From Pirellulales bacterium (GTDB taxonomy: Bacteria; Planctomycetota; Planctomycetia; Pirellulales; JACPPG01), in contig DASZWQ010000154.1 of NCBI GenBank assembly GCA_035546535.1, positions 1-64,000 on the forward strand: a stretch of DNA of 64,000 nucleotides, in the 5' to 3' direction. Positions 1-64,000 of the stretch are shown here, in pieces. Numbering within the stretch: position 1 is the stretch's first letter; each line of letters starts with the position of its first letter. The notes beneath the pieces were generated by a model. It was not told the origin of the DNA. It saw only the letters and a program-made list of their open reading frames with translations, and searched no databases. Made by a program: the position numbers and the translations under genes.

Positions 1-735
1 CGCCACCTGGTGATGTTCCCAGCCGGCCAGGGTTTGCGAGATCGTGGCATAGCCACCACCGGGAAACTTGAGGATCGCTGAGAAGTTATCGTGCAACTCG
101 GGCTGATCCACTCGTTTGCCGTTCGCGGCCGCATACACCGACAGTGGGTTTCCCAAGCGCGACAGATACCAGCGCGCCAAGTCGAAGAAATGAATCGGTT
201 CTTCGAGAATCCAGTTCCCCACGCGATTGATGTCGTAACGCCAACCGTCGGAGCCGAGTCGATAGGGGCGCCGCCAGAGTTCGACCAGGGCATACAGCGG
301 CTCGCCGATGGTATCGGCGTCGATCAAGCGCTTCACCTCGCCCCACAAGCTCGAAAGCCGTAGCTCGTGCCCCACGGCCAGCCGCACGTTTTGCCGTGCG
401 GCCAGGTCAATGAGCGCCGTCGCGTCCACGACGGACAACGTCATCGGCTTTTCCAGGAGCAGATGCCGGCCCGACTCGAGCACCGCTCGCGCCACTTCGA
501 AGTGCAGGTGCGAGGGGAGAACGACGTCGACGGCGTCGAGATCGTCGCGCGCCAAGAGCGCGCGGTAGTCGGCGTAAACCGCGGCCGCAGGATGGTCGGC
601 GGCGGCGCGCCGTCGGCTTTCTTCGCCGCGGCTGCAAATAGCGACAAGCTGCGCGTTGGCGACGCTCGTGATCGCCCGCGCATGATGGCTCCCCCACGCT
701 CCGTAGCCGATCAATCCGAATCTGACCGTCGTCAT
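1..735 (-). CDS. Gfo/Idh/MocA family oxidoreductase, C-terminus beyond window edge
   Basis: Probable NAD(P)-dependent sugar or polyol dehydrogenase of the Gfo/Idh/MocA family, cytoplasmic. The reading frame is open from the ATG at 735 to base 1 (245 codons) and runs off the window, so the C-terminal part is missing. The N-terminus MTTVRFGLIGYGAWGSHHAR is a Rossmann dinucleotide-binding start. LLLEKPMTLS near residue 95 is the family's conserved EKP motif, whose Lys takes part in catalysis. Further on, WRYDINRVGNWILEEPIHFFDLARW matches the start of the C-terminal alpha/beta domain (seen in pieces, shown here by residues DINR, EEPIHFFD). The substrate cannot be told. Members are abundant in planctomycetes. 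The gene lies about 200 bases downstream of the thiolase on the same strand, with a repeat element between them, so co-transcription is doubtful. Confidence 0.85.
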   Translation of the reverse strand, partial: MTTVRFGLIGYGAWGSHHARAITSVANAQLVAICSRGEESRRRAAADHPAAAVYADYRALLARDDLDAVDVVLPSHLHFEVARAVLESGRHLLLEKPMTLSVVDATALIDLAARQNVRLAVGHELRLSSLWGEVKRLIDADTIGEPLYALVELWRRPYRLGSDGWRYDINRVGNWILEEPIHFFDLARWYLSRLGNPLSVYAAANGKRVDQPELHDNFSAILKFPGGGYATISQTLAGWEHHQVA

Positions 736-780
736 ACTTGTGTCACGCTGTATATGTCACGCTCGATAGGCCGTTTGATT

Positions 781-899
781 CCCCTCCCTTGCAGGGAGGG
801 GTCAGGGGAGGGTCAAAGTTTTCACAATGAACGACGTCGACTACTCGATGTCAACCGACCGCCGCCACCCTCTTCCTGACAGGGAGAGGGTTTGTGATC
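781..899. repeat. Interspersed palindromic repeat, relative of the 7.6-8.0 kb tandem repeat
   Basis: Bases 781-825 hold CCCCTCCC-TTGCA-GGGAGGGG followed by TCAGGGGAGGGTCAA and TTCAC. The same order of words (CCCTTTCAGGGAGGGG, TTAGGGGAGGGTCAA, TTCAC) occurs twice between 7684 and 7910. A second inverted pair, CCCTCTTCCTGACAGGGAGAGGG, follows at about 868-890. The two places are probably copies of one non-coding repeat family. The function is unknown; it may act as a terminator for the thiolase transcript. Confidence 0.6.
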
Positions 900-935
900 A
901 TCCGCGCAAGAGTGGCAGAACTCGAGCGTTCGACG

Positions 936-2114
936 CTACTCCCGCTCGACGATCATTGCCACGGCGTTGCCGCCCCCCAGGCAGAGAGAAGCCAAACCGC
1001 GCTTCAAGCCGCGATCGGCCAAGGCGTACAGTAGCGTTACCAGCACGCGGGCGCCGCTTGCGCCGATCGGGTGCCCCAATGCGATCGCCCCGCCGTTGAC
1101 GTTCGTCTTGGCCGGATTCACGTCGAGCGGTCGCATGCACGCCAGGCACTGCGCGGCGAATGCCTCGTTCAACTCCACCAGGTCCATGTCGGCCATCGTC
1201 ATCTTGGCCTTGTGCAACACCTTTTCCATCGCCGAGACCGGGGCAATGAAAATCTCTTTCGGCGCTACGCCGCTGGTGGCCGCGGCGACAATCCGCGCCT
1301 TGATCGGCGATTGCGCGTGCCGCGCGAATTCCGCGCTGGCCACGACCAGGGCCGCCGCGCCGTCGCTGATCTGCGAAGCATTTCCCGCCGTGACGGTTCC
1401 ATCGGCCCCGAAGGATGGCCTGAGCCTGGCCAGCACCTCGAGCGCCGTGTCGGCCCGCGGCCCTTCGTCCTTATCGATACGAACCTCCCCTTTGCGCCCG
1501 GCGATGACGACCGGCACGATTTCTTCGTTGAACTTTCCGGCCGCCGCGGCGGCGACCGCGCGGCGATGGCTTTCGACGGCGAAAAGATCCTGGTCATGCC
1601 GGCTGACGCCGCGCTGGGCCGCGATGTAATCGGCCTCAGCTCCCATGGCCATGTCCTCGAAGGCGCACCACAGTCCGTCATGCTGCATCGAGTCGAGCAC
1701 CTGCTGCGCGCCGAATTTCCAGCCCTCGCGGACCCCCGTCATGAGAAACGGAGCGCGGGTCATATTCTCCATACCGCCGGCGACGATGCATTGCGCGTCG
1801 CCCGCGCGAATGGCCTGAGCGGCCAGTGCGACCGCCTTCAGGCCCGATCCGCAGACTTTATTGATGGTCAAAGCGCCAACGGTGTGGGGCAGGCCAGCGC
1901 CGAGCGCCGCCTGGCGGGCGGGAGCCTGGCCCAGTCCGGCCGGCAGCACGCATCCCATGATGACTTCTTCGACCTTTTCGGCCGGCACGCCCGAGCGGCG
2001 AACCGCCTCGGCCACGGCGATTGCGCCGAGCTTCGTGGCCGGCACGCTGGCCAGGCTACCGAGCAATTTTCCCACCGGCGTGCGGCAGCCGGCCAATAGA
2101 TACGCTTCACTCAT
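936..2114 (-). CDS. Acetyl-CoA C-acetyltransferase (thiolase)
   Basis: Thiolase II, which condenses two acetyl-CoA to acetoacetyl-CoA or cleaves 3-ketoacyl-CoA; cytoplasmic. The start at 2114 (MSEAYLLAGCRTPVGK) gives 392 residues, the usual thiolase length; an upstream extension of the frame has no family similarity. Nucleophile Cys88 lies in TINKVCGSGLKAV, the catalytic His in ALGHPIGASGARV near residue 348 and the second Cys in SLCLGGGNAVAM near the C-terminus. The set is complete, so the enzyme should be active. No beta-oxidation or polyhydroxybutyrate genes lie beside it, so the direction of use is not shown by context. Confidence 0.95.
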   Translation of the reverse strand: MSEAYLLAGCRTPVGKLLGSLASVPATKLGAIAVAEAVRRSGVPAEKVEEVIMGCVLPAGLGQAPARQAALGAGLPHTVGALTINKVCGSGLKAVALAAQAIRAGDAQCIVAGGMENMTRAPFLMTGVREGWKFGAQQVLDSMQHDGLWCAFEDMAMGAEADYIAAQRGVSRHDQDLFAVESHRRAVAAAAAGKFNEEIVPVVIAGRKGEVRIDKDEGPRADTALEVLARLRPSFGADGTVTAGNASQISDGAAALVVASAEFARHAQSPIKARIVAAATSGVAPKEIFIAPVSAMEKVLHKAKMTMADMDLVELNEAFAAQCLACMRPLDVNPAKTNVNGGAIALGHPIGASGARVLVTLLYALADRGLKRGLASLCLGGGNAVAMIVERE

Positions 2115-2581
2115 GGCGTGCGATTCCCAACAAAGTGCGGAGCGGTCGAAGGGCGAAAAGCCAATTATATCCCGTGCAAGGGCTACCGTCGCGGCATGAT
2201 TGTCGGGCCAGGTACACGGCCTGTCGCTGGGTCTGCGACCCCCGGGGGCCAAAGACCATAATGCAACTTCCAGCGGGCTTACTGGCGCGAATCTTGGCCC
2301 TGAAGGGGCCGAGTCGTGTAGCCGTGGACGCGAGTCCACGGTAACCGTTCCGAAAAAGAAAATCGTCGTAAGCCCCGCAGGGGCGACACAGAGCGGGTCT
2401 GAAGATGATTCCGCCGCTGCGGGGCTCGAAGTCATTCCATTGCTTTAACGCCCCGGCAGGAATCGCTTTCCCGTCGCTACCCCGACCTACACGATTCTCC
2501 TGCGGATCTACGGCTGGAGTTTTCCCTCGCCAGCGGCCATCATGAATCGTTGCGGTTCTCGAGAATGCGCACTCTGAGTCG
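2115..2581. other. Non-coding gap with a cluster of short palindromes
   Basis: No convincing gene. The gap separates the divergent thiolase and zinc-ribbon genes and holds several short perfect inverted repeats. CCCCCGGGGG is at 2239-2248, next to a GGTCTGCGACCCC word seen again near 9791. CCGTGGAC-gcga-GTCCACGG is at 2322-2341, and GCCCC-gca-GGGGC at 2372-2384. They look like fragments of interspersed planctomycete repeats rather than one terminator. Both promoters must lie here but I cannot point to them. Confidence 0.5.
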
Positions 2582-3889
2582 ATGGCAATGGAACAGGGCG
2601 ATCCGGCCGAAGATTGCATCGAAGTGGTTTGTCCGACGTGTCGGGCGACGCTCCATCCGCGCCGCGAGCTGATTGGCAAGCGCGTCCGCTGCCCCGATTG
2701 CGGCGTGGCGGTGCGCGTGGCCGAGCAATCTCCCGCGGCAGCACGCGCCGCCCAGCGCAGCGAGGCGGGTAACGAATATCGGCTCAGCGACGACGATCAG
2801 CCGGTCGAGCGGCCGCGGCTGGTCAAAGTGAAATGCGGCCTGTGCGGCGCACTTTTGTATCCGCGCGCCGAACTGATCGGCAAGCACGTCCGTTGCCCTG
2901 ATTGCTATCGGCCGGTGCTGGTCGTCGAACCTCCGCCTGAGCCGGTGGCAAAGTACGACAAGCCCGCCGGCGAATACACGCTCGATGCCGAGCCACCACC
3001 GAATCCGCTCGCTGGGATCGTGTCGATCGAAGCGCCTGTGGAACCGCGACTCGAACCCGAGCCGCTGCCCCCTCCGGCTCCAACGCTCTGGTACATCTCG
3101 GGCATTTTCAATTTTCCGTGGCAGCAAGAAACCATCAGCCACTGGATGACGCTCACGCTGTTCTCGGCCTTTGCCAATGGCGTCACGGCCTATGGCTTGA
3201 GCGTGGTCGCCGAAATGGTCGGGGCCGGAGGGAGCCCGTTTGCCAGCTTTGGTGTCGCCATGAAAATGGCTTTCACGATTGCGTTGGGCGCGATCGCCTG
3301 GTTGCTCATGCTTTGCTACGCCTCGGGCTGCGCGATCGCGATCATCCGCGAAACAGCGTCGGGCAATGAAGAAGTCACGGATTGGCACGACGCCGAATTT
3401 CCCGAAGCCATGGGGAGCGCGCTGGCAGTCGTCTTTCCCCTGGCCGGGGCCGGTGCGGTCGGCTTTGGAGTGTACCTGGCGTTGCTGCCGCTGTTGGCCG
3501 GCGAGGGGGGCAGTTCGTCGTTGGCCTATCTGGTCGGTGTGCTGACGGCCGTCGTGCTCTATCCGGTTATGCTCCTGTCGGTGTTGGAAAGCGGCGCCTT
3601 CTGGGTGGTAGTGAACTGGTCGGCGCTGCGGTTGATTCTCGGATTCTTGCCGGGCTGGCTGTTGGTGAACGCCGAAATGGCCGCGGTCACTGGCGCCTGG
3701 TGGCTCTTTACCTGGGCCGGTGCGAGATTTCTGCCGATCGTGACGGCCATCATCGGCGCGCCTTTATACGCCGCGGCGATCATGATCGACGCCCGACTGC
3801 TCGGCCGGTTCCTCTATCGCGCGAATGAGGTCATCAGCGCGCGACATGAGGAGGATGAAGACGACGAGGCAGATGAGGACGACGAGTAA
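2582..3889 (+). CDS. Double zinc-ribbon, multi-pass membrane protein of unknown function
   Basis: Function not recognised. The 435-residue product has two copies of the same zinc-ribbon module. CPTC (17-20) pairs with CPDC (37-40), and CGLC (85-88) pairs with CPDC (105-108); each pair is spaced by a hydrophobic stretch containing P-R-x-E-L-I-G-K-x-V-R. A Pro/Glu-rich linker (about 125-160) follows. Then come several hydrophobic segments between roughly residues 185 and 410, probably five or six membrane spans. The C-terminus is very acidic (HEEDEDDEADEDDE). The ribbons are probably cytosolic and the rest is in the inner membrane. The start at 2582 is used; an ATG two codons later is equally possible. 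Zinc-ribbon plus membrane-anchor proteins of this kind are common in planctomycetes. Confidence 0.75.
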   Translation: MAMEQGDPAEDCIEVVCPTCRATLHPRRELIGKRVRCPDCGVAVRVAEQSPAAARAAQRSEAGNEYRLSDDDQPVERPRLVKVKCGLCGALLYPRAELIGKHVRCPDCYRPVLVVEPPPEPVAKYDKPAGEYTLDAEPPPNPLAGIVSIEAPVEPRLEPEPLPPPAPTLWYISGIFNFPWQQETISHWMTLTLFSAFANGVTAYGLSVVAEMVGAGGSPFASFGVAMKMAFTIALGAIAWLLMLCYASGCAIAIIRETASGNEEVTDWHDAEFPEAMGSALAVVFPLAGAGAVGFGVYLALLPLLAGEGGSSSLAYLVGVLTAVVLYPVMLLSVLESGAFWVVVNWSALRLILGFLPGWLLVNAEMAAVTGAWWLFTWAGARFLPIVTAIIGAPLYAAAIMIDARLLGRFLYRANEVISARHEEDEDDEADEDDE

Positions 3890-3969
3890 GTTCGCCGGCC
3901 CGGCACGCTTCGCGATTTTGCGCGGCGGCGAATCTTTTCGACGGCCCAGCCGAGCCGCGCACTGTGCGG

Positions 3970-4758
3970 CTACGCCGCCATCTCGGGCTCGGGCAAATGC
4001 TCGACGCTCAACTCGGCGATCGACTCGAGCACGACGTCGGGACGGTATGCGTAGTGCATCAGGTCCTCGCGGCTCGTCCCGCCCGACAGCACCAGGACGG
4101 TGCGGTAACCGAGCTGGACGCCTCCGAGGATGTCGGTCTCCATCGTGTCGCCGATGATCGTGGTTTCTTCGGCGCGCAGCCCCAGCTCTTTGCGCGCGGC
4201 GCGCATCATGACAGGGCTGGGCTTGCCGACGCTGAAGGCTTTCACGCCCGTCGCGGCTTCCAGCATGGCCACGATCGCCCCGCAGCCGGGACGCAGCCCG
4301 TGTTGCGTGGGGCAATTCGGATCGAGGTTCGTGGCGACGAGCTTGGCCCCGGCAACGATCATCTGCACGGCGGCCTCGACCGTTTCCATCGTCATCGTGC
4401 GTCCTTCGCCGACCACCACATAATCCGGGTCGTGATCGACGATCGAATAGCCGTTGGCGTGCAGGGCGTTCAACAGCCCCCCTTCGCCGATCACGTAGGC
4501 GGTGCCGTGGGGTTTTTGCTGGGCCAGGAAGCGGGCCGTGGCCATGGCACAGGTGAAAATGTGCTTCTCCTCGGCCTCGACCCCCATGCGACGCAACTTC
4601 GTGGCCACGTCGCGGCGGGTGCGCTGGCTGTTGTTGGTGAGAAAAAAGAAGGGCACTTGCCGCGTGATCAATTGATTCACGAACTGATCGGCGCCGCGAA
4701 TCAATTCGCGCCCCCGGTAGATCACGCCGTCCATATCGATCAAGAAACCATGAGCCAT
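3970..4758 (-). CDS. HAD-IIA family hydrolase (NagD-like phosphatase)
   Basis: Cytoplasmic phosphatase of HAD subfamily IIA (NagD/AraL/PGP type), which dephosphorylates sugar phosphates or nucleotides. The start at 4758 (MAHGFLIDMDGVIYRG) gives 262 residues, the normal family size; upstream in-frame sequence is not homologous. All four HAD motifs are visible: DMDGV (8-12), LTNNS, the Lys in VGKPSP and GDTMETD near residue 203. The cap between motifs II and III (PDYVVVGEGRTMTMETV) is the IIA type. The substrate is not predictable. The gene is convergent with the zinc-ribbon gene. Confidence 0.93.
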   Translation of the reverse strand: MAHGFLIDMDGVIYRGRELIRGADQFVNQLITRQVPFFFLTNNSQRTRRDVATKLRRMGVEAEEKHIFTCAMATARFLAQQKPHGTAYVIGEGGLLNALHANGYSIVDHDPDYVVVGEGRTMTMETVEAAVQMIVAGAKLVATNLDPNCPTQHGLRPGCGAIVAMLEAATGVKAFSVGKPSPVMMRAARKELGLRAEETTIIGDTMETDILGGVQLGYRTVLVLSGGTSREDLMHYAYRPDVVLESIAELSVEHLPEPEMAA

Positions 4759-5217
4759 CGCTCTCTCCTTCGCTTTATGGTGACCACGGTGCGTTGCGAG
4801 GCGCCCGGGCAATTGACAGTTCGTCCCACGAGAACGCGTAGCATGGCGCACAAATGTTTGGCTCATGTCAGCGGCGCGTGAGAAGTTGTTTACGGTGCCT
4901 ACGTCCTCCCCGTTAGCACCAGAGCGACAATAAAGGCCGGCAAGCGCTGCGTATCTTGCGCGCTCGTCGGCCGCCACGAGTCGACACGCGTGGATTGCAA
5001 AAGGCGCGCCAGTACGATCTGGTGCCCGTGCCACGACGCGTTTTCGCGCCCTATCTCGCGTCCTCGCACGACTTGCCGGTGCTAGCGCGAGCCTAAGCAA
5101 AAAACCTGAGAAAAAAATCGTTTCTGCGCGTGTGCGCGGGAATTAGGCATCACGCGATTACGAGCGCGCGAAGGGACGGCGGGAGACCCGTTAGCCGTCC
5201 AGCGTGCCGGGCGCGCT
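4759..5217. other. Non-coding gap upstream of the HAD gene
   Basis: 459 bases between two minus-strand genes. I see no open frame with coding character, no RNA gene and no clear repeat. It must hold the promoter of the HAD phosphatase and possibly the 3' end signals of the TPR gene, but no box is clear enough to mark. Confidence 0.4.
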
Positions 5218-6390
5218 TTACAGATCGCGCGCTGCGCTGCCGGTTTTGTCGGTCGGCTTTTTGCCAGGCGCGCCGCCCGGCGCGGGCGCCATGGCCGGTG
5301 GCATGGGCCTCCGCGGTGCGGCGACAGGCGTTGCGGGCAATTGGCTGAACGGAGCCACGCGCGCCTGCGGCGGACGCTCGGCAGGTTTTTCCCCTGTGGC
5401 CACAGGCTCGGCCGGCGCGGGCGCCTCGTCCACGACCGCGGGGACGAGCTTGCGCAAGAAACCGTCCAGATGCGCGTCGTCCGCGCCCGCCAGCTCTTGC
5501 GCGCGGATGAAAAATGGCTTCGCCCGCTCGGCCTGCCCGTCGAAGTAAAGCATCACGGCGAGCAAAAACATCAGGTCCGAGCCGGGGCCCTTCAAGCCTT
5601 CTTGGGCGAGGGCTTCGAGATGCGCCGCTTTCGCCGCGTGACCGCCGGCGCCATAAAGTTGATCGAGACGAAATCCGGATTCCGCCCACCGCGGCTCGAG
5701 CGAGATGCCGCGCTTGAAGCTGCGCGCCGCATGATCGTAGCGTCCCATCGCCACCAGCGCAAATCCCTGCCGCAAGAATCCGTCACTCATATCGGGCGCC
5801 GCCTGCTGCGCCAGCTTGTAGCGCGAGTAAGCGTCCGAATAATCTTGCTTGGCGAAATACCCGTCACCCAGCACGATGAAACGCTGCGAGCGCGCGCGCG
5901 CGTCGGCATTGGTGGCGCGCGGCTTGCCAGCTTTCGGACGATCGGCCGGATCATTCGCCAGTTCGCCGAAGCCACCCCCGATCGCGGCCTGCTGTTTTGC
6001 GGCCGCGGGCTGCTGCGCCTTGGGCGCTAGTGGCGGGCCGCCCCCGGGCAAGCGGTCAACGCGCTGCGGCGCGGTCACCACCGGACCGAGCGGCAGAGCC
6101 GGCGGCGCCAGTGGTAAAAATGGCACCGGGCGATAGAAGTTGATGAAGGGATAGACTCCCGGGGGATAGAAAATCGGTGGAAAGTACGGAGCCGGAATCG
6201 CATACCCGACTCCGCCGACGCCCGTGCCAAAAGCGCGAAAGCCGCCGCTGGGCGTGAGCGGCACATAGCGCGGCGAAAAGGGATCGTGAATTTCGATCTG
6301 ACTGAAGCCGGGCTGCGGCTCGTCGGCCATGGCGCTAGCGCCGGCTGCCACCACGGCAAAGAACAAAAAGATAGGAACCGGGCGTAACAT
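5218..6390 (-). CDS. Exported TPR protein with proline-rich N-terminal region
   Basis: Function unknown; probably periplasmic or surface-located. The start at 6390 gives 390 residues beginning with a clear signal peptide (MLRPVPIFLFFAVVAAGASA, cleavage near 20-22). A Pro/Gly/aromatic-rich low-complexity region follows (about 45-110; runs such as PAPYFPPIFYPPGVYPF). Residues 165-290 form three or four tetratricopeptide-like units: DGYFAKQDYSDAYSRYKLA, GFALVAMGRYDHAARSFKRG and the AVMLYFDGQAERAKPFF unit. The tail is Pro/Ala-rich. TPRs suggest a scaffold for other envelope proteins. The frame stays open further upstream, but without signal-peptide character. Confidence 0.8.
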   Translation of the reverse strand: MLRPVPIFLFFAVVAAGASAMADEPQPGFSQIEIHDPFSPRYVPLTPSGGFRAFGTGVGGVGYAIPAPYFPPIFYPPGVYPFINFYRPVPFLPLAPPALPLGPVVTAPQRVDRLPGGGPPLAPKAQQPAAAKQQAAIGGGFGELANDPADRPKAGKPRATNADARARSQRFIVLGDGYFAKQDYSDAYSRYKLAQQAAPDMSDGFLRQGFALVAMGRYDHAARSFKRGISLEPRWAESGFRLDQLYGAGGHAAKAAHLEALAQEGLKGPGSDLMFLLAVMLYFDGQAERAKPFFIRAQELAGADDAHLDGFLRKLVPAVVDEAPAPAEPVATGEKPAERPPQARVAPFSQLPATPVAAPRRPMPPAMAPAPGGAPGKKPTDKTGSAARDL

Positions 6391-6729
6391 GGCCGCTCTC
6401 GAAAGGCGATGCGTCACGCGCGCTAGCGCCTCGGCGTGATTCAATTCGGATCCCACCATCGGACGCGGCAGCCTCGGCGCTCCGCGCCCGACGATTCTAC
6501 ACCTGCGCGGCAGTCGAATACCTTCCGCGCCCGCTCCCGCTGGAATTATCGGCGGTCCCGTGAATTTCGGCAAGCAACGCGACTTGAAACGAATGGAGAA
6601 GGGGTGCGGTGACCAGGCACACCGCTGCGCCGATTGCTCGCTTAGCCTTGCACTCCTGTTAACTTCTCAGCGCCTGGACCGGAGCAATTTTGGCGGCGTG
6701 GCCTGTTCTGCTCGATTCAGTGCGGCCGG
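6391..6729. other. Non-coding gap between TPR protein and sugar isomerase genes
   Basis: 339 bases holding the upstream region of the TPR gene and the 3' flank of the isomerase gene. Short open frames here overlap the isomerase antisense and lack coding features. No repeat or RNA gene seen. Confidence 0.4.
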
Positions 6730-7551
6730 CTATTGCATGCTGGCCTGGCCGAGCAACTTGCGCAGCGCGGTCATCGCCACCTCGGCCACTTGCCGGGGCG
6801 GAATCTGCCAGATCTGCGGATTCATTAGCTCGATCGATACGCAGCCCTGGTATTCGATCGCTCGCAATCGCTCGATGATCGGCTGCAGGTTGAAATCGCC
6901 ATCGCCCGGCAAGATGCGATCGGCATCGGTCGCCAACTCGCGCGCCGTCCCCGAGGTGTCGCACAACTGCACATGAAACAGGTTGTGCGGCGTGAGGTAC
7001 AGCAGGTCTTCTTCCTTGCTGGGGCCCATATAGAAATGAAACGCGTCGAGGCACAATCCCAGGTGGGGCGACGCCACCTCGGCGACGAAGGCCGCGGCCG
7101 TTTGCAGGTTGTTCATGATCGTGGCTTGCGCCTGAAACTCGAGCGCCAGGCGCACCCCCGCGAGGCTTGCGGCGTTGGCAGCCTGTTGCAAGGAGAACTG
7201 CACGCGCTCCAAATCCTGTTGCGTAAGCGCGCCCAGCACGTCGCCGGCGACAACCAACGTGCCCACGCCCAGCTCGCGCAACAGTTCGAGGCGGCGGGCG
7301 AAATGATCCCAATGCGCGCGGCGAGCGTCGCCTTGGCTGGCGAGCAGGCCGCCTTGAAAGGCTGCCACCGGCGCCGTGACCCCGTGATCGGTCAGTAGCG
7401 CTTTCACCTCGGCGAGCGAATGCTCGTCGAGATAGGTCTCCAGCTTGCCCAGCCATAGCTCGAGGCAATCGCAGGCGGCCGCGGCGTAATCTTCGACGTC
7501 GCTCGCGAACGAGGCGTTGAGCGTCGAGACCTGGCTGAGTGCGGGCTTCAT
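6730..7551 (-). CDS. Sugar phosphate isomerase/epimerase (xylose isomerase-like TIM barrel)
   Basis: 273-residue cytoplasmic protein of the AP-endonuclease-2/xylose-isomerase-like TIM-barrel family. Such enzymes epimerise or isomerise ketoses or inositol derivatives using a divalent metal. Landmarks are AAFQGGLLASQGD (barrel strand 2 to loop), LGVGTLVVAGD, ALEFQAQATIMNN with a likely metal-ligand Glu, LCLDAFHFYMG with the conserved D-x-F-H, HVQLCDT and CVSIELMNPQIW with the last-strand Glu. The substrate cannot be read. The downstream TPR gene is separated by 339 bases, so the gene is probably its own unit. Confidence 0.88.
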   Translation of the reverse strand: MKPALSQVSTLNASFASDVEDYAAAACDCLELWLGKLETYLDEHSLAEVKALLTDHGVTAPVAAFQGGLLASQGDARRAHWDHFARRLELLRELGVGTLVVAGDVLGALTQQDLERVQFSLQQAANAASLAGVRLALEFQAQATIMNNLQTAAAFVAEVASPHLGLCLDAFHFYMGPSKEEDLLYLTPHNLFHVQLCDTSGTARELATDADRILPGDGDFNLQPIIERLRAIEYQGCVSIELMNPQIWQIPPRQVAEVAMTALRKLLGQASMQ

Positions 7552-7587
7552 GGTGTCGCGGAATTCTTTCGCCGGTTCTGCTTGTTG

Positions 7588-7983
7588 CCCTCACCCTGAC
7601 CTCTCCCGAAGGGAGAGGGGGATTTGCTAACCGACGTATTCCTGCAAAAGGAGATGAGTCACTGTTCGATCTGCAACATAATTCCCCGCCCTTTCAGGGA
7701 GGGGTTAGGGGAGGGTCAAGACGTTCACGACACCAAAGCCATCAACTTACTCCTTACCGACTGCCAGGACCCTCACCCTGACCTCTCCCGAAGGGAGAGG
7801 GGGATTTGTTAACCGACGTATTCCTGCAAAGGAGGTGCGTCACTGTTCGATCTGCAACATAATTCCCCGCCCTTTCAGGGAGGGGTTAGGGGAGGGTCAA
7901 GACGTTCACGACACCAAAGCCATCAACTCACTCCTTACCGACTGCCAGGACCCTCACCCTGACCTCTCCCGAAGGGAAAGGGG
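7588..7983. repeat. Tandem repeat, about 2.2 copies of a 182/181-bp unit
   Basis: The word CCCTCACCCTGACCTCTCCC begins at 7588, 7770 and 7951, so the period is 182 then 181 bases. The first two units are almost identical (I count about five differences) and the third is cut off near 7983. Each unit has two hairpins: CTCTCCC-gaa-GGGAGAG, and CCCTTTCAGGGAGGGG near the middle. The near identity means the duplication is recent. No open frame runs through it. The unit is related to the element at 781-899. Confidence 0.9.
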
Positions 7984-8023
7984 TTACTGTGGCTGCCGAT
8001 GACCGGGACCAAGGCTAGCGTTT

Positions 8024-9634
<1,611 letters not shown>

Positions 9635-10486
9635 CGTCGTACCTTGCCTGTCAGTCTTCGCCGGCGCTGCGGCACAATCAGGGCCCTGTGGAACCATCCG
9701 AAACCGACTAGTGTACCGCCAGCGGCCCATGATGGTCCAGGACGCGACGTATGATGGCAGGAGAACTGCAACGTCTGTAGCCGGGGGTCTGCGACCCCGG
9801 AAGCGGCACGTGAAATCCCGGCCTCACAGAGGCGCCGGCAACAGTAGATACGCGCGCAGAATCGCGACTTGGCAGTTCTCCTGCGTATGGTGGCAGGGCC
9901 TTTCGCTGTTTGAGGGCGGCGGCGATGCCAGCAGTGAGTGGGCTGCTGCCTGCGCGCGTGGAACGCTGGTAATTGCATAGTGCGTTTCGATGTGTTGCTG
10001 TCCGCGACGGCGCGTCACGCGCACCAGCCGGCAGACCTGAACGGCGGCGGGCCAATCCAGGTGGACGGCCGAGCGATCGCTGGCTTGCAGGTGGCGGTGG
10101 ACACGGCGACCGTGTTCCTGGCCGCGTGTTTCGGCCACATCAAGATGCGCGACCCGCTGCGCTTCGGTCGCCGGGGGAAGGCCGCCCGAAACTCGGCGGC
10201 GATGTCCTCTTTCAACTCGGGCAGTGAAAAGCCCTGCGCATGATAGGCACCGATCGCGCACCTCTTGACCCCCCGGGCGGATGGCTTAGACTGATGCGTT
10301 TGGACGGCCGGCTCCTAACTGCCGGTAGTCGTCTGTGTCCGGCTGGCGGTGCTTGGAAGATGCCGCCGGCGCAGAATCCGAGGCCGCGGTCGATAGCGGC
10401 CATCATGTCCTCATTCCGAGCGACCGGTGGTCGGCGCTCCGCGCGTTCGCCTGATCGAAATGTCGATTTCACAAAGGTCGTGATCC
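9635..10486. other. 852-base gap between glyS and purA, no convincing gene
   Basis: Several overlapping frames are open for 65-145 codons on both strands around 9824-10472, but none has a recognisable family, start signal or consistent coding character. The block could be a decayed gene. It contains a GGGGGTCTGCGACCCC palindrome near 9786-9801, related to the one at about 2230, and the inverted pair listed separately. The purA promoter should lie near the right end. Confidence 0.4.
9757..9884. repeat. 13-bp perfect inverted repeat flanking a 102-base interval
   Basis: GCAGGAGAACTGC at 9757-9769 is matched exactly by its reverse complement GCAGTTCTCCTGC at 9872-9884. The interval contains the GGGGGTCTGCGACCCC palindrome. 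The arrangement resembles a miniature element with terminal inverted repeats, but no target duplication was identified. Confidence 0.45.
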
Positions 10487-11803
10487 GTGCCTGGACTATG
10501 CGTGATTGGGTTGCAATGGGGAGACGAGGCGAAGGGGAAGATCGTCGATCTATTGACCCGCTCCGATGACATTGTCGTTCGCTACCAAGGGGGAGCCAAC
10601 GCCGGCCACACCGTGGTCACCGGAGGCCAGACCTACAAGCTGTCGCTGATTCCCAGCGGGATCCTTCGTGCGGACGTCCAGTGTGTCATCACCGGCGGTG
10701 TGGTTCTCAATCCGCCGAGCATTCTCGGCGAGATCGACGGACTGGTGGCGCGCGGCGTCGCGGTGAGCAAGAATCTGGTGATCAGCGACCGGGCGCACGT
10801 GATCTTCCCCTGGCACTTGGAAGAAGACCGCTTGAGCGAAGGGCGCGCAAGCGCCGCCGAAGCGATCGGCACGACGCAGCGCGGCATCGGTCCCTGCTAT
10901 CGAGATAAGGTCGGCCGCTCGCATGCGATTCGCTTGGGCGATCTGTATCGGGACGGATTTCGCGAGAAGGTCGAACGGGTTTGCGCGTACAAGAATAAAG
11001 TGATCGAGCTCTTGGCCGGCGAAGGACGACCGGCACCTTTGGACCCGGCGAAAATCTTCGACGAATACCGCGCCTATGCCGAACGGCTGCGTTCGCACGT
11101 GACCGATACCACGTCGCTTCTGCTCGATGCGCTGGAAGCGGGCCGCCGCGTGCTCTTCGAGGGCGCGCAAGGCGCGCTGTTGGACGTCGATCACGGTACG
11201 TTTCCCTACGTCACCAGCAGCAACAGCTCGGGCGTCGGCATTGCCAGCGGGGCAGGCGTGCCAGGGCGCTACCTGGAAAAGATCATCGGCGTCGTAAAAG
11301 CGTACAGCACGCGCGTCGGTGGTGGCCCCTTTCCCACGGAACAGGACAACGACCTGGGGCAGCACTTGCGCGATCGGGGGAATGAGTACGGCACTGTCAC
11401 CCGCCGGCCGCGCCGCTGCGGCTGGTTCGACGCGGTTGCCGCTCGCTACACGGCGCGTTTGAGCGGCGTCGACGCCTTGTCGGTCATGCTCCTGGACGTG
11501 CTCAGCGAGCTGCCGGAGTTGAAAATCTGCACCGCCTACGAGATCGACGGTCGCCGACTGGCGACGTTTCCCAGCCACGTCGACGATTTGCGCCGCGCCC
11601 AGCCCGTGTATGAGACATTGCCCGGTTGGCAGGAAGAGATTTCCGGGATTCGGCATATTGCCGACTTGCCGAAAAACGCGCGACAATATTTGCATCGCTT
11701 GGGCGAAATCATTGGGCGGCCGGTCGAGATCGTATCGGTCGGGCCCGACCGGGATCAAACGATGTTTGCCGACACCTCACCCCAACCTGCTGCCGCGAGC
11801 TAA
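10487..11803 (+). CDS. purA: Adenylosuccinate synthase
   Basis: Joins IMP and aspartate with GTP to give adenylosuccinate, the first AMP-specific step of purine synthesis; cytoplasmic. The start is the GTG at 10487, preceded by AAAGG; 438 residues, the usual length. The N-terminus VIGLQWGDEAKGKIVDLL is the P-loop region, with Ala where most homologues have Gly (GDEGKGK). GGANAGHTVV, GIGPCYRDKVGRSHAIR, LFEGAQGALLDVDHGTFPYV and the GTVTRRPRRCGWFD region are all conserved. It precedes uppS by 43 bases on the same strand, so the two may be co-transcribed. Confidence 0.97.
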   Translation: MPGLCVIGLQWGDEAKGKIVDLLTRSDDIVVRYQGGANAGHTVVTGGQTYKLSLIPSGILRADVQCVITGGVVLNPPSILGEIDGLVARGVAVSKNLVISDRAHVIFPWHLEEDRLSEGRASAAEAIGTTQRGIGPCYRDKVGRSHAIRLGDLYRDGFREKVERVCAYKNKVIELLAGEGRPAPLDPAKIFDEYRAYAERLRSHVTDTTSLLLDALEAGRRVLFEGAQGALLDVDHGTFPYVTSSNSSGVGIASGAGVPGRYLEKIIGVVKAYSTRVGGGPFPTEQDNDLGQHLRDRGNEYGTVTRRPRRCGWFDAVAARYTARLSGVDALSVMLLDVLSELPELKICTAYEIDGRRLATFPSHVDDLRRAQPVYETLPGWQEEISGIRHIADLPKNARQYLHRLGEIIGRPVEIVSVGPDRDQTMFADTSPQPAAAS

Positions 11804-11846
11804 ACCATCGGCACACGCGGTGATCGATGTCAGGAGTTTTGCCACG

Positions 11847-12602
11847 GTGACCGAGTCCTCTCTGCAGCCCGCCAGCGACACGCTCGACGTCCCGCGCGAG
11901 CGACGTCCCCGGCACATCGCCGTGATCATGGACGGCAATGGGCGCTGGGCGCAGCGCCGCGGCTTGCCGCGGATCGAAGGGCATCGCCATGGTGTGGCTT
12001 CCGTGCGCCGCACGACCGAAGAGGCAGCGCGATTGGGGATCGATCAGCTCACGCTCTACTGCCTGTCAAGCGAGAACTGGAAACGCCCGCAGGCAGAGCT
12101 CGATTTCCTCATGCACCTGCTGGAGCAGTATCTCATCGAAGAGAGGACAACGCTCCTCGATGAGAACATTCGCCTGGCCGTGATCGGCAGCCGCGAGGGA
12201 ATCCCGGATTTCGTCTTGCGCGAGATGCAAAAGACGATCCACATGACCAGCTCCAACACCGGCATGACGCTCTGCCTGGCCGTCAACTACGGCAGCCGGG
12301 CGGAAATCGCGGCTTCGGTCCGCCAGATTGCCGACGAAGTGCGCGCGGGCCAGCTCGCGCCCGAGGCGATCAATGAGGACACCATCGCCGAACGGCTGTA
12401 CACGGCGGGCATGCCAGAGCCTGATCTTTTAATCCGCACCGCTGGCGAAATGCGCGTGAGCAACTTCCTTCTTTGGCAGATCAGCTATTCGGAACTGTGG
12501 ATCACCGATCATTGCTGGCCGGAATTCTGCGAAGCCGACCTGCACGACGCGATTCGCGATTTCGCGCAGCGCGATCGCCGCTACGGCGGATTGAATATGT
12601 AG
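11847..12602 (+). CDS. uppS: Isoprenyl transferase (undecaprenyl diphosphate synthase)
   Basis: Cis-prenyltransferase that extends farnesyl diphosphate with isopentenyl diphosphate to the C55 lipid carrier for cell-wall and surface-polysaccharide precursors; acts at the cytoplasmic membrane. The GTG at 11847 has AGGAG ten bases upstream and gives 251 residues, the family norm. Catalytic Asp is in VIMDGNGRWAQRRGLPR, followed by GHRHG; LYCLSSENWKRP and RTAGEMRVSNFLLWQISYSE (usually RTSGE or RTGGE) are the other signature blocks. It lies directly behind purA. Confidence 0.96.
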   Translation: MTESSLQPASDTLDVPRERRPRHIAVIMDGNGRWAQRRGLPRIEGHRHGVASVRRTTEEAARLGIDQLTLYCLSSENWKRPQAELDFLMHLLEQYLIEERTTLLDENIRLAVIGSREGIPDFVLREMQKTIHMTSSNTGMTLCLAVNYGSRAEIAASVRQIADEVRAGQLAPEAINEDTIAERLYTAGMPEPDLLIRTAGEMRVSNFLLWQISYSELWITDHCWPEFCEADLHDAIRDFAQRDRRYGGLNM

Positions 12603-12816
12603 CTGTCGTCCGCGCCTGCTAGCGGCCCGACCTTCGTGCCACACTTCTCGATTTTCCGGCGCCCAGCCGCCCAGGCTTATCCAACCCCGCGCGTGCTAGC
12701 GGCGGCACGCCTTTTTCTTCTTCTCGCATCGCGAAAAGCGCCGATGCAAGTCTGTGACGGCCGAACGCGTCGCATCACGGACGAGCACAAAAGGGGCGCT
12801 AGCTCGCAAAGCGAAT

Positions 12817-15528
12817 ATGGATCGCCGTTCTCAAAGTCCCATCTGGCCTTTCTTGCTGGTCGTCGGCTTTTTGTTCCTGCTGTGCATCGCTGCGCCGCGG
12901 GGATGGGAGCAGATTGCGCGCAAGGGGCCGGTCCAACTGGCTAACGATCCAGCCCTGGCGCGGGCGCCGCGTGAGCCGGCAAGCGTTCCGCTCGAAGCAA
13001 GCGAAGAACCAGCCGTAACGGGCGCGTCGGCCGACACGATCCTGGACGCGGCTTCTTCGCCGCCAGTGGATGAACAAATCGTCGAAGCCGAGGCGCCGAC
13101 GCCAACGTTGGCCGAGCCCAGGGCACCTTTACCCGCCGAGTTCGCGCCGGCGGCGGAAGTGGCAAACGAAGTCGTGGCCGAAGTGACCGGAGACGTCGAC
13201 CAGTCTGCGCCGCCGACGCCTGAAGTCGCTGTGGAAACCGTGCGCGAAGCGCGCGTCGTTGATGCCGATGGGATGCCACGAATGGCCGACCTTCGGCCGG
13301 CGCCCGTCATGATAGAGGACACCGTTGCGGCTCCGGTGCAGCCCGTCGTCGAGCCCGAACCGCAACCTGCCGAGGTTCAATCTGAGCGGCAGCCGCAGGC
13401 CGTGTTGGCCGCGCAGCCGCGCACCGTGATTCTTGAAGAGCCGACCGATGCTGAGCCTGGCAGGCGTCCGAAGCAACGCGCCGTCGAGCCCGCCGGACCA
13501 CATTGGGCCGTGCCCGATGATTTGCTGCGGCGGCTGGAGAGCTTGACCTGCGAATGTGATTTGTGCGATTGGTCGATGCACGTCGAGGACTTGCTGCTCG
13601 AGTTATGCGATAAAACCAGTCCCTCGGACGAGCGCGCGGCTGTGCTCCTGCGCGAATTGCGCACGGCGGCCGGTGAAGTCGACGCACGAGTCCCGCAGAT
13701 TGTCGAGCGCAGTGTGGCCATTGAACTGTTGCGCGTGCGGCACAGTTTGGTGCGCAGATTGGACGTGTGGGAACTGATGCCTGCCGCCTTCAGTCAGGAG
13801 ATTACCCTTGCCGGACCCAGCCAGGCGGACGTCAAACGGCTGGGCGAGGCACTCGACGCCGTCGATGCGATCATCTCCGCGGCCGGGGCTCAAGGGCAGC
13901 AATGGCGGCACTATCTGGCAATTGACCCGCTGCGCGACCTGACCAAGATTCCTTGCCCGCTGCCCGAATTAGATGCGCGCCGTCTCGCCCGCGACGTCCA
14001 AGGGCGGCTGTCGCGCACGGACCTGAGCGCTCCGCAGCGTGCGTTCATCAGCAGTCGGCCAGTGGTGGAATTGGCCGCGTCGCTGCGATCGTGGTCGCTC
14101 GATCCCTTTGATCCGGCGCGGCTCCTTGCGGATATGGAACGCTTCGAAGCGACCAATCAACCCAGCGATGCCCGCCGTGTGGCGGATGACTACATCGAGT
14201 CGATCTCGCTGGTTCTGAATGGGGCCGATCTGGCGCAGCGTCTGGAGACGAACTATCGCAACGCCAACGTCCGGTTCGCGCTGACCGAAAAACTGTTGAA
14301 GCGACTGCTGCCCGGCGCGTCGATGAGCACGGACCCGGTGCGCGACCAAATCTTGGGACATCCGACGCGCGGCATGAGCACGACTTCAACCACGGTAAAC
14401 GTGAAGCTCGTGCCGGACGCGCAGCGCTTGCGCGTGGAACTCGAAGCCTCGGGCGAGGTGCTGGCCAACACGCGCTCGACCAGCGGCCCCGCCACGCTGC
14501 ACACGCGGAGCAATTCGATGTACCTGGCGCGCAAGTTGGTCGACCTCGACCTGCGCGGCATTCGCACCTGGCCGGCTGAAAGCGAATGCATCGACACGCG
14601 CACCCAACTGCGCGCCGTGAATACCGACTACGACGGGATTCCGCTCGTCGGTGCGATGGTGGAGAACTACGCACGCTCGCGCCATGCCGACCAGGAACAT
14701 GAAGTGCGCAGCGAAGTGCGTCGCCGCGTCGAATCGCAGGCCCGGCGCAAAATGGACTCGCTAACCGAAGAGCGGTTGGAGCGGGTCAACCAACTGTTGC
14801 AGAACCGAATTCTCAAACCGCTTGATCGCATGTCGCTCGATCCGCAAGTGATCAGTGCCGAAACTTCGGAGCAGCGGCTGACCATGCGGCTGCGCGTGGC
14901 GGGCGAGGAGCAGTTGGCCGGTCATACGCCGCGGCCCCGCGCGCCGGGAGACAGCCTGCTCAGTCTGCAACTGCATCAATCTTTGTTCAATAACATTTGC
15001 GAGCAACTGCAGTTGGCCGGTCGCACGTTCACGCTCCAGGAGCTACGCGACCATATCAACGATGCCTTGAACCTGGAAAACAGCCGATTCATGGACGCGA
15101 CAGACCAGGACGTCTCGATCACCTTCGCTGACCAGGACGCCATTCGTGTTTTCTGCGAGCATGGCCGCATCGAGCTCGACCTGTCCGTGGCCCGACTCTC
15201 GAACGCCGATCGGACCTGGAAAAACTTCGAAGTACGCGTTTTCTACAGGCCCGAGGTCGACGGGCTGAAGGCCCGGCTGGTGCGCGACGGCACCGTGCAA
15301 TTGATCGGCAGCCGGCTTGCCGGACAGATCCCGCTGCGAGGGATTTTCAGCAAGGCCTTTGCCAAGGACCGCGAGCTCGATCTGGTCGATCCTAAGTGGT
15401 CCTTCGACGAGCGAACGCGGGACCTGGCGTTCTCCCAGTTCGTGATTCAGGACGGCTGGATCGCCGTAGCCGTGGCCGAGCCGCGGCAAAACGTGGCTCG
15501 ACAGCCGCAAACTCCCACGGCACACTGA
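12817..15528 (+). CDS. Large membrane-anchored protein of unknown function
   Basis: Not recognised. With the ATG at 12817 it has 903 residues. A single N-terminal membrane segment (WPFLLVVGFLFLLCIAA, residues 9-25) has charged MDRRSQS before it, so the bulk should be periplasmic. Residues 40-230 are Pro/Ala/Glu-rich and probably disordered. A small domain with ECDLCD near 245 comes next, followed by mainly helical sequence (250-450). The C-terminal half contains long Arg/Glu-rich helices around 630-670 and mixed beta sequence, ending in WIAVAVAEPRQNVA. No catalytic motif is visible. It is probably a planctomycete-specific envelope protein. It follows uppS after 214 bases, with no strong terminator seen between. 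Confidence 0.75.
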   Translation: MDRRSQSPIWPFLLVVGFLFLLCIAAPRGWEQIARKGPVQLANDPALARAPREPASVPLEASEEPAVTGASADTILDAASSPPVDEQIVEAEAPTPTLAEPRAPLPAEFAPAAEVANEVVAEVTGDVDQSAPPTPEVAVETVREARVVDADGMPRMADLRPAPVMIEDTVAAPVQPVVEPEPQPAEVQSERQPQAVLAAQPRTVILEEPTDAEPGRRPKQRAVEPAGPHWAVPDDLLRRLESLTCECDLCDWSMHVEDLLLELCDKTSPSDERAAVLLRELRTAAGEVDARVPQIVERSVAIELLRVRHSLVRRLDVWELMPAAFSQEITLAGPSQADVKRLGEALDAVDAIISAAGAQGQQWRHYLAIDPLRDLTKIPCPLPELDARRLARDVQGRLSRTDLSAPQRAFISSRPVVELAASLRSWSLDPFDPARLLADMERFEATNQPSDARRVADDYIESISLVLNGADLAQRLETNYRNANVRFALTEKLLKRLLPGASMSTDPVRDQILGHPTRGMSTTSTTVNVKLVPDAQRLRVELEASGEVLANTRSTSGPATLHTRSNSMYLARKLVDLDLRGIRTWPAESECIDTRTQLRAVNTDYDGIPLVGAMVENYARSRHADQEHEVRSEVRRRVESQARRKMDSLTEERLERVNQLLQNRILKPLDRMSLDPQVISAETSEQRLTMRLRVAGEEQLAGHTPRPRAPGDSLLSLQLHQSLFNNICEQLQLAGRTFTLQELRDHINDALNLENSRFMDATDQDVSITFADQDAIRVFCEHGRIELDLSVARLSNADRTWKNFEVRVFYRPEVDGLKARLVRDGTVQLIGSRLAGQIPLRGIFSKAFAKDRELDLVDPKWSFDERTRDLAFSQFVIQDGWIAVAVAEPRQNVARQPQTPTAH

Positions 15529-15647
15529 CGCCCAAGCGCCCGGCCGTTGCAGGGCTTCTCGTAGCAGCTTAACTTGCACGGTGGCGGAAAACTCGCAACT
15601 GCGCGATACACCGCCAGGCACCCCCTCGCGCTCGGGATTCTTTCGGC

Positions 15648-16295
15648 ATGCACGATCTGGTTCGTTGGTCCGTCGCCATCACGCTGGTACTGCTGGTACC
15701 GATCATTCCGTTTCTAAGTTTTGGCGACTCGCTCGAAGCCCAGGTCGAGCGCTGGTTTGACGAATCATTGTCGCCGGCAGCAACGGCCGGCATCGTCGTG
15801 GGGCTGCTGGCCAGTGATATCCTGCTGCCGATCCCTTCGAGCTTCGTCAGCACGCTGGCCGGAGCGCGACTCGGTTTTCTCGGCGCCACGATGGTCGTAT
15901 GGTTGGGCATGACGGTCGGCGCCATCATCGGGTTTGCGCTGGCCCGGACTTTTGGCCGGCCGCTGGCCGAGCGGTTCTCTTCGGCCGACGATTTGCGCCG
16001 CATGGAAGCCTTGGCCGAGGAGCGCGGGCCCGCCGTGCTGGCGCTGACGCGACCGCTGCCGGTCCTGGCCGAGGCAAGTGTCCTGTTGTTAGGCGCCGTC
16101 GGCGTGCCATGGCGCAGATTCTTACCGGTCGTGACGCTCGCGAATCTTGGCTTGGCCGCCGCGTACGCCGCATTGGGACATTACGCCGGCCAGGAAGGCA
16201 ACCTCGCCGTTGCGCTGGCCGCGTCGATTGCGCTGCCGCTGTTGGCCACGACCGCCACCCGGTACTGGCTGCCGTCGGCGGGCGAGGCTTCTTGA
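15648..16295 (+). CDS. VTT-domain membrane protein (TVP38/TMEM64, DedA-like)
   Basis: 215-residue inner-membrane protein of the SNARE-associated/VTT family, members of which are linked to lipid scrambling or transport. An N-terminal span (SVAITLVLLVPIIPFL) is followed by the family core LLASDILLPIPSSFVSTLAGARLGFLGATMVVWLG with the P-x-x-x-x-x-x-x-G re-entrant loop. ALTRPLPVLAEASVLLLGAVGVPWRRF, the second half, has the conserved R-x-x-P-x-x-x-E pattern. Three further spans run to the C-terminus. The substrate is unknown. The dehydratase gene starts 94 bases downstream. Confidence 0.85.
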   Translation: MHDLVRWSVAITLVLLVPIIPFLSFGDSLEAQVERWFDESLSPAATAGIVVGLLASDILLPIPSSFVSTLAGARLGFLGATMVVWLGMTVGAIIGFALARTFGRPLAERFSSADDLRRMEALAEERGPAVLALTRPLPVLAEASVLLLGAVGVPWRRFLPVVTLANLGLAAAYAALGHYAGQEGNLAVALAASIALPLLATTATRYWLPSAGEAS

Positions 16296-16389
16296 TGTTC
16301 TGCGCACCGCTGCGCTTCGCCGTGGTATCGCTGCGGCAGTGGCGCAGGATCGGGCACTTGTGTCATTCCTTGGAACAAGCGATTAACCG

Positions 16390-18372
16390 ATGACCAAAAA
16401 CGTCATGTTCTCGTCCGCCGAAGTCTTCGGAGATAATCTTTCGGAAGCAGCAATCGTGCGAACCAACGCTGCTGGCCCGGAAGGCGCGCTGCCGCTGACC
16501 GAGGACATGCTACGCGACTGGCCGAGCGGAGATATCTTCGGGCTGACGCAAAACGCGGGCATGGGATGGCCGGTGACCGAAATGCTCGGGCCGCAGTTCG
16601 TCCTGCTCAGCACGCAGGGGGGCATTCGCGACGTCGACGGAACGCCGATCGCCTTGGGCTATCACACCGGACATTGGGAGGTCGGGTTGCTGGTGCAAGG
16701 CGCCGCGCGCGAACTCAAGGCCGCCGGCGGCGTACCCTTCGCCGCGTTTTGTTCCGATCCCTGCGACGGCCGCACGCAGGGGACCACCGGCATGTTCGAC
16801 AGCCTTCCCTATCGCAATGACGCGGCGATCATTTTTCGCCGCTTGATCCGTTCGCTGCCCACGCGGCGCGGAGTGCTGGGCGTGGCCACCTGCGACAAAG
16901 GCTTGCCCGCCATGATGCTGGCCCTGGCCGGGTCGCGCGAGCTACCCTGCGTGCTCGTCCCCGGCGGCGTCACGCTGCCCGCCACCGAAGGTGAGGATGC
17001 CGGCAAGGTGCAGTCGGTCGGGGCGCGTTTTGCCCACGATGAAATCACGCTCGAAGAGGCCGCGGTGCTGGCTTGCCGCGCCTGCGGCTCGCCAGGGGGC
17101 GGCTGTCAGTTCCTCGGCACGGCCGCTACGTCACAAGTCGTGGGCGAGGCACTTGGATTGTCGTTGACTCACGCGGCGCTTGCCCCCTCGGGCCAGCCCA
17201 TCTGGCTCGATATAGCGCGGCGCAGCGCGCGGGCGTTGTGGAATCTGCACGCGCGCGGCATCAAGCTGCGCGACATTCTGACCGGCGCTTCGGTGCGCAA
17301 CGCCATGGTCGTACACGCCGCTTTCGGCGGCTCGACGAACTTGCTCCTGCACATTCCGGCGATTGCCCATGCCGCCGGGTTGCGACGGCCCTCGGTTGAC
17401 GACTGGCATCATGTCAACTTGCAAGTGCCACGCTTGGTCGACGCGCTGCCGAATGGACCGGTCGGCCATCCGACGGTACGCGTTTTCCTGGCCGGCGGCG
17501 TGCCCGAAGTGATGTTGCATCTGCGCGCGCTGGGGCTGTTGGATCTCGGCGTGCTCACTGTCGCCGGCGTAACACTCGGCGAATCGCTCGACTGGTGGGA
17601 AAAGAGCGACCGCCGGCGGAAGCTGCGCGAGGCGCTCTTCGCAGCCGATCAGATTGACCCTGACGATGTGATCATGGCGCCCACCAAGGCCCGTGAGCGC
17701 GGCCTCACGAGCACGGTCTGCTTCCCACGCGGCAATCTGGCTCCGCAGGGCTCGGTCGTGAAAAGCACGGCCATCAGTCCGAAGGTTCTCGACGCGCAGG
17801 GCGTTTACCGCAAAATCGGCCCGGCGCGCGTCTTTACGCGCGAGATCGACGCGATCGCCGCCATCAAAGGACGCGGCGATCGGCCCATCAAGCCGGGCGA
17901 CGTGCTCGTGCTCGCCGGGCGCGGGCCGTTGGGTTCCGGCATGGAAGAGATTTACCAGATCACTGCCGCGCTCAAACATCTTTCCTGGGGACACGAAGTA
18001 ACCGTGGTCACTGATGCACGTTTCTCGGGGGTCAGCACTGGCGCTTGTATTGGCCACGTTGGGCCCGAGGCGCTGGCCGGCGGCCCGATCGGCAAGGTTC
18101 GCGATGGCGACTCGATCGAAATCGTGATCGACTGCCGCAACCTCGAAGGGAGCGTGAATTTCATCGGTGATGCGCAAAAGCGGCTCGATCCAGAGCAGGG
18201 CGCTGCCGTGTTGGCTGCGCGCCCACCGCGCGATGATCTAGCGCCCGATCCGGCGCTTCCGGACGACACGCGGCTATGGGCGGCACTGCAAAGCGCCAGC
18301 GGCGGCACCTGGGGCGGCTGCGTTTACGACGTCGAGCGAATCGTGGCGGCACTTGAGCGCGGCGCTGAATGA
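16390..18372 (+). CDS. yjhG: YjhG/YagF-family D-xylonate dehydratase (IlvD/Edd superfamily)
   Basis: Dehydrates D-xylonate (and perhaps related aldonates) to the 2-keto-3-deoxy acid; cytoplasmic, iron-sulfur dependent. The 660 residues agree with the roughly 655 of E. coli YjhG and are longer than IlvD. Strong blocks recalled from the E. coli protein are [65 protein letters not shown]-like [35 protein letters not shown] and [11 protein letters not shown]-like [11 protein letters not shown]. The Cys residues in DPCDG, TCDKG and GGGCQF are the expected cluster ligands. No xylonate transporter or aldolase gene is adjacent; the next gene, bioF, is convergent. Confidence 0.93.
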
Positions 18373-18464
18373 TCGGGATGTGCCGGCATCTCTTACAACA
18401 TGCTTATCGCCCGCTGCCAAGAGCATGGCGCCCGCGACAAGCATGGCCAGCTTTTGAACCGCGC

Positions 18465-19658
18465 TCAACGTGCATCGGCGGGAATGGCTTCAGCGAGTTG
18501 CGCAAGTGCACGGAGGAGGCCGTCGATCGCCGTATCATCGTGTGCGGCCGAGAGGCCGATGCGCAGCCGTGATTGCCCTGGCGCGACACTGGGCGGGCGA
18601 ATCGCTGGCACATAAAAGCCGCGCCGAGCCAATTCCCCGGCCAGTTGCAGCGCCCGGGCCGGCTCGCCCACCACCAGCGGGATGATCTGACTCACCGAGC
18701 GACCGATGTCCCAACCCTGCCGTGCGAACTCGCCGCGCAGCCCGGCGGCCCGGGAAAGCGACTTTACGCGCCGTTGCGGCTCTTCGCGCACGATTCGCAG
18801 CGCCGCTGACGCCGCGGCGCAGGCTGCCGCCGGCGGCGCCGTGGAAAAAATATACGGCCGCGCACGGTTGACCAACCAGTCGATCAAGCTTCGGCGCCCG
18901 CACACAAAGCCGCCCACGCCTCCCAAGGCCTTGCTGAGCGTGCCGACGCGGATCGATACGCGATCGGCGACGCCAAAATGCTCGGCGCTGCCGCGCCCAC
19001 TTGCACCGAACACGCCCGTGGCGTGGGCTTCATCAACCAAAAGCATCGCTCCGTACCGCTCGGCCAAATCCGTCAGCTCGACGAGCGGCGCGAGGTCGCC
19101 GTCCATGCTAAAGAGGCCATCGGTGACGATCAGTCGGCGGCGGACGTCATTCGTCGCCGCAAGCATTTTTTCCAAGCTCCGCCAATCGCCGTGCGCATAA
19201 ATGCGAACCTCGGCGCGCGACAGACGGCAACCGTCGATCAGGCTCGCATGATTCGTCTCGTCGGCCAGGATGCAGTCTCCGCGACCGGCCAGCGCGATGA
19301 CGGTAGCTAAGTTCGCCGCGAAGCCCGACGAGAAGACGATCGCTGCTTCCGTCCCTTCGAATTCCGCAAGCTCGGCTTCCAGCTTCGCGTGTGCCGTACC
19401 GCGACCCGCCAATAGCGGACTGGCGGCGCTCCCCCACCCCTCGCGCTCGATGCACGCGCGTGCCGCCTCCGTCACGCGCGGGTCGGCGGCCAGCCCCAGG
19501 TAATCATTCGAGCCGAAGTTGACGCACCGGCGACCGTTTACGTCGATCGTCGCGCCCGCCGGACCTGCATGGGCGAATTGATGCCGCAGCAAATTCTGCG
19601 ACTGAAGAGTCGTGAGCTCGTCGTCGATCCAATCGAGCGGATGCTCATTCGCGGTCAT
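18465..19658 (-). CDS. bioF: 8-amino-7-oxononanoate synthase (or related alpha-oxoamine synthase)
   Basis: PLP enzyme joining pimeloyl-CoA/ACP and alanine in biotin synthesis; cytoplasmic. 397 residues, the family norm. It has the N-terminal NFGSNDYLGLA block, GSAASPLLAGRG, IVFSSGFAANLA, the HASLIDGCRLS loop, VDEAHATGVFG with the cofactor-binding Asp and His, and the Schiff-base Lys in GTLSKALGGVGGF. The RLRIGLSAAHDDTAID C-terminus supports BioF over glycine C-acetyltransferase, but the substrate class cannot be fixed from sequence alone. No other bio gene is in the window. It starts 4 bases after the EVE-domain gene ends, so the two probably form an operon. Confidence 0.88.
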   Translation of the reverse strand: MTANEHPLDWIDDELTTLQSQNLLRHQFAHAGPAGATIDVNGRRCVNFGSNDYLGLAADPRVTEAARACIEREGWGSAASPLLAGRGTAHAKLEAELAEFEGTEAAIVFSSGFAANLATVIALAGRGDCILADETNHASLIDGCRLSRAEVRIYAHGDWRSLEKMLAATNDVRRRLIVTDGLFSMDGDLAPLVELTDLAERYGAMLLVDEAHATGVFGASGRGSAEHFGVADRVSIRVGTLSKALGGVGGFVCGRRSLIDWLVNRARPYIFSTAPPAAACAAASAALRIVREEPQRRVKSLSRAAGLRGEFARQGWDIGRSVSQIIPLVVGEPARALQLAGELARRGFYVPAIRPPSVAPGQSRLRIGLSAAHDDTAIDGLLRALAQLAEAIPADAR

Positions 19659-19661
19659 GAG

Positions 19662-20156
19662 CTACTTCTTTCCCCGCTTCAGCGCGTGAGCCAGCTTCAG
19701 GATCGTATCGAACTCGGCCTTCGTGACCGGCTGGACCGACAGACGTGATCCGCGCCGCAACAGTTCCATCTTCGAGAGCGCCTTCTGCTCGCGCAGAAAA
19801 TCGAGCGGCAAGGGCGCGGGAAAGATTTCTTCGAGCCGGATGTCGACTCCGTACCAGAGCGGCTTTTCCTTGGTCGACTTGGGATCGAAGTGATGATTCG
19901 CTTTTTGCCACGCGGTGGCGTCGGGATAACCTTCGCGCGTCACCACGGCCGTGCCGACGACGGCCGGCGGATCGGCGGCCGAGTGATAAAACAGCACGCG
20001 ATCGCCCGGCTTGATCTGGTCCCGCAAAAAGTTGCGCGCCTGGTAGTTCCGCACGCCGTCCCAAAACGTGGTCTGCTTCGGAGCGGCCGCCAAATCGTCG
20101 ATCGAAAAACTCTCGGGTTCGCTCTTGAAGAGCCAATAATGCGCGGGGGCAGGCAT
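19662..20156 (-). CDS. EVE domain-containing protein
   Basis: 164-residue single-domain EVE protein of the PUA-like superfamily, related to YTH domains and thought to bind modified bases in nucleic acid; cytoplasmic. YWLFKSEPESFSIDDLA opens the domain. FWDGVRNYQARNFLRD is its signature, followed by GDRVLFYHSAADPPAVVGTA and GYPDATAW; the aromatic cage residues W and Y are kept. It ends only 3 bases before bioF begins. The functional link between the two is obscure. Confidence 0.93.
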   Translation of the reverse strand: MPAPAHYWLFKSEPESFSIDDLAAAPKQTTFWDGVRNYQARNFLRDQIKPGDRVLFYHSAADPPAVVGTAVVTREGYPDATAWQKANHHFDPKSTKEKPLWYGVDIRLEEIFPAPLPLDFLREQKALSKMELLRRGSRLSVQPVTKAEFDTILKLAHALKRGKK

Positions 20157-20284
20157 AGAAATTTGGCGCGTCGTGGCAGAAGAATGCGGCGAAACCAGGT
20201 CACAAATGCAGGCGTCGTGGCTCGATTCTAGGCCATACCGGGTCTCTTCAAAAGCGGTCGGCCGTACCGCCCGCCCGGCCGCCC

Positions 20285-20290
20285 TATAAT
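20285..20290 (+). promoter_or_regulatory. Possible -10 box (TATAAT) of the sigma-factor operon
   Basis: A perfect TATAAT stands out in this GC-rich stretch about 100 bases before the sigma-factor start. No good -35 TTGACA lies 16-18 bases upstream, so this is a weak assignment resting on the hexamer and its position. Confidence 0.25.
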
Positions 20291-20390
20291 CTTAAGGTCG
20301 GCCATGGTCAGTACTTCGGGCCAAGTGTACTAATGGGGGCAAAACCGCCGTGCAAGACGCCGGCCCTCGGCGGCAACTCTTTGGTTAGCC

Positions 20391-20963
20391 ATGACAAAGG
20401 CACAATCCCCCAGCCAGACCGAGGGGCGGGTGCCGCAGGTTGCGGTCGATTGGCAGGCGGCTCTGGCCGAGCACGACCGCTGGCTGCGGATGGTCGTCCG
20501 CGCGCGGGTGGGAGATTGGCAGGCCGTGGACGAGGTTCTGCAAGAGGTGTCGCTGGCGGCGGTCGCTCAGAAGGCCCCGCTGGCCGATGCCAGCAAAGTC
20601 GCGCCCTGGTTGTATCGGTTGGCGGTGCGGCAAGTGTTGCTCTACCGGCGGAAGCACGGCCGGCGGCGCAACCTGGTCGATCGCTTCGCGCGGGAAACAC
20701 AACCGACGGAAGTCGATCGCCGCACGGTCGATCCTTTGCAATGGCTGCTGGCCGACGAGCGCGGCCGGCAGGTGCGCGCGGCGCTTGCAACCATGCAAGC
20801 GCGCGACGCCGAAATCCTGCTGTTGAAGTATGCCGAAGATTGGAGCTACCACGAGATCGCCAGCCACCTGGGCATCAGCCATAGCGCCGTCGAAGCGCGG
20901 CTACACCGTGCGCGGCAGCGGCTGCGAGAGACCCTGACAGCGGCGAACGTGATCGAGGTTTAA
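20391..20963 (+). CDS. ECF-type RNA polymerase sigma factor
   Basis: 190-residue sigma-70 family protein with regions 2 and 4 only. Region 2 (about 25-100) includes LRMVVRARVGDWQAVDEVLQEV and WLYRLAVRQVLLYRRKHGRRR (the -10 recognition helix). Region 4 (about 128-185) includes DAEILLLKYAEDWSYHEIASHLGISHSAVEARLHRARQRL, a clear helix-turn-helix (mentioned by its parts WSYHEIA and SAVEARL). It redirects RNA polymerase to a small regulon, probably including its own operon. The putative anti-sigma gene starts 4 bases after its stop, consistent with translational coupling. Confidence 0.9.
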   Translation: MTKAQSPSQTEGRVPQVAVDWQAALAEHDRWLRMVVRARVGDWQAVDEVLQEVSLAAVAQKAPLADASKVAPWLYRLAVRQVLLYRRKHGRRRNLVDRFARETQPTEVDRRTVDPLQWLLADERGRQVRAALATMQARDAEILLLKYAEDWSYHEIASHLGISHSAVEARLHRARQRLRETLTAANVIEV

Positions 20964-20966
20964 ACG

Positions 20967-21746
20967 ATGATCAAGAACGAACAAGAATTCACCTCTGACG
21001 AACTGCGCCAGCTCGACCTGCTGGTCGATGGCGAGCTGGGCGACGCCGAGCGACGGCAGTTGCTCACCGCGCTCGACGCCCGACCTGACGGCTGGCGGCG
21101 CTGCGCGCTGGCGTTTCTCGAAGCGCAGAGCTGGCAGCGCGGGCTGCGTGGTTTTGGGTCGCCCGAAAAACCTGCCGAGAAGAAAAGCATCGCTGTTGCG
21201 ACGGACGCAACGGCGTGGCCGGCGGTGCAACGCAACCAACCCGTGATCGAACCGCGCCGGCAGGGATGGTGGAACGCTCCGTCCGTCGGACTGCCGTGGG
21301 CGATGGCCGCTACATTCCTGGTCGCGTTTGGCCTGGCCTGGATCCTTCGTGCGCCGGGCGCGCGGGAGGGCATGGGAACCAGCGGCTTGCAATCTCCGCA
21401 AATACCGACTCCGGCGGGCAGCTACCTGGCGACTGACAGGACGGGGAGCAACAACGCTTCGGCGCGAGAGAGCTTACCGCCCGACACCGTCCGCCTGGTG
21501 ATGGACGACGGTACCAACGGCGCTCGCGAAGTCGAGCTGCCCATTGAAACGACAAGCGCCGATGATGCGTGGCTTACGAACCGTCAGCCAATCGTGCCGC
21601 GCGAATTGCGGCAGGCCCTGGAGCGCATGGGGCACCGCGTCGACGAGCGAAGGCAGTTCCTGCCCGTGCAACTCGACGACGGCCGGCAGTTGGTCGTGCC
21701 CGTTGACCAGGTGGAATTCACGCCCGTGAGCGCCGTCTACCAGTAG
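20967..21746 (+). CDS. Probable membrane-bound anti-sigma factor
   Basis: 259 residues. The N-terminal 65 residues (FTSDELRQLDLLVDGELGDAERRQLL) resemble the helical anti-sigma domain of planctomycete anti-sigma factors, without the zinc-binding HxxxCxxC. A membrane span (LPWAMAATFLVAFGLAWIL) lies near residues 108-126. The C-terminal part (130-259), probably periplasmic, has no known domain but contains VELPIETTSADDAWL and VQLDDGRQLVVPVDQVEF. The gene is tightly coupled to the sigma-factor gene, which is the main argument for the role. Loss of the periplasmic part would release the sigma factor if this works like RseA; that is inference. Confidence 0.75.
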   Translation: MIKNEQEFTSDELRQLDLLVDGELGDAERRQLLTALDARPDGWRRCALAFLEAQSWQRGLRGFGSPEKPAEKKSIAVATDATAWPAVQRNQPVIEPRRQGWWNAPSVGLPWAMAATFLVAFGLAWILRAPGAREGMGTSGLQSPQIPTPAGSYLATDRTGSNNASARESLPPDTVRLVMDDGTNGAREVELPIETTSADDAWLTNRQPIVPRELRQALERMGHRVDERRQFLPVQLDDGRQLVVPVDQVEFTPVSAVYQ

Positions 21747-21823
21747 GCCGTTTACCAGTAACTTCTCTACGACACCTTCACCCATCGTTCATTACGTTCC
21801 GCCATTGTGAAAGGATGATTCTC

Positions 21824-22936
21824 ATGGCACTCCCCACATCCGGTTCTTTGCGGCGACTGGCCGGCCTGATCGCGATACTAACGACCGCCGGCCTCCTGCA
21901 CGCCTCTGGCGCGATGGCGCAGGACCTCGCCACCAAAGAGTTTTTCCTGGGCGTGAGCTGCGCGCCATTGACCGACGAATTGCGCGATGAGCTGAAGGTG
22001 GACCGGGAGCAAGGCCTGGTCGTCATGGACGTGATTCCTGGCAGCCCCGCGGACAAGGGCGGAGTGCAAAAAGACGACATTCTTATCGCCGTCGGCGACA
22101 AGGACCTGGTCGAGGTCGCCGACCTGATCTCGGCCGTTAGCGCTGCGGGCGGCAACGAAATGACGATCACGCTTGCCCGAGACGGCAAACGGCAAGACGC
22201 CAAGATCACTCCCGAGCGACGCCGCGATATCAAGTTTTACATGCCGACGCCTGGCGGCCGCGCGCCGGTGGGCGTGCAAATCATCCGGCCGGGGCGCATG
22301 GTGCCGCCGCGCATGGCCCTGATGATGCACCACCCTGATCTGCCCGATGACATGTCGGTCACGATCAGCAAACACGGGAAGGAAGCGGCCAAAATCAAGG
22401 TCGAGCAAGGGGACAAGTCGTGGGAAGTGACCGAGAACACCCTCGATCAGCTTCCTGACGACGTTCGTCCGCATGTGGAACCCATGGTCGGCCGCATGGC
22501 GATCAAGTTGCCGCCGGGCGTGGGAGACGTGCTGACTTACGTTCCCAACTCGGAAGAGTTGCAACAACAGATCAACGAAGCGCGGGAAGCGGCCCGCGGC
22601 GCGCGGCGTGACGCCGAGAAAGCGGCCGCCGAGGCGCGGCACGAAGGCGAAGCAGCGGCGCGCGAGGCCGAACAGCGGGCTCGCGACATCGCGCGGCAAG
22701 CGCGGGAGAGGGCGGGCGAAATTCGCCGCTCGGCCGAGAAGGCCGCGCTCGACACCGCCGACGACGCCATCGATCGCGGACAACGTTGGCTCGACCGTCA
22801 GCTCGATTCGCGGTTCCTGGAACTCGACCGGCGCATCGAAGAGCTGCGCGGCATCGTCGATTCGCTGCGGGGCGAAAAGATTCCGACGCCCGATCAGGAC
22901 GAAGCGGAAAAGCCGGCGGACCAGCCAAAGAACTGA
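21824..22936 (+). CDS. Exported PDZ-domain protein with C-terminal coiled coil
   Basis: The ATG at 21824 is preferred over the one at 21815 because AAGGA lies 8 bases upstream; this gives 370 residues. A signal peptide (LAGLIAILTTAGLLHASGAMAQ) is followed by one PDZ domain (about 40-115): FFLGVSCAPLTDELRDEL, GLVVMDVIPGSPADKGGVQKDD, ILIAVGDKDL. There is no protease domain and no catalytic triad. Residues 245-330 form a long Ala/Arg/Glu coiled coil (EAREAARGARRDAEKAAAE and onward). The gene sits 77 bases behind the anti-sigma gene on the same strand, so it may sense or relay the periplasmic signal of that system. Confidence 0.82.
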   Translation: MALPTSGSLRRLAGLIAILTTAGLLHASGAMAQDLATKEFFLGVSCAPLTDELRDELKVDREQGLVVMDVIPGSPADKGGVQKDDILIAVGDKDLVEVADLISAVSAAGGNEMTITLARDGKRQDAKITPERRRDIKFYMPTPGGRAPVGVQIIRPGRMVPPRMALMMHHPDLPDDMSVTISKHGKEAAKIKVEQGDKSWEVTENTLDQLPDDVRPHVEPMVGRMAIKLPPGVGDVLTYVPNSEELQQQINEAREAARGARRDAEKAAAEARHEGEAAAREAEQRARDIARQARERAGEIRRSAEKAALDTADDAIDRGQRWLDRQLDSRFLELDRRIEELRGIVDSLRGEKIPTPDQDEAEKPADQPKN

Positions 22937-23053
22937 TGCCTCGCTCGAGCGGGAGAAGAAATAACACACGGCGGTCCGCTGGTGCTGAACACACCGGCGA
23001 ACCGCCGCCTTTGTTTAATGTCCGTTTCAAGAGCGTCCGAACTGTAGGTCCGT

Positions 23054-23123
23054 GTGCCACTGGTAGCTTGCCTACCAGTGCTTGTCCGGAGTTCGGCACT
23101 GGTGGGCGAGCCACCAGTGGCAC
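23054..23123. repeat. Nested palindromes between convergent genes
   Basis: GTGCCACTGGT (23054-23064) and ACCAGTGGCAC (23113-23123) form a perfect 11-bp outer inverted repeat. Inside are two further hairpins: CTGGTAGCTTGCCTACCAG and CTGGTGGGCGAGCCACCAG. The whole can fold as a long rod or a cruciform. It lies between the convergent PDZ and FG-GAP genes and could end both transcripts. It resembles an interspersed repeat more than a classical terminator, as there is no T run. Confidence 0.7.
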
Positions 23124-23170
23124 CCATCGCGTCCTTTGAAATCGCTTGGACAACTTCGTAAGATTCGACT

Positions 23171-24358
23171 CTACTCGCGCACTTGCTCGAAGTAATTGGT
23201 TCCCTTCTTGTTCGACGTCACGACGTCCAACAGCCCGTCGCCATTCACGTCGGCCACCTCGAATTGCGTCCCCACGCCACTGTCGTTGTCGATCGGGTGC
23301 GGAATCCACACGGGCTTACCGTCTTGCCGCGTCAACTCGAACCAGTAGACCACGGCCGGCGCTTCGGGATCGACGTCCCCCTTAGGGCCGTGCGCCCAGT
23401 AACGTTTGCCGGTGACGAAATCGGGCAGGCCGTCGCGATTGATGTCAGCTAGTGCCAAGGCATGTGTCTGCGAGAACGTGCGATCGATCAAGTGCGTCTG
23501 CCACCCTTGCGGCGATTGCTCGTGCCACCAGATCCCCAACTCGTGCGCGGCCGAAGTCAGCACGTCGTTGTCGCCGTCGCCGTCGAAATCGTAAACGAAC
23601 ATCTGCGCGCAGTTGGCGCCCAGGTTGGCCGGGTGGAACTGCCACTCGCCGGGCTTGGCCACGTCGGCCGGCGCTTCCCACCAACCCTCTTTCACGATCA
23701 CGTCGTTACGGCCGTCGAGATTCAAATCGCCGACTCCCAGACCGTGTACGAACTTTCCGGTGCACGGCGCCCCCTTGGCCGAGATCGCCTGCAGCGGCCA
23801 GAGACCATGCACGTCGCCTTGGGGCCGGCGCGCCAGCCCCATCCAGCGATCGGGCCCGTCGGGGTTCGCCGGGTCGGTTGAATAGCCCAGTACCAGCTCG
23901 CGCCGGCCGTCGCCATCGACGTCTTGATACGTCGGGCTTTCGTTGTTCGTGACCGGCGTGACAATGTTGCGCTTCCACGGGCCGCCGGCCGATTGCGGAT
24001 TTTCGAACCACCAGGTGTGCTGGCCAGGGAAGTCGACTACCAACAGGTCGGTCCAGCCGTCGCCGTTCACGTCGTCGGCGAAGTTGCAAAAGCTGTTGCT
24101 GTAGTTGTGCGGATCGTATTCCCGCGGCTTCTCGATCACGGGGTGCATCTTCCAGTCGGGCGCTGCGAAGTACACATCGCCGGCCGAGATATCGTTGCGG
24201 CCGTCATGGTTGAAATCGCCGACCGAAGTTCCTTCGCTGCGGAACTTGTTGTCGATCGCGGTTCGCTTGAAGCTGATCTTCGCGGCTTTTTCGGCCGCCG
24301 TGCTCGTGGTCGCCAACATGCCGCACAACAATAACGCCCAGATCATTCCGCCACGCAT
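23171..24358 (-). CDS. Exported FG-GAP/VCBS repeat beta-propeller protein
   Basis: The ATG at 24358 has GCGAGG 8 bases upstream and gives 395 residues; a GTG three codons earlier is the alternative. A signal peptide (MIWALLLCGMLATTSTAA) precedes seven Asp-rich calcium-binding repeats of the type D-x-(D/N)-x-D-G: GDFNHDGRNDI, DVNGDGWTDLL, DVDGDGRRELV, GDLNLDGRNDVIV, YDFDGDGDNDVLT, ADINRDGLPDFVT and ADVNGDGLLDVVT. These predict a seven-bladed propeller stabilised by calcium, located in the periplasm or at the surface. Such proteins are abundant in planctomycetes and their partners are mostly unknown. Confidence 0.88.
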   Translation of the reverse strand: MRGGMIWALLLCGMLATTSTAAEKAAKISFKRTAIDNKFRSEGTSVGDFNHDGRNDISAGDVYFAAPDWKMHPVIEKPREYDPHNYSNSFCNFADDVNGDGWTDLLVVDFPGQHTWWFENPQSAGGPWKRNIVTPVTNNESPTYQDVDGDGRRELVLGYSTDPANPDGPDRWMGLARRPQGDVHGLWPLQAISAKGAPCTGKFVHGLGVGDLNLDGRNDVIVKEGWWEAPADVAKPGEWQFHPANLGANCAQMFVYDFDGDGDNDVLTSAAHELGIWWHEQSPQGWQTHLIDRTFSQTHALALADINRDGLPDFVTGKRYWAHGPKGDVDPEAPAVVYWFELTRQDGKPVWIPHPIDNDSGVGTQFEVADVNGDGLLDVVTSNKKGTNYFEQVRE

Positions 24359-24500
24359 TACCAGCACCTCGCTCTACGAAGTTCGAATTCGGGAAGAGCC
24401 GCCGGCGAAAATCAGGCGCCGCGGCAGCCTGCAAGTCTAACTTCCCGGCGAGGCGGGTGATAGCGAGGGAACAACGGCCAGTCGGCGGAGGGCAGTACGC

Positions 24501-25514
24501 TCAGGCGGCTTCGCGCGGTTCGAGCCGCTCTTGGATGCACAGCGCGCGGCGGCCTTTGAAAGCCCCGGGCCGGGCGTGGAACCTTGCGACGCCGTCCGCC
24601 CGCACCGTCAGCGGGCTGTGAACCAGCGTGTCGGTCGTGATGATGTCCCCCACGCGTATAGTCGCCAGCTCGCTGGCCGTGATGCGCACGCTGGCCAACT
24701 CGGCCACTAACTCCACCAGTCCCGGCGTATAGCGCGGAGTGGTCGACGATGCCGGCGAATGCGTCTCGGCGGCGTGGGGCGAGACGCCCAAGAGCAGATC
24801 GCGCACGTTTTCGAGGCTTTTCGTCGGCAGGCAGAATTTCACCGTGCCGGCCGCGTCGGCAAGCATGAGCTCACCCTGCACGACCACGACCCGTTCGCTG
24901 GCTGTGGCGACATTCGCCAGTTGCGGATTGGTCTCGACGCGCAAGAGTTCGAATTTCACGGGGGCGACCGTCTGCCAGGCACGAGCAAGCGCGTCGATCC
25001 AAAGCGCGGTCACGCGCGCGGCCAGCCGCTTTTCGATCTCCGTAAGCGGTCGCGCCAGCGGCGGAGACGGATCGTGCCCGCCCCCCAGCATCCGGTCCAT
25101 GATGGGGAACATTATCGCCGGGCTGACGTCGAGCGCCACGGTGCAGGCCAGTCGATCGGCCGCGACGAGGCTTACGCAAGTCGGCCGTTCGAGTGCGCGT
25201 ACGAACTCGGCGCACGTGACTTGTGTTACACGCGTGATTTTGAGTTTGGCGTTTGTGCGCACGAGCACCGACAGTGCCGCCGCAAAGTCGCGCGCCGCGG
25301 TCGCGTGCAACGACTCGAGCGCCGCCATCACCGCGGGACCGATGCGCTCGGCGTAATGAAAATCCAAAGGCGCCGCCGCTCGACCGGCGCCGGCGCGCCG
25401 CAAGCCCGCAGCCTGTCCGGCGAAGGTCTCGATATCTCCCAAGCCGTTGCCGCCCGAACCACCACTACCCAACAGGCTGGCCCGCTCGGACGGACTGAGG
25501 TTTTCGCCACCCAC
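24501..25514 (-). CDS. fliM: Flagellar motor switch protein FliM
   Basis: 337-residue switch-complex protein of the C ring, at the cytoplasmic face of the flagellar motor. The N-terminus ENLSPSERASLLG corresponds to the CheY-binding peptide (LSQDEIDALL in E. coli), in a diverged form. The middle domain has LDFHYAERIGPAVMAALESL, RALERPTCVSLV, PIMDRMLGGG and LTEIEKRLAARV. The C-terminal SpoA domain (about 260-335) has VELVAELASVRITASEL and GDIITTD. No other flagellar gene is in the window, so the gene is an orphan here; its neighbour proA is unrelated. Confidence 0.92.
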   Translation of the reverse strand: MGGENLSPSERASLLGSGGSGGNGLGDIETFAGQAAGLRRAGAGRAAAPLDFHYAERIGPAVMAALESLHATAARDFAAALSVLVRTNAKLKITRVTQVTCAEFVRALERPTCVSLVAADRLACTVALDVSPAIMFPIMDRMLGGGHDPSPPLARPLTEIEKRLAARVTALWIDALARAWQTVAPVKFELLRVETNPQLANVATASERVVVVQGELMLADAAGTVKFCLPTKSLENVRDLLLGVSPHAAETHSPASSTTPRYTPGLVELVAELASVRITASELATIRVGDIITTDTLVHSPLTVRADGVARFHARPGAFKGRRALCIQERLEPREAA

Positions 25515-25580
25515 GAGAGTTTCCTCCTTGAAACTGCGGTGGTATTTGCCGCGTGCGCCGCCGCGCGGTGAATCGAACGA

Positions 25581-26855
25581 TCACTCCCTGATCTGGCCCG
25601 ACCCGAACACCACGTACTTGTAGCTAGTAAGTTCCTTGACGCCACACGGTCCGCGGGCGTGGAGCTTGTCGGTGCTGATGCCGATTTCGGCCCCGAGCCC
25701 GAATTCTCCACCGTCGTTGAAGCGCGTGCTGGCGTTGACGATCACTGCCGAGCTATCGACGCCGGCGGTAAATCGCCGCGCTGCGGCCAGATCGCGCGTC
25801 ACGATGGCGTCGGTATGTTTTGAGCCATAGCGATTGATATGCTCGATCGCCTCCTCCAACGAGTCGACGACGCACGCCGAGATCGTCGGGCCGAGATATT
25901 CGGTCGCATAGTCCTCGGTCGTTGCCGTCTTGGCGCCCGGAATCAACTGGCGGGTGCGCTCGTCGCCGCGAATTTCGACACCGCGCTCAGCGAGCTTCCG
26001 CCCGGCGCGCGGCAAGAACTCCTTGGCCACGGCGGCGTTTACCAGCAGCGACTCCAGCGCGTTGCACACTCCCATGCGCTGGCATTTGCTGTTGATCAGA
26101 ATATGCTCGGCCATCTCCAGGTCGGCGGCCGCGTCGACATAAAGGTGGCAGTTGCCGGTGAAATGCTTGATGACGGGCATCTTGGCATCGGCCACCACGC
26201 GGCGAATCAATCCCTCGCCGCCGCGCGGGATCGCCACGCTAATGTATTCGTCGAGCGCCAGAAAATGGCTCACCGCCTCGCGATCGGTTGTGGAAACCAG
26301 TTGCACCGCATCGGCCGGCAGACCGACTTCCGCGGCCGCTTCGGATAGCAAATCGGCAATGGCGCGGTTCGAGTGCGCCGCTTCCTTGCCGCCGCGCAAA
26401 ATGACCGCGTTACCGCTTTTCACGCAGATCGCGGCCGCGTCGGCCGTCACGTTCGGACGCGATTCGTAGATGAAGAACACGACACCCAGCGGCACGCGCA
26501 CCTTCAGCACCTCGAGCCCGTTCGGGCGGATGCTCGATTCGATCACCTCGCCGATCGGCTCGGGCAGGGCAGCCACCTCCTCCAACCCGACGGCCATCGA
26601 TTCAATGGTCTTGGGCGTAAGGCGCAAACGATCGACCTGCGCCGGCGTCAGCCCGAAATCGTCTGCGGCTGCGAGATCCAAGGCGTTGGCGGCGGCCAGT
26701 TCCGCGCCGCGGCTGCGCAAAAGTTCGGCGGCGCGGCGGAGCCAATCTTGCTTGACCTTGCCCGGTACGACCGCCAACTGCTGGCTGGCGGCCAGCGCGC
26801 GCTGGCCCACCTGGCGTGTGTATTTGCGCAGGTCCAAGTGTTCGGCCGTGGCCAT
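25581..26855 (-). CDS. proA: Glutamate-5-semialdehyde dehydrogenase
   Basis: Reduces gamma-glutamyl phosphate to glutamate-5-semialdehyde in proline synthesis, using NADPH; cytoplasmic. The start at 26855 ([20 protein letters not shown]) gives 424 residues, near the usual 417; the upstream in-frame extension is not homologous. Landmarks are [49 protein letters not shown], the catalytic Cys264 in [13 protein letters not shown], and [22 protein letters not shown] near the end. proB, its usual partner, is not nearby. Confidence 0.97.
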
Positions 26856-27246
26856 CGGGGAACGCCCCAGCAGAGGTCGGGAAGAGAATTCCGGCAGATG
26901 AAATGGGCGCCGCGGAGGGCCCGATTCCATCGAGCAAGTATCGCTCAATACAGGACTTGAGTCAACGTCGGCCGCGAGGCGAATGGGCACGTGAGCCCCG
27001 GAAAATGACCTGAAATCGCACGCAGTTGATGAGTTGCCTGGCTGGCACCGCAAGCGCTGCGTCCGATCGACGGCGCCGGACACTTCCGTCCGAAAGTCAG
27101 CGAATCACGCCGGCCGGGATGCCGCAGGTCCTTGATCTTTACCTGTTTCCAGGTGCGGACTACGATTCCCGCCCGGTTCTTCTCGTGATTGCGATCGTGG
27201 TCCTTGGGTGCAGGACCTCCGTCGCGTTGGGCGAAGGAATGCCCCG
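26856..27246. other. Intergenic region between divergent proA and membrane-glycosyltransferase genes
   Basis: 391 bases carrying the promoters of both genes. An 85-codon plus-strand frame (27026-27283) overlaps the start of the next gene and has no homology I recognise, so I do not call it. AAGGA at 27234-27238 is the ribosome binding site of the next gene. Confidence 0.45.
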
Positions 27247-28728
27247 ATGCAAGCATGGCGTGAGTTCGCGGTTCGTTCACTGAAGCGGCCAGCGGTCGTG
27301 ATGGGCTTGCTGGCGGCGCTGTTGGCGACACAGATCTTGCCGCTGTGGACGCCGACGCCCGACGGCGCCGGCTACCTGTCGATCGCGCGCAGTATGGCAC
27401 ACGGCGGGCCGGTGACGAACATGGGTTCGCCGAAGCTGCACTATCCCCCCGGCTACCCGCTTTTGATCAGTCCGGCGTTCTGGTTCGGCGATCGACCGTT
27501 TCTGTTGCTTGCGCTCGTTCAGTGGCTGTTTGCCGTGGCGATCATGCTGGGAGTCTATCGCTGGGCGCGGCAATGGTTCCCGGGTAGCGAGCTGTGGATT
27601 ACGGCCCTGGTGATGTCGAATGTCAGCTTGTGGATCCACGCTCGCACGACCATCAGCGAGATGCCGTTCATGGCGCTATTGATCTGGACCGCGATTGCGC
27701 TCGACCGGCTGGCTGCTGCGCCGACGGCGCGCAGCGCGACTGTATGGTCGCTGGTTGGCGCCACGGCGATCGCGGCACTGGGTATGATCCGGCCGGTTGG
27801 CATCTTGATCGTAACCGGCTATGCGCTCGTGGTTTTCCTCCAAGCGCGTGGCGGACGGATTTCGTGGCGGCGGGCGGTCGGGACGACCTTCGTCCTCGGT
27901 GCGCCTGCGGCGGTGGCGATCGCGGCGCTCATCGCGTACGAAGCCCGCACCGCCGCCGAATACGGCACGCGGGGCGACCCGACTTACTTGCACGAGTTCA
28001 AGGCGGCCGACTTGCCCCTGGCCGTGCAACTGCTGGAAGGGCTGCGCGTCCGTGTGGCCGAAGTCGGACGCCTACTGCTGCCGGGGATGAACAAGTCATA
28101 TGCCAAGCCCTACCAGTGGGTAAATGTAAACACGCTGATCTACACGCCCTTTTTCGTAGCCATCGCTTGGGCATGGTGGCAGATTGCCGTTGCAGGCGGC
28201 AGTACGCTCTGGCTGATGGTGCCGTGTTATTTGGCTCTGTACATTGCGTACCCCTCGGACCAAGGGACGCGTTACCTGTTGCCGCTGTTGCCGGTGTTGG
28301 CGGTGTGCCTGTGGTGGTTCGTATGGCAAGCGTCGCGGCGGCGCGTGCAAGTGCTCGCGGGCTTCGTGGCTGCGCATCTGCTCGTGACCATCGCCTACAG
28401 TTCGCATTCGACCGTGCGGCTTGCACGTCTCGGACACGAATGGCAGGCGGTCGACGCCTTTGCCGAGATCATGCGCCGCGATCCGCGGCCGGTGGCCTGC
28501 TGGAACGCGCCCTACGGCATCCGCGAATTAACAATGGTCGCCAGCGACCATTGGTGCGGCGAAGTACACGGACCCGAGACCGCCGTGCCGGACGAGGTCG
28601 ACTGGCTCGTGGCTGAAGCTGACGCGCCCTCTTGCGACGGCTTCGTCGAGCGCGCCCGCGAGGGCGATCTGAAACTGCTTGGCCGCGTTGCGCACGTCGC
28701 ACACGCGCGGGCAAAAACTCTGCGATAA
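27247..28728 (+). CDS. ArnT/PMT-like integral membrane glycosyltransferase
   Basis: 493-residue multi-pass membrane protein (about ten spans) that looks like a lipid-linked-sugar-dependent glycosyltransferase of the PMT/ArnT (GT-C) type. The start at 27247 is set by AAGGA 8 bases upstream. After the first span comes LPLWTPTPDGAGYLSIARSM; the Asp in TPDG occupies the place of the catalytic Asp of the first periplasmic loop. HYPPGYPLLISP is a typical GT-C feature, and the SEMPFMALLIWTAIAL span follows. AYPSDQGTRYLLPLLPVLAV matches the R-Y-x-x-P-x-x-P motif of the family. The C-terminal 100 residues are a soluble domain. Donor and acceptor are unknown. Confidence 0.75.
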   Translation: MQAWREFAVRSLKRPAVVMGLLAALLATQILPLWTPTPDGAGYLSIARSMAHGGPVTNMGSPKLHYPPGYPLLISPAFWFGDRPFLLLALVQWLFAVAIMLGVYRWARQWFPGSELWITALVMSNVSLWIHARTTISEMPFMALLIWTAIALDRLAAAPTARSATVWSLVGATAIAALGMIRPVGILIVTGYALVVFLQARGGRISWRRAVGTTFVLGAPAAVAIAALIAYEARTAAEYGTRGDPTYLHEFKAADLPLAVQLLEGLRVRVAEVGRLLLPGMNKSYAKPYQWVNVNTLIYTPFFVAIAWAWWQIAVAGGSTLWLMVPCYLALYIAYPSDQGTRYLLPLLPVLAVCLWWFVWQASRRRVQVLAGFVAAHLLVTIAYSSHSTVRLARLGHEWQAVDAFAEIMRRDPRPVACWNAPYGIRELTMVASDHWCGEVHGPETAVPDEVDWLVAEADAPSCDGFVERAREGDLKLLGRVAHVAHARAKTLR

Positions 28729-28730
28729 AG

Positions 28731-28807
28731 GCCGGGTGCCATGCATTTTCGCTGCAGGCGAATAAGCATGCGCTTCAGGCGATTTTCGCCACCTTAAAGC
28801 ACCCGGC
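28731..28807. repeat. 9-bp inverted repeat between convergent genes (possible bidirectional terminator)
   Basis: GCCGGGTGC at 28731-28739 is matched by GCACCCGGC at 28799-28807. The right arm runs into the last codons of the methyltransferase gene. Between them CGCTGCAGGCGAA and CGCTTCAGGCGAT form an imperfect direct repeat. No T run is present, so the terminator role is a guess from the convergent arrangement. Confidence 0.4.
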
Positions 28808-30020
28808 AGATAAAGCACTTGAGATACTCGGTCTCGAGGCACGTCGCACTCACCGGGTGATCCGGCGCGGCGCCGCGCTGTTCGAGCACCTGAATCTCGC
28901 GCCCCAGTTGCTGTGCCACGCCCGAAAGCATGTGCAAAAAATCCTCGCGCATGACATTGCCCGAGCAACTGCACGTCACCAGGATGCCGCCGGGCGGCAA
29001 CAGCGACGCGCCCAGCCGATTGATGCGGTGATACGCGCGCAAGGCGTCGTCCAGTGATCGGCGGGTGCGGGTGAACTTGGGCGGATCGAGAATCACCATG
29101 TCAAAGCGCTCGCGCCGGCCGACCAGCTCGTCGAGCGCATCGAAGCCGTCGGCCGCTTCGAATCGCACATTGGTCGCGGAGTTCAACTCGGCGCCCGCCC
29201 GGGCCACCGCGACGGCTTTTTCGCTCGTGTCGATGCCCAGCACTTCCGTCGCACCGCCGAGCCTGGCCGCGGCCAGGCTGAAACCGCCGGTGTAGCAAAA
29301 CAGGTCCAGCACGCGGGCCCCGCGCGCGTAGCGCGCGGCCGCCGCCCGATTCTCGCGCTGATCGAGATAAAAGCCGGTCTTTTGTCCGACGCCCAAGTCG
29401 ACGCCGTACCGCAGGCCGTGCTCGTTGATGAAAACCGGCCCCTCGGGCGTCTCGCCCCAGGAGCGATCTTCGTCGACCGATAGTCCCTCTAGCCGGGCCA
29501 GCGCCCGATCGGCACGTACCACGATGCCGCGCGCGCCCGACGCTTCGGCCAACAGCGGCAACAGCTCGTCGACGCGCCGCTGCATGGCCAGAGCCGTCGC
29601 CTGCACGACTAGATAGGCACCGTAACGATCGACGACCAGGCCGCTCAGGCCGTCGGCCTCGCTATAGATCAAACGCGCGGCGCCGTCGGCGGCGTCATAG
29701 CCCAAACGGCGCCGATGTTCGACAGCTCTCTCAATGCGCGATTTCCAGAAACCCGTGTCGAGCGGCTCAGCCGTCCAGGAGTACAGCCGCACGCGTATGC
29801 GACTGTGTGAGTTGTACAGCCCTCGGGCCACGAACTTGCCGTTGTCGGCCAGCAGGTCTACCACCGCGCCGTCGGCCGGTTGTCCCTCGACATGATCCAC
29901 GGCCGAGTCGAGCACCCACGGGTGCCGGCCAAAGAAAGGCCTGGCCTTGCGCGGCTTGAGGATGACCTGCGCGTGGGCTGCGCCCGAGCGGTCCTGGGTT
30001 GCGAGAGTTTCTGTGTCCAT
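28794..30020 (-). CDS. Class I SAM-dependent rRNA methyltransferase (RlmI/RlmK-like)
   Basis: Methylates cytosine in rRNA (23S m5C if it acts like RlmI); cytoplasmic. The start at 30020 gives 408 residues. An N-terminal PUA domain (VILKPRKARPFFGRHPWVLDS, residues about 18-95) binds RNA. A central domain with YSEADGLSGLVVDRYG follows. The Rossmann methyltransferase domain has GVGQKTGFYLDQRENR, VLDLFCYTGGFSLAAA (motif I), GIDTSEKAV, MVILDPPKF (motif IV) and VTCSCSGNV, the probable catalytic Cys region. The gene starts 13 bases after the stop of the secreted hydrolase gene on the same strand, so they are probably co-transcribed. Confidence 0.9.
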   Translation of the reverse strand: MDTETLATQDRSGAAHAQVILKPRKARPFFGRHPWVLDSAVDHVEGQPADGAVVDLLADNGKFVARGLYNSHSRIRVRLYSWTAEPLDTGFWKSRIERAVEHRRRLGYDAADGAARLIYSEADGLSGLVVDRYGAYLVVQATALAMQRRVDELLPLLAEASGARGIVVRADRALARLEGLSVDEDRSWGETPEGPVFINEHGLRYGVDLGVGQKTGFYLDQRENRAAAARYARGARVLDLFCYTGGFSLAAARLGGATEVLGIDTSEKAVAVARAGAELNSATNVRFEAADGFDALDELVGRRERFDMVILDPPKFTRTRRSLDDALRAYHRINRLGASLLPPGGILVTCSCSGNVMREDFLHMLSGVAQQLGREIQVLEQRGAAPDHPVSATCLETEYLKCFICRVL

Positions 30021-30033
30021 GCGGATTGTGGTC

Positions 30034-31020
30034 TTATTTCTGCCCGGCTTTGAGATGCTCGTCATACCAGGCGATGGCGGCCTCTTGCGCTTGCTTCTTG
30101 GCCACCGTGTAGACGCCGTAGTGCGTGATATCGGGAATGGTGATCAATTTCTTCGGGCCGGTGGCGCGCTCGAAGGCTTTCAGGCCGTGGTCCTTGTTGT
30201 CGAACAGTTCTTCGTTTTCGGCCAGGATGAAGAGCATTGCGCAATGCGGGGCCCGCGCGGCGTCTTCGACCGGCGCGTATTGCATCAGCTTCTCGCGCAC
30301 CGGCGCGCCGCGCAGATTGCCAACTACCCTCGCCCCCGGCGGCGGATAGCCCAGCTTGCCATGCGTACGGTCGGATGCTTCCTGATAGGTCTTCGCGGCT
30401 TCGTCGCCGAGTGTGACGAATCGCGAATCAAAGGCCGGCACCTGGCTGACCGTAGCCTTCACCCGCGGATCGCGCGCGGCCACGTACACGACGTGGCCGC
30501 CCGAGTAGCTGCTTCCCCACAGGCCGATCCGCTCGCGATCGCATTGCGGTTCGCCGTAGATCCAGCTCACGGCGTTGGCCAAATCGGTCGTCTGATCGAT
30601 CGGATCCACGACCTCGCGGACTTCTTTCACCTCGGCCGTGAAGCGCAAATCCTTGCTGCGTTCAGGCGGAGGGCCCATCAGGATCACGCGCGAGTCGCTC
30701 GCCCCCCAGCCACGATAGTCGAAGATCAATACCAGGTAACCGGCCCGGGCAAACGCCAGGGCGTCGCCGCGTAACTGAGATGCCACGCCACCCCAGCCGT
30801 GCGAGAGGACGATCGTTGGCAGCTTTTCGCCAGCGGGATTCTTCGGCGCAAAGACCTCGGCCGCCATCCGCGTCCCTTCACTGTGGATCGTGGCCGTGCG
30901 ATGAGCGATGTCGTCCGGCGGTGAAAACGTTGAGCGTGCTTCTTGCGCGGCGACGATGCCTGTCGTCAGCAGAACGAGCGCAGCAGCACCCCACACAGCA
31001 GAACATCGGCGAGGAACCAT
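30034..31020 (-). CDS. Exported alpha/beta hydrolase (dienelactone hydrolase/S15-like)
   Basis: The start at 31020 gives 328 residues with a signal peptide (VWGAAALVLLTTGIVAAQ). The alpha/beta-hydrolase fold is shown by IVLSHGWGGVASQ (oxyanion region) and LVLIFDYRGWGASDS. The nucleophile elbow is GLWGSSYSGGHVV, where the Ser before Tyr-Ser-Gly fits the G-x-S-Y-x-G pattern of X-Pro peptidase-like and cocaine-esterase-like hydrolases. The late ITHYGVY holds a plausible catalytic His and AENEELFD a plausible Asp region. It probably acts on esters or peptides in the periplasm. It lies upstream of the RlmI-like gene with a 13-base gap. Confidence 0.85.
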   Translation of the reverse strand: MVPRRCSAVWGAAALVLLTTGIVAAQEARSTFSPPDDIAHRTATIHSEGTRMAAEVFAPKNPAGEKLPTIVLSHGWGGVASQLRGDALAFARAGYLVLIFDYRGWGASDSRVILMGPPPERSKDLRFTAEVKEVREVVDPIDQTTDLANAVSWIYGEPQCDRERIGLWGSSYSGGHVVYVAARDPRVKATVSQVPAFDSRFVTLGDEAAKTYQEASDRTHGKLGYPPPGARVVGNLRGAPVREKLMQYAPVEDAARAPHCAMLFILAENEELFDNKDHGLKAFERATGPKKLITIPDITHYGVYTVAKKQAQEAAIAWYDEHLKAGQK

Positions 31021-31268
31021 ATCGCACCCTCGACACAAGGCAGGAAGTGATCGCGCGGGCCAAGGAATCCGGCCATTGTACTCGCTTTGCGACTCAAGCG
31101 CAGGGCCCGCCGAGCTAAAAGAGAAATGCGATGAAGGCAGTCCGCGCGCCGGGAGGACGATAGCCGTAGGGTGCCCTGTGGCACCAAGACTCGCGCACGT
31201 CGCGAAAACGGCGTACGCAGCGCCCCCTACGAGAAGCTGACGAGGAAAATCGCGAGCCCGGCAACGCC

Positions 31269-31547
31269 CTACTTCGGCACGCCGACGAAGCGGAAGCGGA
31301 TATGCTCGATGAGCACCCGGCGATATTCCTCGATGTCGACGTCGCGCTCGCTGCACACGAGGAACAGCACGCCGTCGTTGCGGAAGTTGCCGTCCCAGGC
31401 GATCACCTCGTCGTCGGTCCACAGCGGATCGTATTCGCGTAGCTTCTCGTCCGTCATGCGGCTGAAATAGCTCCGCAGGTTGACGTCGGTCTCGTCCATC
31501 GCCATGCCGGCGGGCAGAGCTTCGTAATTGATGTCTTTATCGGTCAT
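31269..31547 (-). CDS. Small acidic protein of unknown function
   Basis: The start at 31547 has GAGG 6 bases upstream and gives 92 residues; the frame stays open upstream into the PQQ gene but without a site. The protein is soluble and acidic, with MAMDETDVNLRSYFSRM, EYDPLWTDDEVIAWDGNF and an Arg-rich end (RRVLIEHIRFRFVGVPK). I do not recognise the family. The tidy start site and biased codon use support a real gene. It lies 131 bases downstream of the PQQ propeller gene on the same strand. Confidence 0.65.
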   Translation of the reverse strand: MTDKDINYEALPAGMAMDETDVNLRSYFSRMTDEKLREYDPLWTDDEVIAWDGNFRNDGVLFLVCSERDVDIEEYRRVLIEHIRFRFVGVPK

Positions 31548-31677
31548 GGCATCCTCGAAAGCGCGGAGAAACGACGAGTCAGGGGCCGGAATCGGCTCCG
31601 TGCATTCTAGCCTGACAACTCGCGCCACAACAGTTGTCGACCGGAAATGTCGCATGCCGGCGGCACGAACGCGCCTG

Positions 31678-32994
31678 CTACTCGGCACCGGACGATGATT
31701 TTCCACCCACGCAGTACAGATACCGTGTCGAGCGGATCAGCAATTGACCGGCACTGGGCACCAAAGCTGCGCGAAACAGCTCGTCGCCGTCCGATGTAAG
31801 GGATGCCTTGGCGACGAGTTTCATCGCGTCGCCGGCCTCGATGACCGTCGTCTGTCCGGCGTCGTTTTGAAAATAGGCCCGGCCGCCGGCCACCAAAGGC
31901 GTCGAGGAATAGTTAGCGTCGAGCCGCTCTTTCCATAGCTCGCGCCCGGTGTCGCAGTCGTAACAAAACAGAATGCCTGGCATGCTGATCGCCAGCATGT
32001 ACTTATCGATCACCACGGGCGACGGCAAATCGCGTCCGCCGCGACGCGGCGTATGCCACAGCCGATTGGTTTCGGTCACGTCGCCGTCGCCGCCGGGACG
32101 CACCGCGTATACGTCGCCGGCCAATCCATTGACGACGAACAGTTTTCCATGGGCGAAGGCCGGCACCGGCTCGCCGCGCCCCGCAAAGCCTTTGCAAAAC
32201 CACAACTCGCGTCCCGAGGCCGGGTCGTAGCCGCGGACCCCCTTTTCGCCGTTGAGTATCATTTCCTCGCGACCGTTCGCACGAATCAAGATCGGCGTGC
32301 TCCAGCCGCGCACGGCATCGCGCGGCGTATTCCAGACCGTTTCGCCGGTGCGGCAATCGAAGGCCGTAACGCTCGATTCCTTCGACTCGCTGTCGCAGTT
32401 TTGAATGATCAGGTTGCGATAAAAGATCGGGCTGGCCGCCGTCCCCCACGGGCCGGCGAACTGGCCCAGGTCGCGCGACCAGAGATGCTTGCCGTCGAGG
32501 GTGTAGCCGTGCAGCCCGCCACGGCCGAAGAAGGCGATCACCACTTCGCCATTCGTAGCACAACTGGCCGAAGCCCAGCCGTTCATGCGGTGCGTTTCCT
32601 CGGGCTCGCCGGTCCAGGCCACCTGCTCCCACAAGAGGTGACCATCGCGGCGGTCGAGCGCCATGACGACGCGCTGCTTGCCTTGGTCGAGCGCCGTGGT
32701 CAGAAAGATCCGCTCGCCCCACACCGCCGGCGTCGATTGCCCTTCCCCATTGAGCGCGCTTTTCCAGACGACATCATCGTCGCTCCACGAGACGGGTAGC
32801 CCCGTCTCCGTCGAATGATTGCTCCCGGTCGGGCCGCCCCAGGCAGGCCAGTTCGTTTCGCCCCATGCTGAGTCGCATGTCAGCGTGACTGCCAAAGCCA
32901 AGGTCACTGCCAGCCACGCCGCATCAACAGGACGGAACACGATCTGGCGGGCGCGCGCCGACAGATGCAAAGTGCGATAGATGCCTGGTCGCAT
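31678..32994 (-). CDS. Exported PQQ-type beta-propeller repeat protein
   Basis: 438 residues. A long signal region (hydrophobic AAWLAVTLALAVTLTCDSAWG, about 25-45) is followed by NWPAWGGPTGSN, the usual opening of planctomycete PQQ-like propellers. Repeated blades have the pattern A-x-D-x-x-x-G-x-x-x-W: ALDRRDGHLLWEQ, GYTLDGKHLWSRD, AFDCRTGETVWNT, GYDPASGRELWFC and CYDCDTGRELWKE. No quinoprotein dehydrogenase active-site Cys pair or cytochrome c domain is present, so it is probably a structural or binding propeller and not an alcohol dehydrogenase. A paralogue is at 48.7-50.1 kb. Confidence 0.88.
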   Translation of the reverse strand: MRPGIYRTLHLSARARQIVFRPVDAAWLAVTLALAVTLTCDSAWGETNWPAWGGPTGSNHSTETGLPVSWSDDDVVWKSALNGEGQSTPAVWGERIFLTTALDQGKQRVVMALDRRDGHLLWEQVAWTGEPEETHRMNGWASASCATNGEVVIAFFGRGGLHGYTLDGKHLWSRDLGQFAGPWGTAASPIFYRNLIIQNCDSESKESSVTAFDCRTGETVWNTPRDAVRGWSTPILIRANGREEMILNGEKGVRGYDPASGRELWFCKGFAGRGEPVPAFAHGKLFVVNGLAGDVYAVRPGGDGDVTETNRLWHTPRRGGRDLPSPVVIDKYMLAISMPGILFCYDCDTGRELWKERLDANYSSTPLVAGGRAYFQNDAGQTTVIEAGDAMKLVAKASLTSDGDELFRAALVPSAGQLLIRSTRYLYCVGGKSSSGAE

Positions 32995-33352
32995 GAGTGA
33001 AATTCTCCGGAATCCGCAGCACGAAGGCGAGTGATGTATTCGGTCGAGTGACTGAGGGTTTCGGCGGGGGCAAGTGTCGTTGGGCGGGAAACGATGCGGG
33101 GGCCGCTCGGGCTGCCGCCTGATTCTAACACGACCCGTGCCTCCTGCCTCTCGGCCGGCGGTAACGTTTCGGCAATCTTCCCCGCCGCTTGCCCATTTTC
33201 TTGCCGCGGACGAATTGCCGCCTTAACATCAGGGCGAACGGCAAGGCCGAAACAGGCTGGCAGATCGACCCGGCAAGGGGAACGTCTCGCGGCAGAGCCT
33301 TGGCGCCAACATCGCATGGCCAGCAACATCTCGACACGCTTCCCTTGGAAAC
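32995..33352. other. Intergenic region upstream of the first giant glycine-rich gene
   Basis: 358 bases between the divergent PQQ propeller and the giant gene, so it holds both promoters. I searched by eye for GEMM (cyclic di-GMP) and cobalamin riboswitch cores and saw none. No repeat or small gene found. Confidence 0.4.
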
Positions 33353-36300
33353 ATGGCCATGTCATTGGAGAGCCGCTCGCGCTTGCGGGCTGGATTGTCC
33401 GTCCGCGCCATTACGCGTTCGTTGCGACTGGAACCGCTCGAGTGCCGGCGGATGCTGGCGGTTTTCAACGTCACTGCCGCGGTTGCCGATGGCGCCGCCG
33501 GCAGTCTGCGCGCCGCGCTCGTGGCCGCAGCGTCCAATGCCGATGCCTCGAACACGATCAATCTCGCCGCCGGCACCTATGCGCTGACCGATAGCACCGA
33601 CGGCAACCTGCTCGTCCACAACCTGGCGGGCGGCGCGACCAAGACGTTCGTTCTCGCCGGCGCTGCGCAAGCCACGACCATCATCCAGGGAGGCGATTCC
33701 TGGAACGATCGTATCCTGCAAATCGTCAGCGCGCCGGGCGCTGCCGTTGCCGTGACGATGAAGAATCTTTCGATCCAAGGAGGTAATGCCTTCGCGGGCG
33801 GTGCCCTCGGCGGTACGGCTGCGCTCGGCGGCGGAGTGCTGGTTGACGGCGGGCAAGTCACGCTGAGCCACGTCGGGCTTTCGAGCAATCATGCGTTTGG
33901 CACGACCGGCGCGGCGGGCGCAGCCGGCGGCGGAACCGGGGGCATCGGTGCGGCCGCTCGCGGCGGCGCGATCTATCTCGCGGCCGGGACATTGAACCTT
34001 ACACAAAGCACGCTCTCGAACAATTTCGCCTTCGGCGGAGTCGGCGGCGCCGGAGGCTTGGGCGCAAGCGCCGGCAAAAACTCCGCGCCGCACGGCGCGT
34101 CAGGAGCAGCAGGCGGAAACGGCGCCCCAGGAACTACGCCCGCCACGCCAGGCGCCGAGGGTGGGCACGGCGGAGCGGGAGGCACAGGGCACAACGGCGC
34201 GGGCGGGTCGAATGCCGTGGCGCATGCCGGGCAGGGAGGCGCCGGCGGCGCCGGGGGCGATGGCTCGGGAGGAGGAATCTACGTCGCCGCCGGTCAGTTG
34301 ACGATCACGAACACGACGTTCACCGGCAACGCGGCCGATGGCGGAACGGGCGGCGCCGGAGGATCCGGCGGTCGCGGCGCCGCGCTCAAAGGGGGCTTCG
34401 GTGGGTCGGGCGGAGCCGGTGGAACCGGCGGTGTCGGGGGACGCGGCGGTCCGGCTATCGGTGGTGGCGGAGTCGCACTGCACAGTGGCGGCGCCGGTGG
34501 AGATGGTGGCGCAGGCGGCGGTGGTGGGCGCGGAGGGCTCGGCGGCAATGGCGCCGCTGGCGCCGGTGGCGGCGCGGGGGGCGCTGGCGGCAATGGCTAT
34601 GGCGGCGCGCTTTATGTCGCGGCAGGAAGTGTTGTTTTTCAAACGGACACACTGCAGTCCAATTCCGCGGTGGGCGGCACCGGTGGTCGTGGCGGCGATG
34701 CCGGTCAAGGAGGCGCAGGCAACACCGGGGGCTGTGGTGGACCTGGGGGGCGCGGCGGCTCGGGAGGGCGCGGGGGGGGCGACGGCGGTTCCAACGCCGG
34801 TGCTGGCGGCCTCGGTCACTCCGGAGGCCTCGCCGGCGCAGCGGCCAATGGCGGAGCGGGCGCCGTCGGCGGCGTTGGAGGAGCGGGCGGTAACGGCGGC
34901 AATGGCGCCGGCGGCGCGATTTATTTACTCGGCGGCACGTTGGGGCTCGGCAGCGTTAGCATCACATCGAATGCCGCCTATGGTGGCGATGCCGGAGTCG
35001 GCGGCAATGGCGCCACCGGCGGCGCCGGAGGGCGCGGTGGCCCTGGCGGCGCCGGAGGCAACGGTGGTCGCGGCGGCGCAGGTGCGAACAACGCCGTTGG
35101 CCTCCTCGGCGCGGTCGGTGGCCAAGGCGGAAATGGGGCGGTCGCCGCCGCGGGTGCCGTCGGAGGACGCGGCGGCAACGGCGGCCTCGGCGGCGTCGGC
35201 GGTCAGGGAGGCGACGCTTTCGGCGGCGGCATGGCATTGCGCGGCGGAGCAGCCGGTCTTAGCGCGGTCACACTTTCGTCGAACAGCGCCTTCGGAGCGA
35301 CGGGTGCGCCAGGCGGCGAGGGAGGAGCCGGTGGAACCGGCGGCGACGGCGGTCATGGAGGACAAGGGGGCGCAGGGGGTGACGGCGGCTCGGCAGGCCA
35401 AAACGCGCAGCTGCAACTCCTGCCCACCGGCGGCACCGCCGGTGGCGGTGGACGCGGCGGCACCGGCGGCGTCGGGGGCGCGGGCGGTAATGGCGCGAAC
35501 GGCGGCGCGGGGGGCGGCGGCGGAGACGCGATCGGCGGAAGCGTCTACTTAGATGGCGCTCAGCTCAACATTGGCCCTGGCACGACGTACTCCGGCACCG
35601 CGCTGGCCGGCGGCGGCGGTAGCGGTGGCAACATCGGCCTGGCAGGCGCTGGTGGCCATGGTGGTGCGGCGGGCGCAGGCGGGGCCGGCGGTCACGGCGG
35701 AGCCGGGCTCACGCATGGGGGCGCAAACGGTTTGTCGGGTGCAGCTGGACAAGCAGGCGCCGGAGGAGGCAGCGGAGCCAGCGGCGGTTTCGGCGCTACG
35801 GGTGCGAGCGGGCGCTCCGCGGGCGCCGGCATCTACGTCAACAGTGGCACCGTGACCACCGTCCTGCGAGCAACTCACGCTGCCGTCGTTCAGCAGCCAC
35901 CGACAAGCATCGCGGCCGGCACTCCCTTCTCGATCGAAGTCGACGCGCTGAACGCCAATAACAACGTCGATCCGACCTACAACGGACTCATTACCGTGTC
36001 GCTCGGCAATAATCCCGGCGGTAGCGGACTTGCCGGTACGCTTTTGCTCACTGCCGTGCACGGCGTCGCGACGTTTACGAATCTCGAGCTGTTCAAGCCG
36101 GGCAGCGGGTACACGCTGAACGTCGCGGCCGCGGGAATCTCGTCGACGGCAACCAGTTCGTTTAACGTCACCGGTGCCAGCAATTTGCCGCCGAAAGTGA
36201 TCCAAGTGCTCGCGGCAGGCACGACGTGGAATCCCAGCTTTCTCAATGCCCTCAAAGTGTCTGGGCAGGGAAACGGCACGGGCTACAACCTTCCGGCCGG

Positions 36301-37168
36301 CGCAGCGCAGCTAACATCGCTTCCGTGGAGCAACGTCAATCAAATTCAAATTGCCTTCAGTGAAGCAGTCACCGTGTCGCAAGCCAGTTTGTCGCTTACT
36401 GGTTTGGGAGGCGTGTTGGCCACTACCGGCTTCTCGTACAACGCGACAGCGTTCGTTGCCACGTGGACGCTCGCCAATCCGATCGGCGCCGGCAAAGTGA
36501 CGATCAATCTGCATTCCTCCGGCACAAGTGCGGTCAAAGATTCTGGCGGCCGCGCGCTGGACGGCGAGTGGACGAACGGCGCAAGCGCTTACCCATCGGG
36601 TAATGGCACGGCTGGCGGTGATTTCAATTTTGCGATTAACGTGTTGCCGGGAGACGCGAACGGCGATGGCATCGTCAATAGCCAGGATCTAGCGCTCGTG
36701 TCGTCCAGTTGGCTGTCGTCGGGGCCGGTCGCTGATGACAATGGCGATGGCATCGTGAATAGTCAGGATCTGGCCCTGATTTCTTCACAGTGGTTGGCCG
36801 CCTTGCCGGCGGGCGGAGCGGCGTCGGGCAATAGCCAGGCGAGCAGCCTTCGGGCGAACGGCGCGCAGACGGCGGCTTTCTCGGTTTCTAGTCAGAGTGA
36901 TGCTGCGCCGGCCTTTGCAATACCAATCATCGGTCCGGTGTTGCCGCAAGCCTGGGCGAGACCGTCTGCGCAGCTTTCGGATCGTTCCGTCGCTCCGCTT
37001 CCCTCTCTTTTTGCGACGGCAGCAACGTCTGCGCGCGATCGAGCCTTCCGCCTGGAAGACGGCGCCGGTTCCGGCGGCAATCGATCTCGAGATTGGTGGC
37101 AGGGAGACGATCCGATCGGCGAAGGACTACTCAGCGTCCTGGCCACCGCTCGCCCCCACTCGCGATAA
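33353..37168 (+). CDS. Giant glycine-rich beta-helix surface protein with Ig-like and dockerin domains, copy 1
   Basis: 1271 residues, probably exported and cell-surface attached. The planctomycete N-terminal signature LEPLECRRMLAVFNV is at 26-40. A beta-helix domain (40-185) includes NTINLAAGTYAL and GGAIYLAAGTLNL-type rungs. Residues about 186-826 alternate roughly 25-residue rungs, such as GGGIYVAAGQLTITNTTF and GGALYVAAGSVVFQTDTL, with 40-80-residue blocks of GGAGGxGG. About 841-940 is an Ig-like domain (QQPPTSIAAGTPFSIEVDAL). About 946-1098 is a beta domain. The dockerin pair GDANGDGIVNSQDLALVSS and DDNGDGIVNSQDLALISS is at about 1099-1150, followed by a Ser/Arg-rich tail. The rungs suggest a polysaccharide-binding or structural fibre; no lyase catalytic residues are apparent. 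It is a tandem paralogue of the next gene. Confidence 0.88.
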   Translation: MAMSLESRSRLRAGLSVRAITRSLRLEPLECRRMLAVFNVTAAVADGAAGSLRAALVAAASNADASNTINLAAGTYALTDSTDGNLLVHNLAGGATKTFVLAGAAQATTIIQGGDSWNDRILQIVSAPGAAVAVTMKNLSIQGGNAFAGGALGGTAALGGGVLVDGGQVTLSHVGLSSNHAFGTTGAAGAAGGGTGGIGAAARGGAIYLAAGTLNLTQSTLSNNFAFGGVGGAGGLGASAGKNSAPHGASGAAGGNGAPGTTPATPGAEGGHGGAGGTGHNGAGGSNAVAHAGQGGAGGAGGDGSGGGIYVAAGQLTITNTTFTGNAADGGTGGAGGSGGRGAALKGGFGGSGGAGGTGGVGGRGGPAIGGGGVALHSGGAGGDGGAGGGGGRGGLGGNGAAGAGGGAGGAGGNGYGGALYVAAGSVVFQTDTLQSNSAVGGTGGRGGDAGQGGAGNTGGCGGPGGRGGSGGRGGGDGGSNAGAGGLGHSGGLAGAAANGGAGAVGGVGGAGGNGGNGAGGAIYLLGGTLGLGSVSITSNAAYGGDAGVGGNGATGGAGGRGGPGGAGGNGGRGGAGANNAVGLLGAVGGQGGNGAVAAAGAVGGRGGNGGLGGVGGQGGDAFGGGMALRGGAAGLSAVTLSSNSAFGATGAPGGEGGAGGTGGDGGHGGQGGAGGDGGSAGQNAQLQLLPTGGTAGGGGRGGTGGVGGAGGNGANGGAGGGGGDAIGGSVYLDGAQLNIGPGTTYSGTALAGGGGSGGNIGLAGAGGHGGAAGAGGAGGHGGAGLTHGGANGLSGAAGQAGAGGGSGASGGFGATGASGRSAGAGIYVNSGTVTTVLRATHAAVVQQPPTSIAAGTPFSIEVDALNANNNVDPTYNGLITVSLGNNPGGSGLAGTLLLTAVHGVATFTNLELFKPGSGYTLNVAAAGISSTATSSFNVTGASNLPPKVIQVLAAGTTWNPSFLNALKVSGQGNGTGYNLPAGAAQLTSLPWSNVNQIQIAFSEAVTVSQASLSLTGLGGVLATTGFSYNATAFVATWTLANPIGAGKVTINLHSSGTSAVKDSGGRALDGEWTNGASAYPSGNGTAGGDFNFAINVLPGDANGDGIVNSQDLALVSSSWLSSGPVADDNGDGIVNSQDLALISSQWLAALPAGGAASGNSQASSLRANGAQTAAFSVSSQSDAAPAFAIPIIGPVLPQAWARPSAQLSDRSVAPLPSLFATAATSARDRAFRLEDGAGSGGNRSRDWWQGDDPIGEGLLSVLATARPHSR

Positions 37169-37811
37169 GCGCCGACGCCGGTGCATGCCCAGAGCGAGCG
37201 TTCAAGCAACCGCTAGCCTGGCGAGCGCAGCGGTAGATATTCGGGCATTTTTTCGGTTCGCACCCCCCGTTTTGTTGCGTTTGCCGCGGTGCCGCCGTAC
37301 TATCCGACGTAGTCAGGGCGCGCATTCATGGGAGGCCGAGGAGATGCGCCTTCGCCACGATGGCCAGTCGCCGCCCGCCCTGGTCGGGGAAGACTCGGAG
37401 CAGGGAGAAGCTTGCGGCAGGTCGCATCATGGGCCGAATCATTGTCGCGCCGGCCACTGTGTTCAACAGCCCGCTACTCTCCAACGACTCTACGCGGAGA
37501 GCACGACCGCTTCTTTGCTCATTTGGCGACGACCGCCACGGACTACACATTCACTCATATGAATTTATAGATCGAACGGAGATTTCTCCTCGGAAGATTC
37601 CACAAGGCCGAGGATACAAACCAACGAGAGGGGCAACGGGCCAACTACGGGACCGGTTTTCGGCGCGCGAAGATTTTTCTTTGCATTCGATAAGACCGCT
37701 ATTTAGTATCGCACCGCCAGTGTCGCCTGCCCGGCATAGCTGCTCTGCATGGCAGTGTCCGTCGCGCACGCTCCCGCGTTGAGTCCGCTCCCGCTGAGAG
37801 TGTTACATCCC
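37169..37811. other. Gap between the two giant paralogous genes
   Basis: 643 bases with no supportable gene. Open frames of 64-221 codons cross it but lack start sites and homology, and the longest only continues a shifted frame of the upstream gene. AT content rises in 37480-37720, which suits a promoter region for the second giant gene, so each giant gene probably has its own promoter. The stretch GGGCATTTTTTCGG near 37238 could be part of a weak terminator, but I see no convincing stem. Confidence 0.45.
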
Positions 37812-40800
37812 ATGTCGCATCCACATCCATCCTGCCGGCGCGAGGGCTTGCGCGTCGACCGGCGCACTGCCACGCGTTCGCTAGCGCTTGAACCGCTCGA
37901 AGCGCGCCGCCTGTTGGCCGTTTTCAATGTCAACGACGTGGCCGGGCTGACCGCCGCGGTCAGCACCGCAAACCACAACGGCGATGCCACGAACACGATC
38001 AATCTCGCAGCCGGAACTTACACGCTAAATGCCAGCGCCGGCGAATTGCTGCTGCAGGATCTAAACAGCTCCGTCGCGAGTAAAGCGTTGACCATCGTCG
38101 GTGCCGGCCAAACGAAAACCGTGATCGACGGCGCGTCGGCAACCCGCGTCTTCGAAATTGCGAGCACACCTGGCGCGACGAGCTCGGCCCTCATCGAGCA
38201 CCTGAGCATCAACCACGGCAACGCCACCAACGGTGGGCAGCTAGGCACAAGCGCGGCGCTGGGTGGCGGTCTACTCATTGACGGCGGCAGCGTCACGCTC
38301 AGCGATGTAGCCATGAGAAGCGACCAGGCAAACGCCGCCGCTGGCGCAGCCGGCATCGGCGCCTTCCATGGTACGGACGGCGGCGCAGGCCAAAATGCGC
38401 GTGGCGGCGCGATCTATCTCGCCGCCGGCTCGCTGAATCTCTTCGGCTCGTTGATCGATCACGGCGTGGCCCAGGCCGGTGCAGGCGGGAACGGAGGTAG
38501 CGGCGGCATCAGCGGAGCACCGCCGATGCATGGTGCGGCGGGAAGCGCCGGTCCCAACGGCGCCAACGGTGCCATTGCGACCGGACAAGGACAGCCGGGC
38601 CAAAACGGCTTGCCGGGCACGCCTGGGAAAAATGGCATACCTGGAGGGAATGATTCTGTGCTGGTCGGGCAAGGTGGTCGTGGTGGCGACGGAGGCGATG
38701 CCGCCGGCGGCGGTCTCTATGTCGCGGGGGGGCAACTCACCATCGCGAACACGACCTTCCAAAATAACTCGGTCTTAGCCGGTCATGGCGGCGTGGGAGG
38801 CGTTGGCGCTCAGGGCAATCAGCTTGCCGGCGGCGCCGGCGGCGCTGGCGGCCAAGGGGGCAGCGGCGGAGATGGCGGGCACGGCGGACCAAACACAGGG
38901 CCTAACCCCGCCGGCAATGGTGGCAACGGCGCGGCGGGTGCGGCCGGCGGTCTGGGTGCCACCGGCGGACTCGCTGCCAACGGCGGCAACGGAGGGACCG
39001 GTGGTAATGGAGGCGATGCCGAAGGAGGTGCGATCTACCTGGCCGGCGGCAACGCGACCATGCAGACCGGCACCGTGCAAAACAACTATGCTTGGGGCGG
39101 ACGCGGCGGCGCGGGCGGAGCCGGAGGCGCAGGGGGCAACGGTGGATCGGGCGCACGCGGCGGCAACGGTGGCCGTGGTGGCTCAGGCGGCGCGGGCGGC
39201 GGTTTTGCCTCGCAAAGCCAAGCACATGGCGGCAGCGGTGGTGATGGAGGCAACGGCGCGGCGGGCGGACTCGGCGGCAACGCCCGGAATGGCGGTGATG
39301 GTGGAATCGGCGGGCTCGCCGGGACTGCGGCCGGCGCCGGCCTCTTTGTCGCCGGCGGATCGCTCACCATCACCAGCTATTCGATTACAGCCAATCAAGC
39401 AGCCGGCGGCATCGGTGGAGTGGGCGGCGCGGGGGGCGTAGGCGGACGAGGTGGTAATGGCGGCCGCGGAGGCGCCGGAGGGGATGGCGGCCGTGGCGGC
39501 TCGGGAGGACTCGGCTACAACGGCCCGATCGAACAACAGAATGGCGCGCCCGCCGGCGATGGCGGCAATGGCGGCAACGGGGCGGCAGCCGGCAATGGCG
39601 GCAACGGCGGAGCAGGAGGCGCAGGAGGCGCAGGGAACACCGCCTTCGGCGCGGGCATTGCCGTGTTTGGCGGTTCGGCCGAACTCGATAAGGATGCGCT
39701 TTTTATTAATAGCGAATTTGGCGGTGCCGGAGGGCCAGCCGGAGCGGGCGGCGCCGGAGGCGCAGGCGGCCACGGTGGCGCCGGAGGCTCAGGCGGCTCG
39801 GGCGGCTCCGGAGGGGACGGGGGAACGAGCTTCCACCGTGGCTGGCTTGTTGGTAGCGGCGGCCAAGGCGGCAATGGCGGTGCTGGCGGGCAGGGGGCGC
39901 AGGGAGGAAACGGAGGAAACGGTGGGACCTCGGGACTTTCAGGGACCGGCGGCAGCGTTTTTGGCGGCAGCATTTACCTTGGTGGCGGCGCCCTGCAGAT
40001 AGGACTGGGAACGACTTACACCGGCTTGCAAGTTGCTGCCAGTGGCGGTGTCATCGGCGCACAGGGCGCCGCGGGCTCAGGCGGTGCAGGGGGCACCGGC
40101 GGACTCGGCGGCAGTGGCGGACGCGGCGGCCTGGGGGGCCATCTCGTTCCCCGAGCCAATGGCTTCCGCGCGGCGGGCGGTGGCGACGGCGCCCAGGGAG
40201 GGACAGCGAGTGGTGGAGCACCGGGAGTCGCAGGCGGGGTCGGTGGTATCGGCAAAGCGGGTACGGCCGCCGGCAGTGGCATCTATGTCGCGGGCGGCAC
40301 GATTACCACCGCCATGCCCGCCACGCACATCGGCGTGCTATCCCAACCGCCGGCCAGCGTACACGCCGGCTCAACTTTCTCGCTACAAGTCGCCGCCGAA
40401 AATAGCAGTGGCGTTCCCGACCCAACCTATAACGGCCCGATCTCGGTAGCAATTATCACCAATCCGGGCGGCGGATCGCTCTCGGGAACGGTGACCGTCA
40501 ACGCAATCAGTGGAGTGGCGACGTTCAACGATCTGTCTATTTCGCAGCCCGGCAACGGGTACAAATTGATTGTCGCCACGGCGGGACTGACGTCGGGCTT
40601 CACGCAACTCTTCAACGTCACCAGCAGCACCTCCGGTGTACCGCCAACCGTTACCCAGGTGCTTGCCAGTGGCACGACCTGGTCGGCTTCGTTCTTGACC
40701 GCCTTGCAGGTGGCCGGGCACGGGAATGGCACCGGCTACGTCATCCCCGCCGGCGCAACACAACTGAACGCGCTTCCCTGGGCGAACGTCAATCAGATCG

Positions 40801-41822
40801 AAATCTCGTTCAGCAAGGATGTGAGCGTCTCCCAATCGAGTCTCGACCTCAGCGAGTTAGGAAGTACGATTGCGACGACTGGCTTCCGCTATTTTCCAGC
40901 CACCTTCACGGCGGTGTGGACACTGGCAAATCCGGTCGGCGCCGGCACATTGAATCTCGTTTTGCACTCGACCGGGGCAAGCGCGGTGAAGGACTCAGCC
41001 GGCAACGCGCTCGACGGTGAATGGACCAACGGCGTGAGCGCCTATCCATCAGGCAACGAAGTGGCCGGTGGGGATTTCAACTTCGGGATTCGCGTGTTGC
41101 CGGGCGACGCGAACGGCGACGGCATTGTGAACAGTCAGGATTTGGCCGCAGTCACGGTGGGCTGGCTTACCTCTGGCGTGGTCGGTGACGTGAATGCCGA
41201 CGGCATCGTCAACTCGCAGGATCTGGCGCTGATTGCCTCGCAATGGCTGGCAAGCGTGCCGGGGGGCACCGCTGCTCAGGCGAATACTTTCCGTGGCCAA
41301 AGCTTGATGGCCATAAATCTACAAACGGGGAATAGTGCCGCGGCCACCGGCATGGACGTCGGCGTTAGTGCGCCGGCGGCTACTGCCACGGTACCCGACG
41401 TGTTGGCGGCATCCACAAGCGGTGCAACGGAGACGTCGAATGTCGTACGTGCCACCATCGTCGTCGGCGCTGCTGAGCCCGCTGACTCACCGGCCGCGCA
41501 AGTTGTGCCAACTGCGTTGATGTTGCCTGAAACTTCGACGGCCGTACCGCCGCCTGCCGAGCATCTGGCATCGTTTATCTCAAGCGCGGGCAATAGCACT
41601 TTGTCTGCGCCGAACAACAACATAAGCTCGTCCGAGACCCGCGCCCCGTTCGACGGCCTTGCCGTCCTCGAAGAGCGGATCGGGGGCTGGATAGCCTCGC
41701 AGTCGGGTGAGTTGGGCCCGGCGTCGCTCGAGCTGTCCTCGCTTGGGGATAACCACCGTTGGTCGCTGGATGACGACACGCTCGACGCGATATTGGCCGC
41801 GCGTTTCGCGGTTAGATCTTAG
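37812..41822 (+). CDS. Giant glycine-rich beta-helix surface protein with Ig-like and dockerin domains, copy 2
   Basis: The ATG at 37812 places LEPLEARRLLAVFNV at residue 26, exactly as in copy 1, so I prefer it to the frame's first ATG at 37749. 1336 residues with the same plan: signature, beta-helix (40-175), alternating rungs and GGxGG blocks (176-826), Ig-like domain (836-940, SQPPASVHAGSTFSLQVAAE), beta domain with NGTGYVIPAGATQLNALPW, dockerin pair (1096-1150, GDANGDGIVNSQDLAAVTV and DVNADGIVNSQDLALIAS), then a longer Thr/Ala-rich tail of about 185 residues. The last residues, TLDAILAARFAVRS, echo the LLSVLATARPHSR end of copy 1. Its stop overlaps the convergent DUF892 gene by 4 bases. 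Confidence 0.88.
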   Translation: MSHPHPSCRREGLRVDRRTATRSLALEPLEARRLLAVFNVNDVAGLTAAVSTANHNGDATNTINLAAGTYTLNASAGELLLQDLNSSVASKALTIVGAGQTKTVIDGASATRVFEIASTPGATSSALIEHLSINHGNATNGGQLGTSAALGGGLLIDGGSVTLSDVAMRSDQANAAAGAAGIGAFHGTDGGAGQNARGGAIYLAAGSLNLFGSLIDHGVAQAGAGGNGGSGGISGAPPMHGAAGSAGPNGANGAIATGQGQPGQNGLPGTPGKNGIPGGNDSVLVGQGGRGGDGGDAAGGGLYVAGGQLTIANTTFQNNSVLAGHGGVGGVGAQGNQLAGGAGGAGGQGGSGGDGGHGGPNTGPNPAGNGGNGAAGAAGGLGATGGLAANGGNGGTGGNGGDAEGGAIYLAGGNATMQTGTVQNNYAWGGRGGAGGAGGAGGNGGSGARGGNGGRGGSGGAGGGFASQSQAHGGSGGDGGNGAAGGLGGNARNGGDGGIGGLAGTAAGAGLFVAGGSLTITSYSITANQAAGGIGGVGGAGGVGGRGGNGGRGGAGGDGGRGGSGGLGYNGPIEQQNGAPAGDGGNGGNGAAAGNGGNGGAGGAGGAGNTAFGAGIAVFGGSAELDKDALFINSEFGGAGGPAGAGGAGGAGGHGGAGGSGGSGGSGGDGGTSFHRGWLVGSGGQGGNGGAGGQGAQGGNGGNGGTSGLSGTGGSVFGGSIYLGGGALQIGLGTTYTGLQVAASGGVIGAQGAAGSGGAGGTGGLGGSGGRGGLGGHLVPRANGFRAAGGGDGAQGGTASGGAPGVAGGVGGIGKAGTAAGSGIYVAGGTITTAMPATHIGVLSQPPASVHAGSTFSLQVAAENSSGVPDPTYNGPISVAIITNPGGGSLSGTVTVNAISGVATFNDLSISQPGNGYKLIVATAGLTSGFTQLFNVTSSTSGVPPTVTQVLASGTTWSASFLTALQVAGHGNGTGYVIPAGATQLNALPWANVNQIEISFSKDVSVSQSSLDLSELGSTIATTGFRYFPATFTAVWTLANPVGAGTLNLVLHSTGASAVKDSAGNALDGEWTNGVSAYPSGNEVAGGDFNFGIRVLPGDANGDGIVNSQDLAAVTVGWLTSGVVGDVNADGIVNSQDLALIASQWLASVPGGTAAQANTFRGQSLMAINLQTGNSAAATGMDVGVSAPAATATVPDVLAASTSGATETSNVVRATIVVGAAEPADSPAAQVVPTALMLPETSTAVPPPAEHLASFISSAGNSTLSAPNNNISSSETRAPFDGLAVLEERIGGWIASQSGELGPASLELSSLGDNHRWSLDDDTLDAILAARFAVRS

Positions 41823-42388
41823 CGGGCCTTGGACGTGGCGCGCCGGCGTTTGTGCCCATGGCTACGCGACGCTTTGCTGCCTTCGGCTTCTTCGCCTTCG
41901 GGGCTTTCGGCTTCGACGTTGATTTGCTCGGCAAGCTCACTGAGCTTTCTGTCGGTCGCGGCCTCTTCGTCGAGCGTCTGTTGCAGAAGATTGCGAGCTT
42001 GATCCTCGCCGAGCAACTCGGCGTACGTGCGCACGCAGCCGTAGCCGGCGATCTCGTAATGCTCGACGCGCTGCGCGGCGGCAATCAAACCCGCGTCAAG
42101 GACTTCCGGCTCGGCGTCTTCTTGCAGCAGTTCCTCGCCTTCCTCGATCAACCCTACCATGGCCTTACACGTTTTAGCCTTCGCCTTCTGCCCGAGCAGC
42201 TCGAATACTTGCTCCAATCGTTCGGCATGTCCCTTCGTCTGCTCGAGATGATCGAGAAAGCCTTGTTGCAAATCCTCGGAATGCGCTGCCTTTGCCATTT
42301 TCGGCAGCGCTTTGATCAACTGCTTTTCCGCGCTGTACAAATCCTTGAGCTCGTCAACAAAGAGTTCCTTCAGCGTTGCCATCTTCAT
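41819..42388 (-). CDS. DUF892 ferritin-like protein (YciE/YciF family)
   Basis: 189 residues. The four-helix ferritin-like domain covers about 1-160: ATLKELFVDELKDLYSAEKQL, LDHLEQTKGHAERLEQVFE, AAQRVEHYEIAGYGCVRTYAELLG and LDEEAATDRKLSELAEQIN. The Glu and His residues in ELKDLYSAE, EQTKGH and VEHYE are the expected di-metal ligands. A basic tail (SRSHGHKRRRATSK) follows, perhaps binding nucleic acid. Family members are stress-induced in enterobacteria. The gene leads away from the giant gene and is followed upstream on the same strand by the DUF883-like and CsbD genes, both also stress-type families. Confidence 0.92.
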   Translation of the reverse strand: MKMATLKELFVDELKDLYSAEKQLIKALPKMAKAAHSEDLQQGFLDHLEQTKGHAERLEQVFELLGQKAKAKTCKAMVGLIEEGEELLQEDAEPEVLDAGLIAAAQRVEHYEIAGYGCVRTYAELLGEDQARNLLQQTLDEEAATDRKLSELAEQINVEAESPEGEEAEGSKASRSHGHKRRRATSKAR

Positions 42389-42475
42389 GACCTACCAATC
42401 CTTTCAGGGCCGCCGGCGGCCACTCCGAATAAAGGTTCGCATTCCTGAGCCGTGAAACCAGGAGCCGAGCTGCTG

Positions 42476-42757
42476 TTAGCGCCACCGATTGACGAGGCGC
42501 ATGGTCAACCCGAAAACGACGCCCGCGCCGACGGCCATCGCCAGCGTCTGCAAGGGTCGCGCGCGAATCGAGTCTCGGGCGCACTCCGCCAGGTCGGTCA
42601 CCTGAGCGCGGCCGGCGTCGAAGACTTCGTGCATCTGTTCGCTCATGCCATTGAGGGCCTCGCGCCCGGCCGCCGTTGCCTCGCGGCGCACCGCCTTGAC
42701 AGCTCGTTCTCCATGCTCGGCAGCATTACGCACGTGCTTACGGCTGTTGCTCGCCAT
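42476..42757 (-). CDS. DUF883-like (ElaB/YqjD-type) membrane-anchored protein
   Basis: 93 residues. An amphipathic charged helix (SRKHVRNAAEHGERAVKAVRRE and on) is followed by a C-terminal membrane anchor (TLAMAVGAGVVFGLTMRLVNRW), ending in Arg. This is the plan of ElaB/YqjD/YgaM proteins, which sit on the inner membrane and in E. coli bind ribosomes in stationary phase. Assigned from layout and the GAGVVFGLxxxLxxRW-type end, not full homology. It lies 87 bases upstream of the DUF892 gene. Confidence 0.72.
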   Translation of the reverse strand: MASNSRKHVRNAAEHGERAVKAVRREATAAGREALNGMSEQMHEVFDAGRAQVTDLAECARDSIRARPLQTLAMAVGAGVVFGLTMRLVNRWR

Positions 42758-42808
42758 TTTGAGATTCTCCGTTGATTCGAGGTTGGTTCTCTAAAAAATC
42801 CTGGGCGC

Positions 42809-42991
42809 TCACGAGTCGCGATTGATCTGTTTCGCGCGGTCCTTTACCTTCTCGACGACCTTCTCCGCGGCCTGCTTCACCTTGCCGGCGGCCTGATCGA
42901 TCTTGCCCTCGCGGCGCATTTTGTCGTTGTCCGCGAGCGCGCCGGCGGCCTCTTTCACGCGACCTTTCACTTCTTCTGCTTTCCCAGCCAT
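42809..42991 (-). CDS. CsbD family stress protein
   Basis: The start at 42991 gives 60 residues beginning MAGKAEEVKGRVKEAAGAL, the CsbD signature (K-x-x-E-x-x-G-x-x-K-E-x-x-G). GKIDQAAGKVKQAAEKV is the second repeat of the motif. Small, soluble and very charged; in Bacillus csbD belongs to the sigma-B general stress regulon. It is first in the row CsbD, DUF883-like, DUF892 on this strand (gaps 51 and 87 bases), likely one stress operon. Confidence 0.93.
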   Translation of the reverse strand: MAGKAEEVKGRVKEAAGALADNDKMRREGKIDQAAGKVKQAAEKVVEKVKDRAKQINRDS

Positions 42992-43281
42992 GATCTGCTC
43001 CTCTCGAATTCGTTGTTGGTATCGGACGACAGGATGCCCGTCCCTCTCATGGATTCGGTGGTATTGCAAGTCATGTGCCAGAGCAACATCGCGGAAAACT
43101 TGCCGGGCAATTTCCGGTTCTCTGGCCGATCGTGAGGCCCTACTGGCCGTCGGCACGCCATTCCGGTTTCGCTGCGATGCTGGCACCGGAGCCAGGTAAG
43201 TCGATTTTTTCGGAACAACTGACTGCTCGGCATCGTGTATCTTGGGAACAGGTTGATTCGTCGAGCGAGGGGGTTGTAACG

Positions 43282-44073
43282 GTGACAGCGCGTCTTGTTG
43301 TTCTGCTGTGCCTCGTGATTGCCGCGCCGGTGAGTTGGGCCGAAGAAGTCGCCACGGTCGACATCGATCTAGTCGATCAGCAGCCGATCGAGTACCCGAC
43401 GCATCATGTGCAAGGGCTCGCCGTCACGGCCGATTCTTATTGGATTTCCAGCGTCGACCGCCGCGCGCGCGTCGGCTTTGTCTTCCGCGTTGACCGCGCC
43501 ACGGCCAAGCTGGCAGGCAAACGCGAATTGTCGTTCGACGCCCAGTTTCATCCGGGCGGGATCGAACTCGCCGGCGATTCTTTATGGGTTCCCGTGGCCG
43601 AGTACCGGCCGCGCTCGACGAGCACGATCCTCAAGCTCGATGCGCAAAGCCTGGAAACCCAAGCGTCGTTCACCGTCGACGACCATATCGGCTGCCTGGC
43701 CGTCAACGCCGGGGGCCAGATTACGGCCGCGAATTGGGACGCCCGAACGTTCTATCGCTTTACCGCCGACGGCAAGAAGCTGGGCGAGACCGCCAACCCG
43801 CGGCCGACGGCTTATCAAGATCTGAAATCCTGGGGCGAGCTCCTCGTCGGTTGCGGCACCGAGAAGGTTGAGGGGCAGGTGCGGCCCGTCGTCGATTGTC
43901 TGCGCCCCGACACGCTGGCGCTTGAGGCGCGCTGGAGGCCGCGCGGCACGCTCCGCTCGGGCGGCAACAATTTCTGCCGCGAAGGCTGCGCGATCTTTAA
44001 AGGAGCGCTTTTTCTGATGCCGGAGGACGGTCCGCAGACGACCATCTATCAGTTCGCGGCGCCACGACCGTGA
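43282..44073 (+). CDS. Exported protein of unknown function, propeller-like
   Basis: The GTG at 43282 has AGGGGG 9 bases upstream and starts a signal peptide (TARLVVLLCLVIAAPVSWAEE), so it is chosen over in-frame starts up to 207 bases earlier. 263 residues. Blade-like stretches are HHVQGLAVTADSYWISSVDRR, GGIELAGDSLWVPVAEYRP, ILKLDAQSLETQ, IGCLAVNAGGQITAANWDARTFYRF and TLALEARWRPRGTLR. They resemble WD40-like or teichoic-acid-type secreted propellers. Two Cys residues near the end (NNFCREGCAIF) could pair. No enzyme motif seen. Confidence 0.75.
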   Translation: MTARLVVLLCLVIAAPVSWAEEVATVDIDLVDQQPIEYPTHHVQGLAVTADSYWISSVDRRARVGFVFRVDRATAKLAGKRELSFDAQFHPGGIELAGDSLWVPVAEYRPRSTSTILKLDAQSLETQASFTVDDHIGCLAVNAGGQITAANWDARTFYRFTADGKKLGETANPRPTAYQDLKSWGELLVGCGTEKVEGQVRPVVDCLRPDTLALEARWRPRGTLRSGGNNFCREGCAIFKGALFLMPEDGPQTTIYQFAAPRP

Positions 44074-44130
44074 TCGAGAAGTTCGGAGGAGCATGCGAGG
44101 CACTTTCACGTTACGTGCTAGCAGCGCTTC

Positions 44131-44148
44131 GCCCCGCCATGGCGGGGC
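44131..44148. repeat. 18-bp perfect palindrome
   Basis: GCCCCGCCATGGCGGGGC reads the same on both strands and can form a 7-bp stem with a 4-base loop. It lies between the secreted propeller gene and the MscS gene. No T run follows, so it is not a standard terminator. Confidence 0.55.
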
Positions 44149-44281
44149 ATGCTCGGCACTCGGGCACGAATCGTCTGTACCCCGCGACGCTTAACGGCTA
44201 AGCTTTTCGCCCTGCGCCACCGTCTTTCCAGCCACCCATCTCGCGACTCGCTTCCCCGCCGAGCGATTTCAAGGAGCTGCG

Positions 44282-46558
44282 ATGTGCCGTCATGCCCGGA
44301 TTCGTCCCCCGCGCCACTTAGCGATCATCGGCATCCTCATCGCAGGCTGTGCGCTGCTATCCGCGGGCACACGCGCCGCGGCGGCACCGGCTGGGGCAAG
44401 CGTTACCGCCAAGGCCGAAGGTGCGGCGCCTGCCTCGCCCTCTACCTTGGAAGAAACGCTCGTCAAGCGCAAGGAGTTGGCGGCCCAGATCGCGGCGCTC
44501 GCTCAACAAGATCCGCAGGGCGCCAGTGGCAATGATTCGCTTGACGTCTCCGACAGTGAAGACGAGCTGGAATTCCTCGAGGTCCTGGATGGCGTCTATG
44601 GCGAGCAGCAAGCCCGGCTCGAACAGCGGCAGGAGCTCACGGCCGAAAAACAGCGCGTACAGGCGGATCTCGACGCGCTGCGCAAATACGGCGCGAGCGA
44701 GACGAAGCCGTACTCGTTCTTGCTGTTGGAGGATCTGCGAGACGAACTTGCGGCGGAAGAGGATCGCGAAAACGTCAACAACGCCGATTTGAAGCAGGCC
44801 GCGCAAATGATCGAGGCGGCGCAGGCGCACTTCAGTCAAGCAGAACGCGAGCGGCGCCGCATCCAAGAAACCATGGCCGAAAACAAGCGTGCGGACCAGC
44901 AAGCTGCGCTCGCCCACGATCTGAAATTGGCCGAGCGCGAAAGCCAGATTGCCAAAGAGCTGATCACGGTCCGGCAACTTGAGGTCGATGTAAGGGCGTT
45001 GCGGCGCGACGTGTCGACCGTGCGCAAGACGCTGTTGGCCGAGAAGGTCGCGTTGATCGGCCGCGACGTTCGCTTCACCCGGCAGGACGTGCAGGACCGA
45101 TTGAAGGCGCTGACTGCCGTCGAGGCGGGGTTGAACGCGAAGCTCAAGCAAGTCCGCGCGAGCCGCCGCAAGACCGAGCTGGAGCAAACAGCGTCTCTTA
45201 AGCAGTTACATGATAACAAGGCTGCACGCGCGGTCATGGATCTGGCCGCCGAGTCATGGCATGTGGCGCGCGACGCGCAGCAGATCGAGATGTCGCTTCT
45301 GAACGAATGCCTCGGCGACACTCGGCGACTGCGTCATTATTGGGAATGCCGCTTTGCGGCCGAGACTGGCACGGCCACGCCCGCCGAGCTGGCCGAATGG
45401 CGCGTCACTTTGCAGGACCTGCTAACCGAATTGGGCGATCGGCAACGGTCCCTGGCCCAGCAAATCGAAACGACCCGCGCCAGCCAGGCGAAACTCGTCC
45501 AGCGCATGCGCGACGACGAGGACGCCGACATCAAGAAATGGGGCGAATTTCAATCGACCCAATGGCAGTCGCTACGCGAGGTGTGCGAAACGAACGTCGT
45601 GCAGCTCCAGGTCACCCAGCGCTGGGCGGAGCGGTTTAGCGAGGAGCTCGATGCGCGGCTGAAGCCGCAGCACGCGGACAGTTGGCGCACCAAAGCCGAG
45701 GAGCGCTTCTTGGTCGCCTGGCAGTGCGAAGTGTTCACGGTCAACGATCGTCCGATCACGATTGGTAAAATCGTCACGCTGATTTTCTGGCTGTTTTTGA
45801 GCGTCTTCGCGGCCCGTGTTTTGAGCCGCTTGTTGGGCCAGCAGATCCTGCCGCGGTTCGGCCTCAACGAGGGAGCCTCGCACGCCATCCGCGCCATGGC
45901 TTTCTATTCGTTAACGATGCTCTTTGGCGTCCTGTCGTTTCAGGTCGTGCATATCCCGCTTTCGGCCTTCGCGTTTTTAGGCGGTGCCGTGGCCATCGCC
46001 GTGGGCTTCGGCAGCCAGGACATCGCCAATAATTTCATGAGTGGAATCATCCTGCTCGCTGAGCAGCCGATTCGCGTGGGCGATATCGTGATGGTCGACA
46101 CCGTGCAAGGCACTGTTGAACACATCGGCCCGCGCAGCACGCGCATCAAGACCGACGCAAATCATGAGCTAGTCGTGCCGAACAGCAAGCTCTTGTCGGA
46201 TAAGGTGACCAACCTGACCCTGTCCGACAGCCTGATCCAGACGACCGTCGCGGTGACGTTGCCGACGAAAATCCCGGTGAAAGAGGCCAAGGGACTTCTC
46301 CTCGCCGCGGCGCTGTCGCAGCCGGCGGTGCTGCACGCCCCTTGTCCCGTCGTATTGTTCAAACAGTTCGGGACGACGACGATGGACTTCGAGCTGCATT
46401 TCTGGCTGCAATTGCGCGACGAGATGCAGGCGGCGATCGCGCAGAGCGACGTGCGCGAAGCCATCAACGAGCTGTTCCTGGAGCAAAACGCACAAGCGGC
46501 GATCAGCACGCCCACAAGTGCGGTTTCGCCCGCGGCCAGTCGCGCGAGCGCCGCATAA
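44282..46558 (+). CDS. Large MscS-family mechanosensitive channel with coiled-coil N-terminal domain
   Basis: 758 residues. A signal or anchor segment (HLAIIGILIAGCALLSAG) is followed by about 450 residues of Glu/Arg/Lys-rich coiled coil (60-490), probably periplasmic as in MscK. Three hydrophobic segments follow: IVTLIFWLFLSVFAARVL (about 500), AMAFYSLTMLFGVLSF (about 545) and the pore helix FAFLGGAVAIAVGFGSQDIANNFMSG (about 563-588). The MscS beta domain starts with IILLAEQPIRVGDIVMVDTVQGTVEHIGPRSTRIKT. VVPNSKLLSDKVTNLTLSD and the C-terminal alpha/beta domain are present. It should open under membrane tension to release solutes. Confidence 0.92.
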   Translation: MCRHARIRPPRHLAIIGILIAGCALLSAGTRAAAAPAGASVTAKAEGAAPASPSTLEETLVKRKELAAQIAALAQQDPQGASGNDSLDVSDSEDELEFLEVLDGVYGEQQARLEQRQELTAEKQRVQADLDALRKYGASETKPYSFLLLEDLRDELAAEEDRENVNNADLKQAAQMIEAAQAHFSQAERERRRIQETMAENKRADQQAALAHDLKLAERESQIAKELITVRQLEVDVRALRRDVSTVRKTLLAEKVALIGRDVRFTRQDVQDRLKALTAVEAGLNAKLKQVRASRRKTELEQTASLKQLHDNKAARAVMDLAAESWHVARDAQQIEMSLLNECLGDTRRLRHYWECRFAAETGTATPAELAEWRVTLQDLLTELGDRQRSLAQQIETTRASQAKLVQRMRDDEDADIKKWGEFQSTQWQSLREVCETNVVQLQVTQRWAERFSEELDARLKPQHADSWRTKAEERFLVAWQCEVFTVNDRPITIGKIVTLIFWLFLSVFAARVLSRLLGQQILPRFGLNEGASHAIRAMAFYSLTMLFGVLSFQVVHIPLSAFAFLGGAVAIAVGFGSQDIANNFMSGIILLAEQPIRVGDIVMVDTVQGTVEHIGPRSTRIKTDANHELVVPNSKLLSDKVTNLTLSDSLIQTTVAVTLPTKIPVKEAKGLLLAAALSQPAVLHAPCPVVLFKQFGTTTMDFELHFWLQLRDEMQAAIAQSDVREAINELFLEQNAQAAISTPTSAVSPAASRASAA

Positions 46559-46578
46559 GAGAACGGTCGCCGATCAAC

Positions 46579-48528
46579 TCAGCGTCCGCCGTCGTGCGCG
46601 GCATTCACCGCCGGCTTCGGCCGATGGCCCATTTGGATCTCGACCATCGTGCGATAGCGACCGCTCGAAGCCATCAAGTCGTCATGCGTGCCGCGTTCGA
46701 CGATCTCGCCGTCGACCAGCAGCACGATCAGGTCAGCGTGCATGATCGTGCTTAAGCGGTGAGCGATGACGAAACTGGTGCGCCCCCTGAGCAGCGTGTC
46801 GAGGCTTTGCTGGATCAGCCGCTCGCTTTCCGTGTCGAGATTGCTCGTGGCCTCGTCCAGGATGAAGATGCGCGGATCGGCCAGCACGGCCCGGGCGATC
46901 GCCAACCGTTGCCGCTGCCCACCGCTGAGCTTCACGCCCCGCTCACCGATGAGCGTGTCGTAACCGTCCGCTAGCGACACGATAAACTCGTGCGCGTTGG
47001 CCACGCGGGCCGCTTCTTCGATTTGTGCGGGCGTCGCGTGCCGCGCGGCGTAGCCGATGTTGGCCGCGATCGTACCGTCGAACAGGAAAATATCCTGCTC
47101 CACCACGCCCAGCAATCGGCGATAGCTTTCCACATGGATATCGCGCAGGTCGACGCCGTCGAGGGATACCGAGCCCTCGACCGGATCGTAGAACCGCGCC
47201 ACCAGGTTGCAAAGCGTGGTTTTGCCGGCGCCGCTCGGTCCGACCAAGGCGATCATCTGGCCCGGTCGTGCGTCGAGATCGACGTTGCGCAGCACGTATT
47301 GGCTTGTGCCCGGGTAATGGAAGCTAACGTCTCGCAATTGCACGTGGCCGGCGACCTCATCGCGAGCAATGTCTCGCGCGCCAGGACGCGACGGCATCTC
47401 GCGCGGCTCGTCCAAGAGATCGTAAACCCGATCCAGACCGGCCAGATTGTTCTGCAGTGTCGTGGCGCTCTCGGCCAATACGGCCAGCGGTTCGAGCAGC
47501 ATGACCAGATACACGAGGAACATCATCAGCTCGCCGACCGAAAGGGCGCCGGAGAGCACCTGCGAACCGCCGTAAATCAACAACAGCGCCGATGCACCGG
47601 GAATCAGCACGGCCCACACCATTTCGACACCGCGCGACCACCACCAGGCCAAGAGCTCGTGCCGGGCCATGAGGTTGCCTCCGCGCGTGAAGCGGGCCGT
47701 CTCGCTATGGCTGCGCCCAAAAGCGCGCACGACACGCATCCCGCCAAAGGCCTCGGTCGCGTGACTGTCGATTTCTTGCCGTTGCCGGCGGATCTCGCGG
47801 AACTGGGGGCGAATGCGTCCGATCCAGGTTCGGTGCGTCACGAAAACCGTGGGAATCACGACCAGCGAGCCCAGCAACAACCGCCAATCGACCCAGGCCA
47901 ACACCGCCAGGCTGGCCAAGAGCTGAATGACGGCGCGCCAGGGGTTGTAAATCATGTTGAAGACCAGGTCGCCCACGCCACCCGCGTCTTCGCGCAAGAT
48001 GCTGGCCACGCCCCCGGACTTGATCGCATACACCCGATGCAACGGCAGTCGTACCGCATGCGCGAAGACGCGCTTGCGCAGATCGACCTGAAGTCGCTTG
48101 ACCGTCACCGTGGCCAGGTACCGCCCCCAGGTGTTGACCACCAGCGATACGACCGAGATCACGAACACGCCCAGCGCCAAAATCAAAAGAGCGGGCATGC
48201 CGGTCGCCGGCAGATGCCAGCGTTCGACGAGCGGCAGCGGCTTACCGGGAAACACGTTGTCGACGACCAGCTTCGTCGCCGCCGGAGGCACGAGCTTCAA
48301 GAGCGTCGAAACCGTCAACGTCGCCAGCGCAATTCCTAACGATAGCCGGTGACCACGGGCTAGCGACAGAAAATGCCGCACCAGCAACCAGGCCGAGCGA
48401 TGGGAGCGGCGCGATGATTGCGGCGCACTGCCATTTTTCTCGGCTGCGCCGTCGCCGTGACGCTCGGCGCGTAATCGCTTCCGGTACTCGGCGAAGCGGG
48501 CGCGACTGGAAGAGCTACGTGTTTTCAT
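46579..48528 (-). CDS. ABC transporter, fused permease and ATP-binding protein (exporter type)
   Basis: 649-residue half-transporter acting as a dimer in the inner membrane. Residues 60-370 form a six-span exporter domain (LATLTVSTLLKLVPPAATKL, LALGVFVISVVSLVV, and others). The nucleotide-binding domain holds Walker A GPSGAGKTTL (about 429), the Q-loop region VVEQDIFLFDGTIAANIGY, signature LSGGQRQRLAIARA (about 533), Walker B IFILDEATSNLD and the switch His in AHRLST. It resembles MsbA-type exporters of lipids or drugs. The last residues of the MscS gene converge on it with a 20-base gap. Confidence 0.94.
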   Translation of the reverse strand: MKTRSSSSRARFAEYRKRLRAERHGDGAAEKNGSAPQSSRRSHRSAWLLVRHFLSLARGHRLSLGIALATLTVSTLLKLVPPAATKLVVDNVFPGKPLPLVERWHLPATGMPALLILALGVFVISVVSLVVNTWGRYLATVTVKRLQVDLRKRVFAHAVRLPLHRVYAIKSGGVASILREDAGGVGDLVFNMIYNPWRAVIQLLASLAVLAWVDWRLLLGSLVVIPTVFVTHRTWIGRIRPQFREIRRQRQEIDSHATEAFGGMRVVRAFGRSHSETARFTRGGNLMARHELLAWWWSRGVEMVWAVLIPGASALLLIYGGSQVLSGALSVGELMMFLVYLVMLLEPLAVLAESATTLQNNLAGLDRVYDLLDEPREMPSRPGARDIARDEVAGHVQLRDVSFHYPGTSQYVLRNVDLDARPGQMIALVGPSGAGKTTLCNLVARFYDPVEGSVSLDGVDLRDIHVESYRRLLGVVEQDIFLFDGTIAANIGYAARHATPAQIEEAARVANAHEFIVSLADGYDTLIGERGVKLSGGQRQRLAIARAVLADPRIFILDEATSNLDTESERLIQQSLDTLLRGRTSFVIAHRLSTIMHADLIVLLVDGEIVERGTHDDLMASSGRYRTMVEIQMGHRPKPAVNAAHDGGR

Positions 48529-48707
48529 CGGACGTTACTTGGCCCTTTGCGGAATAGCGCCCTCCACGCTCGTGCGTTCCTGGGACGGGGGCGGCCGCGG
48601 TCTGAAGTATTTTAGCGCAGTGCGGCTGGTTTGGCGCATCCGACCAAAACAACATGCCTGAAGCCGCCGGAATTGTGGTGAGAAGGGCAGTCGGACGCTT
48701 TGATCCG

Positions 48708-50075
48708 TCAGGGCTTGTCGCGGCCCGCGGCGCCCGGTTTTTGGATGGCAAACAGGTGGTGCTCGCCGCGAACCAGCAACTGGCTGCCGGCTAACCCGGG
48801 CGTGGAAAGGAACATTTCCTCATCCCCCAACGAGTTGACGCGCAGCACCTCGAAATCGTCGCCGGCTTTGATGACGAACGTGTCACCGAACTCGCTTAAG
48901 CAAAAGATATTGCCGTTGGCGGCCCAAGGAGACGCCGTGAACGCGCGGCCGTTGGGTAGCCGCTTCCGTTCGTATACCGCCTTGCCGGTCTGCGCATCGT
49001 AGCAGGACAGAATTCCCAAATCGGTCAGAGCGTAAACGCGGTCCTGGAAGTAGAGCAGCGACGGATTGTACGGTGCCGCGCGGCGCAAGCACCAGGCAAC
49101 GAAATCATTGTTCGATGCGTCCGCAGCCAGCGAGATATCCCCCGCCCCTCCCGGACGCACGGCCACGATGGGCCGTTTACTGCTCAGCACGTGGCCCGAT
49201 GCCAGGTACAGCAAATTCGGCCCGGCCAGCGGCGACGGGATCGAATGGGCCGACATGTCACCGAGATGCCACAGCAGTCGACCATCAAGATCGTACGAGC
49301 GAACGACACCGCTGCCCGAGATGACTAGCTCGCTGCGCAGCGCATTGTGCCAGAGGTAGGGGGTCGACCAGCAGCTTTTCTCGGGCCGCGCGACGCGCCA
49401 ATTCTCGGCGCCGGTCTTGCGATCCAAGGCCAGAAGAAACGATTCGTCCTCGTTGTCATTGAGAACCAGCACGTTTTCGCCGTACATGATGGGCGAACTG
49501 CCCGTGCCCATCCCGTCGGCCGTCTTGTAGCTTCCCAACGTGCGCGACCAGAGAGGCTGGCCGTCAAAGTCGTAGCAGAACACGCCCAGGTTGCCGAAAT
49601 AGGCGTACACGCGCTCGCCGTCGGTGACGGGCGTTTCCGAAGCGTAGGTGTTCTTCAAGTGAACCGACTGCGGGGGCACGCCTTCGTGCGCGACACGCTC
49701 CCACAACAAGCGACCATCGGTCCGGTCCAGGCAGTACACGTACCACTTGTGCGGCACCGAGGGCGCCACTTTTTGATCGCCACCGAAATACAGGCCCCGT
49801 TTGCGCTCGGCCTGGTCCTCGGCGCTGGTAACACTCGTAAGAAAGACGCGCTTCCCCCAAACGATCGGCGACGACCAGCCGCGGCCGGCGATGGCCGTCT
49901 TCCAGGCGACGTTCTCGGTCGCGCTCCAGGTGTCGGGCAAATCGGGATGATCGGCAACACCGCGCGCACCCGGCCCGCGGAATTGCGGCCAGTTGTCGTC
50001 CGCAATGGCAAACGCGCCCGGCGCAACCGCCGCGGCGGATACCAGCAAAGCAAATCTGGCGAGGCGAGCGATCAT
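48708..50075 (-). CDS. Exported PQQ-type beta-propeller repeat protein
   Basis: 455 residues with a signal peptide (ARFALLVSAAAVAPGAFAIA) and the opening NWPQFRGPGARGVADHPDLPDTWS, classic for planctomycete PQQ-like outer propellers. Blades include YCLDRTDGRLLWERV, CYDFDGQPLWSR, ALDRKTGAENWRV, SYDLDGRLLWHL, AVRPGGAGDISLA and CYDAQTGKAVYE. It has no cytochrome domain. Its role is unknown; similar proteins sit in the planctomycete envelope and may bind ligands or partner proteins. Similar in plan to the product at 31.7-33.0 kb. Confidence 0.9.
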   Translation of the reverse strand: MIARLARFALLVSAAAVAPGAFAIADDNWPQFRGPGARGVADHPDLPDTWSATENVAWKTAIAGRGWSSPIVWGKRVFLTSVTSAEDQAERKRGLYFGGDQKVAPSVPHKWYVYCLDRTDGRLLWERVAHEGVPPQSVHLKNTYASETPVTDGERVYAYFGNLGVFCYDFDGQPLWSRTLGSYKTADGMGTGSSPIMYGENVLVLNDNEDESFLLALDRKTGAENWRVARPEKSCWSTPYLWHNALRSELVISGSGVVRSYDLDGRLLWHLGDMSAHSIPSPLAGPNLLYLASGHVLSSKRPIVAVRPGGAGDISLAADASNNDFVAWCLRRAAPYNPSLLYFQDRVYALTDLGILSCYDAQTGKAVYERKRLPNGRAFTASPWAANGNIFCLSEFGDTFVIKAGDDFEVLRVNSLGDEEMFLSTPGLAGSQLLVRGEHHLFAIQKPGAAGRDKP

Positions 50076-50163
50076 GCACGTTCCCCGAAACGCGGCTCCC
50101 AGGCCCTAATGTAACCCGCGACCAGAGAGCGGGACAGCCAGCGCTAGCGCCCCAGATACGCCC

Positions 50164-51615
50164 TCAGAGGCTGATGCCGCTTTTGCTGATGGGCAGATCG
50201 ACCCACACGCGCGTGCCGCATCCGGGTTCGCTATGCACATCGGCGCGGCCGCCGAACAAGCGAGCCCGCTCGATCAGCCCACGCAGCCCGAAGCGCCCTT
50301 CGGGAACTTCGGCGCGATTGAAACCGACGCCGTCGTCGACGATCGTCAGCACGACCCGCTCATCGACCTGGGCCAACTCAACGTGTACCTCCGAGGCCTG
50401 GCTATGGCGGCGGGCGTTGGTCAGCGACTCCTGCACGATGCGAAACAGCGTTCCTTCCAGCAGGGGCGGCAAGCGCGAGAAACGCACATCGTGCGAGAAG
50501 GTCATGTGTGGGCCCGCCTCGGCTTGACGCTCGTTGATCAGATACTCGATAGCCGCCAGGATGCCCTTGTCGTCGATGACCATGGGCCGCAGGTTGGAAA
50601 CCATACGTCGTCCCTCGCCGATCGCTTTGCGCAGCGCGCACTCGATGGTTTCCAAGCGGGCCATTAGACAGGAATGCTCGGGAGACAAGCGGGGGCGTAT
50701 CGATTCGACCAGCATCTTGGCCCCGACCAGATCTTGAATGAACCCGTCGTGGATCTCGCACGCCAGCAGGTGCCGCTCGCGCTCCTGCAAATCGAGGAGC
50801 CGTTTCAAGAGCTTTCTCTCCATCCGCAGGCTGTCTTCGACGTTGCGTTGTTCGGTAATGTCTTCGGCGATGCCCGCGACCCGTGCGGCCTGTCCGTTGG
50901 CGCCGCGGCTGATATAAGCCCGATCCCGAATCCAGCGCACCGCTCCGTCGGGGCGTACGATGCGATACTCCGCTTGAAAGGACCCGGACTCAAGGGCCGC
51001 GTCGAACGAGCGCTTCACGCGATCAGAATCATCAACGTGCACGGCGTCGAACCAGCCGCGGTTTTCCTGGTAGAACTCCTTGGCGCTTCGTCCCCAGATG
51101 CGCTCATAGGCATTCGTGACATACAGCAGGCGGCGATCGATGGGGTTCAAGAGCCAGAAGACCTCGCGCACGTTCTCGGCCAGTTGGCGGAACCGCTGCT
51201 CGCTCTCGGACAGTGCTTCTTGCACGCGGACGACGTCGGTGACGTCGCGCGCAATCACCAGCGCTGTCTTCTCTTGCTGGCTGGCAAGAGGAACAACCCG
51301 GACGGACCGAATCGTGCCATCCAGCCAGTGCGTCTCGAAACAATCGGATTGACCTAGCTCGCAGCATCGTGCAAGCGCGTCGTGACAGCGAGGATGGTCG
51401 GCGCTGGATAGGAGGGCATAAAGATTACCGCCCGGGCAACCGGAGCGCGCGGATTGACCATTATTGCCATACGAAATGTTGCCCTTTCGATCGACGGCCA
51501 GTATCGTGAGGTCGTCGTGGGCGGCGAGCGCGGCGAGCATCGCTTCGGCATCAGGCGGTGAACCAATATCCCGCTCGGGGTTCCTGGCATCGTTGTCCGT
51601 CATTCGATCAAGCAT
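50164..51615 (-). CDS. PAS-domain sensor histidine kinase (NarX/DegS type)
   Basis: The start at 51615 has GAGAGG about 9 bases upstream and gives 483 residues. No membrane span: two PAS domains, the first (30-125) diverged with several Cys, the second (140-255) typical (FRQLAENVREVFWLL, YRIVRPDGAVRWIRDRAY, GIAEDITEQR). The HisKA_3 dimerisation helix has phospho-acceptor His289 in ERHLLACEIHDGFIQDLV. The HATPase domain has FRIVQESLTNARRHSQ, VDDGVGFNRAE and GRFGLRGLIERARLFGG. The gene starts 47 bases after the Ser/Thr kinase gene on the same strand. No response regulator gene lies beside it, though HisKA_3 kinases usually pair with NarL-type regulators. Confidence 0.92.
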   Translation of the reverse strand: MLDRMTDNDARNPERDIGSPPDAEAMLAALAAHDDLTILAVDRKGNISYGNNGQSARSGCPGGNLYALLSSADHPRCHDALARCCELGQSDCFETHWLDGTIRSVRVVPLASQQEKTALVIARDVTDVVRVQEALSESEQRFRQLAENVREVFWLLNPIDRRLLYVTNAYERIWGRSAKEFYQENRGWFDAVHVDDSDRVKRSFDAALESGSFQAEYRIVRPDGAVRWIRDRAYISRGANGQAARVAGIAEDITEQRNVEDSLRMERKLLKRLLDLQERERHLLACEIHDGFIQDLVGAKMLVESIRPRLSPEHSCLMARLETIECALRKAIGEGRRMVSNLRPMVIDDKGILAAIEYLINERQAEAGPHMTFSHDVRFSRLPPLLEGTLFRIVQESLTNARRHSQASEVHVELAQVDERVVLTIVDDGVGFNRAEVPEGRFGLRGLIERARLFGGRADVHSEPGCGTRVWVDLPISKSGISL

Positions 51616-51662
51616 GGCCCATGCCTCTCGCGCGGCGTCGTCCCGTGCGCCGCCCGAATCGT

Positions 51663-54600
51663 TTATCGCGTGGCGGCGTCTTGTAGCAAAAGTCTGCCCG
51701 CCTCGTTCAACAGCAACTCGCGTTCCAGTAATTCCTGTCGCGCGGGCCTCCACTCGGCCAACGTCGCGGCCGGGGAGGGCAACGGTTCCGCCTCGGCGCG
51801 CTGCCGCCACTGTTCGGCAGCCGGCTCGTCACCCAGATAGGCATGCGCGATAGCCAGAATTGCGTAGTCCGCGCTGCCGGGCGTCCAACCGGGGGTGCCT
51901 AGCAGTTCCTCGAACTGTTGCAGCCCCTGCTGGTACTGCCCGGACCTGAGCAGCGCAAGCGCCAACGTGCGCTGAAAGGCGATTTTCTTGGTATTACCGG
52001 CGAGCGCCCGCTGGGCCATCTCCAGTATTTCCTGAGGATCCGCCCCGCAATTCGGAGCCATCGCGCACGTCCAGACCATCACGCGCAAGAGGTCGGGCTC
52101 GGCGTGCGCAGAGAACAAATCGATAAGGCGGCGGCAAACCGCCTGGTACGAAGATTCCGCGCCTTGCGCGAGTGCGACCCGTGCCTGATCGAGCAGCATC
52201 TGGGCAATCGCCGTATCCGTCTCACCGCGGCTTTCGGCGGTTTTATCGATGGCCTCGTTCAGTGCGGCAAATGCCGCGGGCAGGTTCCCCGCCATCTCGT
52301 CGGCCAGCGCGGTCTGGCGTAGCGTAGAAATCAGATGCGCCGCGGACTCCTTATTGTTGGGAATTGCGCGGGCCAGCGCCAACTCCTGCCGGCAAAGATC
52401 GCTCGATTCTTTAAGGCGATGGTCGGCGTACAACAGGTTCAGCAACTCCTGCAGGCAGACCGCGCGATTCGTAAGATTCGAGGACTCGTAGCGAAAGATT
52501 TCGAGCGCCTCGCGCAACACCGCCTCGGCTTCGGACGTTTCGCCGGTCTTGAGCAACGGCTCGGCCATGCGCACTTTCGTCAGCCCAATGGCGCGATGGC
52601 GATCACCATAAATGGCACGGCACAAGTCGAGAGTATCGCGATAGACCGCCAACGCCTCCTTGTTGCGTGCGGAGCTGATCAGCGCTTCCGCCCAGGTGTA
52701 GTGGGGCCAGATCAGTACCGGGTGGCGATCGCCAGCCGCAACGCGGATGCGGGCGATTGCGGCCTCGATCGTGGACAAGGCGGCGCGTCCACTTCCCACG
52801 CGAGATTGCACGTAGGAGCGCAACATCAGCAGTAAGCCGGCGCCGATGTCCGAGTCGCCGTTTTCAGACAGCACGCGATTGGCCTCGGCCAATAGTGCCG
52901 CGGCATGCATGGCCTTCCTTTCCACCTCGTAGCGCAGCATGCCCAGGCCGATTAGCGCGAAGCCATAGCGCATCGGATAGGCGTGCTCGCGCTGGTGGAA
53001 GCGCACGACCTGTTCCATGAGCGGCACGGCCGCCAGTTTTTCTTCCGCGCTGCTATGGCCGTTCGTCACGGCCATCCATGCCAGGTTGAACTTGGTGCGA
53101 ATCGTGTCCGGGTCGTCAGGGCCCAACTCCCGTAAACGGATGGCCAGCGCTCGCTCCAATAATTGCCGCGTTGCGCTGAAATCGAAATTCGCGAAACGCA
53201 ACGTCGCCAGATCGTGCAGACTCTCGGCCGTTTCCAGGCTGTCGGGTCCGGACAACTGCTCGCGGATTCGCAAGCTGTCTTCCAAGAGCGGCTGCGCCTC
53301 TTGCAGCATCCCCATCGTCACGTAGACGCTACCGATAACGGCCATCAGCTTCGCCTGTACGGCGGGCTGGTCCTTGAGCTCGCCGCGTAGCGATTCGGCT
53401 CCCTGCCGCAGGATATCGACGGCGGTCAAATCGGCCGCGTGGTCGACGTGCGCTTGAAAGCGAATTCCCTCGATACCGACCGGATCGGCCGAACGGAACA
53501 TGCCTTCGAGGAAATTTGCCACGCCGCGCGTCGTTTCGGACTCGCTGCGGGCCCGAGCGGCAAAATCCGCGGCCCGCGAGGCCTCGTACCTGGCTTCGGC
53601 CGTCGCCGTTTGCTCGCGCGCCCGCGCCCGATCGAGTCGCACGGCCGCGACCGTCGAAACGACGGCAATCGTGGTCAGCAACAGCAGCACGGCCGCCGTC
53701 AGTGCGGCGATCCGTGGGTTGCGGCGCGCCCACCGCGCCAAGCGCTCGGCCCGCGTGATGCGCCGCGCGTGAATCGGTTCGCCGGACAGGAAACGGCGCA
53801 GATCGTCGGCCAGCGCCTGGGCCGATGAGTAACGTTGGCCGGGCTGCTTTTCCAAGCACTTCAAGCAAATCGCTTCAAGATCAGCGCTGATCGCCGGACG
53901 TAACTGGCTCGGTGCCGTCGGCTCCTCGCTGAGCACGCGTTGCGTACATTCCGCGTCCGAGCGGCCGGAAAAAGGTCGCTCCCCGGTCAAAGCCTCGTAG
54001 AGCACGGCGCCCAGACCGTAAACGTCGGTCGCGGGGCCGATGGCGGCAATGCGTCCCTCGACTTGTTCGGGCGCCATGTAGCCCGGCGTGCCGAGCGCGA
54101 CTCCCGTGATCGTCTCGTTGCTGGTCGTGCCTTCGAGCTTTGCCAATCCAAAGTCGCCCAGCTTTGGCACGAACGGGAGGACGTCCCCGGCGGCAGCCTC
54201 GCTGTCGACCATCGGGCTGCAGTCATCAAGCAGCACGTTACTCGGCTTGATATCGCGGTGCAGGACTCCTTGCGAATGAGAGTATTGCATGGCATCGGCC
54301 AGCTGCGCGATAAGTTGCGCCGCTTGCCGCGGACTCAGCGGCTCGCGCCGGGTGTGCAGCCATTGCGCCAACGTCGGTCCGGAACAAAAGGCCGACGCGA
54401 TGTAACCCACGCTCCCCGCTTCGCCGACTTCGTAGACCGAAACCAGGTTCGGATGCGTCAATCGCGCCGCCGCCCGCGCTTCGAGCAAAAAGCGGCGCCG
54501 CAGGGCCGAAGAGAGTAGGGCTTCGCGGCGTGGCACTTTCAAGGCGACCTGCCGCTTCAGCACCGGGTCGAACGCCAATAGCACCACGCCATGCCCACCG

Positions 54601-54953
54601 ACACCCAGTTCGCGTTGAATGAGAAAGCGGCCCAAATGCTGCGGCGCCTTGCACTGCCCGTGCAGGGCAGACAGCACGTCTTCCAGCGGGTCGGTCGTCG
54701 TCTGAAGGGCCGGCGTGTCGCCGCCATTGAGGGGCAACATTTCGTCGTCGCGTGCCTCGCCGATAGTCGCCATGAGCTCGAGCAAATGCTTGCCGCGCGC
54801 TAATTGATCTGCGAGGTCGCCGGGAGCCGCGTCTTGCTCTGCCGCCTCCGGAATCGGCGTTCCTTCGGCAAGCGCTTGCTGATACTCGACCAACCGACCG
54901 AGCAGCCGTTCCTCATCAGGGCTAAGGTCGTCGAGTTCGTTGGCGATATCCAT
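51663..54953 (-). CDS. Serine/threonine protein kinase with membrane span and TPR-rich C-terminal region
   Basis: The start at 54953 (MDIANELDDLSPDEERLLGR) gives 1096 residues. Hanks-type kinase domain (108-390): P-loop GVGGHGVV (117-124), ATP-binding Lys139 in ALKVP, catalytic HRDIKPSN (232-239), DFGLA (267-271), and GTPGYMAPEQ. All key residues are present, so it should be active. A membrane span (IAALTAAVLLLLTTIAVVSTVAAV, about 415-438) is followed by a coiled segment and about 640 residues of TPR-like helices (DSLRIREQLSGPDSLETAESLHDLATL, LLERALAIRLRELGPDDPDTI and others), perhaps periplasmic. It heads an operon with the PAS histidine kinase. Confidence 0.93.
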   Translation of the reverse strand: MDIANELDDLSPDEERLLGRLVEYQQALAEGTPIPEAAEQDAAPGDLADQLARGKHLLELMATIGEARDDEMLPLNGGDTPALQTTTDPLEDVLSALHGQCKAPQHLGRFLIQRELGVGGHGVVLLAFDPVLKRQVALKVPRREALLSSALRRRFLLEARAAARLTHPNLVSVYEVGEAGSVGYIASAFCSGPTLAQWLHTRREPLSPRQAAQLIAQLADAMQYSHSQGVLHRDIKPSNVLLDDCSPMVDSEAAAGDVLPFVPKLGDFGLAKLEGTTSNETITGVALGTPGYMAPEQVEGRIAAIGPATDVYGLGAVLYEALTGERPFSGRSDAECTQRVLSEEPTAPSQLRPAISADLEAICLKCLEKQPGQRYSSAQALADDLRRFLSGEPIHARRITRAERLARWARRNPRIAALTAAVLLLLTTIAVVSTVAAVRLDRARAREQTATAEARYEASRAADFAARARSESETTRGVANFLEGMFRSADPVGIEGIRFQAHVDHAADLTAVDILRQGAESLRGELKDQPAVQAKLMAVIGSVYVTMGMLQEAQPLLEDSLRIREQLSGPDSLETAESLHDLATLRFANFDFSATRQLLERALAIRLRELGPDDPDTIRTKFNLAWMAVTNGHSSAEEKLAAVPLMEQVVRFHQREHAYPMRYGFALIGLGMLRYEVERKAMHAAALLAEANRVLSENGDSDIGAGLLLMLRSYVQSRVGSGRAALSTIEAAIARIRVAAGDRHPVLIWPHYTWAEALISSARNKEALAVYRDTLDLCRAIYGDRHRAIGLTKVRMAEPLLKTGETSEAEAVLREALEIFRYESSNLTNRAVCLQELLNLLYADHRLKESSDLCRQELALARAIPNNKESAAHLISTLRQTALADEMAGNLPAAFAALNEAIDKTAESRGETDTAIAQMLLDQARVALAQGAESSYQAVCRRLIDLFSAHAEPDLLRVMVWTCAMAPNCGADPQEILEMAQRALAGNTKKIAFQRTLALALLRSGQYQQGLQQFEELLGTPGWTPGSADYAILAIAHAYLGDEPAAEQWRQRAEAEPLPSPAATLAEWRPARQELLERELLLNEAGRLLLQDAATR

Positions 54954-55457
54954 CGAGCGGCCCCCAACGCGTGGCACAACGTTCAATTCGCAAGGTGGAA
55001 ACGGGCGCAGGGAAGCCTTCGACGATTCATGACGTTTAAGATCGACATCCGTCGGCACGCTCGAGGTAGGTTTGCCCCGGTCCTTAGCGCCTGCGCCAAC
55101 ACATGGCCGCGCGATGTCGAAGTGCGTGCTGCGAAACCTACGGTGCGAGTTAGCTCGCGCGAGCGATCCTGCAGGTCCGGCGCTCAGCTACTGGTTGGGG
55201 CAGTTCAGATGGCCACCCTTGACTCAACCGGGGCCGCGCCGCTGCAAAAAAACGCTTCCTCGCAGGTAAGAAGACACCCCAACACCGCAACCGAGAGTAT
55301 CCGCCCGGGCCTACGCGAAAGCAAGCATTTTGACCGACGCATTCCGGCGCGGCGATATCATTCGAACGGGTGGTTCGCTGGCCGTAGCGACGCATTCTCC
55401 GCACGGCTACGATAGTGCCCAATCCTCTTCACGCACCGCGTCGCCAGGCGAGCCCCG
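54954..55457. other. Intergenic region between divergent Ser/Thr kinase and Nramp-like genes
   Basis: 504 bases that must carry the promoters of both genes. Small frames (65-90 codons) exist on both strands without recognised homology or start sites. No palindrome or RNA gene seen. The transporter's ribosome binding site is weak (GGCGAG at 9-14 bases before its ATG). Confidence 0.4.
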
Positions 55458-56939
55458 ATGGAAGAAGCCAAGCTGCACGATCCCGACGCGCTAGACGATG
55501 CCAACATCGCCGATCCGCCGCACAATCTGTGGAGCGCCTTTCGCAAGATTGGTCCCGGCATCATCCTGGCCGGCAGCATCATTGGCTCGGGCGAGCTGCT
55601 CTTGACCACCGCGCTGGGTGCCAAGTACGGCTTCGTGTTTCTGTGGCTGATCCTGTTCAGCTGCGTGATCAAGGTCTTCGTCCAGATCGAGCTGGGGCGA
55701 TACTCGCTATCGTCGGGTTTGCCCACGCTGACGGCCTTGAATGCGTTGCCAGGTCCCCGCTTCGGCGCCCATTGGCTGGTGTGGTGGTGGTTCATCATGC
55801 TCTTGATCACGGTGTTCCAGTTGGGGGCCATGGTCGGGGGCGTCGGCCAGGCGATGAATCTCGCCTTTCCAAACGTCTCGCTGCAACTGGCCGATGGCTG
55901 CGAATCGTTGGCCCCGGGCCTGGCCGACATCATTCGCAGCAAGCCGGAGCACCCCTGGGCCGTGCTGACGGCGCTCGCGGCGATCGTGCTGCTCTTGAGC
56001 GGCGGCTACAAACGGATCGAACGCGTGACGACGGCACTCGTAGCCGGCGTGACGCTGATCACCGTGGCGTGCGTCGCCATGCTGCCCGGCATGGGCTATC
56101 CCGTGGGTTGGAGTGACATCCGCGAAGGCTTCTCGCTGGACGTGCTGGCGCTACCGGCGGCGGCGATCGCCGCGGCCTTCAGCACGTTTGGCATCACAGG
56201 AGTTGGGGCCTCGGAATTGTACGCGTATCCGTACTGGTGCCTGGAAAAAGGGTACGCCCGTTTCACGGGGAATTGCTCGCCGTCGCCCGACTGGGCGCGC
56301 CGTGCCCACGGCTGGATGCGCGTCATGTACCTCGACGCCTGGTTCAGCATGGTGGTGTTCACCGTCGCGACCGTGTCTTTCTACGTGTTGGGGGCGACAG
56401 TCCTTCACCGGCAGGGTCTCGTGCCGGAAAAGTCGCAGATGATCGAGACGCTGTCGAACATGTACGTGCCGACTTTCGGCGCCTGGACGAAGATCGTGTT
56501 CCTGATCGGCGTATGGGCCGTGCTGTTCAAGACACTGTATGTGGCCTCGGCCTCGAACAGCCGGTTGACCGCCGACTTTCTCGGCCTCGCCAATTTCGTG
56601 AGTTACACCACCGACGCCGATCGCGACCGCTGGATTCGCCGCTGCTGCATCGCGTATCCCGCGCTCGGTATGATCTTCTATCTGTGGTGGCGCGATCCGA
56701 AGGGGATGGTGATCTTGGGCGGATTCGTGCAGGCGGCGACATTACCCATCATTTCCGCCGCAACGATCTTCATGCGCTATCGCCGCACGGACCCGCGACT
56801 GGCGCCCTCGAAGCTGTGGGACGCCTGTTTGTGGCTGGCCCTGGTGACGATCACCGCCGTCGCGATGTACGCCGTGCCGTATTGGGCGATCTATGATTTC
56901 TGGCCCGCAGTGTCGGGTTGGTTCTCGCCGGGCACGTGA
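55458..56939 (+). CDS. Nramp-fold transporter with non-canonical ion site
   Basis: 493-residue inner-membrane protein with about eleven spans and the Nramp fold. The N-terminal tail is cytoplasmic and acidic. Span 1 is GPGIILAGSIIGSGELLLTT (32-51): the family's DPGN metal motif is replaced by GSGE. Span 6 (FSTFGITGVGASELYAYPYW, about 235-260) has no MPH metal motif. The protein therefore probably does not handle Mn or Fe in the standard way; it may carry another cation or organic substrate. Spans later in the chain (MVVFTVATVSFYVLGATVL, IVFLIGVWAVLFKTLYVASAS) fit the fold. It is convergent with the PLP lyase. Confidence 0.82.
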   Translation: MEEAKLHDPDALDDANIADPPHNLWSAFRKIGPGIILAGSIIGSGELLLTTALGAKYGFVFLWLILFSCVIKVFVQIELGRYSLSSGLPTLTALNALPGPRFGAHWLVWWWFIMLLITVFQLGAMVGGVGQAMNLAFPNVSLQLADGCESLAPGLADIIRSKPEHPWAVLTALAAIVLLLSGGYKRIERVTTALVAGVTLITVACVAMLPGMGYPVGWSDIREGFSLDVLALPAAAIAAAFSTFGITGVGASELYAYPYWCLEKGYARFTGNCSPSPDWARRAHGWMRVMYLDAWFSMVVFTVATVSFYVLGATVLHRQGLVPEKSQMIETLSNMYVPTFGAWTKIVFLIGVWAVLFKTLYVASASNSRLTADFLGLANFVSYTTDADRDRWIRRCCIAYPALGMIFYLWWRDPKGMVILGGFVQAATLPIISAATIFMRYRRTDPRLAPSKLWDACLWLALVTITAVAMYAVPYWAIYDFWPAVSGWFSPGT

Positions 56940-56973
56940 GGCGCTGCAGCCGCTGCCGCGCAGCGATAACTAT

Positions 56974-57039
56974 TAGCCCAAAGTGCCGGCGAGGGGGCAA
57001 CGATAAACGGCGAACCACCCTCGCTGGCGTTTCGGGCTA
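56974..57039. repeat. 22-bp imperfect inverted repeat between convergent genes
   Basis: TAGCCCAAAGTGCCGGCGAGGG (56974-56995, given here in two halves TAGCCCAAAGT and GCCGGCGAGGG) pairs with the reverse complement of 57018-57039 at 18 of 22 positions, separated by a 22-base loop. The GCGAGGG/CCCTCGC and TAGCCC/GGGCTA ends are perfect. From general knowledge this word family recurs between planctomycete genes. Its place between two stops suggests a bidirectional terminator. Confidence 0.7.
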
Positions 57040-57066
57040 GTGATGGATTCGATCAAAGTCGCGTTA

Positions 57067-58494
57067 CTACGTCTTGTAATAGATGTCGATCACTTGCCGC
57101 AGCATGTCGTGAACGATCGTCTTGTCGGGAATTGCCGCGGCCAGGCCATAGATCGGGGCCATGCCTCCTTCGGCGCCTGGATTCGCCCGGACGTGCTCGA
57201 CCGATTCCTTCAGATCCTTAACGAAACGCTCGGCCACTCCTGGCTGCGCCTGACGTAGCGTAGTGCTGACGTGAATGGCCGCCGGGTGTTGCAGGCCGGT
57301 CAATGCCCACTTGCGGTGCGACATCTGGTCGAGCACTTCGTAGATGTTCAATTCATCCGACGCGAACGAAAAGACAGCGAACGTTTCGCCCAGCAGCTTC
57401 AGCTCGGGAATTTCTTCAATCCCCTTCTTCATCACGGCCACGGCATCGAGGATGGCCTTGGCGCTGTTCAGATAGTTGGCTTCGCCCATCGTCACCAGCG
57501 ATGCCCAGCAAGCGGCGCTTAGACCGCCGGGCCGGCTGCCGGAAAAGGTTGGCGAGTAGTACAAGCCGCCCGGCCAATCGGCGATGGTGAAGAACTGGTG
57601 GTGCCGCAACTCGCGACCGCGATACAGGACGACGGACGTTCCTTTGGCCGCGTAGCCGTACTTGTGCGTATCGCACGACATGCTGGTCACGCCGGGCAAG
57701 CGGAAATCGAACGCCGGCACGGGATAGCCGAGCTTTTCGGCCCACGGCAGGAAGTAGCCGCCGAGGCAGGCATCGACGTGGCAGCCGACGCCGTGTTTTA
57801 GCGCCAGGTCCGAAATCTTGTCCACGGCATCGATCGTGCCATATGGGAAATTCGGCGCTGACGCCACGAGCGCGATTGTGTTGTCCGTGATCGCGGCCGC
57901 CACGGCGTTGACGTCGGCGCGGAATTGGTCGTCGAGCGGCACCGGCACGAGCTTGATGTTGAAATACTGCGCCGACTTGTGGAACGCCGCATGGGCCGAA
58001 CGCGGCACGACGATCTCTGGCTCGGCAATACCGCGCTTCTCGCGGGCGTAATCACGATAGGTCTTCATCGCCAGCAAGATGCTTTCCGATCCGCCCGAGC
58101 TGACCGACCCGCAGACGCCGTTTTCCGAGTCGAACGGTTCACCACATGCTTCGGCCGACAGCATGTGCGCGGTCATCGACACGATTTCCGCTTCGAACTT
58201 GGCCGCGCTGGGCCATAGGTCCGAGTGCAGTTGATTGGCCTGCGACTGCGTGGCGTAGACGCGATTCATGAATTCGATGTGCGCTTCATCGCCGTGATAG
58301 ACCGAGCCCGACGCGTATCCCTCGCGCCAGCGACCGGTTTCGGTGGCTTGCAGCTTTTCCATGATCGCCAGCACTTGCTCGCGCGGCAGTCCCGCCTCGG
58401 GCAGCCGATTCACGGCCGGCAATTGCTCGCGATACGGATGCATCATTTCATCGAGCGGCTGCAACAGGCCCAGTTCTTCGGCAAGGTTTGACAC
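57067..58494 (-). CDS. PLP-dependent lyase of the sphingosine-1-phosphate lyase family
   Basis: The GTG at 58494 has GGAG 8 bases upstream and gives 475 residues; the longer TTG start at 58518 has no site. The protein is very close to eukaryotic S1P lyase and not to plain glutamate decarboxylase. Shared blocks (recalled from human SGPL1) are SSGGSESILLAMKTYRDYA, PRSAHAAFHKSAQYF, HVDACLGGYF (239-248), the PLP Lys278 in DTHKYGYAAKG, and SGSRPGGLSAACWASL. The eukaryotic membrane anchor is absent, so it is cytoplasmic. The likely reaction is retro-aldol cleavage of a phosphorylated long-chain or other amino alcohol to an aldehyde and phosphoethanolamine. It lies directly downstream of an FGGY kinase gene. 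Confidence 0.88.
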   Translation of the reverse strand: MSNLAEELGLLQPLDEMMHPYREQLPAVNRLPEAGLPREQVLAIMEKLQATETGRWREGYASGSVYHGDEAHIEFMNRVYATQSQANQLHSDLWPSAAKFEAEIVSMTAHMLSAEACGEPFDSENGVCGSVSSGGSESILLAMKTYRDYAREKRGIAEPEIVVPRSAHAAFHKSAQYFNIKLVPVPLDDQFRADVNAVAAAITDNTIALVASAPNFPYGTIDAVDKISDLALKHGVGCHVDACLGGYFLPWAEKLGYPVPAFDFRLPGVTSMSCDTHKYGYAAKGTSVVLYRGRELRHHQFFTIADWPGGLYYSPTFSGSRPGGLSAACWASLVTMGEANYLNSAKAILDAVAVMKKGIEEIPELKLLGETFAVFSFASDELNIYEVLDQMSHRKWALTGLQHPAAIHVSTTLRQAQPGVAERFVKDLKESVEHVRANPGAEGGMAPIYGLAAAIPDKTIVHDMLRQVIDIYYKT

Positions 58495-58587
58495 GGGTTT
58501 GTTCTCCGTTTTGTGCAAGGTCGACCGGCGACAGCAATGGCGCGGTCTTGATGATGATTGTTTTGCTTGTTCGTTATTACTCAGAAG

Positions 58588-60177
58588 CTATTTCGATCCG
58601 TTCCAGCGCTTGAAGAGCGCGCGATTGGCTCGATAGGCACGCACGAATTCGCCGAACCAATGATCATACACGGCGCGGTTCTCCAGTCGCGGCGTAAAGA
58701 CGCGACTGGTTTTCACGATTTTTGGGATGTCGTCGACATTCAGGCGGCCGAGCCCCATCAGGGCCAGGTACGCCGCGCCACGCACGATGGCATGGTTCGG
58801 CTCGGCGATCTGGCGGATCGGGCGATCGAAAACGTCGGCCAGGATCTGGCACCACAGTTCCGACTGAGCGCCGCCGCCGCTGAACCGCAATTCGGCGTAG
58901 CGCCGGCCGAGAAAGCGCTCTTGCGCCGTCAGCAGCCAGTTGAGATTGTAAGCCACGCCCTCGAGCACCGCACGCAGGGCCTCGGCCCGACCGGTTCGCA
59001 AAGTTTGATTCAAAAACCCGCCCCGCATGAAGGCGTCGCCCGTCGGCGGCCCGGCTCCATTCACCCAGGGGAGAAAGATCAATCCGTCGCTGCCGGCCGG
59101 CACGTTGGCCGCCAGGCTGAGGGCGTGCTGGTAACGATCAAAGCCCGCGACCGGTTGCAGGTTCGGGTCGTTGGCGAAGAACCAGCGATCGACAAACAAT
59201 TCCAGGCATTTGCCGGCCGGGCCTTGTTCGGCCACGATCAGGTTCCGTCCGGGAATCGCTGCCGGCATGGTCCCCATGTACGAGCCGATGCTGGTCTTCT
59301 TGAACGGGATGTGGCAGGTAAGCCACGATGACGTGCCAATGCACAGGTGGCCGTCGAAATCATGTACCGCGCCCGAACCCACGGCCGCTGCCGAGGTATC
59401 GCCACAGCCGACGACAACTTGCACGTGAGAGCCCAATCCCCACTCCGCGGCGGCCGCGGGCAGGATCTTTCCCAGCACCGAAGTGACCGGTACCAGGTCC
59501 GGCATTTTTGCCCGGTCGACGCCGGACCACGCCAGCAAACCCGGGTCGTAGTCCACCTTGTTCAGGTCGCGATTGTCCGTCAGCAGGTACGGAAAGATCG
59601 TGGCTTGCGTCGCCGCCATGCGTCCCGTCAAACGCATGCCGAGATAATCGGTTGGCTCCAACAGCGCGTGCGTCTGCTGATAAACGTCCGGGCAGCCATG
59701 CTTGATGAACAGCACGTGCGCCAGCGCATCGTTGCCGGAATGGACTGGCACACCGCCGGTCAGGCGCAGCCAGCGGACGAGCTTGCGGGCGCCATAGCCG
59801 GCGACCTTGATCAGCCCGCCGGTAATTTCGCGCGTGTAGGGGGCGCCGCGCGAGTCCATCCAATGCACGGCCCGCATCAGTGGCTTGCCCGCCCGGTCGA
59901 CCGGCACGGTTACGGACCATTGGCCGGTGCAGGTGACGCCGATAACGTCCTCGATCGGCGGCCGGGCTACGTCGAGCACCTGGCGCACGCCGTGCGTGCA
60001 GGCGCGCCACCAATCCTCAGGATCCTGTTCCACGCCACCGGCGGGAAGGAAATAGGTCTCGATGTGCTCGCGGGCGTGCGCCACCATCTGGCCGTCGTCG
60101 GCCACGAGCGCAACTTTCGGGCCGCTCGAACCAAGGTCGATGGCCAGTACGAATTGACGCCGGTCGCTACGGGGCAC
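58588..60177 (-). CDS. FGGY-family carbohydrate kinase
   Basis: The GTG at 60177 has GAGGAG 6 bases upstream and gives 529 residues; upstream in-frame sequence is not homologous. FGGY kinases phosphorylate sugars or polyols with ATP in the cytoplasm. FVLAIDLGSSGPKVALVADDG is the phosphate-1 motif (DLGSS near 14-18; parts quoted separately are LAIDLGSSGPK and ALVADD). VTCTGQWSV, AVHWMDSRGAPY, VVVGCGDTSAAAVGSGAV, EGVAYNLNWLL and RFSGGGAQSELWCQILADVF (adenosine and FGGY blocks) follow. It is closest in style to xylulokinase, but the substrate is open. The PLP-lyase gene follows after 93 bases, and the aminoacylase-type gene diverges 265 bases upstream. Confidence 0.9.
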   Translation of the reverse strand: MPRSDRRQFVLAIDLGSSGPKVALVADDGQMVAHAREHIETYFLPAGGVEQDPEDWWRACTHGVRQVLDVARPPIEDVIGVTCTGQWSVTVPVDRAGKPLMRAVHWMDSRGAPYTREITGGLIKVAGYGARKLVRWLRLTGGVPVHSGNDALAHVLFIKHGCPDVYQQTHALLEPTDYLGMRLTGRMAATQATIFPYLLTDNRDLNKVDYDPGLLAWSGVDRAKMPDLVPVTSVLGKILPAAAAEWGLGSHVQVVVGCGDTSAAAVGSGAVHDFDGHLCIGTSSWLTCHIPFKKTSIGSYMGTMPAAIPGRNLIVAEQGPAGKCLELFVDRWFFANDPNLQPVAGFDRYQHALSLAANVPAGSDGLIFLPWVNGAGPPTGDAFMRGGFLNQTLRTGRAEALRAVLEGVAYNLNWLLTAQERFLGRRYAELRFSGGGAQSELWCQILADVFDRPIRQIAEPNHAIVRGAAYLALMGLGRLNVDDIPKIVKTSRVFTPRLENRAVYDHWFGEFVRAYRANRALFKRWNGSK

Positions 60178-60442
60178 GAAGGGCTCCTCGCCACGGCCAC
60201 GTTCGGGCAGGAACAGCCCCAGGCACTGGCCAAGCGGATGAGAATCTTCGCATCGTAGATTTGGCAAAATGGAGAGTCAATTGCCCAAGGCGAATCGCCA
60301 TTCGGGGTAGTTTTTGGGGCGTGCCGCGTTGGGCCAATCCACCCGTAGCCAACTCGCCGCCGACAGGCGAAAATATGCCTCTACACACTTTTCCGGGGCG
60401 GCTAAGATACGGGCGGCGTTTGACGGCGGTGGGAGGACCTGC

Positions 60443-62188
60443 GTGACACAAGCAGCTGAGAACAAGTCGGGCGCGGCATGCGACGTCGTGATCCGCAATG
60501 GCCAATTCTTCGACGGCGCGAACTCGCCGGCGGCCACGGCCGACGTGGCGATTGCCGATGGCAAGGTAAAAGCGGTCGGGCCGCAATTACCCCTGACGGG
60601 CCGCCGCGAAATCGATGCCCGCGGCCAGTGGGTGATGCCTGGCATGCTGGACATTCACACCCACTACGATGCCGAGGTCGAGGCCATGCCTGGCCTCGAG
60701 GAATCGGTCCGCCACGGCGTGACCACGATCGTGATGGGCAATTGCTCGCTTTCGGCAGCGCTCGGAAAAACCAAGGATATTCTCGACCTGTTCTGCCGCG
60801 TCGAAAGCTTGCCGCGCGACGTGCTGTCGCGATGGCTGGGCGATTCGATCCCGTGGAACGGCGTGCGCGAATACTACCAGCACCTCGACCAGTTGCCCGT
60901 CGGACCGAACGTGGCTTCGCTGCTGGGGCATTCGAACGTTCGCGCCCACGTGATGGGGATGGAGCGCAGCCTGCAAGTAAGCAAGGCCGAGCCGCAAGAA
61001 GTTCGCCAGATGCAAAAGATCGTCGAGGAAGCGATCGACGAGGGCTACCTGGGCCTGTCGATCGACATGCTCCCTTGGCACCGGTTGGATGGCGAGCCGT
61101 TCCGCGGCATCTCGGTTCCCTCGCAACACGCGCATCCGAACGAATACCGCCGCCTGGCCGAGCCCGTGCGCGCGAGCGACCGCGTGCTGCAAGCCACGCC
61201 GAACGCGCTGACCAAGAGCACCGTCGCCACGCTGGGCATGTTGAGCACGGGCATCGGCCGCAAGCCGCTGCGGACGACGATCGTGGCCGCAATGGACGTC
61301 AAGACCAATCGCGCCATCTATAAGATCGCCACGATCGGCGGCACGGTACTGAACAAGTTCTTCCGTGCGAACATCCGCTGGCAAGCGCTAGCGGAGCCGT
61401 TTTTGAACTATTGCGACGGCGTGCATACGCCGCTGTTCGAAGAATTCCCAACCGGCGTCAATGCCATCAGCGCAACCTCGTGCGAGCGGAAGCAGATGTT
61501 TTCCGACCCGGGCTTTCGCCGCGACTTCCGCCGCGATTGGGAAAGCGCAAGCGCCCGCGTGTTCCACCGCGATCTGGCCGACATGTGGATCGTCTCGTCG
61601 CCGATTCCGGGACAAGAAGGGAAATCGTTCGACGAGCTGGCCCGCGCCGAGGGCACAGAGCCACTCGAGTACTTCATGAACCTGCTGGCCGAGCACGATT
61701 CGGCAATTCGCTGGAAGACCGTCGTGACGAACGACCGGGAGGAAGCGCGGCAGTTCATCTTCGCCCACGATACGACGCTGCCCGGGTTCAACGACTCGGG
61801 CGCACACGCGCGCAACATGGCCTTCCAGGACGGCGGGTTGCAGATGTTGCAGCAGGTGCTGTTGAATCCGCAACTGATGCCGATCGAGAAGGCCATTCAC
61901 AAGCTCACCGGGCAATCGGCCGAGTGGCTGGGCCTTGACGTCGGTGTGTTGAAGCCCGGCGCCCAGGCGGACGTCATCGTTGTCGATCCACAAAAGCTGC
62001 GCACGGGGCTGGGCCCGCCCATCGAGCACTACGACGATCGCTTGCACGGCGCCATGCGGATGGTGAAGCGCTCGGACGGAGTGGTACGGCAAGTGCTGGT
62101 CAACGGGAAGGTCGCCTTCGAGGATGCGACGTTCGTGCCGGAGTTCGGCCGCGAACGCTTTGGCCGGCTGCTGCGTTCGCAGCGATAA
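60443..62188 (+). CDS. Amidohydrolase of the N-acyl-D-amino-acid deacylase family
   Basis: The GTG at 60443 has GGGAGG 6-7 bases upstream and gives 581 residues. Zinc-dependent amidohydrolase that removes acyl groups from N-acyl D-amino acids or similar amides; cytoplasmic by lack of a signal. CDVVIRNGQFFDGANSPAATA is the family start. HTHYDAEVEA (72-81) is the metal site. GVTTIVMGNCSLSAA follows with the conserved Cys that bridges the metal in D-aminoacylase. LGHSNVRAHVMG and SIDMLPWHRLDGEPFRG come next, then the late Asp region GFNDSGAHARNM, and VLKPGAQADVIVVDP. It is divergent from the FGGY kinase gene, so the two share a promoter region. Confidence 0.9.
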   Translation: MTQAAENKSGAACDVVIRNGQFFDGANSPAATADVAIADGKVKAVGPQLPLTGRREIDARGQWVMPGMLDIHTHYDAEVEAMPGLEESVRHGVTTIVMGNCSLSAALGKTKDILDLFCRVESLPRDVLSRWLGDSIPWNGVREYYQHLDQLPVGPNVASLLGHSNVRAHVMGMERSLQVSKAEPQEVRQMQKIVEEAIDEGYLGLSIDMLPWHRLDGEPFRGISVPSQHAHPNEYRRLAEPVRASDRVLQATPNALTKSTVATLGMLSTGIGRKPLRTTIVAAMDVKTNRAIYKIATIGGTVLNKFFRANIRWQALAEPFLNYCDGVHTPLFEEFPTGVNAISATSCERKQMFSDPGFRRDFRRDWESASARVFHRDLADMWIVSSPIPGQEGKSFDELARAEGTEPLEYFMNLLAEHDSAIRWKTVVTNDREEARQFIFAHDTTLPGFNDSGAHARNMAFQDGGLQMLQQVLLNPQLMPIEKAIHKLTGQSAEWLGLDVGVLKPGAQADVIVVDPQKLRTGLGPPIEHYDDRLHGAMRMVKRSDGVVRQVLVNGKVAFEDATFVPEFGRERFGRLLRSQR

Positions 62189-62241
62189 AGCACCAGAGCT
62201 TACGGCGCCTCAACCATGGCGCGCGCCTGGAACTGCCCTTA

Positions 62242-62451
62242 TCAGGCGTGTCGCGGCGGATCGCTGTCCAGGCGATGCGGCACGTAGTATCGTCCGATCC
62301 ATTCGCGCTCGGCCTCGAGCCAGAGATTTACGTCGGCATGCTCGGGGCAACCGGCGTCGAGCCAGCGAGAATAGGCCAATTTACGAATCGCGTCCCTGAT
62401 GACGTTTAATTCGTCAGCGGTGCAATCCAGCATCTCTAGACTTGTGTGCAT
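62242..62451 (-). CDS. Small DUF2934 protein
   Basis: The start at 62451 has GAGG 5 bases upstream and gives 69 residues; the frame is open 99 codons further without a site or homology. The DUF2934 core IRKLAYSRWLDAGCPEHADVNLWLEAEREW is present (short parts: AYSRWLDAGCPEH and NLWLEAEREW). Soluble, function unknown. Such domains are common in planctomycetes and proteobacteria. Convergent with the amidohydrolase gene. Confidence 0.78.
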   Translation of the reverse strand: MHTSLEMLDCTADELNVIRDAIRKLAYSRWLDAGCPEHADVNLWLEAEREWIGRYYVPHRLDSDPPRHA

Positions 62452-62827
62452 ACGTTCCTCGCTGCCCGATGACCTCGATAATCTTCGCGGCTCGTCCCCG
62501 ATGTTCAAGGGATCGTCCGTCGCGTCCGAAGGGGATGACGCCCAGTGCGATCCGTTCCTGCCGAACCGCCGCTCGATGGCCGGCGGCACTCCGCACTTGA
62601 TCAAAGCTACCTTGCCGAATACGTCGGCGGGGAAGGACCGCGACGATTCTGCAACTCGTGACGTGGCCGGCACATTCGGCGAGTCATGCGGCGATTTTGC
62701 ACATCGCATCCGCGAATTTCCGGAGGCGCGCTCGCCCGAGAGGCTCATGGCTTGCAGGTCCCAAACGGGGCTTTTCCTGTGCGGACTTTCGCCACGTGCA
62801 ACTGCTCGACCGAGGGACAGTTCCGTT

Positions 62828-63280
62828 TCAGTCCACGGGATGCCTACCGCTCGCTCCCTGGTCCTTCTTGTTGTAGAGGCATTCCGCTACTGCGCCGATC
62901 GCGGCACCAATCACATAGGCAATCAGATCCGGGCTATTGAACGAAGCGCCGAGGACAAGTCGGCCGAGGCGCGTTGACCGGATCACATCGATCCAGGGCG
63001 CGTGATAGAGTTGAAAAAACTCGACGGACCACGCGATACAGATCGTGCCCAGGGCAATACGTGCGGTAGAGCTTCGACGAAAAACACAGCCCAGGCCGAA
63101 AAACACAACGAGCGCCCAAAGGGAGTCTCCGCCGTACTTCGCAAGGAAGCTTGGAAGCGGCAGCAAACCTGACCGCCAAAACAGGCCCGCCGCGATCACC
63201 AGCGTAGCCGCTAAGCCATACGCCGGCCGACTTCGTTGTCGCGGAGTTGTTAAGGCGTTCATTGGGTCCAGGGCGAGCAT
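62828..63280 (-). CDS. DUF2809 family membrane protein
   Basis: 150 residues from the ATG at 63280; an ATG six codons later is equally possible. Four membrane spans: YGLAATLVIAAGLFWRSG, GDSLWALVVFFGLGCVFR, ARIALGTICIAWSVEFFQLY and DLIAYVIGAAIGAVAECL. The family signature is clear in KYGGDSLWALVVFF, EFFQLYHAPWIDVIR and LGRLVLGASFNSPDLIAYVIG. Function unknown; some members lie beside vanZ-like genes. It stands alone, 377 bases from the DUF2934 gene. Confidence 0.88.
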   Translation of the reverse strand: MLALDPMNALTTPRQRSRPAYGLAATLVIAAGLFWRSGLLPLPSFLAKYGGDSLWALVVFFGLGCVFRRSSTARIALGTICIAWSVEFFQLYHAPWIDVIRSTRLGRLVLGASFNSPDLIAYVIGAAIGAVAECLYNKKDQGASGRHPVD

Positions 63281-63498
63281 GATGCCCAACTTTGCGCTGC
63301 GAAATGTGTCCCCTGCTGTCGAATGCCAGCTAGCGGGATTTCCTCTTAATTTGGCGATCCCTGAATGACTTTGCCGATTTCGGTGACTTTTCCGGCGCCG
63401 CATGCCGAAACATAAGGGCAGTTCCTGAAAGATGATCGCGGTAGCGATGCTGGCAGTCGCCCGCGCGCACCGTCCTACGACTGCGAGGGATCACGATC

Positions 63499-63900
63499 AT
63501 GAAAAAGTGCATGGGGTTCGCCGCCTGGTTTCTGGCAATCCTTTCCGCGGTATCCGTGCCAAAGGTCGCGGCGCAAAATCCGCGCCCCTTCGACGACTAC
63601 ACGCCGCCTTCGTCGGTCAGTCCCTATATGAATCTGATGAACAATAATAACAACGGCACCGAGGCCAGCTTGTTCATGAATTATCAGCTGTTCGTGAAGC
63701 CGCAGCTCGAGCAGCGGCGCATCAACAAACAGTCGGCAAGCGCGATTCGCGAATTGCAACAACAGCAACAGCAACCAACGCGAAGCACGAAATCATCCTC
63801 CACCAGCGAAGGGAATTCGAAACTGCGCGCCACGGGACATGTCGCTACGAGGGTCAATTATTCGCACTATTACCCGACCCTCAATCGCCAGCCAAGATGA
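63499..63900 (+). CDS. Small exported protein with Asn and Gln runs, unknown function
   Basis: 133 residues with a signal peptide (MKKCMGFAAWFLAILSAVSV, cleavage after VAA near residue 25) and GAGGG upstream. After DDYTPPSSVSPYMNLM comes a run of five Asn, later an FMNYQLFVKPQLEQRRINKQ segment and a Gln-rich run before a Ser/Thr-rich tail ending in Arg. Unstructured and polar; I recognise no family, but secreted proteins with PYMNLM-type segments occur in planctomycetes. The stop is at 63900; the last 100 bases of the window show nothing. Confidence 0.72.
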   Translation: MKKCMGFAAWFLAILSAVSVPKVAAQNPRPFDDYTPPSSVSPYMNLMNNNNNGTEASLFMNYQLFVKPQLEQRRINKQSASAIRELQQQQQQPTRSTKSSSTSEGNSKLRATGHVATRVNYSHYYPTLNRQPR

Positions 63901-64000
63901 ACGTGGCATGGCTGCCGGATGCGGCGTGTCGGGAAATTGATCGCCGATCGCGCGGCCCCCATAATGGCTTGCTGGCCAAGCTGCTCCTGGCCAGGTCCGA

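What the first reader, a model, noticed from the sequence alone, without database searches (positions are those of the whole stretch)
33353..41822. Tandem giant proteins that alternate beta-helix rungs with GGxGG blocks
Directly visible: each protein repeats a roughly 25-residue unit (pattern GG(A/G)IY(L/V)AAGxLxLxxSTLxxNxAxG) separated by 40-80 residues of almost pure GGAGGxGG. The Gly blocks look like mycobacterial PE_PGRS domains, for which a polyglycine-II (PGII) bundle has been modelled. Here the blocks are loops emerging at the same place in successive rungs. This predicts a beta-helix fibre carrying stacked PGII sheets, an architecture I do not know as described in planctomycetes. A structural or adhesive surface role is inferred.
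Basis: partly seen in the sequence, partly recalled or inferred. Interest (0 to 1): 0.75.

Follow-up and report, generated by a model that had tools for sequence, protein, structure and literature searches.

The report
Beta-helix proteins bearing glycine-rich hairpins
Two neighbouring genes of an uncultured planctomycete bacterium encode large, probably exported proteins in which a rigid coiled core sends out a long glycine-rich hairpin of nearly constant size at most turns, a conserved design that looks like a 'mast with a sail' and that I could not find described.

Summary
Two paralogous ORFs (33353-37168 and 37749-41822, 1271 and 1357 aa) each carry eight ~25-residue rungs; the first block is short (19-22 aa), the other six are 69-86 aa. 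AlphaFold2 gives the rungs high confidence; with the blocks skipped, the model superposes on right-handed parallel beta-helices (Z 28 over 276 residues). Blocks are inserts at one turn of an ordinary 25-residue coil.

New here: most blocks are hairpins: ~11 GGX triplets out, a variable apical loop, ~11 triplets back. Unit length is almost constant (mostly 101-106 aa). Across seven homologues, gap columns fall in apices (99), rungs (6) and arms (4). Between orthologues, synonymous sites are near saturation while 94-95% of block glycines are kept. The tandem pair is syntenic in a sister species; related proteins occur patchily in other Planctomycetota.

A dockerin and a weak export motif suggest an extracellular protein; no cohesin was found. 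I rate this a new variant: a beta-helix core with a PGII-like sail, probably structural or adhesive. Function is inferred.

The parts
33353..37168 (+). P0001, 1271 aa: first beta-helix/Gly-block protein
   Evidence: ORF; ortholog 72% identical at G003:C17:10820-14371
33428..33466 (+). LEPLECRRMLAVF motif resembling the planctomycete extracellular motif (PF07595)
   Evidence: Pfam 13.6 bits, below the 25.5-bit cut-off; EPLE.RR..LAVF conserved in all 8 homologues
33467..33829 (+). N-terminal cap of the beta-helix
   Evidence: AF2 strands plus one helix, pLDDT mostly 74-96; conserved in homologues
33830..35860 (+). Eight-rung right-handed beta-helix with a Gly block between successive rungs (rungs start at 33830, 33962, 34268, 34601, 34910, 35222, 35534, 35816)
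34343..34600 (+). Gly block 3 (86 aa)
   Evidence: homologous block conserved in 8 proteins
34985..35221 (+). Gly block 5 (79 aa): 11-triplet arm, apex NAVGLLGAV, 11-triplet arm
35297..35533 (+). Gly block 6 (79 aa), apex NAQLQLLPT
35861..36646 (+). C-terminal region (possibly Ig-like), shared with other dockerin proteins of the genome
   Evidence: no Pfam hit; homologues at C83, C24, C199; the Ig-like reading is inference
36647..36784 (+). Type I dockerin
   Evidence: Pfam PF00404, E 8.9e-8, above cut-off; PDB dockerin matches
37749..41822 (+). P0002, 1357 aa: second paralogue
   Evidence: ORF; 54% identical to P0001; syntenic homologue at G003:C17:14950-18417
38262..40310 (+). P0002 beta-helix with Gly blocks (rungs start at 38262, 38403, 38706, 39024, 39333, 39648, 39963, 40275)
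   Evidence: fold inferred from alignment to P0001
41100..41237 (+). P0002 type I dockerin
   Evidence: Pfam PF00404, E 2.7e-7, above cut-off

Best explanation
Each protein is a right-handed parallel beta-helix of eight coils ('mast'). At one fixed turn of most coils the chain leaves the helix, runs out about 11 GGX triplets as an extended left-handed polyglycine-II (PGII) helix, turns in a variable apical loop, and runs back about 11 triplets to start the next coil. Coil spacing in a beta-helix and helix spacing in PGII packing are both about 4.8 angstrom (established knowledge, not measured here), so outgoing and returning arms of successive coils can stack into a two-layer PGII sandwich ('sail') held in register by the helix. 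The apical loops then line the outer edge, roughly 10 nm out if the arms are fully extended. The protein is exported and probably held outside the cell; the C-terminal dockerin may serve attachment, by a partner not found here. Likely role: a rigid surface or matrix protein displaying the apical loops for adhesion or self-assembly. Shown by computation: the beta-helix prediction, insert position, triplet register, nearly constant unit length, gaps concentrated in apices, selection on Gly. Inferred: PGII sandwich, location, function.
For: Beta-helix: rung cores pLDDT about 88-98; VIA Z 28.2, rmsd 2.5, 276 residues spread over model 12-811, i.e. the blocks fall out as loops. Insert position: relatives have rungs 24-26 residues apart without Gly blocks, some in the same protein as Gly-block rungs (L047, L074, L090). 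Hairpin: period-3 Gly with unbroken phase over 33 residues in most arms; apex about 60 residues from unit start and 34-37 from its end in most units; unit lengths mostly 101-106, with some at 94-99 and 110-117. Gap columns: apex 99, rung 6, arms 4. Selection: dS about 1.2-1.7, pN/pS 0.25-0.31 in blocks, Gly retained 94-95%. PGII: Foldseek PDB matches of model 2 are springtail and snow-flea antifreeze proteins and phage gp38, plus one weak unrelated chain; the snow-flea protein superposes at 1.6 angstrom over 57 residues. The published rule that the first Gly of GGX points inward (PMC10216338) fits the invariant period-3 Gly. Arms fall into two surface classes conserved across species: acidic X residues 34-48% versus 6-9%. 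Export motif (weak) and dockerin.
Against: Block middles are predicted with low confidence in both models, and only one of five runs of model 2 exceeded mean pLDDT 55. Structural matches to PGII proteins are weak (Z 5.5, Foldseek E 1.6e-3 at best) and helped by Gly-rich sequence. Block 2 and parts of others are GXX rather than GGX, closer to collagen-like sequence. Arms of 11 triplets are longer than the 3-5 triplets reported for PE_PGRS33. The apex-versus-arm gap count uses an alignment that may favour Gly columns. No cohesin in the genome, so the dockerin partner is unknown. No functional data.
Confidence: 0.58

Rival explanations
1. The beta-helix is real, but the Gly blocks are flexible disordered loops (hydrated or elastic bristles) without a defined PGII sandwich.
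For: Block middles have pLDDT <50 in the 811-residue model and 50-60 in the 235-residue model; Gly-rich sequence is often flexible.
Against: Period-3 Gly register, near-constant block length and almost gap-free arms, and strong Gly retention with near-saturated synonymous sites, are not expected of disordered loops. The AF2 alignments had only 11 and 8 sequences.
Confidence: 0.27
2. The blocks form collagen-like triple helices between molecules or between arms.
For: Triplet Gly, and some stretches such as GQPGQNGLPGTPGKNGIPGG in P0002.
Against: Most arms are GGX with little proline; the hairpin return and attachment to one helix fit antiparallel PGII better.
Confidence: 0.07
3. A carbohydrate-active enzyme (lyase/epimerase-type beta-helix) with decorative inserts.
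For: The best structural matches include alginate epimerases and polysaccharide lyases.
Against: In the helix region only one acidic residue (D165) and a few Y/Q/N are invariant; no cluster of catalytic-type residues. A shared fold shows no function.
Confidence: 0.06
4. Low-complexity artefact or slippage-driven junk.
For: High GC, repetitive DNA in the blocks.
Against: Open frames, purifying selection, different codons for shared glycines, conserved lengths, synteny.
Confidence: 0.02

Closest known systems
Pmp-like / right-handed parallel beta-helix surface proteins (GGGIYN..LTITNSTISGNSA repeats)
   Same: Same ~25-residue coil motif and predicted fold; plain coils occur in relatives (L051, L053, L047)
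   Different: Here most coils carry a ~69-86-residue Gly-triplet hairpin at one turn
Mycobacterial PE_PGRS (PGRS PGII 'sails'; PMC9436101, PMC10216338)
   Same: GGX triplets, inward-Gly logic, larger and aromatic residues in loops
   Different: No PE domain hit, no GRPLI; arms ~11 triplets instead of 3-5; arms tethered to a beta-helix; arm lengths nearly fixed, whereas PE_PGRS33 is rich in indels
T-even phage tail-fibre adhesin gp38 (PMC12892980)
   Same: A beta-helix domain and a PGII sandwich in one chain with variable receptor-binding loops
   Different: Described there as separate domains; here arms and coils alternate; no homology claimed
Snow-flea and springtail antifreeze PGII bundles
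   Same: Best structural matches of the two-block model
   Different: Small free bundles; X residues here are only 8-16% Thr/Ser, so an ice-binding role is not suggested

Membership tests
Right-handed parallel beta-helix proteins | Coils of about 20-30 residues stacking into a right-handed beta-helix | tested here: met
   Predicted model, rung cores pLDDT about 88-98; Z 28 to solved beta-helices over 276 residues
PE_PGRS | N-terminal PE domain | tested here: not met
   No PE domain among Pfam hits at E up to 1
PE_PGRS | GRPLI motif before the PGRS domain | tested here: not met
   Absent from both proteins
PE_PGRS | GGX-repeat PGII sandwich | tested here: inconclusive
   GGX register yes; sandwich only weakly modelled
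Type I dockerin proteins | Duplicated dockerin calcium-loop domain | tested here: met
   PF00404 above cut-off in both
Cellulosome-type dockerin/cohesin system | Cohesin partner in the genome | tested here: not met
   No PF00963 match in the 97%-complete genome; one control genome positive
Planctomycete extracellular motif (PF07595) | Motif above curated cut-off | tested here: inconclusive
   13.6-13.7 bits against a cut-off of 25.5; motif conserved in homologues
gp38 phage adhesin | Sequence homology and assembly on gp37 | not tested
   Only a weak fold match was seen (Z 3.2)

The most novel reading that the evidence does not exclude
A protein architecture not yet described: a beta-helix that acts as a template, each coil nucleating one long PGII hairpin because the two lattices share the same spacing, giving a rigid two-layer polyglycine sheet about 10 nm wide with a row of variable loops on its edge; used repeatedly by planctomycetes.
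Probability: 0.5. Interest if true: 0.78.

Novelty: new variant of a known kind. Interest (0 to 1): 0.58.

Why it matters
PGII structure is known from few solved proteins, and the PGRS sail itself rests on models. A family in which coil register fixes the length and spacing of GGX arms would give a tractable, non-pathogen system for testing how polyglycine sheets form, and a possible template for designed materials. It would also assign a structure to large, probably extracellular proteins of planctomycetes in which Pfam recognises little beyond the dockerin.

Tried and rejected
Enzyme reading: no conserved catalytic cluster. Cohesin-based anchoring: no cohesin found. Plasmid origin: no plasmid match. 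Viral relatives: none confirmed. An early alignment for the second AF2 job slid by one unit and was replaced. A sedolisin-type peptidase domain seen by eye in several relatives was not confirmed by Pfam for L046, so it is not claimed. Four short arms per block instead of one long hairpin: disfavoured by unbroken triplet phase, not excluded. Two script failures were option errors, repeated.

Full report
What is there. Two ORFs on the + strand, 33353-37168 (P0001, 1271 aa) and 37749-41822 (P0002, 1357 aa), are paralogues, 54% identical over most of their length. Pfam recognises only a type I dockerin near each C-terminus (E 8.9e-8 and 2.7e-7) and a sub-threshold planctomycete extracellular motif near the N-terminus. 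Each has eight ~25-residue rungs. The first block is 19-22 aa, the other six 69-86 aa.

Conservation. The genome (6.36 Mb, 210 contigs) has a third paralogue on contig C198. In the same genus, G003 has a syntenic tandem pair (C17) next to the same three upstream genes (methyltransferase, alpha/beta hydrolase, PQQ-like; 80-86% identical), plus homologues on C100 and C30; G002 has one; G004 has one cut off by the contig end; none was found in G001. The eight proteins aligned share rung and block positions.

Selection. Between orthologues (W1/G3a, W2/G3b) synonymous divergence in the blocks is near saturation (dS 1.5-1.7), while pN/pS is 0.25-0.31; 170/179 and 157/167 block glycines are retained and over 60% of shared Gly codons differ; non-Gly block residues are identical at only 60/115 and 49/127. 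So the glycines are under selection at the protein level.

Block anatomy. Unit length (rung start to next rung start) is mostly 101-106 in seven full-length homologues, with exceptions of 106-117 in unit 3 and 94-104 in unit 7; the partial C30 homologue is more variable (101-146). Most long blocks read as a hairpin: about 33 residues of GGX with unbroken phase, a non-Gly apex (for example NAQLQLLPT, TSFHRGWLV, TTFLHGQYD), and about 33 residues back. Period-3 Gly is significant in 87.5% of 80 arms. Units 2, 3 and 7 are less regular. Gap columns across seven homologues: apex 99, rung 6, arms 4; the alignment program may concentrate gaps there to some degree. Non-Gly identity between P0001 and P0002 is 4% in apices, 13-17% in arms and 44% in rungs. 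Arm X residues are mainly neutral in P0001, P0002 and their G003 counterparts (6-9% acidic), acidic (34-48%) in the C198, C100 and G002 proteins.

Structure. AF2 on 811 residues (11-row alignment): mean pLDDT 67, rung cores about 88-98, block middles below 50, pTM 0.65. VIA aligned 276 residues spread over 12-811 to beta-helices with Z 28; Foldseek itself gave only E about 0.01, as might be expected with long inserts. AF2 on three rungs and two blocks (235 residues, 8 rows): mean 68.8, blocks 50-60, pTM 0.48; the other four models had means of 49-55. Its seven Foldseek PDB rows were springtail antifreeze protein (two chains), snow-flea antifreeze protein (two entries), phage gp38 (two chains), and one weak unrelated chain. 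VIA: snow-flea protein Z 5.5, rmsd 1.6 over 57 residues, a value the tool warns can be a common arrangement. This favours PGII geometry without proving it. I could not inspect coordinates.

Relatives. In the order outside this genus matches are rare (6 of 196 genomes, four of them in the genus); in the class 45 of 397 genomes match, mostly in three other families; in the phylum sample 13 of 392. These counts are for the cap-to-third-rung profile, not for Gly blocks as such. Of 20 loci fetched, about half carry Gly-rich inserts between rungs, with spacings often near 50-62 or near 86-107; others have plain 24-27-residue spacing or a mixture. L047 is the clearest gradation from Gly-block rungs to plain rungs. 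L095 and L098 have units of about the window length, L098 with aromatic apices. Relatives outside Planctomycetota were not surveyed properly: the single genome-contig scan gave mainly planctomycetes, with two distant non-planctomycete matches lacking Gly blocks.

Interpretation. The simplest reading is a beta-helix with one turn expanded into a nearly fixed-length GGX hairpin. Coil spacing and PGII spacing are both about 4.8 angstrom from established knowledge, so arms of successive coils could stack into a two-layer sheet; this is an inference. The apical loops would lie on the free edge, as receptor loops do on gp38 (PMC12892980) and variable loops on the PGRS sail (PMC9436101). Function (adhesion, matrix or self-assembly) is an informed guess from extracellular signals, the dockerin, and the lack of a catalytic cluster.

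Novelty. Literature searches found no description of this combination in planctomycetes; the library holds open-access papers only. PGII and beta-helices are both known, and gp38 has both in one chain, so I call it a new variant rather than a new kind.

Noticed in passing
own genome, e.g. C83:24472, C24:31128, C199:21895 (L002-L004): The dockerin region of P0001, in some cases with the domain before it, recurs in more than 30 places of the genome, yet no cohesin was found: a large dockerin set without a known partner.
   Followed up: partly
C-terminus of P0002 (near 41760-41819) and homologues: Several dockerin proteins of the genus end in a similar short motif (for example SLDDDTLDAILAARFAVRS, SLDEDILDALLAARR), a possible sorting tail.
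   Followed up: partly
L045, L046, L047, L049, L050, L056: Relatives from other planctomycetes appear by eye to carry a sedolisin-like peptidase N-terminal to the Gly-block beta-helix; Pfam did not confirm this for L046.
   Followed up: partly
L088 (G350:C148:83000-102000): Three large Gly-block beta-helix ORFs lie in a row in another family, so the tandem arrangement recurs.
   Followed up: no
41819-42388 (-): A DUF892 gene whose 3' end overlaps the P0002 stop codon by four bases on the opposite strand.
   Followed up: no
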